Virus record (IMG/VR): IMGVR_UViG_3300027668_000044
Location: 1-37,516 of that record
Direction: 5' to 3' (one strand)
Origin: a virus
Length of the DNA stretch: 37,516 nucleotides
Shown here: positions 1 to 37,516 of the stretch, one piece after another
How positions within the stretch are numbered: the first letter of the stretch is position 1
Layout: every line of letters starts with the position of its first letter
Notes under the pieces: model-generated
Told to the model about the DNA's origin: nothing
Seen by the model: only the letters and a program-made list of their open reading frames with translations
Database searches by the model: none
Position numbers and translations under genes: made by a program

Positions 1-72
1 GAATAAACAAGACAAATTATATGCTTTTACATCTTTTATTGTGATTTTTACCATTGTTATATTTACTTGCAT
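1..72 (-). CDS. Partial small ORF running off the left edge
   Basis: An ATG at 72 opens a minus-strand frame with 24 codons and no stop before the window edge. If the window is circular, the frame continues into the right end for four codons and stops at a TGA that overlaps the ATG of the small ORF at 37505 (ATGA overlap), giving a 28-residue protein. It would lie downstream of the DUF5522 gene in the same leftward arm. No family is recognised. The ORF is short and could be chance; the junction-spanning overlap is the only real support. Confidence 0.3.
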   Translation of the reverse strand, partial: MQVNITMVKITIKDVKAYNLSCLF

Positions 73-87
73 ATAGTTAATTGTATT

Positions 88-109
88 GGGGAGGTAACCA
101 CACCCCCCC
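88..109. other. G/C-rich hairpin between small minus-strand ORFs
   Basis: GGGGAGG (88-94) can pair with CCCCCCC (103-109), with one G-T pair, around an 8-base loop. In AT-rich DNA this block stands out. It lies just after the DUF5522 stop. No U-tract follows on either strand, so it is not a classical intrinsic terminator; it may be an RNA-processing or pausing hairpin. Confidence 0.35.
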
Positions 110-155
110 TCTACTACTCAGGCTGAAAAATTAAAAGCTTTTTAGGTCTTACCCT

Positions 156-332
156 TTATTTATTATTAGTTATTTCCTGAGTATTCTTTTTTATATAAGG
201 GCAGTGTTTGCATTTGTTGTCGCAACAATACCCTCTTTTTAAATGATGTTTTTCAGTAAATACAATAAATCCTTCTTCTGATTCATAATATTCATCCTTA
301 TCTAAAACATCTGTTTTTCTTACCTTTTTCAT
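156..332 (-). CDS. DUF5522 family small Cys-rich protein
   Basis: This 58-residue protein has the pattern YY, VFTEKHHLKRGYCC, then CKHCPY, which matches the DUF5522 family known from Bacteroidetes chromosomes (usual form FTExYHLxRGxCCxNGCRHCPY). Four cysteines (residues 36, 37, 41 and 44) plus His43 and His29/His30 suggest a small metal-binding fold; the biochemical role of the family is not established. It follows the primase-helicase gene in the leftward arm but has its own promoter overlapping that gene's end. The ATG at 332 is the only one that keeps the conserved N-terminal half. It looks like a host-derived gene. Confidence 0.8.
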   Translation of the reverse strand: MKKVRKTDVLDKDEYYESEEGFIVFTEKHHLKRGYCCDNKCKHCPYIKKNTQEITNNK

Positions 333-340
333 TATAGTTG

Positions 341-371
341 CAAATGTAATAAAAATATTTTAAATTTCCAA
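341..371 (-). promoter_or_regulatory. Bacteroidetes-type promoter for the DUF5522 gene
   Basis: On the minus strand TTG (371-369), a 20-base spacer and TACATTTG (348-341) match the Bacteroidetes -33/-7 consensus TTG-(19..21)-TAnnTTTG. The upstream element lies inside the last codons of the primase-helicase gene. Only 8 bases separate the -7 box from the ATG, so the transcript would have almost no leader. Confidence 0.65.
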
Positions 372-2051
372 CTGTTTTATTGTTTTTATATATGGAGAGT
401 TATCTGCATGTTCACCAACCTCACTATATCTACCGTTCTGAAGGTTATAATTAAATACAGCCTCACCTATTTCTCCAATATGCCTAAACTTAACTTTCTG
501 CACATATACATGACTTAATCCTGTCTCAAAATTTCTATATACAGTAATACCATTATCCACTTGATTATAAAAGTTGGCAGAACCTGCAATATCATAAAGT
601 GTAGGTACATCATATAATCCATTATCCTTCTTTTGCATTTTACGAGGATGTGCTACTAGGAATATATGAATATCATATTTTTGTTTAAATATAGTCAGCT
701 TAGTTAAGAACTCATTAATATACTGAGTTTCACTTTGAGAGCCAAATGGAGCACTAATTTTATTGTATGGGTCAATAATCAATCCCTTTATACCATGTCT
801 CTTAATTAATCCTGCTGCTGATTCTAATATAGCATCTATAGTGAAAACATCTCCATCAGGCCTAATCCAATTAAAACTTTTAGATATAAATGACTTTGCC
901 TGATTCAATTCTTCTCTTGACATTCTTTCAAATTTAGTCATATCTCTAAATGACTTACCTATAAACTTTTCTGCTAAAACAGAGAAGTGTAACTGTAAAG
1001 GATAATGTTCAGGAGAAAATACACCAAACTTCCAATCATTTTGTGCCGCCAACTTAATACACATGTGCTCTAACCAATTACTTTTACCATGAGTAGGTAC
1101 TCCAGTTATTACAGTTAATTGAGATGTTGTAAATGAAAATAAATTATCAAATGTTGTATGCCCAGTAGTGTCCCCTCGTTGTAATCCATTCTTATATAAA
1201 TCATCAATATCAATATCAAAACTATCTACACCTAAAACACCCTCTAAAGGATATGCTTTGGCATCATCAATAAAACTTGATATATCATTTTGCTGTTCTT
1301 GTAGAGCTTCATTAGCATCTTTAAAGTCCTTAAAGTCAACACGATAACATATATCCCTACCTAATCTTCTTGATAGCTCTTCTGCAAGTTTTCTCCCTGG
1401 CTCATCATTATCCGTTGCTATATAAACTTTTTTTAGATTATCAGGGAAATCTTTTAGATATTTTAATTCAAGATTAGAAGCCCCATTAGGAACTGAAACA
1501 CAATTTTTATATCCTGCTTCATAAAATGATAACTTATCAACCTCTCCTTCAACTATAATAGCCTCCTCACACCCTTTTAAATCATCTAAGCCATACAGAA
1601 CTCTCTCAGCATCTTTAACTAGCTTAAAGTTCTTCTGAGCGTCTCTATACTTAACGTTAACAAGTTCTGAGTCTTTATAATAATTAAACTGTATAGTATT
1701 TCTGTCTGATTGTACTTGTGGCATATATGTAATGCCTTCACTAACCTTATTTTCAATTAATGTTTTTTCTGATATACCTCTTCCTGCAAAGTACTTTATC
1801 ATGCCATCACTATATTTAGATATATTAGGGATGTGTTTTGGTTTTACGAATATTGTTTTCTCCATGTAGTTATTTTGTTTTTTTAATCCTCCCTTCCAAC
1901 CACAGTTGTGGCAATTCCAAACCCCTTCATCTATATTTACAGATAGACATGGGTCAGATTTTTTTTTCCTATCATAAGAGCATTTTGGACATTTAGTTTT
2001 AACTTGACCTGAGTTCCTCTTGATTGTTATGCCATTATCATGAAAGGTCAT
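360..2051 (-). CDS. Bifunctional DNA primase/helicase (TOPRIM primase + DnaB/T7 gp4-type helicase)
   Basis: This 563-residue protein has the T7 gp4-like layout. A zinc ribbon has Cys21-x2-Cys24 and Cys47-x2-Cys50. A TOPRIM domain follows at about 160-245, with the EGE motif at 168-170 and the DND motif at 214-216. A RecA/DnaB-type ATPase covers about 290-540, with Walker A GVPTHGKS at 317-324, a Walker B-like LIIDPYNK and a later LVAHPRK segment. It would unwind the phage DNA and prime lagging-strand synthesis. Its start overlaps the stop of the upstream winged-helix gene by 4 bases, so the two are probably translationally coupled. All key motifs are present. No DNA polymerase is seen in the window, so the host polymerase is presumably used. 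Confidence 0.93.
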   Translation of the reverse strand: MTFHDNGITIKRNSGQVKTKCPKCSYDRKKKSDPCLSVNIDEGVWNCHNCGWKGGLKKQNNYMEKTIFVKPKHIPNISKYSDGMIKYFAGRGISEKTLIENKVSEGITYMPQVQSDRNTIQFNYYKDSELVNVKYRDAQKNFKLVKDAERVLYGLDDLKGCEEAIIVEGEVDKLSFYEAGYKNCVSVPNGASNLELKYLKDFPDNLKKVYIATDNDEPGRKLAEELSRRLGRDICYRVDFKDFKDANEALQEQQNDISSFIDDAKAYPLEGVLGVDSFDIDIDDLYKNGLQRGDTTGHTTFDNLFSFTTSQLTVITGVPTHGKSNWLEHMCIKLAAQNDWKFGVFSPEHYPLQLHFSVLAEKFIGKSFRDMTKFERMSREELNQAKSFISKSFNWIRPDGDVFTIDAILESAAGLIKRHGIKGLIIDPYNKISAPFGSQSETQYINEFLTKLTIFKQKYDIHIFLVAHPRKMQKKDNGLYDVPTLYDIAGSANFYNQVDNGITVYRNFETGLSHVYVQKVKFRHIGEIGEAVFNYNLQNGRYSEVGEHADNSPYIKTIKQLEI

Positions 2052-2653
2052 AATATCATTCCCTTTAAGTTACCAGTAGTTATGCCATCACTTACAATAC
2101 AAACCTCATCATTCCAGCACTCTTGATTTAACCAGGCAGATGCGTGTTTTCTAAATTTCTTATCAGGAGTTGACTTAACATATATTGGGGCTATCTTAAT
2201 GCACCTGTTACAATCATCTAATGATAATTTTATAAATTTATCTCTTGCAGGTTTCTTAGATACTTGCTTATCGTAAATTTCCCAAAATATTTCAAAAAGC
2301 TTATTCTTTTCTTTATTACTTGTATTACTAACTGTATTACTATGTTTTAACTTTTGTGGTATAGGGTCATTAACCTTTGTTAAAGAGGTCTTTAATATTC
2401 TTTTGTTACCCTCTGATTGTAATATAGTTGAATTTACAAAGCCTTTATTTATTAAGCTGCTTATAACTAAAGAAACCCTTGTAGTTGATAGGTTAAAGAA
2501 TTTAGCAAAGTAATTATTATTGGCATAACACCCATTATCATTATTCAGAGAATCAATCTCAACAAGAAAAACTTTTTCTTGAAGAGTCAATTCAGATGAT
2601 TCCCAAACTTCAGCAGGAATCCAAATACCTTTAAATTTTCTTTTATTTTTCAT
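2048..2653 (-). CDS. Winged-helix replication initiator/replisome organiser-like protein
   Basis: The 201-residue protein opens with a segment (about 8-80) typical of phage replication organisers: GIWIPAEVW, a helix ending LTLQEKVFLVEIDSL, then NNNYFAKFFNLSTTRVSLVISSLINKGFV, a clear winged helix-turn-helix. A basic, less conserved linker follows, and a C-terminal region has FWEIYDKQ and KFRKHASAWLNQECWND, the kind of short helix motif often seen in helicase-loading initiator proteins. It sits directly upstream of the primase-helicase with a 4-base overlap, which supports a role in origin recognition or helicase loading. The origin it would bind is not identified. Confidence 0.7.
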   Translation of the reverse strand: MKNKRKFKGIWIPAEVWESSELTLQEKVFLVEIDSLNNDNGCYANNNYFAKFFNLSTTRVSLVISSLINKGFVNSTILQSEGNKRILKTSLTKVNDPIPQKLKHSNTVSNTSNKEKNKLFEIFWEIYDKQVSKKPARDKFIKLSLDDCNRCIKIAPIYVKSTPDKKFRKHASAWLNQECWNDEVCIVSDGITTGNLKGMIL

Positions 2654-2827
2654 TTATATAAAAGGTTCTTTATTCCTAAATTCATTTAAAGAATGTGTTT
2701 TAGAATCAAGTTCTTTTTGCATATATCTAAAGGTTTTATCCATAACAAAATACATCCACATACCACCAAAAAAAAGTCCTATACCAAATACCATAAATGT
2801 TATTGCTAAGTTTTGTATTATTTCCAT
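2654..2827 (-). CDS. Small single-pass membrane protein
   Basis: The 57-residue protein starts with MEIIQN and has one strong hydrophobic segment (about residues 7-29, with GIGLFFGGMWMYFV), followed by a charged tail with KTFRYMQKELDSK that could form a short coiled coil. Start 2827 was chosen because a longer reading to 2875 would run back through the preceding gene; this start leaves one base between the genes. It abuts the initiator gene at 2653. The function is unknown; its place in the replication arm suggests an early membrane protein. Confidence 0.6.
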   Translation of the reverse strand: MEIIQNLAITFMVFGIGLFFGGMWMYFVMDKTFRYMQKELDSKTHSLNEFRNKEPFI

Positions 2828-2828
2828 T

Positions 2829-3047
2829 TTATATTTTATTAAGTTTATATTCACTAAAGTTAACCTTCTCTCCAAACCTATTAGAACTACTTATCATTTC
2901 TGATTCTATATTGTTACCATCTTCTTTTAGGTTAAAAATAACTGCTGCTAATCTCATGATACCATAATCCCTAAAGGCATCTAATGGGGTTATTGAACCA
3001 TAATTATTTAAGTGCCTCATTACTTTTTGTTTTTGATTGAATTTCAT
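2829..3047 (-). CDS. HTH domain protein (HTH_39-like)
   Basis: At 72 residues it carries the pattern MKFNQKQKVMRHLNNYGSIT then PLDAFRDYGIMRLAAVIFNLKEDG, which matches the small phage helix-turn-helix family in which the second helix is AFxxYGIxRLAAxIxxLR. The C-terminal RFGEKVNFSEYKL forms the wing. It probably binds DNA as a regulator of the early arm. A GC-rich hairpin (3066-3089) lies between it and the SSB-like gene upstream. Confidence 0.75.
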   Translation of the reverse strand: MKFNQKQKVMRHLNNYGSITPLDAFRDYGIMRLAAVIFNLKEDGNNIESEMISSSNRFGEKVNFSEYKLNKI

Positions 3048-3065
3048 TTTGTTTTTTTTTAATTA

Positions 3066-3089
3066 AGAGGAGGCCCTATTGCCCCCTCT
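3066..3089 (-). other. Intergenic GC-rich hairpin between SSB-like and HTH genes
   Basis: AGAGGAGG (3066-3073) pairs with CCCCCTCT (3082-3089) with one A-C mismatch and an 8-base loop. It stands out in AT-rich DNA. There is no U-tract on the minus strand, so it may be an mRNA processing or attenuation structure rather than a strong terminator. Confidence 0.35.
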
Positions 3090-3104
3090 CGTTATTAATT
3101 TGTT

Positions 3105-3389
3105 TTAGAATGGTAAATCATCCTTACTATTACTAGCAACTTCAACCATCTTGCTTGAAGCTTTTTTAGAGTCTGGTTTCCAAGGGTCAACCTGAACGTA
3201 ATGGGTTATTCCTTTATCTGAAGGCTCTTTTCTTTTATTTATTATAAGATTAGCCCATCCATTATCCGATACAGATTTTAACTCAGATATAAAGTCATCA
3301 ACTTTAACACTCATTTTTAACTGTGTACCTCCATTATCAAATTGTTTTTCTTTGATAACGATTCCATTTACATACTTTTTTTCTTCCAT
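3105..3389 (-). CDS. Single-stranded DNA-binding protein-like
   Basis: The 94-residue protein ends in an acidic tip, SKDDLPF, the hallmark of bacterial SSB C-termini, which recruits partner proteins through the last hydrophobic residues. The body contains a beta-rich core (YVNGIVIKEKQFDNGGTQLKMSVKVDDF, then GWANLIINKRKE and ITHYVQVDPW) that could form a compact OB fold, although it is shorter than the usual 110-170 residues. It lies among replication genes, which supports a role in coating single-stranded phage DNA. The fold assignment is inferred; the tail is directly visible. Confidence 0.65.
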   Translation of the reverse strand: MEEKKYVNGIVIKEKQFDNGGTQLKMSVKVDDFISELKSVSDNGWANLIINKRKEPSDKGITHYVQVDPWKPDSKKASSKMVEVASNSKDDLPF

Positions 3390-3438
3390 ATTTATATATT
3401 TAATTTTTGGAACTATTAAGGTCGTTCCATTAACCTAT

Positions 3439-3864
3439 TTAAGATGTCATCATTAAAGATGTTTTCTTCTTTTCTAATCTATTAATTAACCTTTCAAGTG
3501 ATGCTATTTGTATTCCAATATCATGTTTCTCTGCTGTATCATAGTTTCCCCAAAATGTTTCTGATATTTTAGTGTAAACTTCTCTATAATCAGCACACCA
3601 TTTAAAATTATCATTATGTATTTTACAATAATATACTATAGTTGAGTGGTTTCTTCCTATAACAGCACCTGCCTGGACAACAGTAAGGCCTAACTCCATG
3701 TGAAGCATATATCCTATAACACTTCTTGCTAAAACCTTCTCCCTCTCTCTTCCCTTTCCTTTAATACTGTAATCTTCAACCCCAGTTATAACATCCACCA
3801 CCCCAAAAAGTAATTCAATTTTATTGTTCATTACTTCATTTACGTTATTAATAATATCTACCAT
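3439..3864 (-). CDS. DnaA domain IV-like DNA-binding protein
   Basis: Residues 38-100 of this 141-residue protein resemble only the C-terminal DNA-binding domain of the replication initiator DnaA: REREKVLARSVIGYML, LTVVQAGAVIGRNHSTIVYY. The GRNHSTI segment at 70-76 corresponds to the GRDHSTV signature that reads DnaA boxes. The AAA+ ATPase domain is missing altogether, so it cannot be a complete initiator; it may bind DnaA-box-like sites or regulate. The C-terminal 35 residues look coiled-coil (IASLERLINRLEKKK). Its start overlaps the end of the next upstream gene by 17 bases. Confidence 0.75.
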   Translation of the reverse strand: MVDIINNVNEVMNNKIELLFGVVDVITGVEDYSIKGKGREREKVLARSVIGYMLHMELGLTVVQAGAVIGRNHSTIVYYCKIHNDNFKWCADYREVYTKISETFWGNYDTAEKHDIGIQIASLERLINRLEKKKTSLMMTS

Positions 3865-4369
3865 TTAATATGTTTTTAGCCTTCCTATAAGTTATTTTTA
3901 AATCTCTTTCTTTAACTGTTTCTTTTAATACCTTCAAGGCATGTATCAATCTTTCTTTTGGATTTTTAATGTGTTTAAATGATTCTTCATTATTATCTAA
4001 AATTGATGTTATTTTTATCTCTAAACAATCTTTAAAATATAATTCTAATGTTTTTGATTTTAAAGTGAACTCATGTATTCTTTCACCAAGCAATCCTAAC
4101 CCATCATATTTGTCATTTTTAAAATAAAACACAGGGCTTTTTGACCATAATTTTAAAGGTATTTGTTCAAAGAATTTTATATAATCATCCACCTTTATAT
4201 ATATGGCCTCAGGCCTTGCATCTATAAATTCTTTTATCATAAAATTGAGTATACCTCTCACTTCTCTATTATTTGTAGTTTCTTCTAAGTACCTCTTGAA
4301 ATTGGTCTCTACAGTCCCTTGGGCAATCGTTTTCTTCAAGGTCTCTGATAATGTCTGCTGCTTCTCCAT
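3848..4369 (-). CDS. Hypothetical protein, early arm
   Basis: This 173-residue protein is not recognised. It is mostly helical and charged, with an aromatic-rich middle (DDYIKFFEQIPLKLW, PVFYFKND) and a basic C-terminus. The first 33 codons overlap the preceding gene in another frame by about 100 bases, which is long even for a phage. A GTG at 4261 (residue 37) or ATG at 4240 (residue 44) could therefore be the real start, giving about 137 or 130 residues. It lies between recombination and replication genes. Confidence 0.6.
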   Translation of the reverse strand: MEKQQTLSETLKKTIAQGTVETNFKRYLEETTNNREVRGILNFMIKEFIDARPEAIYIKVDDYIKFFEQIPLKLWSKSPVFYFKNDKYDGLGLLGERIHEFTLKSKTLELYFKDCLEIKITSILDNNEESFKHIKNPKERLIHALKVLKETVKERDLKITYRKAKNILNGRYY

Positions 4370-4511
4370 AAGTTAAATCGTTTAAATTAATATTTGAGTA
4401 TTGTGTTGCTGTTGCTGAGGTATGTAATAGTTGTTCTATCCTACCCATCTGATATAAGGAGCACTGGTCATCTAGGTGCTCATCTATCCAATCATGCTCT
4501 TTTGAAGTCAT
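4269..4511 (-). CDS. Hypothetical protein following the annealing-protein gene
   Basis: Starting at 4511 it has 80 residues (MTSKEHDWIDEHLDD...). Further starts at 4520 and 4547 would overlap the upstream gene by 29 or 56 bases. The C-terminus has LTYGEAADIIRDLEEND followed by a CPRDC pair, a helix pattern often seen in short phage proteins next to recombination genes. Function is unknown. Its 3' end overlaps the next gene's longest form by about 100 bases. Confidence 0.6.
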   Translation of the reverse strand: MTSKEHDWIDEHLDDQCSLYQMGRIEQLLHTSATATQYSNINLNDLTYGEAADIIRDLEENDCPRDCRDQFQEVLRRNYK

Positions 4512-4881
4512 CTGCTTCATCTTCTCCAAAAACACCCCCTTGCTCATAGAAACCAGCTAATTTTAAACAACTTCTACTCATAGCTCTCTTCTCTGCCATA
4601 GCAACTGGATAGGAGTTTTGATTATTCATAGGAGCAGCCTCTCCATAAGTCTCAATAACCCTGTCCCCCATTTTAGCTGTTGCCTTTATAATAACACATT
4701 TAGTGTCGTCTGAGTTATAGATTAAATCAAAATTGATTTCAATATTATTGGCAGCCTGAATTTTGTCTATGCCACTTCTTGTGATTATCTGGTAGAATTT
4801 ATGTTTGAAAACATCTTCTTTTGTTAAATTATTTTGAATAAATAATCTTCTTAGTGTTTCTTGCTTAGTTTCTTTTTCCAT
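4492..4881 (-). CDS. Putative single-strand annealing/recombination protein
   Basis: The 129-residue protein contains KIQAANNIEINFDLIY, a central beta region (CVIIKATAKMGDRVIETYGEAAPMN) and the strongly patterned stretch YPVAMAEKRAMSRSCLKLAGFYEQG ending in acidic GEDEADDF. This A-E-K-R-A-xx-R layout is seen in phage ERF/Rad52-like annealing proteins and in related small phage proteins. It is shorter than typical family members, so the match is tentative. It sits at the head of the early arm near the SSB-like gene, and a RusA-type resolvase is encoded at 36.1 kb, which would fit a recombination set. Confidence 0.5.
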   Translation of the reverse strand: MEKETKQETLRRLFIQNNLTKEDVFKHKFYQIITRSGIDKIQAANNIEINFDLIYNSDDTKCVIIKATAKMGDRVIETYGEAAPMNNQNSYPVAMAEKRAMSRSCLKLAGFYEQGGVFGEDEADDFKRA

Positions 4882-5038
4882 TTTCTTTTGGTTTTAATGT
4901 GTTAATAATTTGTTTTAATGATTCTTTCTGATTCGGCTCTGCTAATTGGAAAACCTCTCTCTCATACCTTTCAATTAAAGTTTCTTGTGAAAGTTCATGT
5001 TTTCTCATGTTTTCTAATAGCTTTTTATTTTGTCCCAT
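4865..5038 (-). CDS. Small hypothetical protein, first gene of the leftward arm
   Basis: An ATG at 5038 opens a 57-residue frame ending at a TAA (4865) inside the start of the annealing-like gene, a 17-base overlap. The product is charged and helical (MRKHELSQETLIERYEREVF, ESLKQIINTLKPKENG). It follows the putative leftward promoter at 5065-5096 with a 26-base A/T-rich leader. No known family is recognised. Position suggests the first product made in infection. Confidence 0.7.
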   Translation of the reverse strand: MGQNKKLLENMRKHELSQETLIERYEREVFQLAEPNQKESLKQIINTLKPKENGKRN

Positions 5039-5043
5039 TTTTA

Positions 5044-5068
5044 TTTTTTAAAGATTAATATATACAAA
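5044..5068 (+). repeat. 25-bp direct repeat, left copy, in the divergent promoter region
   Basis: TTTTTTAAAGATTAATATAT plus ACAAA is repeated at 5186-5210 with a single base difference (24/25). Viewed from the minus strand this copy covers the leader of the leftward arm and touches its -7 box. The paired copies around the divergence suggest a shared operator for a regulator. Confidence 0.7.
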
Positions 5069-5096
5069 TTAACAACAAATATATTAAACTACCAAA
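5065..5096 (-). promoter_or_regulatory. Putative leftward early promoter
   Basis: On the minus strand TTTG (5096-5093), a 20-base spacer and TTAATTTG (5072-5065) match the Bacteroidetes promoter with one mismatch in the -7 box. An alternative perfect TATATTTG at 5083-5076 has no -33 partner at the right distance. It lies 26 bases before the first gene of the leftward arm. Confidence 0.5.
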
Positions 5097-5185
5097 TTTT
5101 AAAGCTATTATTTAACTTTATTCCACAAATTACCTAACCTGACCCTAAAGTTGCTTAAAATATACTATATATATCCGTACTATTG

Positions 5186-5210
5186 TTTTTTAAAGACTAA
5201 TATATACAAA
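5186..5210 (+). repeat. 25-bp direct repeat, right copy, before the protease gene
   Basis: This copy differs from 5044-5068 by one base and ends three bases before the ATG of the head protease. It would fall in the 5' leader of the rightward transcript. With the left copy it brackets the 120-bp divergent intergenic region. Confidence 0.7.
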
Positions 5211-5213
5211 AAT

Positions 5214-6185
5214 ATGAATTGGTATAATATAAAAAATTTATCTGAATCCTCTACAGAAGTAGTTATTTATGATGAGATAGGAGCTTGGGGTGTAGATTCC
5301 AAATCCTTTATAGAGGAAGTAAAACAAATATCCACAGAGAATATTCTGTTAAGAATAAACTCCCCAGGCGGTTCAGTTATAGATGGTCTATCTATACATG
5401 ACGCAATTAAGCGTATGCCTCAGAACGTAACCGCACAAATTGAAGGCTTGGCAGCTTCTATTGCTTCTATTATAGCACTAGGGGCAGACCAAGTAACTAT
5501 GAGCGAAAATAGCTTATTTATGATTCATAATGTATGGGGTGGAGAAACAGGAGGGGCAAAAGACATGAGGAAGGCTGCTGACTTGATGGACAAGATGGGA
5601 GACAGACTCGTAAATATTTATGTAGGTAAGACAGGTTTAGACGAATCAACTATCCGTAATTGGATGGATGAGGAAACTTGGTTTACCGCAGACGAAGCTT
5701 TAGAGGCAGGGTTTATTAATTTAGTTGAAAAACCTATTGCTTTAGCGGCTAAGTATGATGTTCAAAAACTCAACTATAAAAACAAGAGTTTAGTAGTTGA
5801 TATGTTTAATTCTAATAAAAAAATAAAAAAAATGGAAAACCAAATTGAAGAGTTAAAGAATTTTATCTCTGACCTTTTTAACAAAAAAGAAAGCGTTAAG
5901 GAAGTAAAAATCCTTGACAACGAAGAAGTTATGGCTAAGATTAGTTCATTAGAAGGGTCTATTTTAGATTCTAATAAAAATGTAACTGACCTTACTGAGG
6001 CTTTGGGAGAAAAAGAATCTAATATTGTTGCTTTATCTGATGAGGTGAAGTCTTTAGAAGAGAAATTAGCTAAGTTGAATGGAACTCCTAGTTCTATTGT
6101 ACCTGAAAGCGACCCTAATCCATCAGAGGATAGTGTGGTTGTTAACGCATGGGCAACTGTAGCAGTAGATATATTTAATTCATAA
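5214..6185 (+). CDS. ClpP-like head maturation protease fused to a scaffold domain
   Basis: The 323-residue protein has a ClpP/S49-type serine protease domain (about 1-190): LLRINSPGGSVIDG forms the oxyanion-side loop, GLAASIAS carries the likely nucleophile Ser82, and MIHNVWG carries His105; acidic residues near 138-150 could complete the triad. Residues about 207-300 are a charged coiled coil typical of scaffolds, ending in a Pro/Ser/Glu-rich tail. A protease fused to scaffold just before the capsid gene is the classical head-assembly arrangement. ATG 5214 was chosen; upstream in-frame codons run through the repeat and promoter region. An internal ATG at residue 207 may make scaffold alone. 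Confidence 0.93.
   Translation: MNWYNIKNLSESSTEVVIYDEIGAWGVDSKSFIEEVKQISTENILLRINSPGGSVIDGLSIHDAIKRMPQNVTAQIEGLAASIASIIALGADQVTMSENSLFMIHNVWGGETGGAKDMRKAADLMDKMGDRLVNIYVGKTGLDESTIRNWMDEETWFTADEALEAGFINLVEKPIALAAKYDVQKLNYKNKSLVVDMFNSNKKIKKMENQIEELKNFISDLFNKKESVKEVKILDNEEVMAKISSLEGSILDSNKNVTDLTEALGEKESNIVALSDEVKSLEEKLAKLNGTPSSIVPESDPNPSEDSVVVNAWATVAVDIFNS
5832..6185 (+). CDS. Nested in-frame scaffold protein (internal start)
   Basis: Methionine 207 of the protease-scaffold polypeptide is preceded by an A-only leader, AATAAAAAAATAAAAAAA then ATG, nearly the same as the leader of the capsid gene (AATAAAAAAATAAAACA then ATG). This start would give a 117-residue coiled-coil protein (MENQIEELKNF...) without the protease, like lambda Nu3 inside C. 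The reading frame is the same as the long gene's. The start is visible in the sequence; that it is used is inferred. Confidence 0.6.
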   Translation: MENQIEELKNFISDLFNKKESVKEVKILDNEEVMAKISSLEGSILDSNKNVTDLTEALGEKESNIVALSDEVKSLEEKLAKLNGTPSSIVPESDPNPSEDSVVVNAWATVAVDIFNS

Positions 6186-6210
6186 TAAACAAAAATAAAA
6201 AAATAAAACA

Positions 6211-7185
6211 ATGGCAAATATAATTTCAACACCAATTTCGTGGAGTCAAGAAGATGCTGCAAAGTATTTCTTACAGCCACTATTTATATCAAATAATGAT
6301 TTAACTCATTTTGATGTAATGACAAACATTTCAGGTTCATCTATTTTACTTGATAAATACGCATCTTTAAAAGATGTAACTAAAGTAGCTAATGGTTCAG
6401 GACACGACTGTTTTGTTGCAGACGCTACTGTAGCTGCTAATACTCATGTAACTTTAAGTTTAGTTCGTTTAGAGGTTGAGCACAAGCAAGCTGCACACGC
6501 ATTATTCAATCATATTAAATCTCAATTCATGAGAGAAGGTATTGAAAGAAATGATTTAACTGGAACTATGCTAATGGGTATGATTTCTGAAATCTTAATG
6601 GGAGGAATCATGAGAGACTTTTCTACTATATCATGGTGGGGACAAACTACTTCAGGTGCAGGTACTCAAGATTTAGCTAATGGTATATGGGAAGCTGCAA
6701 ATGGTATTCCTGCTGGTCAACAAGTAGCTTATACAGGTGTTGCTTTGACTGACTTAGCAGCTTTAATGACTGCAAGAACTGCTGAATTAGCTGGTTCTGA
6801 CCAAGTAATGTTTGTATCTCGTTCTTTCGCTGACCAATATAAATCTGAATTAGTAGCTACTACAAGTGGATTAGCTTATACTGACCTACAGTCTGGGATT
6901 AATAACTTACAATACAATGGTATTGAAATGATTGTTAGACCTGACTTTGATGTAAATATTGCTGCTTACGGAGCTTCTTTATCATCTAATGGGCCAACTG
7001 GTACTACTAAAGTAGAGTGTGCTTTTCTTGTAGCTAAAGGTGCTATCGCTATTGGAACTGACTGGGCTATCCAAGATGTTGACATGTGGTATAACAGAGA
7101 TTGTAAAGAAAACAGATTCAGAATGAACTATTCATTTGGATGTGCTTTAAAAGACAACTCTCTTGTAGCAACAATAACTTACTAA
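6211..7185 (+). CDS. Major capsid protein
   Basis: The 324-residue protein follows the protease/scaffold gene by 25 bases, the canonical capsid position. It has an N-terminal arm, a helix-rich region (LEVEHKQAAHALFNHIKSQF, LMGMISEILMGGIMRDF), a central GIWEAANGIPAG segment and a C-terminal beta region with IAIGTDWAIQDVDMWYNRDCKENRFRMNYSFGC, consistent with an HK97-fold shell protein. The third-base pattern and strong A-rich leader fit high expression. No obvious cleaved delta domain is seen, since the scaffold is separate. Fold is inferred from context and length. Confidence 0.88.
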   Translation: MANIISTPISWSQEDAAKYFLQPLFISNNDLTHFDVMTNISGSSILLDKYASLKDVTKVANGSGHDCFVADATVAANTHVTLSLVRLEVEHKQAAHALFNHIKSQFMREGIERNDLTGTMLMGMISEILMGGIMRDFSTISWWGQTTSGAGTQDLANGIWEAANGIPAGQQVAYTGVALTDLAALMTARTAELAGSDQVMFVSRSFADQYKSELVATTSGLAYTDLQSGINNLQYNGIEMIVRPDFDVNIAAYGASLSSNGPTGTTKVECAFLVAKGAIAIGTDWAIQDVDMWYNRDCKENRFRMNYSFGCALKDNSLVATITY

Positions 7186-7211
7186 TTAATAACTTATAAA
7201 ATAATAAAATT

Positions 7212-7778
7212 ATGGCAATTACAAAAGGACATCAAGTAGAATGTTGTGATAGAAACCGTAGAGGTGGATTGAAAAACATTTGGTTGATAGAACAAGGAAA
7301 CGTAACAGCAACTGCAGTAACATCAGGTGTAGTTACATCATTTACAACAAATGACGCTTACCAGTTTGATTTTGATAGAGGTACTGCAGGGTTTACTGCA
7401 AACGCTACAAGAGAAAATGGAAGTACAATTATTCAAATTGAACTTGAATTTTACATCCCTAAAGTAACTCAAGAGGTGAATGAAAACTTAGACCAACTTG
7501 CAAGGTCTTGTGGATTATTTGCAATCGTTGAGTCTTATGCAGATGATTGTGTAACTCCAGTAGCAGCAACTTACAAATTCGTATTAGGTTATGACGAAAT
7601 TTTTGAGTTAACAGCTTACATGGAGTTTATGTCTGGAGAGCAATCTACAGGTGTTGGCTTACAGGATGCAAATGGTACTCTTATTAAGATTGGTGGAGAG
7701 CAAGGAGAATATCCTTTAGAAATCTCTGCTACTATGACTGCAGGTGCAAATTATACTGACGCTTGGACTGTAGCTTAA
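7212..7778 (+). CDS. Structural protein, possible major tail tube protein
   Basis: The 188-residue beta-rich protein begins MAITKGHQVECCDRNRRGGL and has alternating hydrophobic strands, IQIELEFYIPKV, a helix VNENLDQLARSCGLFAIVES and a final KIGGEQGEYPLEISATMTAG, a layout seen in tail tube or decoration proteins. It is the last gene before a terminator hairpin, in the same operon as capsid, so it is likely made in large amounts. Tail tube is favoured over capsid decoration because of the single long helix flanked by strands, but the call is tentative. Confidence 0.55.
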   Translation: MAITKGHQVECCDRNRRGGLKNIWLIEQGNVTATAVTSGVVTSFTTNDAYQFDFDRGTAGFTANATRENGSTIIQIELEFYIPKVTQEVNENLDQLARSCGLFAIVESYADDCVTPVAATYKFVLGYDEIFELTAYMEFMSGEQSTGVGLQDANGTLIKIGGEQGEYPLEISATMTAGANYTDAWTVA

Positions 7779-7803
7779 TAAGCTTCTATATTAAATAATG
7801 TTT

Positions 7804-7832
7804 TTTAGGGGAGTGCTTGACATTCCCCTAAA
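7804..7832 (+). terminator. Terminator hairpin after the capsid operon
   Basis: TTTAGGGGA (7804-7812) pairs perfectly with TCCCCTAAA (7824-7832) around an 11-base loop; the stem is 9 bp. A short T-run (TTT) follows. The loop contains the -33 TTG of the next promoter, so termination of the capsid transcript and initiation of the portal transcript share the same DNA. Confidence 0.65.
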
Positions 7833-7846
7833 TTTCATTATCTTTG
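7817..7846 (+). promoter_or_regulatory. Bacteroidetes-type promoter for the portal operon
   Basis: TTG (7817-7819), a 19-base spacer and TATCTTTG (7839-7846) match the Bacteroidetes consensus exactly. The -33 element lies in the loop of the preceding hairpin. The first start codon (7871) is 24 bases downstream. Confidence 0.8.
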
Positions 7847-7870
7847 TACTTTAATTTAAAAAAATATATA

Positions 7871-8182
7871 ATGTATAAATTAGACAAAGAGTGGTTCAAA
7901 GAAAATGATAAGGAGATTGTATTATTTGGCAGGCACTCTAAATCAGCAAAATTTTTTCCTAAACTTACTTTCTCTGAAGAGCAGATTGTTGTTGTGGAGG
8001 GAAACCAGGATGTATTAAAGGAGCTTTATGAAATAGGGAAGCCTTATGTTTCTTTACATAAAGGCACTTGTAAACCCAATGAGGATTGCAGTGTAGATAA
8101 AAAGCCTAATAAAAAAATAAAGAAATCCAACAAACATGAGTCAAAAGAACAAGTATTACCAAAAACCAGCGAAGAAAAATAA
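7871..8182 (+). CDS. Small hypothetical head-region protein
   Basis: The 103-residue protein starts MYKLDKEWFKEN; the ATG at 7871 lies 24 bases after the -7 box, and upstream TTG codons fall in the promoter itself. An N-terminal beta/alpha part (EIVLFGRHSKSAKFFPKLTF, VVVEGNQDVLKELYEIGKPYV) is followed by a lysine-rich tail (KPNKKIKKSNK). Its last 47 bases overlap the portal start. It might be a head completion or portal-associated protein; no family is recognised. Confidence 0.7.
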   Translation: MYKLDKEWFKENDKEIVLFGRHSKSAKFFPKLTFSEEQIVVVEGNQDVLKELYEIGKPYVSLHKGTCKPNEDCSVDKKPNKKIKKSNKHESKEQVLPKTSEEK

Positions 8183-9416
8183 GCTTCTTGCTTACGGTTT
8201 TTCAAAAGATTTAGCTCAAGACGCACCTGAAGAAACAAAAAGAATAGATAGATTAAAAAATTCTTGGATTCCCTTTGGTGATGATAATTTATTTCCTCAG
8301 CATTTAAGTGAGTTATCAAGATGTGCGGCTACACACAGGGCAATACTAAACACTAAAACTACATTTACTATGGGTGAAGGGTTACATACCCTTGACGCTA
8401 TATTAGAGGAGTACCTTACTGATGTCAATGCTTCTGGAGAAACAGCGGATGATGTTATAAGAAAGGTTGTTTCTGATTATTGGACTTTCGGTAATGCTTA
8501 TTTAGAGGTTGTTATAGGTAAGGGATTTATAAATCTATACCATCAAGACGCTACAACAGCAAGAATGAGTAAAAAGAATGATAAAGTTCTTTTCCATCCT
8601 GACTGGGCTAATGTTAAGAGGTCAGAAAATAAAATAAAGACAGTTGATTTATATCCTAAATTTAAAAAATCAGAAAAAGGAGTGGAGCGTTCTGTTATTC
8701 ATTTCTCTGATTACGAAAGCACTTACTATTACTATGGTCTGCCAGATTATACTGCAGCTTTAGACCACATAAAAATAGCAAGTCAAATAGGTAAATTCAA
8801 TTTAACAAGATTTAAGAATGGGTTTATGCCTTCAGCTATTATTGAGTTGGGTGCTGATATGTCTGAAGAAGAGGCTCAACTGTTTATCAATGAAGCTAGA
8901 GATAAACTGACTGGAGAAAATAATAATTCTAAAATATTATTTATAGCTAAGAATGGGGATGAGGCTGCCTCTAATGTTAATATTATTAATGACACAAGTG
9001 ATGGTTCTTTTATGGAACTACAAACTATAACTAATGATAATATAATATCATCACATAGATGGAATCCTGCTTTATCAGGAATACAGGTTGCTGGTTCTCT
9101 AGGTAATAACCAACAGATTTTAACTATATACGATATAGTTATGTCAACTGTTATTAAAGAACCTCAACAAATGATTTTAAGGGAACTTAAAAAAATACTT
9201 AAGAAACATGGTGGTTATACTGTTTCTGATTTACATATACTTAATAAACCTCCAGTTACAATGCTTGGAGCTATTAACCCAACAGATTACATCTCTGTTC
9301 AAGAGGGTAGAAGGATATTCCATTTACCAGAATTAGATGAGGCAGAATTAGATAGCTTATTAATAGAAAAAAATAAAATACAAAATGGCACTGATAACAC
9401 CGACACAAGTAGTTGA
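8136..9416 (+). CDS. Portal protein
   Basis: The 426-residue protein begins with a basic arm and then SWIPFGDDNLFPQHLSELSR, AATHRAILNTKTTFTMGEG, typical of the N-terminal region of phage portal proteins. Later segments DYWTFGNAYLEVVIGK, VIHFSDYESTYYYYGLPDYTAALDHIKIASQIGKFNLTRFKNGFMPSAIIEL and the C-terminal helix-rich end fit the portal wing, stem and clip. It would form the dodecameric channel at the head vertex. The start overlaps the preceding gene by 47 bases and its end overlaps the adaptor gene by 32 bases. It lies 3 kb downstream of capsid instead of next to terminase. Confidence 0.85.
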   Translation: MSQKNKYYQKPAKKNKLLAYGFSKDLAQDAPEETKRIDRLKNSWIPFGDDNLFPQHLSELSRCAATHRAILNTKTTFTMGEGLHTLDAILEEYLTDVNASGETADDVIRKVVSDYWTFGNAYLEVVIGKGFINLYHQDATTARMSKKNDKVLFHPDWANVKRSENKIKTVDLYPKFKKSEKGVERSVIHFSDYESTYYYYGLPDYTAALDHIKIASQIGKFNLTRFKNGFMPSAIIELGADMSEEEAQLFINEARDKLTGENNNSKILFIAKNGDEAASNVNIINDTSDGSFMELQTITNDNIISSHRWNPALSGIQVAGSLGNNQQILTIYDIVMSTVIKEPQQMILRELKKILKKHGGYTVSDLHILNKPPVTMLGAINPTDYISVQEGRRIFHLPELDEAELDSLLIEKNKIQNGTDNTDTSS

Positions 9417-10470
9417 TATAGCTTTTACTAATAAGAATACTGATAAGTATTTAGTTAAACCAGCTTTTGTTGAAATTGCTGAATTAAACTTTATACAGCC
9501 TGCTATTGGTGAGGAGTTGTATGAGTCTATACTTAATGACAAGGCTACTAATGTTGCTTGGAATAGTTCTCCTGCCTTAACAGATACTATTACATGTAGC
9601 CCTGATGCGTCAGGATTATTACAGGGAAAATATTTTACTTTTTACACTGCAAATAATGCTCAAAAAATAGCTGTTTATATTGATTATAGTTCCTTACCAA
9701 TTATACCGCCTCCTCCTGGATATGATGATGTTATTCAAGTTGCTTTGTCAGCCACTCCAAATCCTACAGCGTTAGACAACTGTGTTGCTTTGACTACAGC
9801 TCTTAATAATAGTCCGTATTTTACAGCTACGAATGATAGTGTTAGTAAGGTGTTTTTTGTTAGGCCAGAATTTGCTTTAGCTCCTACTGTAGCCTTCCCT
9901 ATAATGTCAAACATGTTTTCATTCACTACCAATGGTGCTTTTGCAGTTACTGCTGGAACTAATATTTTAGCATGTCCAGCTAATGCTTTTATTGCTGTAG
10001 GAGATTTTGTTTCAGGAGTTGATATACCACTCAAAGAAGATGGTACTGGTTCTTGTAGGGCCTTAAATAAAGTTCTTACAGTAAATACTCCTGGAGCAGT
10101 TACAAGTTTTACTATTTCAGGAACACCAACTACAACAGACTCCACTTCCATTGTTTTGTTTCAAAAGCCTAATGGGAAGCTTGTTGATGGCTTTATTATT
10201 AATTACCTTGCCTTTGCTGTTAGGTTTGAAATGATACCTGATATGGCTTATAATACAACCTCTCAAGGTTTAGTTGAAAGCACATCTTCTTTTTCTTTAC
10301 CAGTGGATGCTAAAACATTAGGCTTTATGAGGACAGAAACATATAAAAAATCAGAAACTTATTTAAGAAAAATGAAGAGTTTTTTAATAGAAAATTCACT
10401 ATCTTATCCATTATATTGTGATGATAGTGCAGAGGGGGTTAGTAAATTAAACGGAATAATACTATATTAA
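9385..10470 (+). CDS. Head-tail adaptor (DUF6712-like) with a large internal insertion
   Basis: Residues 1-52 (LITPTQVVDIAF, YLVKPAFVEIAELNFIQPAIGEELYESIL) and residues about 263-361 (YLAFAVRFEMIPDMAYNTTSQGLVE, then a long helix) match the two halves of Bacteroidetes phage connector proteins of DUF6712 type. Between them about 205 residues are inserted; part of this insert (about 66-160) resembles a domain at the start of the next gene product (TxTITCxxDASGxLxGKYFTF... pattern). It should sit between portal and tail, with the insert exposed outward. The start overlaps the portal gene by 32 bases. The family match is from memory; the insertion is inferred from it. Confidence 0.7.
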   Translation: MALITPTQVVDIAFTNKNTDKYLVKPAFVEIAELNFIQPAIGEELYESILNDKATNVAWNSSPALTDTITCSPDASGLLQGKYFTFYTANNAQKIAVYIDYSSLPIIPPPPGYDDVIQVALSATPNPTALDNCVALTTALNNSPYFTATNDSVSKVFFVRPEFALAPTVAFPIMSNMFSFTTNGAFAVTAGTNILACPANAFIAVGDFVSGVDIPLKEDGTGSCRALNKVLTVNTPGAVTSFTISGTPTTTDSTSIVLFQKPNGKLVDGFIINYLAFAVRFEMIPDMAYNTTSQGLVESTSSFSLPVDAKTLGFMRTETYKKSETYLRKMKSFLIENSLSYPLYCDDSAEGVSKLNGIILY

Positions 10471-10471
10471 T

Positions 10472-11719
10472 ATGGCAACAAATTTTCATTCAGACTTACC
10501 TAACGACCAAATACATAATCCAAAAGATTTTAGTGTAGCTAAAAACTCAAGTGTTCCTGTTAAAACACATAACGGTTCTCTGGACTGGTTAGCAACTCCT
10601 TATTCTATAAGCACAACATTAACTTGTATTGCAGACGTTGCTGGTGCTCTTCATAACTCTTTCTTTCATGTATTCTTTAATAAAGGATTATTTTTTGAGA
10701 TTCATTTTGCTGTTGTGGGGGATAGTACTGCTTTTGTCCCTACTGCTGGGTATACACAAGAAACGGTTTCAATTAATCCTAATGCAACAGCTATAGAGGT
10801 TGCTTTAGCTATAAATGTAAAATTACAAGCGATAGCAATAGCTACATTTGTTTCAAGTGTTAATGGAACTGGAAAATGTACTTTTTCTGGAATGACTGAC
10901 TCAAATGATACAGTAGATATGGGTACTGGATTTCTATTTGCTAACACAAGAACATCAACAAGTACTGATACGGTTTTAACTTCTACATCAGGTATTCTTA
11001 GTTGGGCAGCTTCAAGTGGAGGTGGTGGAGCTGTATCAAGTTTAACAGTTACAGGTACTGGTGCGGCTACATTAAATAGTGGAGTCTTAAATGTCCCCAC
11101 TCCAGTTATACCCTCAGTACCTTTTACAAGTTTAACTACTTCAGGAACAAGTGGAGCAGCTACTTTATCAAGTGGTGTATTAAATATTCCTACTCCTGGA
11201 GCTAATGCAACTCGCTCTTCTACAACCTGGAATGGATGTATTAATATAACTGAATCAGGCAGGTCAGCATCATCTTATGGTTATCCCCTTGCTTGTATAG
11301 ATAGGAATAATGATTCAATGTCTGTTAATTTTGGAGTTACAGGGACTTCTATGGCTTCAGTTCCTGTAACTAAAATAATTCCTGGAACAAAAGTAAATGT
11401 AACTACAAATGGAATGAATAACTTTAGTTTTACTGGTAAGGTTATGGCAAACGCTGCAAGTGTTGGAGGGTTTTTGTATCTCTATAAGGCTACATTAACT
11501 TGCTCAGGAGCACAGCCAACAACTTATACTATGACTCTTATTAAAACTATTACTATTCCAGCATTAAATACTGGTGCGTTTTACTGTTTCTCTGATAAAA
11601 CCGCTTTTTCTAATGTAATTTCATTAAATGATGGAGATTTGATAGTGCCTCAATTTAGTGGTCAGAATGGATTAAACACACTGTACTACACCAGTACTTT
11701 AGAACTCTTATACGCATAA
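10472..11719 (+). CDS. Fibre-like virion protein with repeat motifs
   Basis: The 415-residue protein begins with an N-terminal motif (LPNDQIHNPKDFSVAKNSSV) common in Bacteroidetes phage fibre proteins. Residues about 45-170 resemble the adaptor insert. Two copies of a SLTxxGTxGAATLxSGVLNxPTP repeat sit at about 189-211 and 219-242, a motif found in phage fibres just before the receptor-binding part. Residues 245-415 form a beta-rich C-terminal domain, probably trimeric. The gene begins one base after the adaptor stop. It may be a head or neck fibre, given that it lies in the head block and not with the tail genes. Confidence 0.65.
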   Translation: MATNFHSDLPNDQIHNPKDFSVAKNSSVPVKTHNGSLDWLATPYSISTTLTCIADVAGALHNSFFHVFFNKGLFFEIHFAVVGDSTAFVPTAGYTQETVSINPNATAIEVALAINVKLQAIAIATFVSSVNGTGKCTFSGMTDSNDTVDMGTGFLFANTRTSTSTDTVLTSTSGILSWAASSGGGGAVSSLTVTGTGAATLNSGVLNVPTPVIPSVPFTSLTTSGTSGAATLSSGVLNIPTPGANATRSSTTWNGCINITESGRSASSYGYPLACIDRNNDSMSVNFGVTGTSMASVPVTKIIPGTKVNVTTNGMNNFSFTGKVMANAASVGGFLYLYKATLTCSGAQPTTYTMTLIKTITIPALNTGAFYCFSDKTAFSNVISLNDGDLIVPQFSGQNGLNTLYYTSTLELLYA

Positions 11720-11748
11720 AATAAATAAATAACTTAATATAAATAATT

Positions 11749-12264
11749 ATGGCATCAACAGTAGTAAACTCAACATTCACATCAACAATAACGGACTCTA
11801 TTTCTTTAAATTCAAAAGCCTATGGCAACACTAATATTATGACTATTAGTTCTTGTAATGAGGCTTATGAGAGAATTTTAAGTGTTCCTGCTTATGCAAC
11901 CGCCCCAAATGCACAAGATTTTATTCCAATCTTATCATGTACTGCTGCACCAGAAAGTGCTGGAGATGTTACTAATACGGAATTTGAATACGCAAGGTTC
12001 ACTAATCTTGATTCAGAATACCCAATCAAACTAAAATTCATGGACACTGTAAGTGTTTGTGCTGCTCAAAGTACAGCTACAGAGGCTTTTATTGTAAGCC
12101 TTGACCCAGGAATGAGTTATGTAGTTCCTTCAGCAAACTGGATGGCTACTGATGGTAACATCACTGGAACAACAGCAAACACTGGTTTAACTAATGTATG
12201 GACTGTATATGCTTTATCTGTTACTGCTATTTGTGAGCTTGAAATGTTTGTAGTAACAAAATAA
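11749..12264 (+). CDS. Putative virion decoration/structural protein
   Basis: The 171-residue protein is rich in Thr, Ser and Ala, with beta-strand patterns and few charged residues (TSTITDSISLNSKAYGNTNI, IKLKFMDTVSVCAAQSTATEAFIVSL, NVWTVYALSVTAICELEMFVVTK). This composition is typical of exposed virion proteins. It is preceded by an A/T leader (ATAAATAACTTAATATAAATAATT). Its stop shares one base with the start of the DUF5675 gene (TAATG). No family is recognised. Confidence 0.6.
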   Translation: MASTVVNSTFTSTITDSISLNSKAYGNTNIMTISSCNEAYERILSVPAYATAPNAQDFIPILSCTAAPESAGDVTNTEFEYARFTNLDSEYPIKLKFMDTVSVCAAQSTATEAFIVSLDPGMSYVVPSANWMATDGNITGTTANTGLTNVWTVYALSVTAICELEMFVVTK

Positions 12265-12731
12265 TGAAGTTAAAAGTTCTTAGGTTTAGTAGCCAAGAAG
12301 ATTCTACATCAGGGTTGCTGATGGAAGAGAATGATTTAGGGATTCATTTCCTATGTTATACCTTGGAAGATGAAAGAAGAGCTTTAAAAGTAAAGGGTGA
12401 AACAAGAGTTCCTGCTGGTATCTATAATATTACATTAAGAGAGGTGGGAGGTATGACTAAAAAATATGAGAAAAGGTTTCCAGATATTCACAAGGGCATG
12501 TTATGGGTTAGGGATGTCCCTAATTTTAAATATATACTCATACACTGCGGTAATACAGACGACCATAGTGCTGGATGTTTGTTACTTGGGGATAGCCAAG
12601 AAAATAATATCATTATTAAAGATGGGTTTATAGGTAAGTCAAAAAATGCCTATAAAAGAATTTATAAAGATGTTGTTAAGCACATTTCAAGAGGTGATGA
12701 TGTAACTATTGAGTATATTGATTTAGATTAA
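12264..12731 (+). CDS. DUF5675 family protein, candidate peptidoglycan-processing lysis enzyme
   Basis: The 155-residue protein matches the DUF5675 family: LCYTLEDERRALKVKGETRVPAGIYNITLR, then MLWVRDVPNFKYILIHCGNTDDHSAGCLLLGDS. The IHxGNxxxDxxGCxLLG motif (His94, Gly96, Asn97, Cys105) recalls the H...S-x-G-C signature of YkuD-type L,D-transpeptidases, so a cell-wall function is plausible. Its place just before holin-like genes, with no other lysin visible in the window, makes it the best endolysin candidate. Enzymatic activity is inferred. Confidence 0.7.
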   Translation: MKLKVLRFSSQEDSTSGLLMEENDLGIHFLCYTLEDERRALKVKGETRVPAGIYNITLREVGGMTKKYEKRFPDIHKGMLWVRDVPNFKYILIHCGNTDDHSAGCLLLGDSQENNIIIKDGFIGKSKNAYKRIYKDVVKHISRGDDVTIEYIDLD

Positions 12732-12733
12732 TA

Positions 12734-12979
12734 ATGGCAACTAATAAAGACATAGTAAAAGAGATGGCACTAATGGAACATAGAATGGACTCAATGGAAG
12801 ATAAATTAGATAAAATGGATGCTAAACTTGATATGCTTACCGAAAGGTTGCTTGACCCAGATAGCGGAGTTACCTCAAGGGTTAATAGAAATACATCAGC
12901 AAGGAAAACCCTAGCAAGGTCTTTATGGGTTCTTTATGGTATAGTTGCAGGATTTATTATTAAAATGTTTTTTAGTTGA
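12734..12979 (+). CDS. Small protein with coiled coil and C-terminal membrane anchor
   Basis: The 81-residue protein has a Met/Asp/Lys heptad coiled coil at about 8-42 (MEHRMDSMEDKLDKMDAKL), a short linker and a C-terminal hydrophobic helix at about 62-80 (LWVLYGIVAGFIIKMFF). This shape is seen in phage lysis proteins (holin or antiholin-like) next to the lysin. Start is two bases after the DUF5675 stop. Its TGA stop overlaps the TTG start of the tiny gene at 12976. Confidence 0.7.
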   Translation: MATNKDIVKEMALMEHRMDSMEDKLDKMDAKLDMLTERLLDPDSGVTSRVNRNTSARKTLARSLWVLYGIVAGFIIKMFFS

Positions 12980-13056
12980 TTCTCCTTGTATCATATATAG
13001 TATTGTTATTAATTATAAGCCATGCTGTTGGAAGGCATTGTAAAAGAAGATTGTAA
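12976..13056 (+). CDS. 26-residue membrane protein with TTG start, lysis cassette
   Basis: A TTG at 12976 overlaps the stop of the preceding gene (TTGA) and opens 26 codons ending at a TAA that shares its last base with the next ATG (TAATG at 13054). The product is a hydrophobic helix (ILLVSYIVLLLIISHAVG) followed by a basic tail (RHCKRRL). Both junctions are the coupling overlaps used elsewhere in this genome, and it fills the gap between two membrane protein genes exactly. A small lysis or spanin-like accessory protein is possible; use of the start is inferred. Confidence 0.6.
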   Translation: MILLVSYIVLLLIISHAVGRHCKRRL

Positions 13057-13448
13057 TGAGTATATTAAGTAAAATATTTTCAAGTGGAGCTACAGAGCTT
13101 GTTAAGGGTGTAGGTGATGTTATAGATAATCTTCACACCTCTAAGGAGGAAAAGATAAGTGCAGAGCTTAAAGTGAAGGAATTGCTATCTAACTATGAAG
13201 TTAAGATGGAAGAGCAGGTAAGTGCAAGATGGGATGCAGACATGAAATCAGACTCATGGCTTAGTAAAAATGTAAGGCCACTCACCCTTATGTTTTTAGT
13301 AGTATCAACTGTTTTAATGGTGTTTATTGATGCAGGAGTCATATCATTTGTGGTTGATGAAGATTGGAAAGACCTATTAAAAATGGTGTTAATCACATGT
13401 ATTGGGGCATACTTTGGAGGTCGTTCTTACGAGAAAATAAAGAAGTAG
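13056..13448 (+). CDS. Holin-like membrane protein
   Basis: The 130-residue protein has an amphipathic, charged N-terminal half (VKGVGDVIDNLHTSKEEKISAELKVKELL), the sequence DSWLSKNVRPLTLMFLVVSTVLMVF, and two or three membrane helices (about 75-92, 95-103 and 108-122), ending in GAYFGGRSYEKIKK. This SWLSRNxRPLxLLFL pattern is seen in phage and gene-transfer-agent holins (GTA_holin_3TM-like). Its place after the DUF5675 gene supports a lysis role in the inner membrane. Confidence 0.75.
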   Translation: MSILSKIFSSGATELVKGVGDVIDNLHTSKEEKISAELKVKELLSNYEVKMEEQVSARWDADMKSDSWLSKNVRPLTLMFLVVSTVLMVFIDAGVISFVVDEDWKDLLKMVLITCIGAYFGGRSYEKIKK

Positions 13449-13479
13449 TTGCAAAATAACATTTATTTTTGTATCTTTG
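13449..13479 (+). promoter_or_regulatory. Bacteroidetes-type promoter for the phosphoesterase gene
   Basis: TTG (13449-13451), a 20-base spacer and TATCTTTG (13472-13479) match the consensus. It begins exactly after the holin-like stop codon and leaves a 21-base AT-rich leader before ATG 13501. Confidence 0.8.
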
Positions 13480-13500
13480 CTTTAATAAAAGAAAACAAAA

Positions 13501-14256
13501 ATGAAACAATTTAGACCAAGACTTACGAAAAGTGAGAACGATATGCTTCAGTCTCATAGAAATGGAAATAATGTAGGTATAATAGGAGATACACATGAAC
13601 CATTTTGCCACCCTGAATATAAAAACTTCTGTTATGAGGTTTTTTCTCGTTTTGGGGTATCAGAGATAGTTCATATTGGTGATGAGGTGGATAACGCAGC
13701 TCTGTCATACCATGAGTCAATGGTAGAAATGCCAAATGCAGAAAATGAATCTGAACAGGCCCAGAAAGCTATGGAAGAGTGGTATAAAACCTTCCCAAAT
13801 GTAAAGGTTTGCGTGGGAAACCATTCTGCTTTGCCTTTTAGGAAAGCAACCACAGCAGGAATACCTAGTAAATTCCTAAAGACATACGAAGAAATTTGGA
13901 ACGCACCAGATGGATGGAAATGGGATTTATCATGGGAGATAGATGGAGTGCTGTATGAGCATGGCACAGGTAGTAGTGGTATATCAGGGGCAAGGAATAG
14001 GGCTAATGCCAATAGACAGTCAACAGTTGTAGGCCACTCACATTCTTTTGGGGGAGTATCTTATATGGCAAGTAGGAATGATATTATATTTGGATTAAAT
14101 GTTGGATGTGGAATAGATGTTGACCACATGGCGTTTAGTTATGGTAAAAACTTCCCAAAGAAGCCTACTTTAGGATGTGGGGTGGTTATTGATGGAGGTC
14201 GTACAGGTATATTTGTGCCAATGGATTTAGGTAGAAGAAATCTTTATAAATTCTAA
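13501..14256 (+). CDS. Calcineurin-like metallophosphoesterase
   Basis: The 251-residue protein has all five metal-site motifs in order: GDTH (29-32), GDEVD (60-64), GNHS (106-109), HG (155-156) and GHSHS (179-183). It should bind two metal ions and hydrolyse phosphoesters; the substrate could be a nucleotide, nucleic acid or phosphoprotein. It is cytosolic, with no signal peptide. It has its own promoter right after the lysis cassette and is followed by membrane protein genes at 2-base spacing. A counter-defence role, such as destroying a nucleotide signal, is possible but untested. Confidence 0.85.
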   Translation: MKQFRPRLTKSENDMLQSHRNGNNVGIIGDTHEPFCHPEYKNFCYEVFSRFGVSEIVHIGDEVDNAALSYHESMVEMPNAENESEQAQKAMEEWYKTFPNVKVCVGNHSALPFRKATTAGIPSKFLKTYEEIWNAPDGWKWDLSWEIDGVLYEHGTGSSGISGARNRANANRQSTVVGHSHSFGGVSYMASRNDIIFGLNVGCGIDVDHMAFSYGKNFPKKPTLGCGVVIDGGRTGIFVPMDLGRRNLYKF

Positions 14257-14257
14257 T

Positions 14258-14683
14258 ATGGTTAGGAAGTATTTTGCATATTTATTTGAAATATTAAAAT
14301 ATTATGATGTACAGCCTCTACTTTTATTTTGGAGCTTTTCTGATATATTGAACAATCAAGTACTTTGGACTACTCCTTTATATTGGCAGGAGTTAGGTCA
14401 ACCAAACACTTATTATTTATATGCAGCGTATCTATTGGTTAGTATTGGTATATTTATATCAATGTATTCAATTAAAAGATGTTGTATGTTTGTTTCAGCC
14501 TATTTGTTTTTAACATTATTCTCTACAATTAGGTATATAGTAAGCTTATTATCAGACCCTGAATCATCATTTGATTTAATAGCTGTTAAGTCATTAACAA
14601 TCACATTCTTTTACTTATTTATATGGGTTTGGATTTGGTTAAAATTAAAACAAGAAATGTTGTCAAGAACAATTAAGAACTAA
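14258..14683 (+). CDS. Multi-pass membrane protein
   Basis: The 141-residue protein has about four hydrophobic helices (around 17-30, 48-67, 74-95 and 112-131, e.g. YLLVSIGIFISMYSI, LTITFFYLFIWVWIWL) and a basic end. It starts two bases after the phosphoesterase stop, and its TAA shares a base with the next ATG. No family is recognised. It might act in membrane remodelling, superinfection exclusion or lysis timing. Confidence 0.7.
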   Translation: MVRKYFAYLFEILKYYDVQPLLLFWSFSDILNNQVLWTTPLYWQELGQPNTYYLYAAYLLVSIGIFISMYSIKRCCMFVSAYLFLTLFSTIRYIVSLLSDPESSFDLIAVKSLTITFFYLFIWVWIWLKLKQEMLSRTIKN

Positions 14684-14979
14684 TGGACGCTAATATAACT
14701 ACTATTATAGTATCTCTAATAACTGTACTTTTCGGTGGAGGAGCTTGGAAGTTTTACGAGTTTATGGTCAAGAAGAAATCAGAAGATAAAAAAGAAAAGA
14801 GAACTGAGCAGACAATGTATAGAGATGACCTTATATCTAGGGTTGATAAGCTTGAGAATGATAGAGAGTCTTGTAATAAAGCTTTAATGGAGATAAATAA
14901 AGATATGGCTATAGTTTCCACTAAGTTACAATTCTTAGAAAAAGAAAATAACATACTTAAAATAAAGCTTCAGGGCTAA
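14683..14979 (+). CDS. N-terminal anchored coiled-coil protein, spanin-like or accessory
   Basis: The 98-residue protein has one membrane helix at about 5-23 (ITTIIVSLITVLFGGGAWKF) followed by charged linker and long coiled coil (residues about 45-97, RVDKLENDRESCNKALMEI, LQFLEKENNILKIKL). This is the topology of an inner-membrane spanin or of the XhlA/hemolysin-type small proteins. It overlaps the previous gene by one base. The stop codon lies inside the first 29-bp repeat (14974-15033). Confidence 0.65.
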   Translation: MDANITTIIVSLITVLFGGGAWKFYEFMVKKKSEDKKEKRTEQTMYRDDLISRVDKLENDRESCNKALMEINKDMAIVSTKLQFLEKENNILKIKLQG

Positions 14980-15033
14980 AAGTCTTGTAGAAATCGCTTT
15001 AAGGCAAAAAGTCTTAGAGAAAACCCTTTAGGG
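14974..15033 (+). repeat. Two tandem 29-bp repeats (pair A)
   Basis: Unit one (GGCTAAAAGTCTTGTAGAAA..., 14974-15002) and unit two (GGCAAAAAGTCTTAGAGAAA..., 15003-15031) match at 23 of 29 bases. The common core is AAAAGTCTT-n-AGA-n-C-CTTTA, and the 3' part can form a small CCC-TTTA-GGG hairpin in unit two. A related pair occurs at 18546-18606. They bracket the first small-gene island. Confidence 0.8.
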
Positions 15034-15034
15034 T

Positions 15035-15052
15035 GTATGCGTATGCGTATGC
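15035..15052 (+). repeat. Triple hexamer GTATGC
   Basis: GTATGC is repeated three times in a row, then GTTC. A related CGTATGCACGTTC occurs at 18707-18719, again downstream of the other 30-bp repeat pair. Could be short iterons for a DNA-binding protein or replication slippage. Confidence 0.8.
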
Positions 15053-15078
15053 GTTCATATATCCTTATCCTTAATAAT

Positions 15079-15103
15079 CTTATTTAGAACTATTATAAAC
15101 TAC
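15079..15103 (+). repeat. CTTATTTAGAA-n2-ATTATAAACTAC repeat, copy 1
   Basis: The same 25-base pattern occurs at 18794-18818 (differences only in the two middle bases). The first 11 bases also occur at 18624-18634 and 19977-19987. All copies sit upstream of small-gene groups or the terminase, suggesting a shared protein-binding site. Confidence 0.75.
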
Positions 15104-15122
15104 TAAACTTTATGTATATATG

Positions 15123-15166
15123 TTTGGTGGTCTTGTTTTTTATTTGCACTATTGTAGTATAAATAA
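15123..15166 (+). promoter_or_regulatory. Weak promoter-like region before the first small-gene island
   Basis: TTTG (15123-15126), a 20-base spacer and CACTATTG (15147-15154) resemble the Bacteroidetes promoter with two mismatches in the -7 box. The element ACTATTGTAGTATAAATAA (15148-15166) recurs in variant form at 18170 and 16383, upstream of other small genes. An unusual promoter or operator is likely. Confidence 0.4.
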
Positions 15167-15184
15167 TTTAAAACAATAATAGAT

Positions 15185-15424
15185 ATGAAAGTAATAAGTA
15201 AGAGATATATAGATAATAGTAGGTTTATGGAATTTATAAGTGAAATGGCAACACAATTAACTGAAATGAATTATGGTGCTGATACCTTTGTTTATAGTGA
15301 AGATGAACCTAAATTCTCAGATGAGTCGCAAGAATTTTTCAATGATACTTATAGTGAGTATGAACAGATGGCAAATAGTATAATGGGAGTGTATAGTGAT
15401 AATGAATTAACTAAAACTAAATAA
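15185..15424 (+). CDS. Small acidic hypothetical protein
   Basis: The 79-residue protein is acidic, with SEDEPKFSDESQEFFNDTYSEYEQM in the middle; no Cys, no membrane segment. It is the first gene of the island and has an A-rich leader (AAAACAATAATAGAT). No family is recognised. Small acidic early proteins of phages are often host-takeover or anti-defence factors, but there is no direct evidence here. Confidence 0.7.
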   Translation: MKVISKRYIDNSRFMEFISEMATQLTEMNYGADTFVYSEDEPKFSDESQEFFNDTYSEYEQMANSIMGVYSDNELTKTK

Positions 15425-15425
15425 A

Positions 15426-15689
15426 ATGAAAGTAAAAATAATGCAAAGAAGTGTATATCATAAATACGCTGAAATAGAAGTTCAAGTGCCGAATGATATT
15501 AAAGATGAAGATGTTTTTGATTACTTAACAGATAATTCACAGATATATGAGTATGAAATGGATAGTGCTATAAACGAGGCTAAATATGATTTTGGTAATG
15601 GAGAGAATGAGTATGAGGGAATGGATGAAGGTACAGAAAGTGAATGGAGATTTGAAGTTGTAGGTAAAAATTACGGAGGACATTTATAA
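15426..15689 (+). CDS. Small acidic hypothetical protein
   Basis: The 87-residue protein starts with a beta strand run MKVKIMQRSVYHKYAEIEVQV, then an acidic helix region (DIKDEDVFDYLTDN) and ends EWRFEVVGKNYGGHL. The C-terminal GGHL and overall alpha/beta layout resemble small conserved proteins of other Bacteroidetes phages, but no function is known. It starts one base after the previous stop, so the genes are co-transcribed. Confidence 0.75.
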   Translation: MKVKIMQRSVYHKYAEIEVQVPNDIKDEDVFDYLTDNSQIYEYEMDSAINEAKYDFGNGENEYEGMDEGTESEWRFEVVGKNYGGHL

Positions 15690-15706
15690 ATTTAAAACAA
15701 AACAAA

Positions 15707-15913
15707 ATGGGAAAATTAGGACAAAAGACTGAGCATGTAGATATAACTACAAATAAAATAATGGATGAGATAAGAGATTATTTTTGGCACGAACATAATA
15801 TAGATTTAGAGGAATATACCCCTAACTTTATGGGGACACCTGATGAGGTATTAAAAACGGCTGATGATGAAATTTACTCAATAATACATAACCAATTAAA
15901 AAAAATGATATGA
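15707..15913 (+). CDS. Small hypothetical protein
   Basis: The 68-residue protein is helical and charged (TTNKIMDEIRDYFWHEHNI, TPDEVLKTADDEIYSIIHNQL). The His/Trp cluster FWHEHN is notable but not enough to assign metal binding. An AAAACAAAACAAA leader precedes the ATG. Its TGA overlaps the next gene's ATG (ATGATATGA arrangement), indicating coupling. Confidence 0.7.
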   Translation: MGKLGQKTEHVDITTNKIMDEIRDYFWHEHNIDLEEYTPNFMGTPDEVLKTADDEIYSIIHNQLKKMI

Positions 15914-16140
15914 AATTAAAATTATGGGATATACAGAGGAAGGAATATAGAACTGACTACGACTATAATGACATGATTTACGAGGATTCAGAAGAAATAA
16001 AAAACGACCTTATAAACTTTCATTCAGTAGATTTTGGTGGACTGGAAGAGAAGGAATTTAATGAACTATCATTGAACGGAATGTTAATGTTATTTGACTG
16101 GGAAGTGCATGATTCTAAAAAAAATAAAATTACTAATTAA
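15910..16140 (+). CDS. Small acidic hypothetical protein
   Basis: The 76-residue protein has YRTDYDYNDMIYEDSEEIKN and a C-terminal MLMLFDWEVHDSKKNK; the pattern of a short beta unit followed by an acidic helix and a W-containing strand suggests a small folded domain. It overlaps the preceding gene by 4 bases. No family is recognised. Confidence 0.7.
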   Translation: MKLKLWDIQRKEYRTDYDYNDMIYEDSEEIKNDLINFHSVDFGGLEEKEFNELSLNGMLMLFDWEVHDSKKNKITN

Positions 16141-16151
16141 AAACAAATAAT

Positions 16152-16343
16152 ATGACAATAGAACAAAAAGTATTAAGGAATGTAATGGAAGATATGCAGA
16201 AAGAAGTTGAGGTATTTGAAAAAGTTTACGAGAAAGATGATGATTTTCATAAGGATTTCTCAGATTTATCTTATATAGTATACCTTAATGGGATAGCTAG
16301 AATCAAGGAAGTGTTATTTAGAATGAGTATAAATAACAAATAA
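16152..16343 (+). CDS. Small helical hypothetical protein
   Basis: The 63-residue protein is predicted almost fully helical (EQKVLRNVMEDMQKEVEVFE, LNGIARIKEVLFRM). It has an AAACAAATAAT leader. It is the last gene before a repeated intergenic element (16350-16416). Function unknown. Confidence 0.65.
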   Translation: MTIEQKVLRNVMEDMQKEVEVFEKVYEKDDDFHKDFSDLSYIVYLNGIARIKEVLFRMSINNK

Positions 16344-16349
16344 AGTTAA

Positions 16350-16416
16350 TTTAAAATTAGGTACTATCAAAAATTATTCGTTACTTTATAGTATACAATA
16401 ACTAAAAATAAACAAA
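16350..16416 (+). repeat. Repeated intergenic element, copy 1
   Basis: TTTAAAATTAGGTACTATCA... to AATAACTAAAAATAAA closely resembles 18137-18203. The arms GTACTAT (16361-16367) and ATAGTAT (16388-16394) can pair. The downstream core ACTTTATAGTATACAATAA matches the motif at 15148. It leads directly into ATG 16417, so it probably carries a promoter or leader control. Confidence 0.65.
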
Positions 16417-16821
16417 ATGGCAAATCAATTTAAAATGGCAGAAAACGACTTCATAACAAGATTGGAAAATATGGATATAAGTATCTATGGTTTTGAGAAG
16501 TGGAAAGGTCGTGAGGGTAATAATGATATATCTGCAGTGGCTCAGATACAATGGGAGTTTTATACTGAGATGAGAAGTTGGGGGGTTAAAAATGTAGGTG
16601 CTTATGTTACTTATGTTCATATTGAATTTGAAGTTAATTGGTGGAATGAAGATGATAAGGAAGAAATAGAAGAGTACAGTATTGATAGTGAAGATGGAGG
16701 AAGAAATGATTTGATTAAGTGGGAGATTCAAACTGAAATTGACATACAGTTAGGGGATTCTATTTGCCCTAACAATGTAGAGGTAGATTATGATACTAAA
16801 ACAATAACAATTAACTTTTAA
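16417..16821 (+). CDS. Hypothetical acidic protein
   Basis: The 134-residue protein has many Trp and Glu/Asp residues: EKWKGREGNNDISAVAQIQWEFYTEM, VHIEFEVNWWNEDDKEEIEEYSID, then a helical amphipathic RNDLIKWEIQTEIDIQL. It looks like a compact alpha/beta domain with no catalytic motif seen. ATG 16417 follows the repeated element; ATG 16435 is an alternative. Function unknown. Confidence 0.7.
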   Translation: MANQFKMAENDFITRLENMDISIYGFEKWKGREGNNDISAVAQIQWEFYTEMRSWGVKNVGAYVTYVHIEFEVNWWNEDDKEEIEEYSIDSEDGGRNDLIKWEIQTEIDIQLGDSICPNNVEVDYDTKTITINF

Positions 16822-16831
16822 ATAAAATAAA

Positions 16832-17080
16832 ATGCAAAATAAACTAAGAAAAAGACTAGAATTAAGTGTAGTAAGATTCTCTTTTAAGAAAAAAAATGGT
16901 GATACAAGATATGCTACTGGTTCTACTAATATAGAAATGCTTAATATATTGTTTGGACTTAATTTAAAGCCTTTTAAGGAAGAAACTAATAGGGATGGTA
17001 TAACTACTTACTATGATATTGAAAAGAAGAACTGGAGAAGTTTAAGGGATGAAAGTTTAATAAACATTATAAATAACTAA
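16832..17080 (+). CDS. Small basic hypothetical protein
   Basis: The 82-residue protein is basic, unlike its neighbours: RKRLELSVVRFSFKKKNGDTRYATGST, then ITTYYDIEKKNWRSLRDESL. The segment VRFSFKKKNGDTRYATGSTN is a beta hairpin pattern common in small phage proteins with SH3-like or RNA-binding folds, but no function is known. It lies 10 bases after the previous stop. Confidence 0.7.
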   Translation: MQNKLRKRLELSVVRFSFKKKNGDTRYATGSTNIEMLNILFGLNLKPFKEETNRDGITTYYDIEKKNWRSLRDESLINIINN

Positions 17081-17082
17081 AT

Positions 17083-17379
17083 ATGAATATAGATGAATAC
17101 AAGTTAAGTAACCCTACTGATGATGGATTAGGTAGCGGTATGGTAAGTAATTGTTGTGGTGCAGAGACTGGGGAAGGAGATATTAGTACTTGTTGTGGCG
17201 TTAGTATGTGGGGAGAAACCGATATATGTGGAGAATGTAGAGAACACGCTGATAGAGATGAAATGTGTTGTTTTGAATGTGGTGATATTTGTGATGAGAT
17301 TGAGGACTATGAATATAAACAACAACAAAAAGAAAGTGCAGAAGAAAGTGCTAGAGATGGAGAAAGAGATGAAAACTAA
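17083..17379 (+). CDS. Cysteine-rich zinc-ribbon-like protein
   Basis: The 98-residue protein has many Cys in pairs: SNCCGAETG, STCCGVSMW, DICGECREHADRDEMCCFECGDICDE. The spacing (CxxC and CC pairs, with one His) suggests two small treble-clef or ribbon metal sites. The C-terminal 25 residues are a charged tail. The start is two bases after the previous stop. Metal binding is inferred from Cys spacing; function unknown. Confidence 0.7.
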   Translation: MNIDEYKLSNPTDDGLGSGMVSNCCGAETGEGDISTCCGVSMWGETDICGECREHADRDEMCCFECGDICDEIEDYEYKQQQKESAEESARDGERDEN

Positions 17380-17410
17380 CTAAAACTAATAATAACTAAA
17401 ACTAAATAAA

Positions 17411-17587
17411 ATGGATAAAAAACTGATAGATAAAGTAGATGATGGGTTTAATTACTTTAATAGTGGAATACTTGAAGAATTAACTGCCGATACTGGTAGA
17501 CACAGAGTCCAACAATATTATGTTAAAGCGTTTATGGATTATATTGAGCAATTAGAGAGTAAATTAACCAAAACTAAAAATAAATAA
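17411..17587 (+). CDS. Small helical hypothetical protein
   Basis: This 58-residue protein (MDKKLIDKVDDGFNYFNSGI..., HRVQQYYVKAFMDYIEQLES) has an AACTAAAACTAAATAAA leader identical in style to neighbouring genes and ends one base before the next ATG. It is helical and moderately charged. No family is recognised. Confidence 0.6.
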   Translation: MDKKLIDKVDDGFNYFNSGILEELTADTGRHRVQQYYVKAFMDYIEQLESKLTKTKNK

Positions 17588-17588
17588 A

Positions 17589-17954
17589 ATGGGATATAGA
17601 AGTAAAGTAATTATAGGAGTAAAGAAAGGGAAGTTATCCAACGAGTTTGATGCGGTATTACAGAGGCATGACTTCAATACTAATGATACTGGTCTCAGTA
17701 CAGATGGTTACCTAAGGGTATATACAGAGGCTGAGGGGCTTAAATTCTATACTTTTGAATACACTAAGTGGTATAGTACTGATGTTTGGTGCAAGGATAT
17801 TATGGAGACTTTAGTATCTATGGAGGATGAGCATGAGTTGGATGAGGATAATATGGTATTTTGTGTAGGCATAGGAGAAGATGGTGAACTGCACTCTGAG
17901 ATAGGGGAGTACTGGGAGTATGTAGATGTAGTAAGAGATATTAACCTTATATGA
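17589..17954 (+). CDS. Conserved phage protein of the MGYRSxV type
   Basis: The 121-residue protein opens MGYRSKVIIGVKKGKLSNEF, an N-terminus shared by a widespread family of small phage proteins; the fold appears alpha/beta (RHDFNTND, YLRVYTEAEGLKFYTFEYTKWY, then DNMVFCVGIGEDGELHSEIGEY). Its function is not established. The C-terminal TGA overlaps the ATG of a tiny membrane protein gene (ATGA). Strong third-position bias supports coding. Confidence 0.75.
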   Translation: MGYRSKVIIGVKKGKLSNEFDAVLQRHDFNTNDTGLSTDGYLRVYTEAEGLKFYTFEYTKWYSTDVWCKDIMETLVSMEDEHELDEDNMVFCVGIGEDGELHSEIGEYWEYVDVVRDINLI

Positions 17955-18034
17955 GTAAAGATACTAAGGAACTAATCATGGTGGTATTAGCTTTCTGCCT
18001 ACTAATGTACTGTTGCTATGGTACTATTAACTAA
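17951..18034 (+). CDS. 27-residue single-pass membrane protein
   Basis: The gene starts in an ATGA overlap with the previous stop and encodes a short charged N-terminus (MSKDTKEL) and one hydrophobic helix (IMVVLAFCLLMYCCYG). Three cysteines lie in the helix. The size and overlap fit phage-encoded micro-membrane proteins; function unknown. Confidence 0.55.
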   Translation: MSKDTKELIMVVLAFCLLMYCCYGTIN

Positions 18035-18052
18035 CTAAATAAATAAAACAAT

Positions 18053-18124
18053 ATGATAATGACAATTTTTATAGTAGTATTCTTGGCGATACTAGGTTTA
18101 TACTCTGAGATGGGTAGGCTTTAA
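18053..18124 (+). CDS. 23-residue single-pass membrane protein
   Basis: ATG 18053, with an AAATAAATAAAACAAT leader like its neighbours, encodes MIMTIFIVVFLAILGLYSEM plus three residues. One helix spans nearly the whole length. It follows another micro-membrane gene by 18 bases. Function unknown. Confidence 0.5.
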   Translation: MIMTIFIVVFLAILGLYSEMGRL

Positions 18125-18136
18125 TAAAGAAAAGTG

Positions 18137-18203
18137 TTTAAAAATTAGGTAGTCTCAATAAATAATTGGACTATTGATATATAATAACTAAAAAATAATT
18201 AAG
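18137..18203 (+). repeat. Repeated intergenic element, copy 2
   Basis: TTTAAAAATTAGGTAGTCTC... to AATAACTAAAAAATAA resembles 16350-16416. TAGTC (18150-18154) and GACTA (18169-18173) can pair, although the bases differ from copy 1, which suggests conserved pairing rather than mere sequence conservation. The core ACTATTGATATATAATAA lies at 18170-18187. It leads into ATG 18204. Confidence 0.65.
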
Positions 18204-18488
18204 ATGAAAGTAGAAGATAATATAATAAGAGAAAAGTATAGTGAGAGGGGGGGTGGTATTGAGTTAGACTTAACCCCTTATGGGTATGATGGAGAGAAGT
18301 TATCTGCATATCAAAACTATCTAGGTGGTGGCATGTTAGGAAGTGTACAGAACGACTGTACTGTAAGGGACTGGCAAGGTAACATGGAGTTAGTTGATAA
18401 AGCTATGGAGTTAAAGATATTATTCTGCAGGAACATGGGACTTACGCCTGACTTCCTAGATGTTATGCGACCAGCTACTGCATATTAA
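18204..18488 (+). CDS. Small hypothetical protein
   Basis: The 94-residue protein has a Gly-rich middle (ERGGGIELDLTPYGYDG, YQNYLGGGMLGSVQNDCTVRDW) and a C-terminal helix with LFCRNMGLTPDFLDVM. The pattern YGYDGEKLSAYQNYLGGGMLG looks like a conserved functional loop. It is the last gene before the 18517-18545 terminator. No family is recognised. Confidence 0.7.
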   Translation: MKVEDNIIREKYSERGGGIELDLTPYGYDGEKLSAYQNYLGGGMLGSVQNDCTVRDWQGNMELVDKAMELKILFCRNMGLTPDFLDVMRPATAY

Positions 18489-18516
18489 AAAAAAGTTAGT
18501 TGTTTAGTTGTGAATT

Positions 18517-18545
18517 AAGGGGGGACTTGTTATCTCCCCTTTTTT
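18517..18545 (+). terminator. Rho-independent terminator of the first small-gene island
   Basis: AAGGGGGGA (18517-18525) pairs with TCTCCCCTT (18533-18541), with one G-T pair, a 7-base loop and a T-run (18540-18545). This is the strongest terminator in the window and closes the 15.2-18.5 kb island. Confidence 0.85.
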
Positions 18546-18606
18546 CGTTAAGTCTTGGGGGATTCTCTTTAGGGGCTAAAAGTCTTGGGGGATTCCCTTT
18601 AGGGGG
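18546..18606 (+). repeat. Two tandem 30-bp repeats (pair B)
   Basis: AGTCTTGGGGGATTC-n-CTTTAGGGG occurs at 18551-18575 and again at 18581-18605 with one base different; the longer unit includes GGCTAAA upstream of the second. It is related to pair A at 14974-15033 (common AAGTCTT and CTTTAGGG). The pair follows the terminator directly. Confidence 0.85.
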
Positions 18607-18623
18607 GAGGTCGGATTATGCCC

Positions 18624-18634
18624 CTTATTTAGAA
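18624..18634 (+). repeat. CTTATTTAGAA repeat, partial copy
   Basis: The 11-mer matches the copies at 15079, 18794 and 19977. AGAA-tgg-TTCT follows as a small inverted repeat (18631-18641). Confidence 0.6.
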
Positions 18635-18793
18635 TGGTTCTTAATAATATAATTGTTGATAACTTTATTTGTATTTTGTTGTTTATATCAAAAAATTTGT
18701 TATTCGTATGCACGTTCCTATCTATTAAAAATTAGTATAATCTATCTATGCAATAATAAAAGCATAAAAGCAAATAAAAAAGCAAATACTTTT

Positions 18794-18818
18794 CTTATTT
18801 AGAATCATTATAAACTAC
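18794..18818 (+). repeat. CTTATTTAGAA-n2-ATTATAAACTAC repeat, copy 2
   Basis: Matches 15079-15103 in all but the two middle bases. It lies 30 bp before the -33 element of the next promoter. Confidence 0.75.
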
Positions 18819-18847
18819 GATATTAATAAAAAAAAGTGCTTATTTAT

Positions 18848-18877
18848 TTGGTGGCTTAAAAATATGCTGTAAATTTG
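18848..18877 (+). promoter_or_regulatory. Bacteroidetes-type promoter of the AC-rich island
   Basis: TTG (18848-18850; part of TTTGGTGG), a 19-base spacer and TAAATTTG (18870-18877) match the consensus. The TTTGGTGG segment is also present at 15123. The leader that follows contains no G before the ATG at 18920. Confidence 0.8.
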
Positions 18878-18919
18878 CATAACTTTAAACAACTAAACTA
18901 ACTAAACAAACTAAACAAA

Positions 18920-19045
18920 ATGACTACAACAACAACAACAACAACAAAAAGAAACATTTTCAGAACTATTGGTGAAATCTTTAATGTATCTTTATTTATC
19001 ACATTCATGGGATGGATAATATACACAATAGTAACAAACGCTTAA
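18920..19045 (+). CDS. 41-residue membrane protein with a threonine run
   Basis: The protein begins with Met followed by eight Thr, encoded by ACT and seven ACA codons in a row, then KRNIFRTIGEIF and one membrane helix (about 20-37, NVSLFITFMGWIIYTIV). The leader is AC-rich with repeated CTAAAC units. It is the first gene of the second island. Function unknown; the Thr/ACA run may aid translation rather than protein function. Confidence 0.6.
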   Translation: MTTTTTTTTKRNIFRTIGEIFNVSLFITFMGWIIYTIVTNA

Positions 19046-19075
19046 CTAACTAACTAACTAAACAAACTAAACACA

Positions 19076-19345
19076 ATGACAACAAACACACAAACAAACA
19101 AACAAATAAAAGCCTTTAACCCTTCAGGCTCTACCAATTTAGATTATGACTTGTATGATTATATAGATAGCAATCTATTTGCTAACAACATAACTATACA
19201 AAACAATAGTAAACTAATCGTCTATGATTGGAATTTTGAACCTCAAAGAAGTGGAACAAACTACCAAAACAATAGTTACAAAGTGCAGAAGATAAGAAAC
19301 AAAGTACAAACAATTAAGGAAACAATTTTTAAATTAACTAAATAA
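19076..19345 (+). CDS. Hypothetical AC-rich small protein
   Basis: The 89-residue protein starts MTTNTQTNKQIKAFNPSGST and has LDYDLYDYIDSNLFANN and a Gln/Asn/Lys-rich end. It is preceded by a series of AACT/CTAAAC repeats. The A-rich, G-poor codon use differs from the capsid and tail genes. No family is recognised. Confidence 0.65.
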   Translation: MTTNTQTNKQIKAFNPSGSTNLDYDLYDYIDSNLFANNITIQNNSKLIVYDWNFEPQRSGTNYQNNSYKVQKIRNKVQTIKETIFKLTK

Positions 19346-19354
19346 TAAAACACA

Positions 19355-19657
19355 ATGACAACAAAAACAAAACAATTAAGAACAAACAAAGGAAACCTAG
19401 CAGACAATCAATTTGTAATGTATGATAGTAAAAAAATAGTGTTTCAATCATATAGTACAATAATAGCAGAGTATAATGTACAACGGCAACGGCTGACGCT
19501 AGACCACTACACGCATGATATGAGCCGAACAACTGCAAAGTATCTTAATATATTTGTCAATGATACGCTTAGATGGTGTGTTGGTGCTAATGAAGTAAGG
19601 AACGCAAAAAGTGTTAAGAAGTACAATGAAACAACAAAAACCAGAAAATTAAACTAA
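19355..19657 (+). CDS. Hypothetical small protein
   Basis: The 100-residue protein has FVMYDSKKIVFQSYSTIIAEYN, then QRLTLDHYTHDMSRTTAKYLNIFVNDTLRW, a pattern (strand-strand, SRTTxKYxxxF helix) that recurs in small proteins of Bacteroidetes phages, although no function is known to me. The leader ACACA before the ATG is shared with its neighbours. It is basic at both ends. Confidence 0.7.
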   Translation: MTTKTKQLRTNKGNLADNQFVMYDSKKIVFQSYSTIIAEYNVQRQRLTLDHYTHDMSRTTAKYLNIFVNDTLRWCVGANEVRNAKSVKKYNETTKTRKLN

Positions 19658-19670
19658 TAAACTAAACAAC

Positions 19671-19913
19671 ATGCAAACAACAAACAACAAACAAGAACTC
19701 AAAGAACTAATGACAAAGCTATTCGGAAACCTTCATAATATAAACAATAATTATATATCAGGCATGGAGTCCACCGACAGAGACAAAACCAAAAGCATAA
19801 GCAGGATAAAGGATTTTTGTTCTAGTAAGTTTAACATTTATATCTTATCTATTGTATTCATTGGAGGCACAGAGTCAGAGTATCAGACTGCTATTAAAAT
19901 AGAACTGGGATAA
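19671..19913 (+). CDS. Hypothetical small protein
   Basis: The 80-residue protein starts MQTTNNKQELKELMTKLFGN and ends FNIYILSIVFIGGTESEYQTAIKIELG, with one hydrophobic strand pair that is too short and polar to be a clear membrane helix. It is the last gene before the 19938 terminator. No family is recognised. Confidence 0.65.
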   Translation: MQTTNNKQELKELMTKLFGNLHNINNNYISGMESTDRDKTKSISRIKDFCSSKFNIYILSIVFIGGTESEYQTAIKIELG

Positions 19914-19937
19914 AATAAAAAACATATTAAAAAAATT

Positions 19938-19965
19938 AAGGGGCTAAAGTTTAGTCCTTTTTTTT
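19938..19965 (+). terminator. Rho-independent terminator of the AC-rich island
   Basis: GGGCTA (19941-19946) pairs with TAGTCC (19952-19957), allowing one G-T pair, around a short loop, followed by eight T (19958-19965). It closes the 18.9-19.9 kb operon. Confidence 0.8.
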
Positions 19966-19976
19966 ATGTCTAATTT

Positions 19977-19997
19977 CTTATTTAGAATGAGTCTAAA
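19977..19997 (+). repeat. CTTATTTAGAA repeat, copy with inverted repeat
   Basis: The 11-mer matches the copies at 15079, 18624 and 18794; here TTTAGA-n5-TCTAAA forms an inverted repeat (19981-19997). Confidence 0.6.
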
Positions 19998-20014
19998 TAG
20001 CCTATATGGTGTAT

Positions 20015-20037
20015 GGGTGGGTCATAGGGGGGGGTGG
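20015..20037 (+). other. G-run cluster, possible G-quadruplex
   Basis: GGG-T-GGG-TCATA-GGGGGGGG supplies four runs of three G with loops of 1, 5 and 2 bases, satisfying the usual quadruplex rule. Such a cluster is striking in AT-rich DNA. It lies in the putative packaging region. Confidence 0.6.
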
Positions 20038-20137
20038 TGATAGATAAGCAATTTATGTACACTATAGCACACAAACAGCCATCACAGGGCGACCCAAAGC
20101 ATGTTAAATTAAAAAACTTTTCTAAAAGGATGTTTTA

Positions 20138-20159
20138 CCCCTCATTTACGTAAAAGGGG
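20138..20159 (+). other. Hairpin with palindromic TTTACGTAAA core
   Basis: CCCCT (20138-20142) and AGGGG (20155-20159) flank the 10-bp perfect palindrome TTTACGTAAA (20145-20154), a possible dimer-binding site or RNA hairpin. Confidence 0.5.
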
Positions 20160-20175
20160 CTTATACTCAAGGGGG

Positions 20176-20197
20176 TCTAGTATTCGCACTAGATTTT
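20176..20197 (+). terminator. Small hairpin with T-run
   Basis: TCTAGT (20176-20181) pairs with ACTAGA (20188-20193) around a 6-base loop, followed by TTTT. Weak terminator or structural element in the pre-terminase region. Confidence 0.4.
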
Positions 20198-20237
20198 GAG
20201 ATTTGAGGTTATTATGCACTTTATGTAATATATTACC

Positions 20238-20268
20238 TTGACTTCTAAGTTATTTTTACTTATATTTG
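20238..20268 (+). promoter_or_regulatory. Bacteroidetes-type promoter of the terminase operon
   Basis: TTG (20238-20240), a 20-base spacer and TATATTTG (20261-20268) match the consensus exactly. It probably drives the terminase genes. Confidence 0.85.
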
Positions 20269-20295
20269 CAAATAAATTTTATGCACAAGAAAATA

Positions 20296-20748
20296 ATGGA
20301 AGAGAAAGAAGATATTAAGGTTGAAATAAGTGCCTCTGGTCTGGGGAATATTCAGACTAAGTTTGAAGGGAAGGCAACTAAGCTAGAAGCTCATAAGAGA
20401 ACTTCAGAGATAGTTAGATTAGTTTTACAAGGTGTGAGGTATACTGACATAATTGAGTATTGCGATAAGAATTGGGGCATACAAAAAAGGCAAGCATCTA
20501 TATATTATAAGAGAGCTTTACAGTATTTTAAAGAACAGTTTGATGAAGAGAAGCAATATGAGGTTGATAAGCACACTATGATGTTATATGACTTATATAC
20601 TAAGGGCTATAAGAGTGGAGACTTAAATATCTGCAGATTATTACTTCAAGATATAGCTAAGATGAAAGGAATAGCAATAGATAGAGTAGATGTAACAAGT
20701 GGGGGTGATTCGTTTGTGTTTAACTATACAAAGCCTGAAGATGAGTAA
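20296..20748 (+). CDS. Terminase small subunit
   Basis: The 150-residue protein (from ATG 20296; ATG 20281 is an alternative only 12 bases after the -7 box) has HKRTSEIVRLVLQGVRYTDIIEYCDKNWGIQKRQASIYYKRALQYFKEQ, a helix-turn-helix followed by helices typical of small terminase proteins, then NICRLLLQDIAKMKGIAIDRVDV, another common terminase-small feature. It would recognise the packaging site and load the large subunit. It lies 0.7 kb upstream of the large subunit in the same operon. Confidence 0.75.
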   Translation: MEEKEDIKVEISASGLGNIQTKFEGKATKLEAHKRTSEIVRLVLQGVRYTDIIEYCDKNWGIQKRQASIYYKRALQYFKEQFDEEKQYEVDKHTMMLYDLYTKGYKSGDLNICRLLLQDIAKMKGIAIDRVDVTSGGDSFVFNYTKPEDE

Positions 20749-20784
20749 TAAATATAATAAACCCAAACTCAATAGTTTTACAGG

Positions 20785-20805
20785 TTGTTTTGACAAGCAA
20801 AACAA
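20785..20805. other. Perfect hairpin between terminase small subunit and next gene
   Basis: TTGTTTTG (20785-20792) pairs perfectly with CAAAACAA (20798-20805) around ACAAG. No U-tract follows. CACATTTG at 20809-20816, with a TTG 21 bases upstream inside the hairpin, resembles a weak promoter, recalling the hairpin-promoter overlap at 7804-7846. Confidence 0.5.
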
Positions 20806-20918
20806 TTACACATTTGTTTAAAGTAATTAATCAATCTGAAAAACAAAATAGTTTTCAAAAATAATAAAAATAAAATTAACAATCAAGAAACTTTTAGAAT
20901 AACTTAAATAAAATAAAA

Positions 20919-21239
20919 ATGAATATAGACTTAAGATTTAAAGTATCGGTATTAGATACAAGAGGGAAAGACGCTGTTAGTGATAGTGGCTCTTTAATTA
21001 AAATGCAAATAATATTTAAAACCAAAATGTTCAAGATTGCTGAACTTAAGCTTTCTGAAGTAAGAGCTTTATTAGGAGCTACAGCAGATTATAGGTCTAT
21101 AGAGGCTAATACTACTCAGCAGTACACTGGAGACACAGATGTGCCAGCAGTAGTAACAAGTATAACACAAGAAAAATTTATTGCCTGGGCAAAAACATAT
21201 AACCAGAGTCAGGCGTTACAAATACTAGATGTTTTATAA
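20919..21239 (+). CDS. Hypothetical protein between terminase genes
   Basis: The 106-residue protein is beta-rich at the start (MNIDLRFKVSVLDTRGKDAV, LIKMQIIFKTKMFKIAELKLSEVRALL), then a Thr-rich loop and a C-terminal helix (QEKFIAWAKTYNQSQALQIL). No family is recognised. A 170-base gap with a hairpin separates it from the small terminase. Its stop shares a base with the next ATG. Confidence 0.65.
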   Translation: MNIDLRFKVSVLDTRGKDAVSDSGSLIKMQIIFKTKMFKIAELKLSEVRALLGATADYRSIEANTTQQYTGDTDVPAVVTSITQEKFIAWAKTYNQSQALQILDVL

Positions 21240-21427
21240 TGGGGAAAAAAATAAATACTTTTAAAAGATTTGAGAAATTTTTTGGTAGCAAGTCAAACTG
21301 GGAATCAACTATATTAGTAATAATAGTCCTTTTTTGGTTAACACCTATAATGGTAACTTACTTTATATTAAAATTTGGCATAATCATTCCAATAGGTAAC
21401 TTGCTTGGCGGTAAAAAGAAAAAATGA
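21239..21427 (+). CDS. Small membrane protein
   Basis: The 62-residue protein has a basic N-terminus (KKINTFKRFEKFFGSK), a hydrophobic helix (TILVIIVLFWLTPIMVTYFIL) and a second short hydrophobic region before the lysine end. It overlaps the gene before it by one base and the terminase by 4 bases (ATGA), so it belongs to the packaging operon. Function unknown. Confidence 0.65.
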   Translation: MGKKINTFKRFEKFFGSKSNWESTILVIIVLFWLTPIMVTYFILKFGIIIPIGNLLGGKKKK

Positions 21428-22737
21428 AGATAGACTTTACGCCAACAATAAAACAGCATCAGGCTTGGGAATATCTACATGATAAGTCCAGCTCTGAAAT
21501 TTTATTTGGAGGAAGTGCTGGCGGTGGTAAATCATACTTTGGAGCAGCCTGGTTGCTGTATTCGTGTTTGAGATACCCAGGCACAAGGTGGCTTATGGGT
21601 CGTGCTGTATTGAAAACACTTAAAGAGACTACTCTTAACTCATTTTTTAGTGTTTGCTCAGATTGGGGTGTAAAGAAAGGCGAGACCTATAAGTTTAATG
21701 CACAATCCAATGTTATTGAATTTGTGAATGGTAGTCAAATATTACTAAAAGACCTTTACCAGTACCCTGCAGACCCAAATTTTGATTCACTCGGCTCACT
21801 TGAGATTTCTGGAGCTTTCATTGATGAGGTTAATCAATGTACTGAGAAAGCTAAGAATGTTGTAGCCTCAAGGGTTAGATATAAACTTTCTGATTTTGAC
21901 CTTCGGCCAAAAATGCTTATGTCGTGCAATCCAGCTAAGAACTGGGTTTATGATTTCTATAAGCAGTGGAGGGATGATAACCTACCAGAGCATCAGAAAT
22001 TTGTTCAAGCAAAACTTAAAGACAATCCTCACATCTCTGAATACTATGAAGAGCAGTTAAGAAAGCTTGACCCTGTTTCAAGAGAGAGGCTTTTGCATGG
22101 TAATTGGGAATATGATGAGGGTAAAGATAAATTATTTGAATATGAGGCCCTTTTAGACTGTTTTAAGAACTCTGTAGAGGAAAGTAGTGAAAAGTTCCTG
22201 TCTTGTGACGTAGCTTTGATGGGAAGTGATAAAATGGTAATAACTCGCTGGTCTGGGATGACTGTTGAGGAAATAATTACCAGAGATAAAAGTTCAGCTA
22301 ATAGTATAGAGGTTTTAATAAAAGAATTGGCAGATACCCATAATATACCAAGAAAAAACATAATAATTGATTCTGATGGCGTAGGACAGTATCTTTCTCA
22401 TTATATGAAGGGAGTAGTGCCATTTATAAACAATTCCAAAGCTATGAAGGCCGAAAACTACAAAAATTTAAAGAGTCAGTGTTATTACAAGCTTGCCGAA
22501 CAGATTAACGCAGGCAACATACATATAAAATGCAAGAAAATAGATATTAGAAATAAAATAATTGAAGAGCTAGAGGTTGTTAGAAGGAAAAATATTGACT
22601 TAGATGGGAAACTTGCTATACTTTCTAAAAAAGAAGTTAAAGCAGCTATAGGTCGCTCACCTGATTATGCAGATAGTTTGATGATGAGGATGAGGTATTT
22701 ATTTGATGGAGGCAAGAAGATATTGGCATGGGCATAA
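21424..22737 (+). CDS. Terminase large subunit
   Basis: The 437-residue protein has an ATPase domain with Walker A GGSAGGGKS (29-37) and Walker B AFIDEVNQ (about 131-138, Glu135), an aromatic/basic adenine motif region, and a nuclease domain from about 255 on: SCDVALMGSDKMVITRW, IIIDSDGVGQYLSHYM, and PDYADSLMMRMRY near the C-terminus, in which the Asp residues would bind metal. It packages DNA into the prohead with the small subunit. The length is typical of the Terminase_6 family. It overlaps the previous gene by 4 bases. Confidence 0.95.
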   Translation: MKIDFTPTIKQHQAWEYLHDKSSSEILFGGSAGGGKSYFGAAWLLYSCLRYPGTRWLMGRAVLKTLKETTLNSFFSVCSDWGVKKGETYKFNAQSNVIEFVNGSQILLKDLYQYPADPNFDSLGSLEISGAFIDEVNQCTEKAKNVVASRVRYKLSDFDLRPKMLMSCNPAKNWVYDFYKQWRDDNLPEHQKFVQAKLKDNPHISEYYEEQLRKLDPVSRERLLHGNWEYDEGKDKLFEYEALLDCFKNSVEESSEKFLSCDVALMGSDKMVITRWSGMTVEEIITRDKSSANSIEVLIKELADTHNIPRKNIIIDSDGVGQYLSHYMKGVVPFINNSKAMKAENYKNLKSQCYYKLAEQINAGNIHIKCKKIDIRNKIIEELEVVRRKNIDLDGKLAILSKKEVKAAIGRSPDYADSLMMRMRYLFDGGKKILAWA

Positions 22738-22788
22738 AAGTTCCAAACATTAGACAAGAAAATGTAAAGTTTTTCTTATAATTGCATT

Positions 22789-23187
22789 ATGTATAATGAG
22801 AATGAGATTTTTTGTTTAAATAGATGGCATGAAGGTATAGTTTTAGAGTATTTATCAGACATTCAATCTATAATTGATATGTCTACAGCAGAAGATGATG
22901 ATTATGAGGCTTTTTTAGATGTTTTGACACAAATAATAATAGTTCACAACCAAAATGGAGAAGATTCTTATTTAGACACAATATTTAGGAGTGAGTGGCT
23001 TTATTCTCTACCTAACATGGTTTATTGGGCTGCACTTGGGTATCTTGCTGTATTACCTAAAAATGAAGAAGAAATTGATATAATAGTAACAAAGTTAGCT
23101 AAAAGATTAACGAAAGTCAATGAAAGGATAGGAAAAATGGTTTTAATCAATCCTTTTGTAGATGGAGATAAAACAATACTTAATTAA
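22789..23187 (+). CDS. Hypothetical tail-region protein
   Basis: The 132-residue protein is acidic and helical (EGIVLEYLSDIQSIIDMSTAEDDDYEAFLDVLTQIIIVHNQ, EEEIDIIVTKLAKRLTKVNER). It starts the tail block, 51 bases after the terminase stop. Its stop shares one base with the next gene. No family is recognised; position suggests a tail assembly or completion protein. Confidence 0.65.
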   Translation: MYNENEIFCLNRWHEGIVLEYLSDIQSIIDMSTAEDDDYEAFLDVLTQIIIVHNQNGEDSYLDTIFRSEWLYSLPNMVYWAALGYLAVLPKNEEEIDIIVTKLAKRLTKVNERIGKMVLINPFVDGDKTILN

Positions 23188-23891
23188 TGAAAAATATTAC
23201 GATAAACGAAGTTGAAGTTGAAATACCAACATCTTGGGTAGATGTAACCTTTGAGAGGTTTTGTGGATTTAATGAGATTGTTAAGATGCAGCCTACAGAG
23301 TCTGAGGTTGAGGAGATGTTTAGTGAATCAAATGATGAGGTAAGACAACTTGAATTAAGCCTTTTACAAATAAATCAAAATACAACCCTTGCTTGCTACT
23401 GGACTGGACTTAGTGAGGAGGAAATATCTGTGTGTAATATAGATGATATAGAGGAAATCTTAACATCAATAAGTTTTTTAAATGATATTTATACTCCTAT
23501 AGCTTTGGATAAGTTTACATTTAAAAATGATGTATACTATCTACCAGAACCAGGAATGGCTACTGAAAATTTTGGTACTTTTATTGAAGCTGAACAAATA
23601 GAGCTTCATAATAAAAAGCTTGAGACTGGAGATTTAACTGTATTAACAAAACAAGTAGCAATACTTTGTAGACAGAAGGGAGATAAGAGAGGACTAGTTA
23701 ATGATGCTTTAATAGATAAAAGAGCTGAAGAGTTTAAACAATTAGATATGGCAACCATTTGGGATGTCGGTTTTTTTTTGACAATACACGAAAACTCATT
23801 AATGAAACGTTTCCTAACCTTAGCTCATCAGGAGGAGATTCAAAAGCTAAAATTGCTGCTGACAGAACCATTGGAGGGTACGGATGGTTAA
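23187..23891 (+). CDS. Tail assembly chaperone, short form (gpG-like)
   Basis: The 234-residue protein, acidic and helical (DVTFERFCGFNEIVKMQPTE, EISVCNIDDIEEILTSISF), precedes the tail hub and tape measure genes, the usual site of the G/GT chaperone pair. In its final fifth the codons GGT TTT TTT TTG (T-run 23771-23779) form a -1 slippery site that fuses it to the overlapping frame ending at 24055. The product would coat the tape measure protein during tail assembly. The family call rests on context and the frameshift. Confidence 0.75.
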   Translation: MKNITINEVEVEIPTSWVDVTFERFCGFNEIVKMQPTESEVEEMFSESNDEVRQLELSLLQINQNTTLACYWTGLSEEEISVCNIDDIEEILTSISFLNDIYTPIALDKFTFKNDVYYLPEPGMATENFGTFIEAEQIELHNKKLETGDLTVLTKQVAILCRQKGDKRGLVNDALIDKRAEEFKQLDMATIWDVGFFLTIHENSLMKRFLTLAHQEEIQKLKLLLTEPLEGTDG

Positions 23892-24055
23892 ACAGCGTTT
23901 ATGATGTAGCAAAGCAGGGTATTTTTACGTTACCAACACAATCTCCTCTTAATAGTGTGTTGTTGACAGAGCTAAATGAAGTTTTAACATATTTGTCTTG
24001 GAAAAACGCATGCGTTGATTATGAAAAGACTTATAACGATTTAAACAAAAGATAA
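23187..24055 (+). CDS. Tail assembly chaperone, frameshifted long form (gpGT-like)
   Basis: A -1 slip at T TTT TTT (23771-23777) moves ribosomes from the frame of 23187 into a frame whose C-terminal part reads RTIGGYGWLNSVYDVAKQGIFTL, LLTELNEVLTYLSWKNACVDY, ending at 24055. The downstream frame has no good start of its own (only TTG 23759, inside the upstream gene), which supports expression only as a fusion. The fused length would be about 288 residues. The extension is the part that normally contacts the tail tube. Confidence 0.7.
23771..23779 (+). promoter_or_regulatory. Programmed -1 ribosomal frameshift site (T9)
   Basis: Nine T follow GTCGG; in frame they read GGT TTT TTT TTG. T TTT TTT fits the X-XXY-YYZ heptamer and gives a -1 slip into the overlapping frame that runs on to 24055. 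No clear downstream pseudoknot is obvious by eye. Confidence 0.75.
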
Positions 24056-24058
24056 AAC

Positions 24059-24319
24059 ATGGCAGAAACTAAAACATGTGTTCATTGTGAGGGAGGCCTT
24101 AGCTCATGCTCTTGTGCTTGGAAGGGTACTACAGACAAGAAGATTGTACATAAGCAGTGTTATGCCCAGTATGAGGCTGATTTAAAGAAAAAGCCTATAA
24201 CTTGTGCTTTCTGTGAGGATGAGTTTACTTCAAATCCATATTTTAAAACACAAGATGGTAACTTTGTTCACTTTGCATGTCAATATAAATACGAAAAACA
24301 ATTAATAAATAAAAAATAA
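24059..24319 (+). CDS. Double zinc-finger-like protein
   Basis: The 86-residue protein carries two similar units: CVHCEGGLSSCSC...HKQC and CAFCEDEFTSNPYF...HFAC, each with a CxxC and a downstream H-x2-C, as in LIM-like or treble-clef zinc binding. The two halves look like an internal duplication. It lies among tail genes, four bases after the chaperone stop, where a metal-binding protein is unusual; a role in tail assembly or as a regulatory factor are both possible. Confidence 0.75.
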   Translation: MAETKTCVHCEGGLSSCSCAWKGTTDKKIVHKQCYAQYEADLKKKPITCAFCEDEFTSNPYFKTQDGNFVHFACQYKYEKQLINKK

Positions 24320-24321
24320 CT

Positions 24322-25017
24322 ATGGCTATCCCTTTAGTATACGACTTAAATAAATTAATGACAGACTTTAAAGCTTGTGCAGATGCAGCAGGTTTTTGTA
24401 CTGTAAAACTTGGTTCTCCAGATAAAATAAATTTTGACCACAACATCTGTTATGACCTTTTAAATATAGATTACCCATCATCATACATAGTTGAGGGTAT
24501 CAAAGAAGTTTATAGTTTTAATTTAGTAATAGCAAGGCCTATACAGTCTGGTAGTACGCAGGGTATTCAGATATTTGATGACTATACTGTAGCTATAATG
24601 GCAGAGCTTGAAATAAAATTTTGGAATATGATTTCTTGCCTTGCATTTGGTATTAGTGGTGGTGGAGGTTGTAAAGCTCATATACCTAAACATAAAATAA
24701 CAATAGATAGAGATTTTGGTGTTTTTAATGATAAGCTAGTAGCCTTGCGTATTCGTTTTGATGCTATAGCTAATATTGCTGTTACTGTAGACCCTTGTAG
24801 CACTTCTGGGCCAAGTAACCCATCTGGATGTGATGAGCCTTGCCAAGATTACTTTGGGGCTTGTGGTTGTACAGACCCTATGGCTATCAATTATAATCCT
24901 GGAGCAGGAGTTGATGATGGAACTTGCTGTTATGGTGCAGGAGAAGAGCCTTGTGTTGATGATAATGGTGTTTTCCCTCCACAATTTCCTGCTAATCAAA
25001 CTTCTAATCCAAACTAA
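24322..25017 (+). CDS. Tail protein with a C-terminal Bacteroidetes-type GCTDP motif
   Basis: The 231-residue protein has an N-terminal alpha/beta domain (residues about 1-155) like tail-terminator or tail-completion proteins. The Cys-rich C-terminus contains GCTDPMAINYNPGAG followed by DDGTC (182-202), a motif found as repeats in surface proteins of Bacteroidetes and similar to calcium-binding thrombospondin type 3 loops. Further CxxC and CVDD units follow. It overlaps the next gene by one base. The tail assignment comes from context. Confidence 0.65.
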   Translation: MAIPLVYDLNKLMTDFKACADAAGFCTVKLGSPDKINFDHNICYDLLNIDYPSSYIVEGIKEVYSFNLVIARPIQSGSTQGIQIFDDYTVAIMAELEIKFWNMISCLAFGISGGGGCKAHIPKHKITIDRDFGVFNDKLVALRIRFDAIANIAVTVDPCSTSGPSNPSGCDEPCQDYFGACGCTDPMAINYNPGAGVDDGTCCYGAGEEPCVDDNGVFPPQFPANQTSNPN

Positions 25018-25556
25018 TGAGTATATTTGAAAATATAGCTCAATTATTATTTCAATCCCAAGGGAATCCTGTTAGGATTATGCAGCAAAAGTTGAAAACA
25101 GCGATAAGACCTGGTAATAAAATGGCACAAAGCTTCAGAACAACAGGTAGAACAGCAGATAGTATAAGGGGAGAGAAACCAACAATAATAGCCAGCGAAC
25201 TTGCTTGGAAGTTTGAATCAAATGAATCCGCTATAAGATTAAATAATGGGGGTTCTTTAAAGGGTAGGGGGAGTTCTGATGTTCCTTACAGTGGTAAAGG
25301 AGGAGGAGGTAAAAGTGATTACATAGGAGCTTTAATGTCTTGGGCACAAAACAAATATCAAGTAGATGAAATTACAGCAAAAAGAATTGCATTTAGTGTT
25401 GCTGCTGCAGCTAAAAACAACGGAAAGACAGTTAATGCAGATGGATGGTTAGATGATGCTAAGAAAGCTATTGATATTCAAATCAGTAAGGATTTAGAAG
25501 CGATTATAGCTTCACAAATCAATATAAAAATAAATAAAACACTAAAATTCAGATAA
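25017..25556 (+). CDS. Tail completion/neck protein (HK97 gp10-like)
   Basis: The 179-residue protein has a basic N-terminal region, a Gly-rich loop (NNGGSLKGRGSSDVPYSGKGGGGKSDYIGAL) and helices with WAQNKYQVDEITAKRIAFSVAAAAKNNGKTVNADGWLDDA. This GAL..W...KY...A...A..IA.AA pattern is seen in Bacteroidetes phage tail completion proteins of HK97 gp10 type. It shares one base with the upstream stop and is followed by the large tail protein genes. Confidence 0.65.
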   Translation: MSIFENIAQLLFQSQGNPVRIMQQKLKTAIRPGNKMAQSFRTTGRTADSIRGEKPTIIASELAWKFESNESAIRLNNGGSLKGRGSSDVPYSGKGGGGKSDYIGALMSWAQNKYQVDEITAKRIAFSVAAAAKNNGKTVNADGWLDDAKKAIDIQISKDLEAIIASQINIKINKTLKFR

Positions 25557-25557
25557 T

Positions 25558-26946
25558 ATGGCTGCAATAAATTTCAATATATCTCAACAACCTCATGGAC
25601 ATTTTGTAAGCTGTCAAAGACCTATAGTTGTTGAAATTAAGGTAACTGGAGTTACAATTCCAGCTTTTTTTAGAGGTAAGTTATGGATAGAAAAAACTGC
25701 TGGTCAATCTGATTATGTAGATACAGGAGTTAGTATGAATGGATATTCTGATTCAGCTGATGGGGTTTATTCTTTTAATCTTGCTGAGTATTGTAGACAA
25801 TACTTTATTCAAGAACCTGTTTTTTATAATCAGAATTGGTGCATGAATTGGCGACAAATGATAGCCAGAAAGTTTAAATTAGAGGTGTTCCCTGTTCAAT
25901 ACCAACTAGGAGGTGGATTACTTCCTGATTCAAGTAATTTTAAGGAAACAAAGTCATTTATAGCTGTCCCTACAAATACATCAGTTGAAGAATCAAATTC
26001 TACAGCTAATGATTATATAAGAGTTGATAAATATGTAATGAATGGCACTAATACCAGTCAAGTGCCTTGGACTGGGAGTGGTTTTAATCGCTTCACCACT
26101 AATATGCCACCCAATAATGTCATAGATGTTAGTCAAGGGTTTTTCTACTTTCTTCCTTTGATGCACAGAGGTGCTACTAATAGAGTAGGACAGATGTCTG
26201 TTAGAAATGGTTCTGGGGTAACTGCAATCCTACCTTGCCTCTCATCCACATTTACAGACCATGTAGGCCTTCACATACACCCTATTATACTTGAATTTTG
26301 GTTAACTTTGGTTTCTGGTTCTCTAACCTCTCATCTTACTGATGCTAATGGCGACTTAAATACTGACTCTATGAGAATACAAATAAAGTATCATAATGCA
26401 ACTACAGGAGCTTTTATAAGAAGTGGCCCTAAAGCATATTATAAGTTAATGGATAGCACTAAAGAATGTAGTGATGCTCAAGGAACTAACTTTATATTCA
26501 GGAATATGCTTGGAAATATGGATTTCTTTAGAGCTACAGGGACTGAAAGTAAAGAACTAACTATGTCAGGAACTGAATTTGATAAACATACAAAATTTTT
26601 AAGGAGTGAAACTAATAATTTTGGGATAATGAGAGGGGAGCACAATATAACAAACTTATGGGGTGAAAGAAATGAAATGATTAGTGTTTTTTCTCAACCA
26701 TTAACTAGAGAACAAGTTAAGTGGATTGAAGAAATGATAATGTCTCCTCAAGTTTGGATAACAGGCAAGGTAGGTGATTGGGTTGATACCGAATCAACAA
26801 GTAACTTAGCTCTTTACGAAGATATGGGTCTTATAGCTATTAATATCATAAAAGGTTCGTATAAATTGTATTCAACAGAAAGAAACCATTCTTTTATAGA
26901 GTTTAAGTATAAGTTTTCAGAAAGTACACTAACACAAAAAATGTAA
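25558..26946 (+). CDS. Large tail protein (distal tail-like)
   Basis: The 462-residue protein is beta-rich at the start (NISQQPHGHFVSCQRPIVVEI), with a middle part with FIFRNMLGNMDFFRATG and HKYTKFLRSETNNFGIMRGEHNI-type stretches and a helix REQVKWIEEMIMSPQVWI near the end. The final part (KGSYKLYSTERNHSFIEFKYKFSESTL) resembles the end of distal tail or hub proteins of Bacteroidetes phages. It probably joins the tail tube to the tip. It precedes the tape measure, unlike the usual order. Family assignment is tentative. Confidence 0.6.
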   Translation: MAAINFNISQQPHGHFVSCQRPIVVEIKVTGVTIPAFFRGKLWIEKTAGQSDYVDTGVSMNGYSDSADGVYSFNLAEYCRQYFIQEPVFYNQNWCMNWRQMIARKFKLEVFPVQYQLGGGLLPDSSNFKETKSFIAVPTNTSVEESNSTANDYIRVDKYVMNGTNTSQVPWTGSGFNRFTTNMPPNNVIDVSQGFFYFLPLMHRGATNRVGQMSVRNGSGVTAILPCLSSTFTDHVGLHIHPIILEFWLTLVSGSLTSHLTDANGDLNTDSMRIQIKYHNATTGAFIRSGPKAYYKLMDSTKECSDAQGTNFIFRNMLGNMDFFRATGTESKELTMSGTEFDKHTKFLRSETNNFGIMRGEHNITNLWGERNEMISVFSQPLTREQVKWIEEMIMSPQVWITGKVGDWVDTESTSNLALYEDMGLIAINIIKGSYKLYSTERNHSFIEFKYKFSESTLTQKM

Positions 26947-26947
26947 T

Positions 26948-29900
26948 ATGGCTCAATCCTCTCAAGCAAAAGAAGTAATTTTAGAGATAGGAGAAAAAGA
27001 TGCAGGTCTTTCTACTATAACAGAATACGTACAAAATGGTTCTATTTCAAATGATATTTTTGGAGCTGGTTGTGATGGTCGTTGTGATGCTTATAATCTC
27101 CAAGTGCTCAATGCTAATTCAGACTTTGAAGATTTTAATGGTTGGTATGGTTTACAATGTAAGGGATTTCGTATATTTGGTAACACTCCAAATAACCCTA
27201 CTTGGGATGGAGTTTCAAATCCAGGAACTAATCAAGGTTTCTCAAATACACTTAATTATGCCTTCCCAGCAACTTCTGGTAATAATTTATCAAACCAGAT
27301 TATTAAATTAACTTTTGAAACTTCTAGTGGTGGAAATTGCTTTTTTGAGGGTCAAAACACATCTGTTTGGAATAGTGTACCTCCTACTTATGTTAATAAC
27401 TTAACAAATGAGGGTCGTGCAGATACAGAGCAAGGTCGTATGCTGTATCTTTATCCTACAACATCAAGTGGATTTAATTGTTCCATATCTCTTGAGATAC
27501 TAGAAGGGGATGAGGATGATTTGTTTTGTAGAGGGCCAGGAGTTGATAATTTAGCAGATTACTTGTCAGCAAAATTCCCTACTGTTTTACCTCAGGATTT
27601 TTTTACAGACGGATTTTGGTCAAATTTCAGAGGATATATAACTCCCTATGTTCATACAGGTGCATGGAAGTATGATATAGGTCATATTGAATATAATTCT
27701 TCAAGAGAAAGTATTCACGCATCATATTCCTCATCACTTCCTACTCCAGTTAATTTTGCTTCAGTAGTTAATGACGACCTTAATTTTGGGTTAAGAAGTT
27801 CTCATAACATATTTAATTGTATGAATACTGAGACACAGGGTTATAAAGTAACATTTACTATAGATAGTATATCTAATTGTTCAGTAGAGGTAATGACTTA
27901 TGTAGATTACACTGGTTCTGGTTATTATGTTAATATAGGAAATTATAACCTTTCTGATGTTGAGTACGCTATGGATTATGCTGGGGCTGATAGGTCAGGG
28001 AAACCTTGGGCATGGAAAACTTTTGATACCCCAGGAACTTATGAGGTATGTGTTCCTTTTATACCTGACATGGTTATTTACGAAGAAATGCTTGACCCTA
28101 ATCTTGGAGGACAACCTGGAGGATGGACTACAAATACTAAGGTTCAATATGGTGGTGGAGCTTATGGATATAAGACTTTTTATCATGCACAGTACCACTT
28201 TTTAAGAATGAATAATGGAGGCGGAGGAAGCTCTCAAATGGTTATGTCAAATTTTGAGATAACAGAAGGAGGATTTGATTGGGATTACAATTTAACCCCT
28301 ACATTTCAAACAAACGAGATTCAGGTACAAACATATACTTATGATTATTTAGATACAATGAACAAGGAGTCTGTTCCTTTAGGATTAACACTAAATAGTG
28401 GAGATTTAAGAGACCCAAGTAAAAGGTCAACAGGTTTTTCTAAAACATTTGAGTTACCAGCAAGTAATAGAAATCAAAGGATTTTACATACTATGACTGC
28501 TGATGGAAGTCACAGAAATACTGAAGATTTAGGATGGAAGAAAGCAAGAATATCAGTTAATGGAATTGTATGTTTTAGTGGTTTTGCAAGAATAGAACAA
28601 AGTGTTACAGGAGCTGGAGGTAAGTATATGTGCCATATACTACAAGACCCATCATACTGGCCAGAACTACTTAAGGATAAAAAACTTTGTGAGCTTGGAT
28701 TACCAACCCATGAAAAGGATTATGATACAGTTGTTGCAAGTTGGTCAAAAAATGTTGACCAAGTAAATTATGTTTACCCTATTATTAATTATGGGGAATG
28801 GTTAAAAGATTCAGACCCAAGCATAACAGCACATTCACTTAAAGATTTACATCCAGCAATATATGTAAAAAGTGCTGTGGAGAAAATGTTTGAAAACATT
28901 GGATATACTATTGAAAGCGATTTCATAGAGACTCCAGAGTTTAAAAAATTAATAATACCTTACACCTCAGGTGAAGAGTATGATTTCGCAGGAAGTACAG
29001 ACCTTGGGCCAGATAGTGATTACTCGGCACACGCATCAAAGGCTGCAGAGAAACAACTGCCAACAATGCCTGCAACTGGTTCAAACCTAAACACTACAAG
29101 AAATTTTTATCCTGTAATACCTGTTCAGAATGGTATTGCTCATTATACACAGGGGAGTAGTAGTAGCGTCCAGAATGGATATGTTGTTCCTTTTTCTGGG
29201 AGATATAATATATATTATAAAGCAACAGTTAAGGTTTCTCAGAATGGGACTTCTGGTGATTCTGGTATGTGGGCTTCTCGTATTGTTGTTAATGGACAAA
29301 CAATGGGTTATAGCCAGTATGGTGGTTGGGCTGATAGTCCACTGGATGGGGGTCAATATGTATTTAATTCAAATGTTGGGCCTCCTACCACTCAGGATGG
29401 GGTAACAGCAACTGACCCTGTTGGATTGCCAAACTGTGTTTGGAGACATACAAGTAATGGAGAATCTTGGAAAACAGAGGATTCTAATATGGTAATGAAC
29501 CTAAGTGCTGGTGATAAAGTGCAGATTAGATTTTTCGGAATAAACTTTAAAGCTTTCAGAGAATGTAGAGCTTATATTAAAAACCAAGATTTTATGGTTT
29601 ATCCTATTGCAGGTCAAGCGTTTGTACCTCCATTCACCGCAAGTCCTAACATGTCCCTTGGTTGTGGAGTAAAACAATTAGAATTGTTAAAAGGTATAAC
29701 AGAAATGTTTAATCTTTATTGGGATGCTGATAATGAACAGAAAAAAGTTTTTGTTGAGCCTTATGATAGTTTTTATGGCTCAGGGAAGCTTGTTGATTGG
29801 AGTGGTAAAATAGATAGAAGTAGTTGGAGTGATAAATTTTTAATTGATGAACTTGCTAAGTCAATATATTTTAGATACAAAAATGATAGTGGTGATAAAA

Positions 29901-31258
29901 TTGTTGAGGCATATAATTCTTCAATGTCAAATTCTCTTGGTTATGATAAAGAATTGTGGGATTTTAAAATAGAGCATGATGAGTTATATAGGAAATCAGA
30001 AAAAAACCTTGGGACTTCTGTTATAGCCCCAACAATGAGGATGCACACATCTGGTAATGGTTGCGACCACACCTTTCCTATAACACCATTCGTTAACTCC
30101 CCTACAGTCCCTGTAATGTGGTCTGGAAGTCCAAATTGGGGTTGGTTTAATAGCCTTCAAAGGCCTGATAATGATACAAGTCATAAAATAAGAATAATAA
30201 ACTATCATGGCTTAAGCCCTAACACAGGTACTTGGCAATTAACAGATGGTAATGGTATTGTTCAAAATCATAATAGCTACCCTTATGCTTACACTTATAA
30301 TTATGAGCATAATGGTACAGCTACTTATGATGATAATTTAGCTTGGCATAATATTGGTAACCAAAGAGGTCTATTTGATAGATATTATGGAAATTTCTTT
30401 GAAAAAGTTAGTGGAGGTGCTGCATTAAGAACCTGTATGATGGATTTATCCCCTACAGATATTGCTAATTTTGATTTTAGAAATATTATTAAAATAGTAA
30501 TGGATGGTGGTATTTCAACTTACTGGACTATAAATAAGGTTGCCGATTATAAACCAGCATTAGACCAATTAACAAAGGTTGAGTTAATTGAATGGAAGTA
30601 CGAAGTTCCTGCTGAAATTAAAGGTCAAAAAGCAAAACTTGTAATACCACCAACTAATTATGGAGGATTAGATGTTATGAATCCTGATGGAGGCTCTGCT
30701 ATTATTAAAGAAAAAGATAGGACTATTGTTCTTTCTACAAATGGGGAATACAGTATTATAGCAGATGCAGATATACCTCCACAAAACTTATTAGCTACAA
30801 GTAACAATGTAACTATTAAAAGTGAAGATATGACAGCTCCTCAGGCAAATCAATCAGCTTTGATGGTAAATAAAAGTAATGGTATTACAAATCAATCTAC
30901 TTCTTACTCAGGGGCTACTGGTAATACTATTTTTGGGAACGCTATAGCACTAGGGAAGGGTTTGATGTCTCATTCTGGTCAGGTTGTTTTAGGATGTAAT
31001 AATGAAGTAAATCCTAATGATATATTTCAAGTAGGTAGTGGATATACAATTCAAGGGCAGAAGATTAATCAAAATGCTATATCTGTAGATGCAAATGGAG
31101 AGTTCTCTATATTCGGAGGAGAGGTTGTTGCTGACTTTAAGGTAGGTGATTTATCTATAACTGGAGATGTTTATTATACAGATTTAGATGGAGCTAAGAA
31201 AAAAGTATATTTAAAAACAAAACCAAATTTAAAACAACAAAATAATAATAAATACTAA
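26948..31258 (+). CDS. Large tail-tip/fibre protein with YadA-like repeats near the C-terminus
   Basis: The 1436-residue protein starts with an N-terminal domain (EVILEIGEKDAG), followed by Cys- and Gly-rich beta regions. Residues about 450-680 have a motif set (LTLNSGDLRDPSKRSTGFSKTFELPASN, HPAIYVKSAVEKMFENIGYTIESDF) common to Bacteroidetes phage tail hub proteins. The C-terminal 100 residues include NAIALGKGLMSHSGQVVLG, like the head repeats of YadA-type trimeric adhesins, then a beta end. It is therefore probably a baseplate hub plus receptor-binding tip. The gene starts one base after the previous stop. Confidence 0.65.
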   Translation: MAQSSQAKEVILEIGEKDAGLSTITEYVQNGSISNDIFGAGCDGRCDAYNLQVLNANSDFEDFNGWYGLQCKGFRIFGNTPNNPTWDGVSNPGTNQGFSNTLNYAFPATSGNNLSNQIIKLTFETSSGGNCFFEGQNTSVWNSVPPTYVNNLTNEGRADTEQGRMLYLYPTTSSGFNCSISLEILEGDEDDLFCRGPGVDNLADYLSAKFPTVLPQDFFTDGFWSNFRGYITPYVHTGAWKYDIGHIEYNSSRESIHASYSSSLPTPVNFASVVNDDLNFGLRSSHNIFNCMNTETQGYKVTFTIDSISNCSVEVMTYVDYTGSGYYVNIGNYNLSDVEYAMDYAGADRSGKPWAWKTFDTPGTYEVCVPFIPDMVIYEEMLDPNLGGQPGGWTTNTKVQYGGGAYGYKTFYHAQYHFLRMNNGGGGSSQMVMSNFEITEGGFDWDYNLTPTFQTNEIQVQTYTYDYLDTMNKESVPLGLTLNSGDLRDPSKRSTGFSKTFELPASNRNQRILHTMTADGSHRNTEDLGWKKARISVNGIVCFSGFARIEQSVTGAGGKYMCHILQDPSYWPELLKDKKLCELGLPTHEKDYDTVVASWSKNVDQVNYVYPIINYGEWLKDSDPSITAHSLKDLHPAIYVKSAVEKMFENIGYTIESDFIETPEFKKLIIPYTSGEEYDFAGSTDLGPDSDYSAHASKAAEKQLPTMPATGSNLNTTRNFYPVIPVQNGIAHYTQGSSSSVQNGYVVPFSGRYNIYYKATVKVSQNGTSGDSGMWASRIVVNGQTMGYSQYGGWADSPLDGGQYVFNSNVGPPTTQDGVTATDPVGLPNCVWRHTSNGESWKTEDSNMVMNLSAGDKVQIRFFGINFKAFRECRAYIKNQDFMVYPIAGQAFVPPFTASPNMSLGCGVKQLELLKGITEMFNLYWDADNEQKKVFVEPYDSFYGSGKLVDWSGKIDRSSWSDKFLIDELAKSIYFRYKNDSGDKIVEAYNSSMSNSLGYDKELWDFKIEHDELYRKSEKNLGTSVIAPTMRMHTSGNGCDHTFPITPFVNSPTVPVMWSGSPNWGWFNSLQRPDNDTSHKIRIINYHGLSPNTGTWQLTDGNGIVQNHNSYPYAYTYNYEHNGTATYDDNLAWHNIGNQRGLFDRYYGNFFEKVSGGAALRTCMMDLSPTDIANFDFRNIIKIVMDGGISTYWTINKVADYKPALDQLTKVELIEWKYEVPAEIKGQKAKLVIPPTNYGGLDVMNPDGGSAIIKEKDRTIVLSTNGEYSIIADADIPPQNLLATSNNVTIKSEDMTAPQANQSALMVNKSNGITNQSTSYSGATGNTIFGNAIALGKGLMSHSGQVVLGCNNEVNPNDIFQVGSGYTIQGQKINQNAISVDANGEFSIFGGEVVADFKVGDLSITGDVYYTDLDGAKKKVYLKTKPNLKQQNNNKY

Positions 31259-31259
31259 T

Positions 31260-34200
31260 ATGGCTAACACTGGAACACTTTTTACATTTAAAGCAAATCT
31301 TAAAGGTTTAATAGAGCTAAATAAAAAGCTTGATGCTGCTAAAATAAAAATGCAACAATTAAAGGCTGCTAACGAGAATTACTCTGGAGCTAAGAAAGAA
31401 GTGCAACAATTAGGAGCTGCTTTTAATAAACAAACAGCAGCTATGGGTAAAACTACTACTGCTGCTAATAAGATGAATAAGGCTGGTGGTGGGTTAATTA
31501 CCACCTTTAAGTCAGCTGCAGTGGCTATATCGGCAGCATTTGCTGTTAGAGCTATTGTAGGAGCTGTAAAGGGTATTGTATCATCTTTTGCTGAATTTGA
31601 AGCACAGATGTCAGCAGTTAAAGCAATATCAGGTGCTACTGGTGCTGAATTTCAAGTATTACAAGAGGCAGCATTAAGGCTAGGTTCTTCAACTGTATTT
31701 ACAGCTACACAAGTAGGTAAGCTACAAGAGGAGTTTGCTCGTTTAGGATTTTCAACAGAGGAAATTGACTTAGCAACAGCGGCTACACTTGACTTAGCGG
31801 CAGCTACTGGAGAATCATTATCTAATTCAGCCCAAGTAGCAGGTACTACTCTTAGGGCTTTTAATTTAGACGCATCTTTAACTAAAAATGTAGCAGATGT
31901 AATGGCGGCTTCATTTACAACTACAGCATTAAATCTTGATAGATTTACAGAGTCAATGAAATTTGTTGCCCCAGTAGCAAGAGCTGTAGGGTTTACCCTT
32001 GAGGAAACAACAGCCTTATTAGGGCAGTTAGCAAATAATGGTCTAAGCGGTTCTATAGCTGGTAATGCCTTAAAAAATATAATGCTTAAGTTAGGTGATG
32101 CAAATTCTAAGTTAGCTAAAAAGCTTGGTGGCCCAGTAGTAGGTACGGAACAACTTGCAGTAGCTATGAAGAAATTATCTGCAGAGGGGTTTAGTGCAAC
32201 AGAGGCAGTAGATTTATTAGATAAAAGGTCAGCACCTGCCTTCCTTGCTTTAATAAAAAATATTGAAGGAATACAGGGTAGTGTTGAAATCCTTAATAAT
32301 GCAGAAGGAGCTGTAACTAAGATGGCTGCAATAAGACTAGATAACCTTACTGGGGATATGACCTTATTAAAGTCAGCATCAGAAGGATTGAGTATAGCTC
32401 TTGGTGATGAGTTTGATACGTCTATGAGGGGAAGTATATTTTCATTAACAGAATTTATACAGAATATTTCGGAAAGTGAAGGGGCTTTAAAAGCTATAAG
32501 AACTGTAATACAGCTGGTTGGGGTTGCTCTTGTTGGATTAACCACAAGGTTTGCTATGTTAGGATTAAACTCATTAAGACTGGGTATAATAGGATTGTTT
32601 AGGTCTATGAGCATGTTGATACCATCTCTTAGGGCGGCTGCTGTAGCTCAAGGAACATTTAATGCAACTGCAGCTGCTAATCCTTATGTTGCAGTAGCTA
32701 CAGTAGTAACTACACTTGCTGCTGCATATTTTATGCTGGGAGAAGAAATGAGTGCTGCAGAACAAAAACAAGAGAGGCTTAATAAAGCCATGAGTGAAGA
32801 TATAGATAATGTCTTAGAGTACACGACAAATAGTAAAAAAAGAGCTGAGGCTATGAGACAATTTAAAGATGAATTTGATGATGTTCTTGGACTTATGGAT
32901 ATAGAACTTGCTAATGAAAAGCAACTACAAGAACTTAGAGATTTAAACACTGAACAAGCGGATAGGAAAGTTGTATTAGCTATTACTAAAGAAAATATAA
33001 AACTAATACAAGAGCAAAAACGACTTAATGACGAGGCAGATGAAGCAGAAATAAAGGGTGTTGAAGCTTATATAGAGGCAAATAAAAAGAAAATTGGTCA
33101 ATTTGAAAATGAAATGCTAATGGCTAAGATTAGACTTAAAGACAAGGCAGCTGGTGATATAAAAGAGAGGAATATGAACCTTGCAGGCTTAAAACTTGTG
33201 GAAGCTCGGTTAACTGAAAGTTTACAAAGAGAGTTGGCTGAAACAGAAACTTACCAAGACCTAAAACTTGAGGGGGATAAAACATTCAGAGAAACAAAGA
33301 GAAAGCATTATGATGATTTATTACTACTTTTCAGAGATAGTAGTGATAAGGAGAAGAGACTAATGATAAAGGAGAATGAGCAAAAGTTAAATGAATTTAC
33401 TTGGGTTACAGAATATGCCGCTCTTGTAGATAAAGAATTAGGAATGACTAACGAACTACTTGCAGATGCACAAAAGAAATCAAACAATTTTGCTGATTCA
33501 GTTTTGGAGATGGGTTTTGATGTAAAGAAATCAGGTCTTGATATTAGAAAAACAAACATTGAGCTTACTGTTTTAGAGAAGTTTGTTAGTGACCTTGATG
33601 CCCCTATAACTAAGGGTAGTAAAAAGGTAGTTGAATTAGGTAATAGTTTTAATTTTGCTTTAAATAAAACCAAAGATTTTTCAAAAGAAATGTCTAAACT
33701 TGTAGATGATTTAATGCAAGATTCATTTGGTGTAGCTATGGTTAGGGCAGAGGCAAGTAGAGATGTAGCTATTAAGGAAGCACAGAAAAATTTAAACTTA
33801 ATAGTTACTAATATAAAAAACATAGAAAAATTTAGGTCTAATGCTAATCAAAAAGAAATACAAGACCTTATAAAGACCAATAAAAATAAGTTTGAAATTA
33901 TAAAGAATTTAGATGTAGCTGATTTTAGACTTATAACTGGAGGAGTTAAAGCGTTAGATGACGCATTAGCTAAGAAAGTAATTAGTCAAGAAAAGTATGA
34001 GTCTGAAATTATAAGACTTAAAACATTAACAAATGAGACATCAAAAGGCATGCTTGATGAGGAAGCTGAGAAGTTGAAAACCTCTAAAGCACATCTTAAG
34101 CAGATAGAAATTAGTCATACTGAAGAAATGCGTCAGATTAAAATGAAAGCAGCTAGCAAGGCTATAACTGATAACAAAACAGAGACCATGTTAGCTATTA

Positions 34201-35345
34201 AAGAGGAACATGGAAGAGGTACTGCTATGATTAGAATACTTAAAACTGATGGTCAGCTGAGAGTTAGAACTATATTTGGACAACTTGCAGCCGAAAGGGC
34301 AGCTAGAGACTCTGCCTTGAGTAGCCAGACAGCACTTATTGCTTCTAACCTTAAAAAGCAGGAGGCAATACTTAAAAAATATTATATTGATGAAACTTTA
34401 AATTTTGTAGAATACCAAAGGCAATTAGAGGTTGTACGAACTGCTGCTGCAATAAAGACTGGAACTGCTAATCAAACTAATCTTGATGAGAATGTTGCAG
34501 CTCAAATGCAGGCTATACAAACTATAGCTGCTTCTTACAATACCGCTTTTGATGCCTTCTCCACATATATGAGTAACAGATGGGAGTTAGAGAAAAATAA
34601 AATAACTGAGTTCAGAACTCTTGAGTCGGAAGATTTAGCAACAGAGTTAGAGGCAAAACTTGAAGCTTTAGAAGGTAATGAAGAGGCTCAAGAAAATGTT
34701 AGAGACCATTACGCATTAATTCAAGAAGCTAATGATTTAAAAAGAGATGAAGAGCTTAGAGCTATAGCTAAGAAAGAATTTATAATGGATAAGACAAATA
34801 AAATTGCCCAAGCAGTTATTAATGGAGCTTTAGCGATAACTATGATTTCTGCACAAACAGGTGTTGTAGCACCATTTGTTATACCTATGATGACAACACT
34901 TATAGGTGCTCAGATAGCCGCTATTGCTGCCACTAAGTTTACTGGTGCTCTTGGTGGTATTATACCTCAATTTGCTCAAGGAGGAATGGTGAATGGTGCT
35001 AGTCATGCTGATGGAGGTGTTAAGTTTGCTGTAGGAGGTGCTGTGGCTGAGTTGGAAGGAGGAGAGGCTGTAATTAATAAAAGAAGTACAGCTATGTATA
35101 GAAATGAACTTTCAGCCATGAATCAAGCAGGAGGTGGGGTTAAGTTTGCTACTGGTGGTGTTACTCCAGGTACTGCAAATAGACTTAAATCTGCAGGACA
35201 GAGTAATCAAAAGATGGAGTTTGCTGATTTAGCTGCCAATATTATTGGAGGTATAAATAATAAAACAGTTACAGTTTCTGAGGTTGATATTACAGGTTCA
35301 CAACAGAGTGTTAGTCTTTCTGAACTAACAGCTACTATATTCTAA
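31260..35345 (+). CDS. Tape measure protein
   Basis: The 1361-residue protein is helical. The N-terminal heptads (LKGLIELNKKLDAAKIKMQQL) and the domain with FAEFEAQMSAVKAISGATGAEF, LQEEFARLGFSTEEIDLAT, TVGFTLEETTALLGQLANNGLSG-type text match the TP901 tape-measure core. A long coiled-coil middle follows, then membrane-like segments (LITTFKSAAVAISAAFAVRA; AAIAATKFTGALGGIIPQF) and the terminal GGV/GGMVNGASHADGGVKFAVGG, ELEGGEAVINKRST repeat typical of tape measures. It sets tail length, about 0.2 micrometre at 1.5 angstrom per residue. It follows the hub gene by one base. Confidence 0.9.
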   Translation: MANTGTLFTFKANLKGLIELNKKLDAAKIKMQQLKAANENYSGAKKEVQQLGAAFNKQTAAMGKTTTAANKMNKAGGGLITTFKSAAVAISAAFAVRAIVGAVKGIVSSFAEFEAQMSAVKAISGATGAEFQVLQEAALRLGSSTVFTATQVGKLQEEFARLGFSTEEIDLATAATLDLAAATGESLSNSAQVAGTTLRAFNLDASLTKNVADVMAASFTTTALNLDRFTESMKFVAPVARAVGFTLEETTALLGQLANNGLSGSIAGNALKNIMLKLGDANSKLAKKLGGPVVGTEQLAVAMKKLSAEGFSATEAVDLLDKRSAPAFLALIKNIEGIQGSVEILNNAEGAVTKMAAIRLDNLTGDMTLLKSASEGLSIALGDEFDTSMRGSIFSLTEFIQNISESEGALKAIRTVIQLVGVALVGLTTRFAMLGLNSLRLGIIGLFRSMSMLIPSLRAAAVAQGTFNATAAANPYVAVATVVTTLAAAYFMLGEEMSAAEQKQERLNKAMSEDIDNVLEYTTNSKKRAEAMRQFKDEFDDVLGLMDIELANEKQLQELRDLNTEQADRKVVLAITKENIKLIQEQKRLNDEADEAEIKGVEAYIEANKKKIGQFENEMLMAKIRLKDKAAGDIKERNMNLAGLKLVEARLTESLQRELAETETYQDLKLEGDKTFRETKRKHYDDLLLLFRDSSDKEKRLMIKENEQKLNEFTWVTEYAALVDKELGMTNELLADAQKKSNNFADSVLEMGFDVKKSGLDIRKTNIELTVLEKFVSDLDAPITKGSKKVVELGNSFNFALNKTKDFSKEMSKLVDDLMQDSFGVAMVRAEASRDVAIKEAQKNLNLIVTNIKNIEKFRSNANQKEIQDLIKTNKNKFEIIKNLDVADFRLITGGVKALDDALAKKVISQEKYESEIIRLKTLTNETSKGMLDEEAEKLKTSKAHLKQIEISHTEEMRQIKMKAASKAITDNKTETMLAIKEEHGRGTAMIRILKTDGQLRVRTIFGQLAAERAARDSALSSQTALIASNLKKQEAILKKYYIDETLNFVEYQRQLEVVRTAAAIKTGTANQTNLDENVAAQMQAIQTIAASYNTAFDAFSTYMSNRWELEKNKITEFRTLESEDLATELEAKLEALEGNEEAQENVRDHYALIQEANDLKRDEELRAIAKKEFIMDKTNKIAQAVINGALAITMISAQTGVVAPFVIPMMTTLIGAQIAAIAATKFTGALGGIIPQFAQGGMVNGASHADGGVKFAVGGAVAELEGGEAVINKRSTAMYRNELSAMNQAGGGVKFATGGVTPGTANRLKSAGQSNQKMEFADLAANIIGGINNKTVTVSEVDITGSQQSVSLSELTATIF

Positions 35346-35355
35346 ATAATTTTAC

Positions 35356-35363
35356 TATATTTG
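35356..35363 (+). promoter_or_regulatory. Putative -7 promoter box before the post-tape-measure genes
   Basis: TATATTTG matches the Bacteroidetes -7 box. No TTG lies at the right distance upstream. ATG 35368 begins only four bases later, so a transcript from here would be leaderless. Weak evidence. Confidence 0.35.
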
Positions 35364-35367
35364 CAAC

Positions 35368-35601
35368 ATGAAAACATTAATAAAAATATTTTGGAGTCTA
35401 ATAATTGGAGGTAAACTCAAAAAGTCCTCAGAAAAGACTTTTAATAAAAGAATTGAAATTTGCAGAACTAATAAGTGCGGTTCTTATAAAAAACCATTAA
35501 ACATGAAGGGTCTTGAAAAATGTGGTGATTGTGGTTGCTTTCTTAATTTAAAAGCAAGAATTGATGAGTTTTATATAAAGTGCCCTCAAGGATTATGGTA
35601 A
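35368..35601 (+). CDS. Small Cys-containing protein (zinc-ribbon-like)
   Basis: The 77-residue protein has C-RTNKCGSYKK, CGDCGCFLNLKARI and KCPQGLW. This C-x4-C, CGDCGC, CPxGxW pattern is known from small phage and bacterial zinc-ribbon proteins that often occur at the end of tail blocks. Six Cys suggest one metal site. The start has an A-rich leader. Function unknown. Confidence 0.7.
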   Translation: MKTLIKIFWSLIIGGKLKKSSEKTFNKRIEICRTNKCGSYKKPLNMKGLEKCGDCGCFLNLKARIDEFYIKCPQGLW

Positions 35602-35837
35602 CATTTACTAACCCTAAGGGATGGGATTTTATTAGTTATGAGGAAAAAAATAAAATTAAATTAGCCTTAGAGGAAATTAAAAGCCCTCAGTCAGATAGAT
35701 ATGCTCTTTTAGAATTTTTATTTGATGTTTATAATCTACATCTGGGAGGAAGCTACAGTAGAAGTTCACAAACTTGTGCTAGTTGTGTTCAAACAGTTAT
35801 TTCCAGAATAACGAATAAAATTAATAATGGCAAATAG
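35595..35837 (+). CDS. Hypothetical small protein
   Basis: From ATG 35595 it has 80 residues (MVTFTNPKGWDFISYEEKNKI..., then a CASCVQTVISRITNKI end). The start codon overlaps the preceding stop by seven bases; a GTG at 35580 is an alternative. Helical with one Cys pair (CASC). It overlaps the next gene by 11 bases. Confidence 0.65.
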   Translation: MVTFTNPKGWDFISYEEKNKIKLALEEIKSPQSDRYALLEFLFDVYNLHLGGSYSRSSQTCASCVQTVISRITNKINNGK

Positions 35838-36156
35838 AAAAGAAGTTATTTTTGAATTTAGAGATACTGTTTGCGAACAGTTAACTAAAAGGTTTGGAAA
35901 CGAGCATACTCTTAAAGATACTATATTACATTTATCAAGCATAGGTCTTATCCCTCCTAAAGTGTTAAGAAACTATATGATGATAAAAGATTTTGATAAA
36001 TTTATTGTGATAAACAGAGGACATGTAGGACATACTTTTATTGATATATCAATTAAATATGATATTTCAGAGAAGCAGGCTAAAAATATAGTTTATAAGC
36101 AGAGAGACAGGTTTAGTCACCTGAGTAATGTGAGACAAGGTTATTCCCTGTCATAA
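35827..36156 (+). CDS. HTH-like hypothetical protein, last rightward gene
   Basis: The 109-residue protein has KVLRNYMMIKDFDKFIVINRGHVGHTFIDISIKYDISEKQAKNIVYKQRDRF; the part ISIKYDISEKQAKNIV resembles a sigma-like/helix-turn-helix with the recognition helix EKQAKNIVYKQ. It may bind DNA, for example as a regulator or small DNA-binding protein. Its last 44 bases overlap the convergent RusA gene on the other strand. Confidence 0.65.
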   Translation: MANRKEVIFEFRDTVCEQLTKRFGNEHTLKDTILHLSSIGLIPPKVLRNYMMIKDFDKFIVINRGHVGHTFIDISIKYDISEKQAKNIVYKQRDRFSHLSNVRQGYSLS

Positions 36157-36505
36157 AACTCATAGCCCCATCTTCAGCCCAAATCTTTTTAGCGTATATA
36201 GTGTGAACGTGTGAATCCTCTTTAAATAAGCAATCCATAACCCCTTTAACAAGATTATCAATATCTGGTCTTTGTTGGTGAACCTTACCAAGATTATCTT
36301 TCTTTTTCTTTTTACTCCAAGATTTAGGCATAGGCATTTCAAATTCAAGATATAATTCATCTTTAACCTCAATACCTGAATCCATTATTTTACTTCTTAA
36401 CTCATCTTTGTAAGCCCAATATCTAACTACACAAGGTCTTTTTCTCCAAGTATCAGCTCTTGTCATCCTAGGCTTCGGAACTGGTAATATTTTTATTTTT
36501 TTCAT
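36113..36505 (-). CDS. RusA-like Holliday junction resolvase
   Basis: From ATG 36505 it has 130 residues (a longer start at 36523 adds six). It shows the RusA signature: an N-terminal ILPVPKPRMTRAD, a basic/aromatic middle, RPDIDNLVKGVMDCLF with the two conserved Asp, and a late HVHTIYAKKIWAEDGAMSF. RusA dimers cut four-way junctions, here during recombination or to trim packaging intermediates. It is the last gene of the leftward arm and overlaps the rightward HTH gene at its 3' end. Confidence 0.88.
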   Translation of the reverse strand: MKKIKILPVPKPRMTRADTWRKRPCVVRYWAYKDELRSKIMDSGIEVKDELYLEFEMPMPKSWSKKKKKDNLGKVHQQRPDIDNLVKGVMDCLFKEDSHVHTIYAKKIWAEDGAMSFMTGNNLVSHYSGD

Positions 36506-36731
36506 TTTCTTTACTTTTTTCAATCATAGTGTTAATACCCTGCATAATCCCTCTAGCGGTTACATCTTTATCCACATACTTCTTACATCCTGGACATTTA
36601 AGGTGCTTTTTAGTTCTATACCAGCTCCTATTACAACAAGATGTTTTCATTAAATCATCATCTTTTATAAAGTGTTTGTCAAATTCTTCTTGACTAACAC
36701 CGCTCATATCGTAATTCTTATTGTCCTCCAT
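36468..36731 (-). CDS. Cys-containing hypothetical protein
   Basis: The 87-residue protein has MKTSCCNRSWYRTKKHLKCPGCKKYVDKD, a CC and CxxC pair around a basic loop, probably one zinc site. The N-terminus is acidic and the C-terminus is Lys/Asn-rich. It overlaps RusA by 38 bases and the DUF3310-like gene by 14 bases. Function unknown. Confidence 0.65.
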   Translation of the reverse strand: MEDNKNYDMSGVSQEEFDKHFIKDDDLMKTSCCNRSWYRTKKHLKCPGCKKYVDKDVTARGIMQGINTMIEKSKENEKNKNITSSEA

Positions 36732-37008
36732 CTTTTATTTTTTCTAATTCAAACTCTAAGTGTGCTATTGCTTTAGTAATACAATCTACTGGAGTATCGT
36801 GCTTGTGATACGCTCTTAGTATGTAAGTTGTGGCAGTTGCGAGGTGATAAGGAAGTTCAAAGTTATCGCAAACCTTACGAGCTTCATATCCATTCTTACC
36901 TTTATAATAAGATGGCACTCTTAAATCCACTCCTAATGGGTCAGATGTATTTGTTGGAGTCCATCCATTCCTCCCTGTCTCTTTATAGTGTTTGTTATAT
37001 TCTTCCAT
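36718..37008 (-). CDS. DUF3310-like small protein
   Basis: The 96-residue protein contains SYYKGKNGYEARKVCDNFELPYHLATATTYILRAYHKHDTPVDCITKAIAHLEFELEKI, matching the DUF3310 pattern (P-xY-x-G, a helix ending KYxxRxxxK, then DLxKAxxYL). Members of this family are common in phages, usually beside nucleotide or DNA metabolism genes; the function is unclear. It overlaps the next gene. Confidence 0.75.
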   Translation of the reverse strand: MEEYNKHYKETGRNGWTPTNTSDPLGVDLRVPSYYKGKNGYEARKVCDNFELPYHLATATTYILRAYHKHDTPVDCITKAIAHLEFELEKIKDGGQ

Positions 37009-37017
37009 TATTTTTTA

Positions 37018-37257
37018 TTAATTAATTAGTCTATCTGGGTCAACAGTTACTACTCCTGATAATGGCTTAGTAACTATCTCTAAATTATCAGTTCCATCAT
37101 AAATAATACCAACAACATAATCCACACCTAATGATTCTATATGTTTAATTTTATCATTTATTTTTTTAGCTCTCACATATATACCTCCCTCAGCAGTTCC
37201 AGTTACTGTTAAATCTATGAAAGCCCTAATGTTAGTTTCCTCTCCTTCTTTTTTCAT
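37018..37257 (-). CDS. Hypothetical small protein
   Basis: The 79-residue protein is a likely alpha/beta fold (IRAFIDLTVTGTAEGGIYVRAKKI, VDYVVGIIYDGTDNLEIVTK). It overlaps the next upstream gene by three bases (ATGA). No family is recognised. Confidence 0.65.
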   Translation of the reverse strand: MKKEGEETNIRAFIDLTVTGTAEGGIYVRAKKINDKIKHIESLGVDYVVGIIYDGTDNLEIVTKPLSGVVTVDPDRLIN

Positions 37258-37430
37258 TTTGTTAATATTTTTAATAATTGACTTGAAGTATATATGCGGT
37301 CATCTCCTGAGTAATTCTCATATATCATGGTGAAGTTATCATCCTTCCAAGTCCATAAAGACCTTACATTCTTTTTGATATTGTCTTTCAATATCCATTT
37401 AATTGTTTTGTATGTTCTTTTTTCTTCCAT
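37254..37430 (-). CDS. Small hypothetical protein
   Basis: This 58-residue protein (EEKRTYKTIKWILKDNIKK, SLWTWKDDNFTMIYENYSGD) is basic and probably helix-strand. Its TGA overlaps the ATG of the next gene, a coupling overlap used throughout the leftward arm. No family is recognised. Confidence 0.6.
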   Translation of the reverse strand: MEEKRTYKTIKWILKDNIKKNVRSLWTWKDDNFTMIYENYSGDDRIYTSSQLLKILTK

Positions 37431-37433
37431 AGT

Positions 37434-37505
37434 TTAATATCCAAATTCTTTGCAGCGTTCATCTTGCTCTGTTAATTATATTTCTTTTAGTTCTTCTTTT
37501 ATCAT
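37434..37505 (-). pseudogene. Tiny ORF with an in-frame stop
   Basis: From ATG 37505 the frame reads MIKEELKEI, then a TAA, then LTEQDERCKEFGY and a TAA (37434). The second half has normal codon use and a natural end, and without the internal stop it would make a 23-residue protein. This could be a real nine-residue ORF, a recent nonsense mutation or a sequencing error. Its ATG would overlap the left-edge ORF's stop if the molecule is circular. Confidence 0.3.
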
Positions 37506-37516
37506 AATTCTAATGC

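Follow-up and report, generated by a model that had tools for sequence, protein, structure and literature searches.

The locus examined here raises the question of whether a single reading frame in an uncultured virus encodes both a head protease and an assembly scaffold, and how the second of these would be made. The gene lies on the plus strand at positions 5214-6185 of a 37,516-nucleotide virus record, which was analyzed over its whole length and is hereafter called the window, and it encodes a protein of 323 amino acids. As the preliminary description of this DNA had reported, an internal ATG lies in frame within the gene as codon 207 (Met207) of a ClpP-like protease, at position 5832. A polypeptide begun at this ATG would extend to the end of the gene (5832-6185, plus strand), with 117 amino acids, a computed mass of 12.8 kDa and a pI of 4.3.

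Protease, capsid and the nested reading frame

A head protease domain of the ClpP/crotonase superfamily is present at the N-terminus of the 323-residue protein. Residues 39-171 match the Pfam profile PF00574 (CLP_protease; E 3e-31), PHROG families of head maturation proteases also match the protein (best E about 1e-67), and the ClpP fold was recovered for the protease part with Foldseek. Membership in the lambda C family proper (peptidase S49) is not claimed for the window protease because its best Pfam match is to ClpP (PF00574), with no S49 model matching the 323-residue protein at E ≤ 0.01, the threshold used. The Ser82 and His105 motifs of the protease are intact, and the position of the ClpP catalytic Asp (G-[LF]-[VI]-D; 5718-5720) is occupied by Asn169 in the window, as in most relatives, with Asp kept in some of them (e.g., L055).

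In the AlphaFold2 model the ClpP fold extends to about residues 172-180, with high pLDDT to about residue 172, and residues 1-180 (5214-5753, plus strand) were assigned to the protease domain. The tail that follows is predicted to form three helices (residues 191-223, 236-288 and 312-322; the second is long and the third C-terminal), with disordered stretches between them. The long helix (5919-6077, plus strand) is a probable coiled coil, a region modeled with moderate confidence. The C-terminal helix (6147-6179, plus strand) contains an invariant tryptophan, Trp313, and is a candidate for the capsid-binding end of the putative scaffold. The internal ATG had been placed at the precise point where the coiled coil takes over from the protease fold. 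It does lie past the fold, but the exact coincidence did not hold, as Met207 sits approximately 30 residues beyond the end of the fold and 16 residues into the predicted helix 191-223.

Downstream of the protease gene are a short leader (6186-6210, plus strand) and the gene for the major capsid protein (6211-7185, plus strand; 324 amino acids). No family match was found for the capsid gene. Its AlphaFold2 model (pLDDT 68) is most similar to the P4 procapsid (7jw1; Z 15.4) and is also similar to HK97 prohead I (8fqk; Z 13.5), to which its first residue aligns at HK97 residue 86. This model gives the capsid protein an HK97 fold without the N-terminal delta domain. An HK97-fold capsid protein and an adjacent head protease are features that the window shares with HK97-type proheads; however, the scaffold of HK97 is the delta domain of the capsid protein itself, whereas the window protein begins at approximately HK97 residue 86. 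Since the delta domain appears to be missing and no gene intervenes between protease and capsid, leaving no other scaffold candidate in this interval, a separate scaffold would be needed, and the nested product is the candidate. A PHROG search found no scaffold family match for the nested part. The nested product is acidic, helical and coded directly 5' of the capsid gene, like known nested scaffolds.

The order of the head genes is unusual, with the portal protein gene (8136-9416) located 3' of both protease and capsid, and the large terminase gene (21424-22737) some 12 kb beyond the portal, with many small genes between them. On the minus strand, an open reading frame of 168 amino acids with a GTG start (5774-6280) overlaps the scaffold part and is probably a by-product of base composition.

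Context and conservation of the internal start

We scored start codons with a 20-nucleotide position model trained on the starts of the window's other genes, with the capsid gene excluded. The leader of ATG 5832, AATAAAAAAATAAAAAAA, has 16 A residues in 20 nucleotides, and we annotate an A-rich translation initiation region within the coding sequence (5812-5831, plus strand), with CTAATAAAAAAATAAAAAAA 5' of the ATG. This ATG scored 11.2 and ranked first among the 243 in-frame internal ATGs (runners-up, 7.7 and 5.9), which places it level with the best real starts in the window, which reach 11.9. Of 10,212 in-frame coding positions, ATG 5832 alone reached a score of 11.17; chance is a poor explanation of this context. 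In addition, the 15-mer AATAAAAAAATAAAA was found in the nested leader (at 5814) and in the capsid leader (at 6194) and nowhere else in the window. These results uphold two earlier observations, that the leader is nearly the same as that of the capsid gene and that it is very unlike ordinary coding sequence. The second-best internal context in the window (7.7) belongs to ATG 35503, in frame in a 77-residue open reading frame (35368-35601); this ATG may be the true start of that frame, or the gene may be wrongly called.

Accessibility of the region around ATG 5832 is in the 98th percentile within its own gene, and the median for the nested start over 25 homologues is the 91st percentile, values that are partly a consequence of A content and are not independent evidence. 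Initiation in Flavobacterium johnsoniae does without a Shine-Dalgarno (SD) sequence and benefits from A at positions -3, -6, -12 and -13 and from low structure (PMC6847099). ATG 5832 is preceded by A at all four positions, with no SD and low structure, and in this it is like the F. johnsoniae initiation regions, although the rules in that bacterium are those of ordinary gene starts and the window start sits inside coding sequence. The proposal of Bacteroidetes-style A-rich initiation agrees with these four positions, and also with the Flavobacteriaceae-family prophages described below.

Viral contigs were searched three times for homologues, twice with queries lacking the linker, which yielded 61 distinct sequences of 55-100% identity in which the linker was covered. 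The preliminary description had named homologues lacking the A-run or the Met as what would count against an internal start. Met207 was kept in all 61, within a variable linker that contains indels, and every homologue has 11 to 16 A per 20 nucleotides 5' of it. This conservation is not a search artefact because many of the homologues were found with queries that excluded the linker region. Among 25 representatives of less than 90% identity, the three residues preceding the Met (204-206) are freely variable (E/N/L/I/S, N/K/S/I/F/L and K/Q/N, respectively), with indels, and other Met positions beyond residue 151 are exchanged for Leu, Ile, Val and other residues. In 61 of 61 homologues no other internal Met of the gene scores as high as the nested one, a count that, like the others here, overstates independence since the homologues are related to each other. 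The nested Met has a mean score of 4.4, whereas the 677 other internal Mets have a median of -10.3 and do not exceed 2.2. Moreover, 22 of 25 homologues have a nested start that scores above the protease start, and in three (L117, L111 and L129) the protease start scores higher. In 11 of the 25 representatives the Met is preceded by CAA, which puts C at -3 instead of the favoured A, and the nested scores of these are modest, ranging from -2.5 to 3.6.

The linker is rich in Lys and Asn in all homologues, and it had been suggested, as a weak alternative, that the A-run is just a Lys-rich stretch. A plain Lys-rich linker would be expected to show ordinary codon choice; instead, AAG and GAG are avoided upstream of the nested Met. 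In the eight codons 5' of it, 2 of 94 Lys, Glu and Gln codons end in G, versus 450 of 1659 in the rest of these genes, and after thinning to 80% identity the counts are 0 of 40 versus 205 of 788. This depletion was not reproduced by any of 5000 within-gene permutations, in either the full or the 80%-thinned set; at 70% identity, where three sequences are left, the signal is weak (permutation 0.03). Neither this avoidance nor an invariant Met in a variable linker is explained by a Lys-rich stretch, and we consider that suggestion unlikely.

Probable nested starts in wider relatives, and comparison with known phages

The nested plan is shared by proteases of Flavobacteriaceae-family prophages (L177, L259-L263, L264, L265 and L286). 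In L177 and L259-L263, from Mesonia, Zunongwangia and other family members, an invariant MSKPNS[YF]P start follows a variable linker, and its Met is the best-scoring tail Met in five of the six and marginally second in L263 (1.3 vs 1.5). Two Flavobacteriaceae-family genomes that carry distant relatives of the window capsid have the protease directly upstream, with the nested Met present. The nested Met of L265 scores 6.3 and is its best tail Met, and that of L264 scores -2.6 and is second best. A protease-profile search across the Flavobacteriaceae returned mostly open reading frames of housekeeping-ClpP length; the new phage-type gene that was followed, L286, has a best-scoring nested Met (1.7). 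The scaffolds of L264, L265 and L286 have an added conserved stretch after the nested start (KNLKV..DANG.EI.F..L...GETYV...GEL.EIK), which is absent from the window scaffold. Judging by these relatives, the protease-capsid gene pair appears to belong in Bacteroidota; for the window itself, an uncultured virus record, such a host is a putative one. A search of INPHARED with the capsid protein gave one distant match (uncultured and unannotated) and no cultured close relative.

SD sites, rather than A-rich leaders, were found at the corresponding place in more distant proteases. In 82 distinct distant relatives, an SD match of at least 6 bases lies 5' of 13 of 243 ATG or GTG codons in the tail, 5 of the 13 being near copies of one sequence; the protease domain has a single such case among 838 ATG or GTG codons (p 3e-8). 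A strong SD inside the protease coding sequence, just 5' of an internal ATG or GTG, is present in L081, L082, L083, L080 and L198, with more such cases in L195, L210, L233, L170 and the L239/L241/L243/L248/L249 group; M[TN]LE-type scaffold starts follow several of the sites. It is probable that these sites mark nested scaffolds in other phages. Because SD sites precede tail start codons in such distant relatives, nesting would thus seem to reach beyond the phage group of the window, with a start signal that differs by lineage.

Several other relatives were set aside. The nearest named protease relatives examined, Vibrio phage K303 and Lactobacillus phage JCL1032, were uninformative on nesting, with short tails reaching 55 and 60 residues past the domain. 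The protease tails of mEp043 and PhiR47_1 (~480 residues) are apparently fused to a capsid part. L174, from a Bacteroides MAG, has a short tail without a useful internal Met, and the internal MAENQ Met of L205/L217/L225 has a poor A-rich score and is not claimed as a nested start.

A close comparison is lambda C/Nu3, in which a head protease of the ClpP/crotonase fold has an internal scaffold start and lies 5' of the capsid genes; the protease is S49-type, and the host of lambda reads Shine-Dalgarno sequences. The window shares with C/Nu3 the architecture of a head protease, an in-frame 3' scaffold, an internal start and a capsid gene downstream, but differs from it in having a PF00574 CLP_protease and an A-rich, SD-free internal leader. 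The earlier analogy with C/Nu3, of a protease-scaffold fusion together with a free scaffold, is supported by the comparative evidence as far as this architecture is concerned. For lambda, Shaw and Murialdo (1980) are cited in PMC8508860 for an in-frame scaffold in the 3' part of the protease gene, and a single gene for protease and scaffold is known in P2 as well as in lambda (PMC8508860). In Burkholderia phage KS10 (genes 28/29) and Mu-like relatives the scaffold is embedded in frame in the protease gene, and the same embedding is stated for "many other phages" (PMC2628397). An SD-like site (AGGAagccATG) precedes KS10 gene 29, whereas the window start has none, and the two are likened by gene arrangement. 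An in-frame nested scaffold is already known, and its A-rich, SD-free form is new; a literature search, with most subscription papers outside it, found no report of a nested scaffold with such a start, or of one in Bacteroidota phages.

Alternative readings and a proposed mechanism

Might the gene yield the fusion only? The scaffold would then be a C-terminal domain of the protease, which would release it by cutting itself close to the linker in the manner of P2 gpO-type scaffold-proteases, and the A-run would be no more than a flexible Lys/Asn-rich linker in an AT-rich genome. The composition of the linker in all homologues is in keeping with this, as is the one-gene arrangement in P2 and lambda (PMC8508860). 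However, such an explanation, which we consider unlikely, does not account for an invariant Met among varying neighbours, for AAG/GAG avoidance confined to that stretch, or for the SD sites at the equivalent junction in relatives. Less probable still, the internal start may be real and its 117-residue product something other than an assembly scaffold, such as a regulator or adaptor of the protease. Scaffold function was assigned only from position, coiled coil and size, and the nested part is without a scaffold family match; yet an HK97-fold capsid protein without a delta domain, the lack of another candidate in the protease-capsid interval, and an acidic, helical product coded where known nested scaffolds are all speak against a different role. 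Slippage of RNA polymerase or the ribosome on the A-run, giving a frameshifted product, is hardly credible, since A7-T-A8 tracts can promote slippage in general but no other plus-strand frame of at least 60 amino acids crosses the region, and homologues interrupt the A-run differently yet keep the Met.

We consider it highly likely, from comparison of sequences, that this one frame provides both a protease-scaffold fusion and an excess of free 12.8-kDa scaffold made from a conserved internal start. In the mechanism that we propose, initiation at 5214 would produce a 323-residue fusion of ClpP-type head protease and helical scaffold, while independent initiation at ATG 5832, from an A-rich, unstructured leader of the Bacteroidota type, would produce the 117-residue scaffold alone. 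The free scaffold is predicted to be in excess over the protease fusion because the nested start usually has a stronger context than the protease start, a difference that would fit a need for more scaffold than protease. The free scaffold would co-assemble with the HK97-fold capsid protein, the product of the next gene downstream, a few protease copies would enter the prohead via the scaffold part of the fusion, and the protease inside the prohead would degrade the scaffold ahead of DNA packaging.

On a broader scale, the balance of evidence leans towards the nested start being old in ClpP-type head protease genes, with its signal rewritten for each host. In Bacteroidota phages the signal would be A-rich and SD-free, fashioned from a Lys/Asn linker; elsewhere it would be an SD site within the coding sequence, and the strength of the start would set the ratio of protease to scaffold. 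A scaffold of this kind is missed by gene finders and annotators, as a called gene in the same frame encloses it entirely and no SD precedes it. The pattern provides a simple, testable rule for locating scaffolds in Bacteroidota phages that have none annotated. It is also a natural case of an A-rich signal under coding constraint, which helps to tell the requirements of the signal from its mere correlates.
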